Assembly (NCBI RefSeq): GCF_964204645.1
Contig: NC_134031.1
Location: forward strand, 4,633,001 to 4,697,000
Origin: Tubulanus polymorphus
Taxonomy: Eukaryota; Nemertea; Palaeonemertea; Tubulaniformes; Tubulanidae
Direction: 5' to 3'
DNA length: 64,000 nt
The translations under genes were made by a program, and so were the position numbers. Positions within the stretch are counted from its first letter, which is position 1. Each line of letters begins with the position of its first letter. The notes beneath the pieces were generated by a model that worked only from the letters and a program-made list of their open reading frames with translations, was not told the DNA's origin and ran no database searches. Of this stretch, positions 1 through 64,000 are shown piece after piece.

Positions 1-657
1 CCCTCGGCAAAGACTGATTAATCCACGGCGGCGACGACGACGAATTCTGGCAGCTATCCCCCACACATCGGACCGAACCGATAGATCGCAGCAAACGACA
101 GCAATATATCAACAGCTGTTAGGCTAATCTGCAACCTAGCACATTCATCAACTCGGATAGGATTATACCCGGGTTTAGCGAACGTAAATCCGCTTAAAAA
201 CGCACCATTTTGATCGCGAAGATTCTCGAATACATAACAACGCAATTCGCAAGAGAGAGAGAGAGAAGAGAACGATTGTGTCAAATTGACGAGCTGAATA
301 AATCTGATTTACTGAATGGGTAGAATTTAAATCGAATTTAATTCCGCAGCTTCATTCGGGAGAAAATGATCCGAATATCATCGGTTAATAACGAATGATT
401 ATCTACACCGCGGTGGTAGGGTTTCGGAGTTTACTGTACGGTACGCGAGCTGCTCGAATCGAAGGCGAAACGGCGCACCGCGTAGACCGCTAATCATGAC
501 GTCATATTTACACGGAGGTTATAAAGACTGAAAACCCGATGGGAAAAAAAGGCGACAACGGAATCATCGTTACTGAGGAACAGATCACAGGCAATACCTG
601 ACACGAATTGGTAAAAACGGATGTAAGAGCTCTTATAGACCAAATGATAGAATACGA

Positions 658-1015
<358 letters not shown>

Positions 1016-1274
1016 TACAAGGTATCAATGTATATAAACGTTATTGTAACGGATTTTACGGCGTCGAAAAACCCAATTTCTATTCTGGCGATGATTTTAG
1101 AGTTTTCAAATATGCATTCAACTAACGTTCACCAGATATTCTAGTGTTCTATATACTTCACCCATGAAAGATCGATACATAAAGTTGTATTTGTATCTTT
1201 ACGCAATTTTGGTTTCATGAAGTTTAAGATATTCTTTGATATTTTCCCTTGAATTCATCTCGTATTTTACCTAC

Positions 1275-47910
<46,636 letters not shown>

Positions 47911-47941
47911 CGTCACTTCCAGTTGCTATTCACAGCTGTAT

Positions 47942-50881
47942 CTAGAAATATATAGACTAATAACTATGATGAAAATAATCGACGAAAATGGTATATATCT
48001 TTGTACTCATAAAAGAACGTCATCTTCGTATCAGATTTATATTCCCTTTTCTAGTGGTAAGAAATAAGCATTGATTTTGTGCTCAGAGGTTTGCTGTCGA
48101 AACTATAATGTAAGATATATTCATCATTAAAAAGACGTGTAGCCTCGCCGAGTTTTCAGCAAATTGAATTATATGCTCGAGCTGAGTTGAATTGATATCC
48201 GACTGATTGAAAAATTTGACGGATGAGACTGGTATTGAATTTGGCTCATTGTTCAAAAGCCCATTGTAACAGAATGATCCATCGCGTATATAGGCCAAGA
48301 ACGGACCTATAAACCTTAAAGAATTTATTTCCATTTAGCTACATTCCAAATTATACCTGTTTATCATTTATATGAATGTATACTTTCAGCAAATATTCCT
48401 GACGTGCGATTAGAATATCATGTATTTCGATATCCGTTAAAAAGGGAAGAATTTCATAAAGCTTCCAGTTTCTATGGATTCAAGTGCAGCTATGAAATGC
48501 GCAATTCGGAGCTGTCCACTATAATTTATACATCATAGCGCCTGAGAAATTTAGGATTATCAAAACAATGAATATAGAATTAACAAGACAACCAGGTGCT
48601 CCACGTTAATCTGGAAATAGTTATAAAGATCATGTGCTTAGCACGTGGTTACTTACAAATCTCGAGCGTACTTCTGCTATTATGTAATAGTTTGCATCTG
48701 CCGAAAAAATTTTATTCTAAGTGCGATGAAAATATGTTCATCATATTGTTCGAAATGCTGGATCCATCATTTCAGCATCTCTTTTTATTCCGAATTGTAG
48801 AATGAACCTAATCTTGGAATGTAGTTAAATTGAAATTTAAATCTCTATGATTAATATTACTAAATGTTAGGGTTAGGGTCCTAAAACCGTTGACAGTCTC
48901 GTTGCAGCTGGTCGTCGTTGATTAAACGCAATATTTAATCTGAGAAAAACTCGGTGTCAAACAAAAGATGAACTTGGATGAACAAATAGTTACATGAATT
49001 ACAAGATCACAGAATGAAATGGAAAAATGCATAAACATATACAGATAAATGAATAAATACACATCGTCAAATGTATTTTTGATATCATAAATATACTTAG
49101 ACAAACAATACACTTGCTTTCATTACTTGAAAGACCTAATCGTCATATAATATCATTTAGAAACATTATCGGATCAATTGATTATTAATCCGTTAAAAAA
49201 CCGTACGATCGAAACTTACAGTTATTCGAGATTATTAAATCCGAAACGAGTTCGTCTGCTGCGTATAGCGCATCGTACGTTACAAGTAACAACTATCCGT
49301 AGACTTGCTCCCCGTTGAAAAAAAGCGCACCAATCTTCTCTCTACTGATGATAGTGACAGGTTTCTGCTCGTATTGAAGATACCACCCGCGATAATATGT
49401 ACATACGGTCTTCTCGCCGATGCGCTTGTTGGTGGTGTGTTATACAACTTAACATTACGGCTATTTTACAACTTAATCGATGAATTGTCAATATTTCAAA
49501 TATTGTAGAGATGTTGTCCCAGACTCTCCTATTCAGATAACGATCAACAAGAGCACTCGAAGTCAACCCCCTTAACAACGCAAATCATTCGATTTACACC
49601 TACACATAACGGCCAACACTACCGTTTGGATAATCGGAATAGGAGAATTTTTAATTGGCCAATTTTCGTCGGAAATTACCATTGCGAGCCATTGATGATC
49701 AAATTCCAACTTCTGATTGAATTTATCTTTCAATGGGGAGAGGTCAAATGTCGCATTCACGACCAAACTGGCGGCGTTGGTGGTCCAAATCCAATGGACC
49801 ATCTGTTTCATAAATTGAAAACAGATTGTTCCATATCTAACGTACATGCATTACATAATTGATTCTCAATTTTCTCGTATGAACCAATTAAACTTAGCCG
49901 GTAAATCGTGGGATTTTTCGTTTCGAAAAGGAAGGGTTTTTTAAAGTAATTAACTGAGAAATATTCTAAAGTATTTTATTCCTCGTCTGGGTGGTTTTTA
50001 TGCCGAATTACAAACCTATTTAATGGTACTCTTTTTAAGAAAATCCGTTTATGCCATAAAATCGGAATCAATCGGAAATGCTAAAAAAAGGTTTTTTCTC
50101 CTAACCGGATACTTGAACTTATACTGAATTCCGTATTGCGAAAAATTACCGCGGTTTTAAGACTATTTCATTTTTCAACCAATCAAAAACAACAAGTTCC
50201 AATCAATTGCACAAATCTTTGTTTATTTATAAGAACGATTATACTTAAAAAGGACAATTCTTTTGATGTCTTCGATTGGCACACGTGGGTTGCCTGGATG
50301 ATAGGAATGAAAAATTTAAGTAGAAACAAATAAACCAAATAAAAATACTTTTAAAAATGTAATTGTTTAGAAAATGTCTGTTTGGTGTCTTTTTAGCATA
50401 ATAATTGCGCGGACGCTTATCGTCGCTTTTTAGTGTAGACTGGTTGCCTGTCCCATTCAATATGAAGAGACCGATAACCAGTCTACTTTTAGTGCAACCC
50501 GGTAAAGGCGCGTCTGTTTGAAGGTCGCCGCCAACTTGATAGTCCTCCGATCCACTATGGATTTCACTTTAAGATGTGATTAAAATTGATTTTGTAAACT
50601 CCACGAGCTTGAAGTGCGACGAAATTATCATAAACAAGTAATGAAGCTAAAATTCGATTTAAAACAAAGCTATTTAGCCCGCATGTCCTTCCCTCTCTAG
50701 ACCCATCATAATAGTAGGCCTACCGCTCAAATTCAATCGCCATCCTCCAACCTCCTTCCCTGACCCCTTGTTAAAATCTTCTGCAAAATGGAAATTGAGG
50801 ATACTGTTGTTAAGCCTGTACAACCCCAAATTCTGTTCAATTATCTGTCTATCACCTGATTGAAATCGGACAATCCTGAAA
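47942..50881. other. Divergent intergenic region between LIM and Tudor/AlbA_2 genes
   Basis: The region presumably contains the promoters of both genes, and a noncoding 5' exon of the LIM gene if the acceptor at 47942 is used. No TATA-type core promoter can be assigned with confidence. A two-unit TTAGGG run lies at about 48868. ORFs on both strands around 49572-49862 overlap each other and match no family I know. Confidence 0.45.
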
Positions 50882-53800
50882 ATGTCGAGCGAAGAGAGTG
50901 GCGCTATCAACAAAGAAATAAAGCAATATCTGAAACTGTTCTGCATAACCGATAACGAGAACGACCTGTTAGAAATTGTTCAACGGATCGAATCGATCGC
51001 GGTGATTCATGATTTCGCGGATGACAAAATATTGACGAGCGAATTTTTTCGTAAGGCGACGTCAGTTTTTCGTTCACCTTACGCGCGAGAACTCGTCACA
51101 GCGCTGATAGCGGCGCTGAACGGATTCACCGCTAGAGATCGCGTGAGGGAACGGGTTCTGAAAGGAGGAATTCATCGCGACGTTTTAAAAACCCTTCGAT
51201 CGGTCGTCGGCTCGAAACATCCGTTAGACCGCGTACTAGCCGACCAAGCGTCGTTATTCATGCGCAATCTTTCGAAAGTTCCAATGGCGTTAAGATTTCA
51301 TTTCATCGATGATAACGTCGTCGGGGTTTATACGAAATTGCTCGACTGCTGGGACTCGCAGATATTCCAGCCGTCGGAAAGCGCGATGAACCGTCTCGGC
51401 GAATTGGCGCTCGGAAAATCGCTGATCGCAATCGTCGCCGCCGACGAAGAGAAACATTTCGTGCGAAGATTAAAAGCGCTGCGCGACGTGTTGGAAATTC
51501 CGTGTTTCATGCGCGCGAAAAGTCTCGAGCTCTACGATACGACGTCGCCGGACAAGGACGTCAACATCAGAGTCGAAATGATGAAACTCGCCGATATTTG
51601 GAGCGAAGTAAAACTCGATGCGGATAATTTGAATGAGGACCGAACCGTCGCCGTCGTTGAAGAAAAGAAATACGTCGATGTCGAAGTCACTTTTGTCGGT
51701 GAGTTTTTCGTTCATTGAAGAATTGCCAAAGTCTTCATGTTTTCATGCTAGGAACCATGATTTTAGAAGTTTTGAAAATAATCCATAATGAATGGCATGA
51801 AAACGTATTTCTAAAATTGATTGAGTTTATGAAATGGAGTTTCTGTGCTCTGGTTCAAATGAGTTGAAGAAGACTTCTTTAGCAATCCTTCAATACAGTG
51901 CAAAATGGATAGAAAATCAATGGCTTATTCAGACTACAGTTTCACTGGTTGTATAAAGACCAATATTGGAGATATTCATTAGATTAAGCAAAATATCCCC
52001 AAAAAATCAATCCCAGAGAAAAAAATTGGCTTAAGTCATTTATTCGTAAGGTAATGCATTCCTCCTTTTCACAGTTGATGGATGTTCGTTTTGGGCTCAG
52101 CTTTCGAAAACGAGCATCGACAAAGTCAAAGAAATTCGGCAGAAAATAACTTCATTCTCGCCGGAGGAACGGAAGTATTTGCAGATGCCGCCGCCAAACG
52201 GCTGTTTTGTTTGTCTGTCACATGACTCTAATCCGATCAATGGGTGAATTATGATTTCAGTATATTTTCAATATTTTAACGTATTTTTTCTCCTATGCGC
52301 GACAGATAAGAATTTGCATCTTTATATCTTATTTTTTCGCAGGTACGCTCGCGGTATTGTATTAACCAGTACTGAAAACAGTACAACAGTTTTTACTTTG
52401 GATTATGGTGTCAAAGTCACTGTTCCGTGGAGTCAATTATTTTATATATCTCCGAAAATGGGATTGAAAGGTTTAGGACCCCAGGCAGTTTTCTGTCGAT
52501 TAAACGGTGAGTTTTCAAAAGCATATATCAGGGTTCATTCGTAGCGAATCAATGTGCTTTTAAGTGCTTAGTTTTGAAGGGCCCTCACCTTTCACAACAA
52601 TTTCAAAAAGTGTTCAAATACAAAGTGCTTACTTTGGACTTTTTGTATCCCAAATTATTTTTTTAGGAAAATTATGCATTATGCCAATATTAATGCCTGC
52701 ATAAAAAAATATAAAGAAATACATAGGACGAAGCTGTGCAGTCTTTTATGCGTAATAAAAAAAGTAACACTTTTGCCTTACGAAAGTGCTTAAAAAGTGC
52801 TTTCTAATACTGTCGAAGAGTGCGGAAAAGCGCTTACTTTTGTCTCAGCCGCATGTACTAAGCACCCTGTATGTACTGTTAACTCTACCTAGCAAGTCCG
52901 GTTGGATTCTACTAGTTCGCCAACAAACCCTAATCAAATTTGATGATAATGATAAGTAAGTTACGTGATGACACCTTTCTCCAATAGGTACATGTCCTGC
53001 GACGAGTCACAGAGCAGTTTTAAACAACATTTTGGGAACTTTCTATAACTTGTCGATTGACTCTATCTCTATTTGTAAGTAGAAATGGAATTTGAAGGTA
53101 TCAGTATATATTTTGACCGAATTGTTCCGAATTGTATGGACCATAGATCTCGGCCAATAAGCCAGGGACGGATCTTCTGCGAGACTCTCCTAGGTCCGGT
53201 CAAATTTTTGCCCCATTTATTTTAAGGCAATTTGATAAAAAAAGTACATTTCCTTGACACCAATTAAGAAAAGTACCATTTATGACAATTTTGTCAAAAA
53301 TTCTAGAAATGGATAAAAGTGATGCTGCCAGAATGCCATTTCTTAATAATTTGCCCTAACATATTTGGTAAGACCCTCAGACCACCAGATTTTTTCTCTA
53401 AAATATCATGGTGAACGTTTCACAATCTCACTCTGCTCTCTACTCTACTCTTTCTAGGTAGGTGTCTGTTTGATACTTCAGCGATGGATCGACTGTTGCA
53501 ACTTTCCGTATGTACCGATGCTGATGTATCCATGCACGCGTCGAACGTCATCGGTAGTATAGCCGCTCAGTCATCCCTTCGTGAAAAAGTTGCGCAGAAA
53601 GGTGCTTTGAAACTAATGCTCGGTAGGTATAGTGCCACAGACCCCCACTTGCGTCGACCAAACGCTGATAGTAAAGGGTTCGATACAATGCATACGATAA
53701 AGGACTCAGATACCTTTAGTTAAGTTTGCGCTCGGTAAAATTTGACTTGTGAAAATGTAACATCAGATACTACAGTCGGCCTCATTAGCAGTTTTTAGAA

Positions 53801-56800
53801 CTTGACTGATACTATGTTCAGGTATAAAATGTACGGCAACAAGCAGCTCATTAGACTGAGCTTTGAGAAAGGAGGACAAAAGACTGATAATAAACTAAAC
53901 CCGCAGTGACGATTTTACAATTTATATTCCGACAGTTTTGAAGTTTTGACATAGTCTTAGTAATGGTATACGGTACATTAGTTACATATATATTGGTATA
54001 AACTGTCTTATCTGTGTCTTAGCGATCGTCTCTTAGTTCTTGTCCCTATCCTTCTTTAGCAACATCTATATTTTTAAACTACTATATACCTGAATTATGT
54101 TATTTACGTTTCTCTGAAAATGAAGTTAAGCCAAAATTTCGAAACTGTCAGAAAATAGATTGTTAAATCATCAACTGTGGGTTTTGTTTTTAGCACTGAA
54201 ATACTGGGATCGATATCAGTCAGTCTCCCAGTAAAAAAAAAGACAGTGATATGAATCTTCTTACTAATGTTTAGTGGTAATCATATTTACAGACTTGTCA
54301 GTAACAGCAGCTACAGAACCATTCAACGACGATAAAGCCCGCATTTTAAGTGCTTCACTCGGCGCTATCGTCAATATTTTGTACAACTGTTTGGACAATA
54401 AGAACATGTTCCTCGGGTTGGATGGTAAATATTTTTTTCTTCGAAAACCGGAACCCAGTTCCGTAGTTGTGAGTAAGGTTTGAAATTATGTAGCTGATAG
54501 TTTTATTGCAATGAAAGGGTGGCCACTGACCTGGAAAGTTCAGGGAATCTGAAATCTCAGGTAAAACTCGGGGAATACGGATATGTTATTGACCACACGT
54601 TTCTTTATCACTGCATGATTCATAAAAAAATGAATAAATTGTAACATTTTAAATCAAGAAATTTCTCAGATTTTCTGTTATTACATGGAAAAGTCAGGGA
54701 AAATTTTGTAAATTTGTAAATTGGCAGAAAGTGGCCACCCTGAATGGTTAAAACTCTCAAGCTCTCAGTCAAAACTGCGGAACTGGGTCCTTGTTATGTA
54801 TACTGAATACCATTAAGTCGATGAACCTTTCTTTCATTGCCTTACCGACTTGCTCTGTCCCTAGGCTTGGAAACAGTAAGATACATTTATAAGAATGTAA
54901 CCCATACAGAATGTCGTGGTCGAATTAGTCAATTAATCAACGTATTGAAAGCCCAAAATAAAGCGACGAGATGTCAAGTCGCAAAAAATAAGCCGACATC
55001 AACAAAATCCGAGTAAGTGCAGCTGGTAGATATATATCTCTGTTGATAGTTAGACGGCCGTCATATTTTGTTTTCTGTTGCTTTCATCGTGACCGTTCAT
55101 GGTTTGCAGCGGTGATGTGGATTACTTTGCGCGTCCGAGACGGAAATCTGTTGAATTATCCCAGCACGCGATTCGTAAAGTTACAATGGTAGCTTTGAAT
55201 AAAGAAAGGCTGAAAGATGTAAGTTCATCAGAAACCTGTGTTTATATACTATAACATGGTCCCTGCAACTCCTCAATTCCTTTTGAAAACTTTTAAACAG
55301 AACAGGCTTTTTAAATTGAAATTCCTATGATTTCAGCAAAATGCCTTAGACTCCTTTGAAACGCAATTAAAATTTTTTTAGTACACAACCCATAACTCTA
55401 TATTTCTATATTCCTATATTTGGAACCAGAATATTCTAGTTATCCAATTCTATGCTTATTGAATTAGAAATCAAGTTTATAATTATAAAAGATCAAAATT
55501 TCCTTACAAGACCACCAAATTAACAGCTTGCGGAGATAAACAGTACCGACTTTAAGAGAAGTCTTCTGTAATTGGGATATGAAAGTGATGGAGACATTTC
55601 CTTGAAATTTGAAAGTTTCTCCTATTTAACTTCTTGAAAACTCCTTAGATATTCCAGAATGGCTGATCTGTTGAGCCCCTGCTATAAATGAGTGATTTAA
55701 GGAGGGTTAATCTCTTGACCTCATTCAACATTGATCATTGATTATCAATCTGTTTGTGCAGGATTCGAGCGATGAAGAAGTGAATGAGCCGCTGTTGATG
55801 AAAAACCGGTCGAATGACTCACAAACCGATGTGGTTCCCGTGAATGCTGCCTATATGAATGTAGACTGCTCCTACTACGTACAAGGTATTCTTTCCCTCA
55901 TTTCTAGCAACTGATTATCAATAGATGTTTGTTCAGTCTTGTGGATATCAGTAAATATACACTGCCTCACTAACATTGATTTGACTACTCATTGATACAA
56001 AAAAGAAACTTATATCGCATGGATCAAGATTCGGAATAATTTGCTGATGATGTGTGTATGTTTACATATTGGAAACTAAGGAAATCGTTTATGATTTTAT
56101 AGGTTTGCTGGTCAATTTCAAACATGATGAGAAAAATGAGATTATTACGACTACGCAATTGCATCAAATATCTTCCGACGTTCTGGAGAAAATTGTCTGC
56201 GGTTTCTTGAATAGCGGTGAGTGTTCTGGTATTCTGCACTAAAGAAGCGTTGGGGTCCTACAGAGGTTGGCATCTGTGGCATATGTCCCCTTATTGTATG
56301 CCCGATATAAGTCGTAACTGGCAATAACAGAAATCTTAGTAATGGAAACATGTTTTAACTATAGTAAGTACATAAACAGGGTAGCCACTTACCTGGAAAT
56401 CAGGGAGAAGTCAGGAAAATGTTCTTCTCTTCAGAACAGTCAAGGAATATTAAGGGAATTTTGTAAAAAGCTTAAAGTCAGGGATAAGTCAAGGAAATAT
56501 GTTAAAATCACTGTATCGCACGTAAACAATGTGTTACAAAATATATTTTACATATTGGACTGTGTTAATTGATTGGGTTCTTAGCAGATCGAGTCAGGAT
56601 AAACAATGATAAACAGCATGTCATAGAATAGACAGGTAAAAAACAGGATTGATATCCCACCCCCATTGAAACCTCAAACTACCCTCACTGTTACCCTCTT
56701 CAAAAATTCCTGCGCCGCGTCATAAGAATGAAAGACTAATGATTTTTGTATTTTTCTGCAGGTATCACCGGTAGTATTTATTTCGGAATAGCCAAGGAGC

Positions 56801-58406
56801 TACGGGTGATCGGTATACGCATCACGAGACCGGAACGAGATGAATTTCGTCTGGCGGTCGATCGATTCATGGGTCGCCTGAAACCGATCATAAATCCCAC
56901 AGCGTACGAGGTCACCTATTCGCCGGTGGTCTACAAACAGAATCACGATTCTCCCGAATCCAGGATTCATCTGAACGATCTACACGTGATTGGTATGTGT
57001 TAGAATTTTGTTCAGAATATTAGTCCTTTTTGATTACCGGTGCCTGTCTATAGGACACTCGGTTTTTAATTGTCGCATATTTTTCTTACATTTTGGAAAT
57101 GATCAGTTTTCAACCCGGCCTAGAGGTCAACAAGAGTACCAACTAGACTGCAGGGGTCAGATTCATGTGAAAAATGTGAAGAATTGTGAAGCATAAATGT
57201 CTGCTTCAAAAATCGTGGAAAAAAAACGGAAGAATTCGACAAATTCATGAAAAATAGGATCGTGATCAGTAACCGCTTATGTTGTTATTGTACCTTGATA
57301 TGAGAAAATCTGAACCTGTAAAAGAATTTGAAAAATTCTGGTGTTGCGAAAATTCCAGAGTTCATCAATCTGATCGCTGAGATTCTGATCCAATTTCGTT
57401 GTGTTTCTTGCTTGTGCTGGGATCTTATCCGTAAAGACTAACTAATTATTTACACGTTACGATTGAGCTTTATTTGCGATACGTCCCATGACAATGGCGT
57501 CATTCTCCCATCTCTAAATCATGTGACATATTTTGATTGATTCATACAAAACATTCCTCTTTTCCTCTTTCAAGATTTTGAATTTAATTGATCGAGAGCA
57601 ATCTATGTTACTCCCTGCATTCCTCGGCAATTGGAACTATGAGATACAATCCCTTGAAACTGTACCATATTTTCATGGAGATTAATACCAGGATCGTTGC
57701 CCGCATTCTACAGCATGTTGTGTTTCTTGCTCGTCCAGGGGCCAGTTGCATAGTCATGGCTTAGACTTAAGACCAGTCTAAGACCAACTTAGTTCTATAG
57801 CCAATCTAACAACCTGAGACCAGTCTGAAGATTTAAGACCACTTTTGGACTTAAGTCACGACTGTGCAACTGGCCCCTGGGGTCTTATCCTTAAGCTTCG
57901 GCAGTAGATAAAGACTGACCAATAGATATGCACGGTGTTACGACCAAGTTTTATTTGTGTTATGTCCAATGGCATTCTAAAAATCACATGACATAATTTG
58001 AATGATACCGGGTACGCGTAGTATATAAACGATGTGTGTTGAATGTTGCAGAGATTAAAATAAAGAGGTGCTATGACGCACTATACTGCTGTCACGATGG
58101 AAAGAACTATTCCAGAACGAAAAGTGCCGAAACTATAGAATGCAGCGCTCAGGTTTGTGCATAGTACATCAAATAACGGTGTCTCCAGCAGTTGAAATTG
58201 GTTCAATAACCATAGATTCACTTAGAACTCACAAATTTGTTTTTTTTTTTTAGGCCGTGCGTGAACGAGCATTAGCGATTGCAGAAGACAAGTGGGGTGC
58301 TGAAGTGGTTCAGCTGCGGCAAGAAATTGCCGCATTAAAAACGATGATTGAAGATTGTCGAAAAGATTCAAAACCGAAGAAATTCGTGCCAAATAAGATT
58401 ACGTAG
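50882..58406 (+). CDS. ARM-like / Tudor / Schlafen AlbA_2 domain protein (complete, 13 exons)
   Basis: Exons: 50882-51698, 52075-52243, 52343-52506, 52988-53074, 53458-53622, 54293-54424, 54865-55012, 55110-55218, 55762-55885, 56103-56216, 56762-56992, 58052-58152, 58254-58406. All have GT-AG borders; phases agree throughout, giving 2514 nt and 837 residues. Residues 1-272 are helical and armadillo-like. Residues 273-385 form an extended Tudor domain (FWAQ at 278-281; YARGIVL; LDYG at 348-351). Residues 386-511 are again ARM-like. Residues 560-630 are charged linker (RPRRKSVE, DSSDEE). Residues about 630-740 match the Schlafen-type AlbA_2 fold (LVNFK at 641-645; FLNS, GSIYFGIA at 680-687; VIGI). 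A coiled coil at about 795-822 ends it. Tudor domains read methylated arginine or lysine, often on Piwi-type proteins; AlbA_2 domains bind or cut RNA. A germline small-RNA role is inferred. I know no named family with this exact order. Confidence 0.85.
52075..52506 (+). other. Tudor domain exons (exons 2 and 3)
   Basis: Exon 2 opens VDGCSFWAQL, the first extended-Tudor strand, then a helix (KVKEIRQKITSFSPEERK) and a NGCFVC turn. Exon 3 gives GYARGIVLTSTENSTT, VFTLDYG and VKVTVPWSQLFYIS, the core beta barrel. F278/W279, Y330, F346 and Y350 could make an aromatic cage. The split between a Tudor-SN-like flank and a Tudor core in separate exons is typical of extended Tudor units. Confidence 0.75.
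54516..54741. mobile_element. MITE family M2, copy with perfect 12-bp terminal inverted repeats, intron 6
   Basis: Begins AGGGTGGCCACTGACCTGG and ends AAGTGGCCACCCT. Internal units include TCAGGGAATCTG and AAAGTCAGGGAAAATTTTG. It is 226 bp and has no ORF. It lies wholly inside intron 6 of the Tudor/AlbA_2 gene. Confidence 0.75.
55762..56992 (+). other. AlbA_2 (Schlafen-like) domain exons (exons 9-11)
   Basis: Exon 9 is acidic linker leading into YYVQ. Exon 10 gives GLLVNFKHDEKN and VLEKIVCGFLNS. Exon 11 gives GITGSIYFGIAKELRVIGI, then RPERDEFRLAVDRFM and IINPTAYEVTYSPVV. This follows the AlbA_2 order: an 'EFK'-type strand, a helix ending in F-x-N-S, a glycine-rich GxIYFG strand, then a V-x-G-I strand. 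Where catalytic Schlafens have Glu in the EFK motif this protein has Asn (N643), if that alignment is right. Confidence 0.65.
56378..56510. mobile_element. MITE family M2, truncated copy, intron 10
   Basis: AGGGTAGCCACTTACCTGGA, then AATCAGGGAGAAGTCAGG and TCAGGGATAAGTCAAGG match the left part of the copy at 54516. No right terminal repeat is seen. Confidence 0.6.
57398..57545. repeat. Intronic segmental duplication, left copy (empty site)
   Basis: GTTGTGTTTCTTGCTTGTGC and GGGATCTTATCCGTAAAGAC, then TGAGCTTTATTTGCGATACG, TCCCATGACAATGGC and AATCATGTGACATA. It matches 57717-58008 apart from the M1 insertion in the right copy. Confidence 0.7.
57717..58008. repeat. Intronic segmental duplication, right copy (carries a MITE)
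   Basis: GTTGTGTTTCTTGCTCGTCC is followed by the M1 element (57735-57880). Then come GGTCTTATCCTTAAGC, AGTTTTATTTGTGTTATGTC, CCAATGGCATTC and AATCACATGACATAA, all matching the left copy. Both copies lie in intron 11 of the Tudor/AlbA_2 gene. Confidence 0.7.
57735..57880. mobile_element. MITE family M1, copy 2 (146 bp)
   Basis: Left end CCAGGGGCCAGTTGCATAGT and right end CTGTGCAACTGGCCCCTGG are inverted. Internal ACTTAAGACCAGTC and TTAGTTCTATAGCC match copy 1 at 41522. Inserted in a duplicated intron segment whose other copy lacks it. Confidence 0.8.
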
Positions 58407-58457
58407 TTGAATAATGATAAACATAGCTATGTAGACTGCCTTCAGTATTACAGTATA

Positions 58458-58639
58458 ATGTTATCAAGTTTTTGTAACGAACAAGCTTTTTTAAAAAGAA
58501 ATGCATTTAATTAACCCAAGAAACCATAAGTATTCCGTAAGTGCGTAGCATTATATGTTTGAATGATGATATGTTGCAATGTAGTTTTATATTATCAAGT
58601 TTTCGTAATGAAGAAGCTTTTTAAAAAGAAATGCATTTT
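58458..58639. repeat. Imperfect direct repeat in the Tudor/AlbA_2 3' flank
   Basis: ATTATCAAGTTTT, CGTAATGAAGAAGC and TTTAAAAAGAAATGCATTT at 58590-58639 repeat 58458-58509 with few changes. Confidence 0.75.
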
Positions 58640-60105
58640 ATAGAATGAAATATGTTCGTTTTAAATTGTCGTTGAACAAGTTGGGGAGGAGATCACTTAT
58701 TATGGGTATAAGTTGCCTGGTCAAACCGTTAATTAATGCGATGAAATGGTGAGCATTAAGACCAAAGAAGGATTTTTTATCAGGTGAAGGACTTGCAGGA
58801 GACAAGGTTTTTTTCAACTTGACTACCGGTATGCTATGTTGGTTGACTAACAGTGAATGACATACCCTCTATATCTGTATGGTAAATCCCTGATTATCTC
58901 ACGATGTCAAGTCCCTAGCAGTGGTTGGTAAACAAACTTTGACATCACTAGAAAAACCCTTGTAATGGGGCAATGAATATTGGAACTGAGGGATCAAGGA
59001 CTGAGTTTAATTAGGTCAGTTCTACAGTAACTCGCCTTACTCTGACATGGCCAACTCAATTCGGATGAAAATGAAATAATTTTCTGACATTCTAACCTAT
59101 TGTCCTATCCATAACTCAAGACTGCTTACGTCGGGCCGAGTTTGTCTGAGAAAAAGGTGGTTAACTTATCGTGGCGATGATTAAGGTCCAAAGGGGTTGG
59201 CTACAGAGGAACGACGAGGCCATGACTCGAGGAATTCATATCCTGTAATCACTGGCCAGTTATACTTAAACATCGACAAAGATATATCACTTGATGTACC
59301 TGTTTTATTTGTTTTCAAACAATTCCGTTTATCATACGTTCTACATGTATAATCTACAGTTATATACTTGTTCTAACGAACAAAATGCATCACAATTAAA
59401 ATGCATATGGCTTCTTGCAACAGGAGGTCGAAAGCGAAAATTGCCTTTGACCAAAAAATAGTTTCCTGAAATATCGGTATTTTCTTCCTTTCGCAACCAC
59501 AAATCGACCCGAATAAATATGTTGTATTCCTTTTCAATTAAGCTTGAAGTTCTTATAACACTTACACGTCTGCATAGAATCTGTAGTAACCCATGTTGTA
59601 AACAAAGGCCATCTAATCTACCTATCATAAAATATCATATCGGTGGTGGTAGTAGTAGTATTTACAGATAAATTAATCTAGTTATAATAAAGTTTACATA
59701 GTTTAATCGATAATATATTATAATACTGAGGTATGTACATCATTTACACATTACTGTACAAATTCATGAGTATATATTATTACTTGACCACAACACAAGA
59801 GTTTATATTGTTTATGATACAATGTAGTCGTCGTGAAGAATTATATTTGAGTTTCTTTACACAGAATTTTTATAGATTTCAAATATAGTCGGAGCAGCTT
59901 TATCTGTATTTATTTATGAAAGCTATGGTTAGATAAATATTAAGGAAATACATTAAAAAATTTCTTTCATTGAGCATGCATTTTTTGTTCTTACAAAAAT
60001 TATCTTTATCGTGTTTAGATAATTAACGAAATATAGCAAATGTGAATCAAGCTAAAAATCACACAAATATAGGTCACAGCCTTCACAAAATCGAATAGAA
60101 ATATA

Positions 60106-60295
60106 GAGTATCATATAGAGAAACCACTGTTATTGCTTTTTTCTTACGTTTCGGATGGAATCCTTCCACCCATCTTCAGAGTTTATTTCAAAAACTCATT
60201 TCAAAAGATGGGTGGAAAGATTCCTACTGAAACGTAAGTAAAAAAACAATAACAGTTGTTTAAATTGATAATGTGGGTTTCTCTAAATGATATAT
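60106..60295. mobile_element. Foldback element with GAAACGTAAG arms
   Basis: The left arm ACTGTTATTGC, CTTACGTTTCGGATGGAATC and CTTCCACCCATCTT pairs with the right arm AAGATGGGTGGAAAG, ATTCCTACTGAAACGTAAG and CAATAACAGT. Outer pieces TATCATATAGAGAAACC and GGGTTTCTCTAAATGATATA are also inverted. It has no ORF. Confidence 0.75.
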
Positions 60296-61860
60296 ACATC
60301 AAGACTGGGAATAGTTTTTACTATTTACAATTTAGAAACTTGGAGCTTTGATAATGTGCAGTAGATAAGAATGACATCGTTCATTTCTATTCTTCACGGG
60401 CCATCAGAAGCCAAGTAATGAACTTTGGTCAATTACCATTGACAAACTGTTGTTAATTAGAGACAAAATTAGTTCATTTTCAACCATTTCGACCGTACAG
60501 TCGAATTTACGTAACTCACAAACTATGAACAAGGTTGGCCTACAGGCAGGATCTAGTTTAAAAGAAAGTTAAAAACGAATACGTTCTGGACCCGGTTTCA
60601 CGGTACTAATCCGGATTGATTCGAACTTTCAAATTCAGTGAAATGAATATGTGTACGCCTACCAACTTATAGTCATAATCTCGTTTTGTGAAACTAGCTC
60701 CCTACCTAGGAGTTAAGTAACAACCATTCTGTACAAGCAACCCTGGACCCAGTTTCATGAAAAGGATGAACTTTTAAATCAATTTAATATTTATTATTAA
60801 TTCAAGTATCTTATAGCCATTTAGGAGTTGATAATGTTTGCGACACTGGCCCCTGGGCTGATTTTAAAAGTGCCAAAATATTGCACCAAACCTCTATCAC
60901 ACATGCCGGTAATATACAAATATGCTACGCAATCGAGTACATCTATACACAACAGGCATTCTTTCACACTCCATCGTAGAAGAATATCACAGGCAAAATA
61001 AGCAGTTTGTGACAAAAATACCTCACTCAACAACACAGTCAAAAAGCATTTCTTTAAAAAAATCATTTACGAGCAGAAAGAATAATTACTTCCAAGAACC
61101 ATAACTTCCCTCTGGAAGACTTGACTTCTGAAACCAGCACGCATTTTTTTCATTTTGTATGTTTACCCGCAGTATATGTGATACTGTACTGCGCCATCTT
61201 ATCTTTTCGGTCTTGGTTAATTTTGATGCAGCTGAATCCAGTTCCACGATACCTCTTAGTTACATATCAATTTTAACAAGGAATTGTCAAACTGGATTCA
61301 AAAGATCAACAACCGAATAATTTTTTCTCCGCAAAAGCAATATCTGGTTTATTTGAAATTATGTCTTATATATCTATAGGATTTAAATCGATAATATCGA
61401 TTCTGTACGAGTTAAGCGCAGTTTACAAACTGGATGAAAATATCTAAAGCGCCGTAATGAAGCCCCATGAATAACCACAGCATAGCATGATAGCACGAAC
61501 CATATCCGACGTACCCGTGCTGGTAATTGTTTGAACAACTGCGAAGAATTACGACAATAATAGCAGTTAACACTGACAATGAAAATCACCCAGTAGCAGT
61601 TAGCCCAATGCTTGCATTAAATGTACATGTATAAATATACATACACATTTCATCTACAAAAATACGATCCTATATACTGGTCTCAGAAAGGTCACTTCTT
61701 TTTTAATTACGATAAAATTTGCCAAGTGTCAAAATAGTTGTCATGTTAACATGTGCTGCATAGAAAAATATGTTGTGCGAAATTTCAAAATAATTTTTTT
61801 TCTTCATGATTAACATACTAACAAATGAGCAGACTCTTTTCGTAAAATGATAACATACAG

Positions 61861-61985
61861 CAGGGCCCAGTGGCAAAGTTGTAAGTCTGTTGAAAACCAG
61901 TCCAAGGCAGTCTTAGTTCAATTACCACTCGTACAACTTAAGACCATTTTTCGACTTAAGTCTGCGTCGTAATAGTTTCGAATAA
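61861..61985. mobile_element. MITE family M1, degenerate relative
   Basis: GGGCCCAGTGGCAAAGTTGT, CAGTCTTAGTTCAATTACC, CAACTTAAGACCATTTTTCG and ACTTAAGTCTGCG follow the M1 pattern, but the right terminus is poorly kept. Confidence 0.45.
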
Positions 61986-62112
61986 ATTTCAACCAGGAAT
62001 AAACGTTAACTTTGATGCTTATTTACAGTATGAAGGAGTTTTTTCATGTCGACAAACTTTTCATTTAAATGAACTAGATTAATTTCTTAATGAGACTAGC
62101 ATTTCCACACAT

Positions 62113-62129
62113 AGTTGATATACACACAC
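62113..62129. repeat. Short (CA)n microsatellite
   Basis: About eight CA units just downstream of the ACAP stop codon. A similar one is near 47240. Confidence 0.85.
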
Positions 62130-62191
62130 ACACACACACGCGCATCGTAAAATGCCCTAATTCTATAGCGGTATTATGCCGAACAAGGTTT

Positions 62192-63512
62192 TTAGGTACC
62201 AGCATTTTCCGGTTCCGGGGCAGACGTAAAGCTTTTCCGTCGCATCATCAATTTTTCGGGATCGTTCGAAGCCATATTCGTAAAATCGCGGAAGACATCG
62301 TTGAACGTTGCATCGCCTGCGGTGAAAGTTTTGAAATACATAGACAGTGAAAATATCAAAATCTCGCAAAACTCATCGACCGATATTAGAGAACTTACCA
62401 GGAGTTCCAAACAGACCTTCTGTTTCTTTCATTTCTTCGTTTAATTTTGCTAACCTTAGTCTTTGAAAATGAAGAATGAAATCGTTTTAAAAATTTCAAA
62501 AGTGAAAGTTGTGAAACGCAACAATCAGGAGCCAGTTTTATACAGAAGAGCTCTCAATCAGTTTCTACTTGCTTGAACACTGTACTTACAGAGTGACTAT
62601 ATCTGCATCTGCGGAATTCATCGCGATCGCCAATGGATCAAAACCCTCTCCATTCACTGCATGTTGATTGGCTCCGCGTTTTAGAAACTGACACACTTGC
62701 CTACGATTATACAATAAAAAACGAAAATTTAGATTTTCCTTTCGCCGATTTCTATTTGGAGCAAATCTATGAAACTTACCCGGTATGTCCGAGCAGAGTC
62801 GCGTGATGGAGCGGAGTTTGCCCTTGTTGATCTTTCACGTTCAGTTTAGCACCATTTAGAATGAGAAATTCACACGCCGACAGTGAACCCTAAATCAAAT
62901 ATTGAAATATAAGTTTCAACTGGTTGTAGGGCAATTTTCGATAGCCGGAGATCAGCAATATTTGTCCAGAAAAACAACTGCATTTGTAATTTCCAATACG
63001 TAAAGAATATTTTCAGTTCTAACAGCGCGACCAAGTTCTATAGTTACGTATTCTATCTAAGTCCATAAAGTCAAAGTGAGTTAATTTTCAATGACTTATA
63101 AACTCTGTCATCAAATCTTAAACTGGCGAATTGGTTGCCAAAGTCTCATACGTATTTACATATCAATAACAATTGCGCCTATTGCTACATTATCCAGACT
63201 TTCACAAGATTAATTACAGTAGTTAGCAGTTCAAGTGCAACTGTAAAAAATTTTGAACATTTGATCCATTCTAACTCACACTTTTGACGGCTTGTACGAT
63301 AGAAGTGCGGTCTTCATCGGCCGGATTATTCCAGTTTGGAGAAGCGCTGTGAGCTAATGCTTCTAACATAACCGGTAGATTTCGAGCCTCCGCTGCGCGA
63401 TACAGTAACATGTTTGGATTGAGAGATGTGACGTCCTCCAAAGATGTCGTCGATTTTCTATCTACCTCCACATCTGAGGACACCGACTCCTCAGAACTTT
63501 CCAAATCCATGT
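62192..63512 (-). CDS. ACAP: ACAP-family Arf GTPase-activating protein, C-terminal exons (5' part outside window)
   Basis: Minus-strand exons 63512-63280, 62889-62780, 62700-62590, 62460-62399 and 62316-62192 (stop TAA 62194-62192) join in phase to 641 nt, about 212 residues. An acidic Ser-rich linker (MDLESSEESVSSD) leads into ankyrin repeats: LLYRAAEARNLPVMLEALAH, GSLSACEFLILNGAKLNVKD, GQTPLHHATLLGHTGQV and QFLKRGANQHAVNGEGFDPL. The tail LLRLAKLNEEMKE, TFNDVFRDFTNMASNDPEKL closely follows vertebrate ACAP2/ACAP3. Known of the family: BAR, PH, ArfGAP zinc finger and ankyrin repeats in order, switching off ARF6 in endosomal membrane and actin control. The catalytic part must lie beyond position 64000. 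The frame is intact and all splice sites are consensus. Confidence 0.93.
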
Positions 63513-64000
63513 CTGAAATTAATCTATGTATTTGAATTGCAGTTTTTGCATGATTCATAAGATTTCTCCAAAGAGAGATTTCAAATATGAAAATCAATTA
63601 AGTAATAAGGCCAGCTTTTTTCATATCTTGTTCCGGTGAACACCAAATTTCAACTGGTTTTGGGCAAGGCACGGAGTCTGGTCTGGAGGTTGGTATGCAA
63701 TTCTAGTGCATTAGATCAAGATCAGTACAGAGGATAAGAAGCCAAAATCAAAGTGGATTTTCAAAAGAAACTTGGTCAGGAACGGGGATTTGAACCCCTG
63801 TATCCACAGCTGAACAATATGCTTGCCATTTGGACCAACTAAATCTTTTACAGGGAGGTTTAATACAACAACAGGCGGAACAAAATAGATATCGAAATGA
63901 TATTGAAATCTTACTTATAATCTAATTCTAAATTTGAACAGACGCGGGGGTTCACCATGAACAAATAACAAAACTCTGGCCTTATGATAAGCAAAGGGAT
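63513..64000 (-). other. ACAP intron with a tRNA-like sequence
   Basis: No coding exon is seen. At 63774-63846 a tRNA-like sequence lies on the minus strand. The preceding exon must lie to the right of the window and end in phase 1. Confidence 0.5.
63774..63846 (-). tRNA. tRNA-like sequence, probably a pseudogene or SINE head
   Basis: The minus strand has a good T-arm (GGGGTTCAAATCCCC, B-box GGTTCAAATCC). A D-arm-like GATTTAGTTGGTCC and GGCAAGCA lie upstream at tRNA-like spacing. The 5' acceptor strand complementary to the 3' CCTGACC is missing and no anticodon stem is obvious. I therefore read it as a degenerate tRNA-derived element and not a functional gene. Confidence 0.35.

Follow-up and report, generated by a model that had tools for sequence, protein, structure and literature searches.

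Schlafen domains are an RNA-cutting fold, and Tudor domains are frequent in proteins that protect germ cells from jumping genes. In the PUCH nuclease of C. elegans, TOFU-2 carries the catalytic residues and TOFU-1 lacks them, the SLFN domains bind one another, and TOFU-1 docks on the extended Tudor (eTudor) domain of TOFU-6, the cage of which is degenerate (excerpt of PMC10567574). In SLFN13, likewise, an inactive N-lobe pairs with an active C-lobe (excerpt of PMC5862951). Here we analysed a window of 64,000 nucleotides from contig NC_134031.1 of Tubulanus polymorphus, in which a Tudor domain and a Schlafen fold appear, from the predicted exons, to be joined in one animal gene. The novelty is a new combination of known parts.

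The gene lies on the forward strand and consists of 13 GT-AG exons that stay in frame from an ATG at 50882 to a TAG at 58406 and encode 837 aa, in agreement with the phase-consistent model of the earlier note. Among 480 valid exon chains in the searched neighbourhood, a simple splice score ranked a chain with a near-equal acceptor at 54302 (834 aa) at the top and the 837-aa chain (acceptor 54293) second, 0.5 points below. The codon score placed the model's frame top of six in 11 of the 13 exons, the exceptions being exons 6 and 12. The earlier note had proposed a Pfam search of the joined translation and the presence of Tudor and AlbA_2 domains in one gene model; the search returned TUDOR at residues 261-384 (E = 4e-10; 40.2 bits against a gathering score of 23; profile positions 3-121 of 121) and SLFN_AlbA_2 at residues 660-777 (E = 1.8e-8; 35.3 bits against 25.3), both above the curated cut-offs, and one full-length shuffle of the 837-aa protein matched no Pfam family. 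Junctions 1/2 and 2/3 fall inside the TUDOR match, which just reaches 3/4, and the alignment of the Tudor tail continues into exon 4. Junctions 10/11 and 11/12 fall inside the AlbA_2 match, and 12/13 is bridged by alignments from a custom AlbA_2 profile and from a paralogue on contig C8 described below.

Exon 1 (50882..51698, residues 1-272) encodes a helical N-terminal region and the first Tudor strand, exon 2 (52075..52243, residues 273-328) the N-terminal part of the extended Tudor, exon 3 (52343..52506, residues 329-383) the Tudor core and exon 4 (52988..53074, residues 384-412) the SN-like tail. Extended Tudors are marked by an N-terminal extension, a conserved Arg and a conserved Asp, and an SN-like tail (excerpt of PMC7255803). 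All are present here: the TUDOR match covers nearly the whole profile, N-terminal extension included, and R332, D349 and a QAVxCRL SN-like tail align with the C3 Tudor. With the SND1 cage residues as reference (excerpts of PMC3281842 and PMC12370926), the dimethyl-arginine cage is degraded: Y746, Y763 and N768 are replaced by A331, T347 and V352, and Y766 is kept as Y350. A phmmer alignment placed Y330 rather than A331 opposite Y746 and left the Thr and Val unchanged; the SND1 matches to this Tudor are weak when taken alone (E = 0.06 or worse, and 0.045 or worse in a second search). Judged by these residues, the domain is an extended Tudor with a degraded methyl-arginine cage. With cage residues and also the key Asn missing, the name 'methyl-arginine-type' that it had been given is not supported, and a methyl-arginine reader was rejected on A331, T347 and V352.

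The Tudor domain is followed by armadillo-like helices in exons 5 (53458..53622, residues 413-467) and 6 (54293..54424, residues 468-511; starting at 54302 with the alternative acceptor), a helical exon 7 (54865..55012, residues 512-560) and a linker in exon 8 (55110..55218, residues 561-597). Armadillo helices had been claimed on both sides of the Tudor domain. On the C-terminal side the claim has weak support: designed armadillo proteins match exons 5-6 with a best E of 1.1e-5 for the sum of the repeats, single repeats each being weak, yeast Vac8 reached E = 0.29, one shuffle of this region gave no match, and the Pfam search of the window protein gave no ARM match. On the N-terminal side it is not confirmed: a search of exon 1 for relatives found no convincing match; the own-genome search found no second copy of this exon, and exon 1 folded alone was predicted to be helical with a mean pLDDT of 39.3, too poor for a fold search.

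The Schlafen module starts after the end of the linker in exon 9 (55762..55885, residues 598-638), continues through exon 10 (56103..56216, residues 639-676) and the AlbA_2 core in exon 11 (56762..56992, residues 677-753), and ends in exon 12 (58052..58152, residues 754-787); exon 13 (58254..58406, residues 788-837 and the stop) encodes a C-terminal helix. In joint MAFFT alignments of this lobe with 80 prokaryotic AlbA_2 sequences and the C8 protein, the catalytic Glu, Glu and Asp read Q638 (exon 9), N643 (exon 10) and K688 (exon 11) in all three modes, and the Glu columns again read Q638 and N643 in three of three modes without the C8 protein. Adding the lobe to a fixed alignment reproduced Q638/N643 in one of four runs; another run gave a gap and Q657, and in two runs the Glu columns were occupied by H646 and E651, so that some alignments retain one Glu (E651). 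The Asp column was K688 in all joint and add-type alignments, and every alignment made had changes at two or more of the three catalytic positions. The lobe therefore seems to be a pseudonuclease, its cutting residues being seemingly lost. Since the catalytic carboxylates are gone, the view of this protein as a nuclease in its own right is not supported, and a self-contained nuclease was rejected on the residues at these positions. A PDB search with the AlbA_2 region gave chance matches only, tblastn against plasmids gave no match, and exon 11 folded alone reached a pLDDT of 48.2, too poor for a fold search.

A second single-Schlafen gene, on contig C8 of the same genome, encodes 400 aa with an intact triad (E201/E206/D244). 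Its protein matches SLFN_AlbA_2 from profile position 1 (E = 9.8e-19) and SLFN11, SLFN12 and 5yd0 in the PDB, and its Glu-Asp spacing of 38 equals that of E210-D248 in rat SLFN13 (excerpt of PMC5862951). The C-terminal layouts of the C8 and window proteins are alike, and the last intron of C8 is identical in alignment column and phase to that before exon 13 of the window gene (one position in common). An own-genome search with the C8 lobe matched C8 and the window gene only. PF04326, when searched against the genome, did not recover the window gene, whose domain is split over exons; gene counts, that of two Schlafen genes included, are therefore lower bounds. An RRM at the C8 N terminus was suspected by eye, and Pfam and PDB gave none.

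Argonaute-family genes exist in this genome: 27 Piwi-domain matches were found in six clusters, Piwi and Ago being taken together. A gene on contig C4 has a hydrophobic N terminus and an HHK motif, the family layout of Zucchini/PLD6. With this Zucchini/PLD6-like gene present, a second 5'-end nuclease or PUCH substitute is not required. The absence of Zucchini is the setting of PUCH in C. elegans, although it does not strictly define PUCH. A third PLDc_2 match lies on C1.

Taken together, the window protein is most likely, as far as its predicted domains tell, a Schlafen/eTudor adaptor that serves an RNA-processing nuclease without being catalytic itself. The sequence itself holds the domains, the apparent loss of the cage and of the carboxylates, and the second Schlafen gene with an intact triad. 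In the proposed arrangement, the extended Tudor would be set within a helical platform that is in part armadillo-like, and the linker would connect this platform to the non-catalytic Schlafen lobe and the C-terminal helix. The dead lobe would pair with the intact C8 lobe, as the two lobes of SLFN13 and as TOFU-1 and TOFU-2 do. The Tudor and helical parts would contact partner proteins away from the methyl-arginine cage and recruit the nuclease to an RNA-protein granule, with the germline as the most likely setting. We hold this full version, in which the adaptor is single-copy, tentatively and at somewhat less than an even chance. Counting against the adaptor reading are the PLD6-like gene, the add-type alignments with Q638/N643 in one of four, and SLFNL1, the nearest described single-Schlafen protein, which mice are said not to need for spermatogenesis (excerpt of PMC10567574).

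It is somewhat unlikely that the protein is a lone adaptor, in which the dead lobe contacts RNA or protein with no catalytic Schlafen beside it and the Tudor half directs the protein to a granule. The lost catalytic residues would fit, as would the finding that Tudor proteins without a cage still act as scaffolds (excerpt of PMC7255803), but the genome holds the catalytic single-lobe C8 paralogue, which has its C-terminal layout and one intron in common with the window gene, and pairing is a known property of Schlafen lobes (excerpts of PMC5862951 and PMC10567574). The protein is unlikely to serve a function unrelated to germline small RNAs, such as the antiviral defence or RNA quality control of vertebrate Schlafens: Schlafens take part in immunity and cleave tRNAs (excerpts of PMC5862951 and PMC10567574), whereas PMC12147562 (section 11) gives the extended Tudors of the animal expansion an almost exclusive link to piRNAs.

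That the model wrongly fuses two adjoining genes, one ARM/Tudor and one Schlafen, is very unlikely. Introns 7, 8 and 9 are just 97, 543 and 217 nt long, their splice sites are good and their phases match, and exons 7, 8 and 9 score top in the model's frame, even though junctions 7/8, 8/9 and 9/10 are spanned by no recognised domain, intron 7 contains an in-frame ATG (55099) and intron 8 an ATTAAA (55366). An active Tudor-Schlafen nuclease, that is, PUCH on one chain, could appeal to the Pfam AlbA_2 match and to E651 at a Glu column in two of four add-type alignments, but is extremely unlikely with at least two of three catalytic positions changed in every alignment.

If both halves form one protein, they would provide 'Rosetta stone' evidence for cooperation between Tudor scaffolds and Schlafen folds beyond nematodes. 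A Zucchini-keeping non-nematode animal may even have a PUCH-like nuclease, built from catalytic C8 and a dead lobe fused to the Tudor type on which TOFU-1 docks; we consider this decidedly unlikely. Were it true, Schlafen nucleases would form a second, ancient branch of piRNA or germline RNA processing. The dead and live lobes in one genome would form a testable pair for asking whether PUCH is a nematode invention or a remnant of an older animal system.

Like SLFN5/11/12/13/14, the window protein has an AlbA_2 lobe; those proteins, in contrast, carry both lobes on one chain and no Tudor. It shares with SLFNL1 (human, mouse; 407 aa; a single C-terminal Schlafen fold) one C-terminal Schlafen module, a layout also seen in C8, and is set apart from SLFNL1 by description through its extended Tudor, armadillo-like half and dead active site. 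The conserved Arg, Asp and SN-like tail are those of T3 (extended) Tudor proteins, the TDRD family and SND1, whereas the named Tudor proteins in Table 1 of PMC12147562, a paper that also counts 12 unnamed Tudor orthogroups, list no Schlafen or armadillo partner domain. No Tudor-Schlafen chain was found in the literature searched or in the Tudor census of that paper, consistent with the earlier note's failure to name a family with this order. The parallel that it drew with PUCH/PETISCO (TOFU-1, TOFU-2, SLFL-3/4, TOFU-6) proved closer than it knew: as in the excerpts describing that system, a degenerate-cage extended Tudor accompanies a Schlafen fold without catalytic residues, and catalytic residues are kept in a separate Schlafen protein, here C8. 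PUCH comprises three Schlafen-fold proteins that cleave capped piRNA precursors, and here at least two Schlafen genes were detected. Unlike in PUCH/PETISCO, the predicted Tudor and dead Schlafen lobe share one chain, and unlike C. elegans, which has no Zucchini/PLD6-like gene, this genome has one.

The window gene was rebuilt from GT donors and AG acceptors lying no more than 14 nt from the approximate exon ends, with stop-free chains retained. A stop-free chain across 50882-58406 (plus strand) encodes 837 aa, in agreement with the phase-consistent gene of 837 residues claimed in the earlier note. A codon score, trained on the remaining exons and compared over six frames per exon, placed the model frame top in 11 of 13 exons, the exceptions being exons 6 and 12. 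A variant using the acceptor at 54302 gives 834 aa (three residues apart), and its simple splice score is 0.5 points above that of the 837-aa chain. Intron 11 carries a MITE-like foldback element (57735-57763 and 57852-57880; inverted 29-nt arms, 90% complementary, separated by 88 nt) and intron 6 a weaker inverted pair (54446-54477 and 54764-54795; 32 nt, 78%).

Pfam matched TUDOR at residues 261-384 (4e-10) and SLFN_AlbA_2 at residues 660-777 (1.8e-8), both above the curated cut-offs; one shuffled version of the full-length protein gave zero Pfam matches. Armadillo-like helices had also been proposed on both sides of the Tudor domain; on the C-terminal side the support is weak. Exons 5-6 show a likeness to designed armadillo proteins that reaches 1.1e-5 when the repeats are summed and is weak for any one repeat (Vac8, 0.29), a single shuffle control of this comparison gave zero matches, and Pfam matched no ARM repeats in the protein. 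The Tudor tail aligns with a Tudor protein encoded on contig C3 of the same genome over the exon 3/4 junction; therefore, the SN-like half of an extended Tudor accounts for part of what the earlier note assigned to the second armadillo flank. The N-terminal flank is predicted helical at low confidence and had no convincing match. In searches of the worm's own genome, the Tudor/ARM half had no close copy (seven matches, six in the window and one to the C3 Tudor at 0.0027), and exon 1 matched only itself.

It is improbable that two adjacent genes, one ARM/Tudor and one Schlafen, were misread as the single gene recovered by the splice chain. We keep that reading because no recognised domain spans junctions 7/8, 8/9 or 9/10, whose introns measure 97, 543 and 217 nt; intron 7 also holds an in-frame ATG and intron 8 an ATTAAA. 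An AlbA_2 profile search of the genome (267.8 Mb, 77 contigs, in which the window is C7:4633001-4697000) returned one gene over cut-off, on contig C8. The gene in the window was missed, its domain being divided between exons, and AlbA_2 gene counts are therefore minimum values. The C8 gene (L081 901-3023, C8 from 12457939), described from splicing, Pfam and PDB matches, has four exons and encodes a 400-aa single-Schlafen protein of SLFNL1-like layout. Its SLFN_AlbA_2 match (9.8e-19) begins at the first profile position, a PDB search with its lobe hit SLFN11, SLFN12 and chain 5yd0 (annotated as Schlafen 8) with E-values of 7e-5 to 2e-4, and its triad is intact (E201, E206 and D244, with the 38-residue spacing of SLFN13). 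The window and C8 lobes share 28-32% identity, and phmmer aligned the two proteins at 1.4e-10 (E-value for one target). The last introns of both genes fall in the same alignment column in phase 0; two other introns compared did not coincide. Searching the genome with the C8 lobe matched solely C8 and the window (0.0066).

A profile of 80 prokaryotic AlbA_2 sequences matched the window lobe, the alignment extending into exon 13; because the sequences were gathered with a consensus bait, which enriches for its own motifs, the set is suited to alignment but gives no measure of conservation. The catalytic residues of rat SLFN13 are E205, E210 and D248 (PMC5862951). In three of three joint alignments including the C8 protein, their equivalents were Q638, N643 and K688, and the same two Glu columns were found in all three joint alignments made without it. 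When the lobe was added to a fixed alignment, the runs gave Q638/N643 (one of four), H646/E651 (two) and a gap plus Q657 (one). Joint and add-type outcomes taken together indicate that, whichever of these alignments is used, at least two of the three catalytic carboxylates are missing; loss of all three is the best-supported reading, and the window lobe is predicted to be a pseudonuclease.

The Tudor domain had been called methyl-arginine-type, a label that its cage speaks against. In SND1, the methyl-arginine neighbours are F740, Y746, Y763 and Y766 (PMC12370926; F740 and Y766 also in PMC3281842), and N768 holds the methyl-arginine through a hydrogen bond required for binding (PMC3281842). 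Anchoring the alignment on R332 and D349, the equivalents of the conserved Arg and Asp of extended Tudors (PMC7255803), placed A331, T347 and Y350 at the cage positions and V352 in place of Asn. An alternative phmmer alignment, shifted by one residue, kept one extra Tyr and left the Thr and Val unchanged; the F740 equivalent is non-aromatic, in a region of uncertain alignment. These replacements suggest that the window Tudor is probably not a methyl-arginine reader. The C3 Tudor (C3:24836246-24836437, minus strand; 535-aa open frame) has Y and N at cage positions that the window protein lost. Cage residues are lost in many Tudor proteins, which may still act in small-RNA pathways (PMC7255803).

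Elsewhere in the window, a minus-strand open frame at 37969-38451 has half of a LIM domain at its end (Pfam LIM 0.023, under cut-off). Another at 63274-63597 (minus), which resembles ACAP proteins, had no Pfam match at 0.1. Long simple repeats of TA and CT type occupy 13300-13700 and 23650-24090, with several frames open. Over positions 1-64000, CpG observed/expected is 1.34 at 39.6% GC, an excess that speaks against methylation of CpG in the germline of Tubulanus polymorphus.

No Tudor-Schlafen protein was found in a literature search covering titles, abstract starts and passages of the likeliest papers, in line with the earlier note, which knew no family with this domain order. In a Tudor gene census of 111 holozoan proteomes (PMC12147562), Table 1 lists no Schlafen or armadillo partner domains, and the main text is without the words AlbA, SLFN, Schlafen and armadillo; the census also counts 12 unnamed Tudor orthogroups, outside this comparison of named proteins.

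The genome holds 27 Piwi-domain matches (Piwi and Ago pooled), 25 of them over cut-off, in six clusters. Two of its three PLDc_2 matches (L100 and L101) make up one gene on contig C4 (C4:5447928-5449492) whose product begins with a hydrophobic stretch and carries an HHK motif, which we take to be the Zucchini/PLD6 layout. In contrast, C. elegans is without Zucchini and relies on PUCH, a piRNA-precursor nuclease of Schlafen-fold proteins (PMC10567574). We lowered the PUCH reading because the Zucchini/PLD6-like gene sets this animal apart from the nematode situation. In that paper, catalytic residues are identified in TOFU-2 and none in TOFU-1; TOFU-1 and SLFL-3 bind TOFU-2 via their SLFN domains; and the eTudor of TOFU-6 offers TOFU-1 a docking site outside its degenerate cage (PMC10567574). 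The window gene would fuse the two non-catalytic ends of such a chain, and an apparently live Schlafen is encoded elsewhere in the genome; the parallel with PUCH is an analogy, a likeness of parts.
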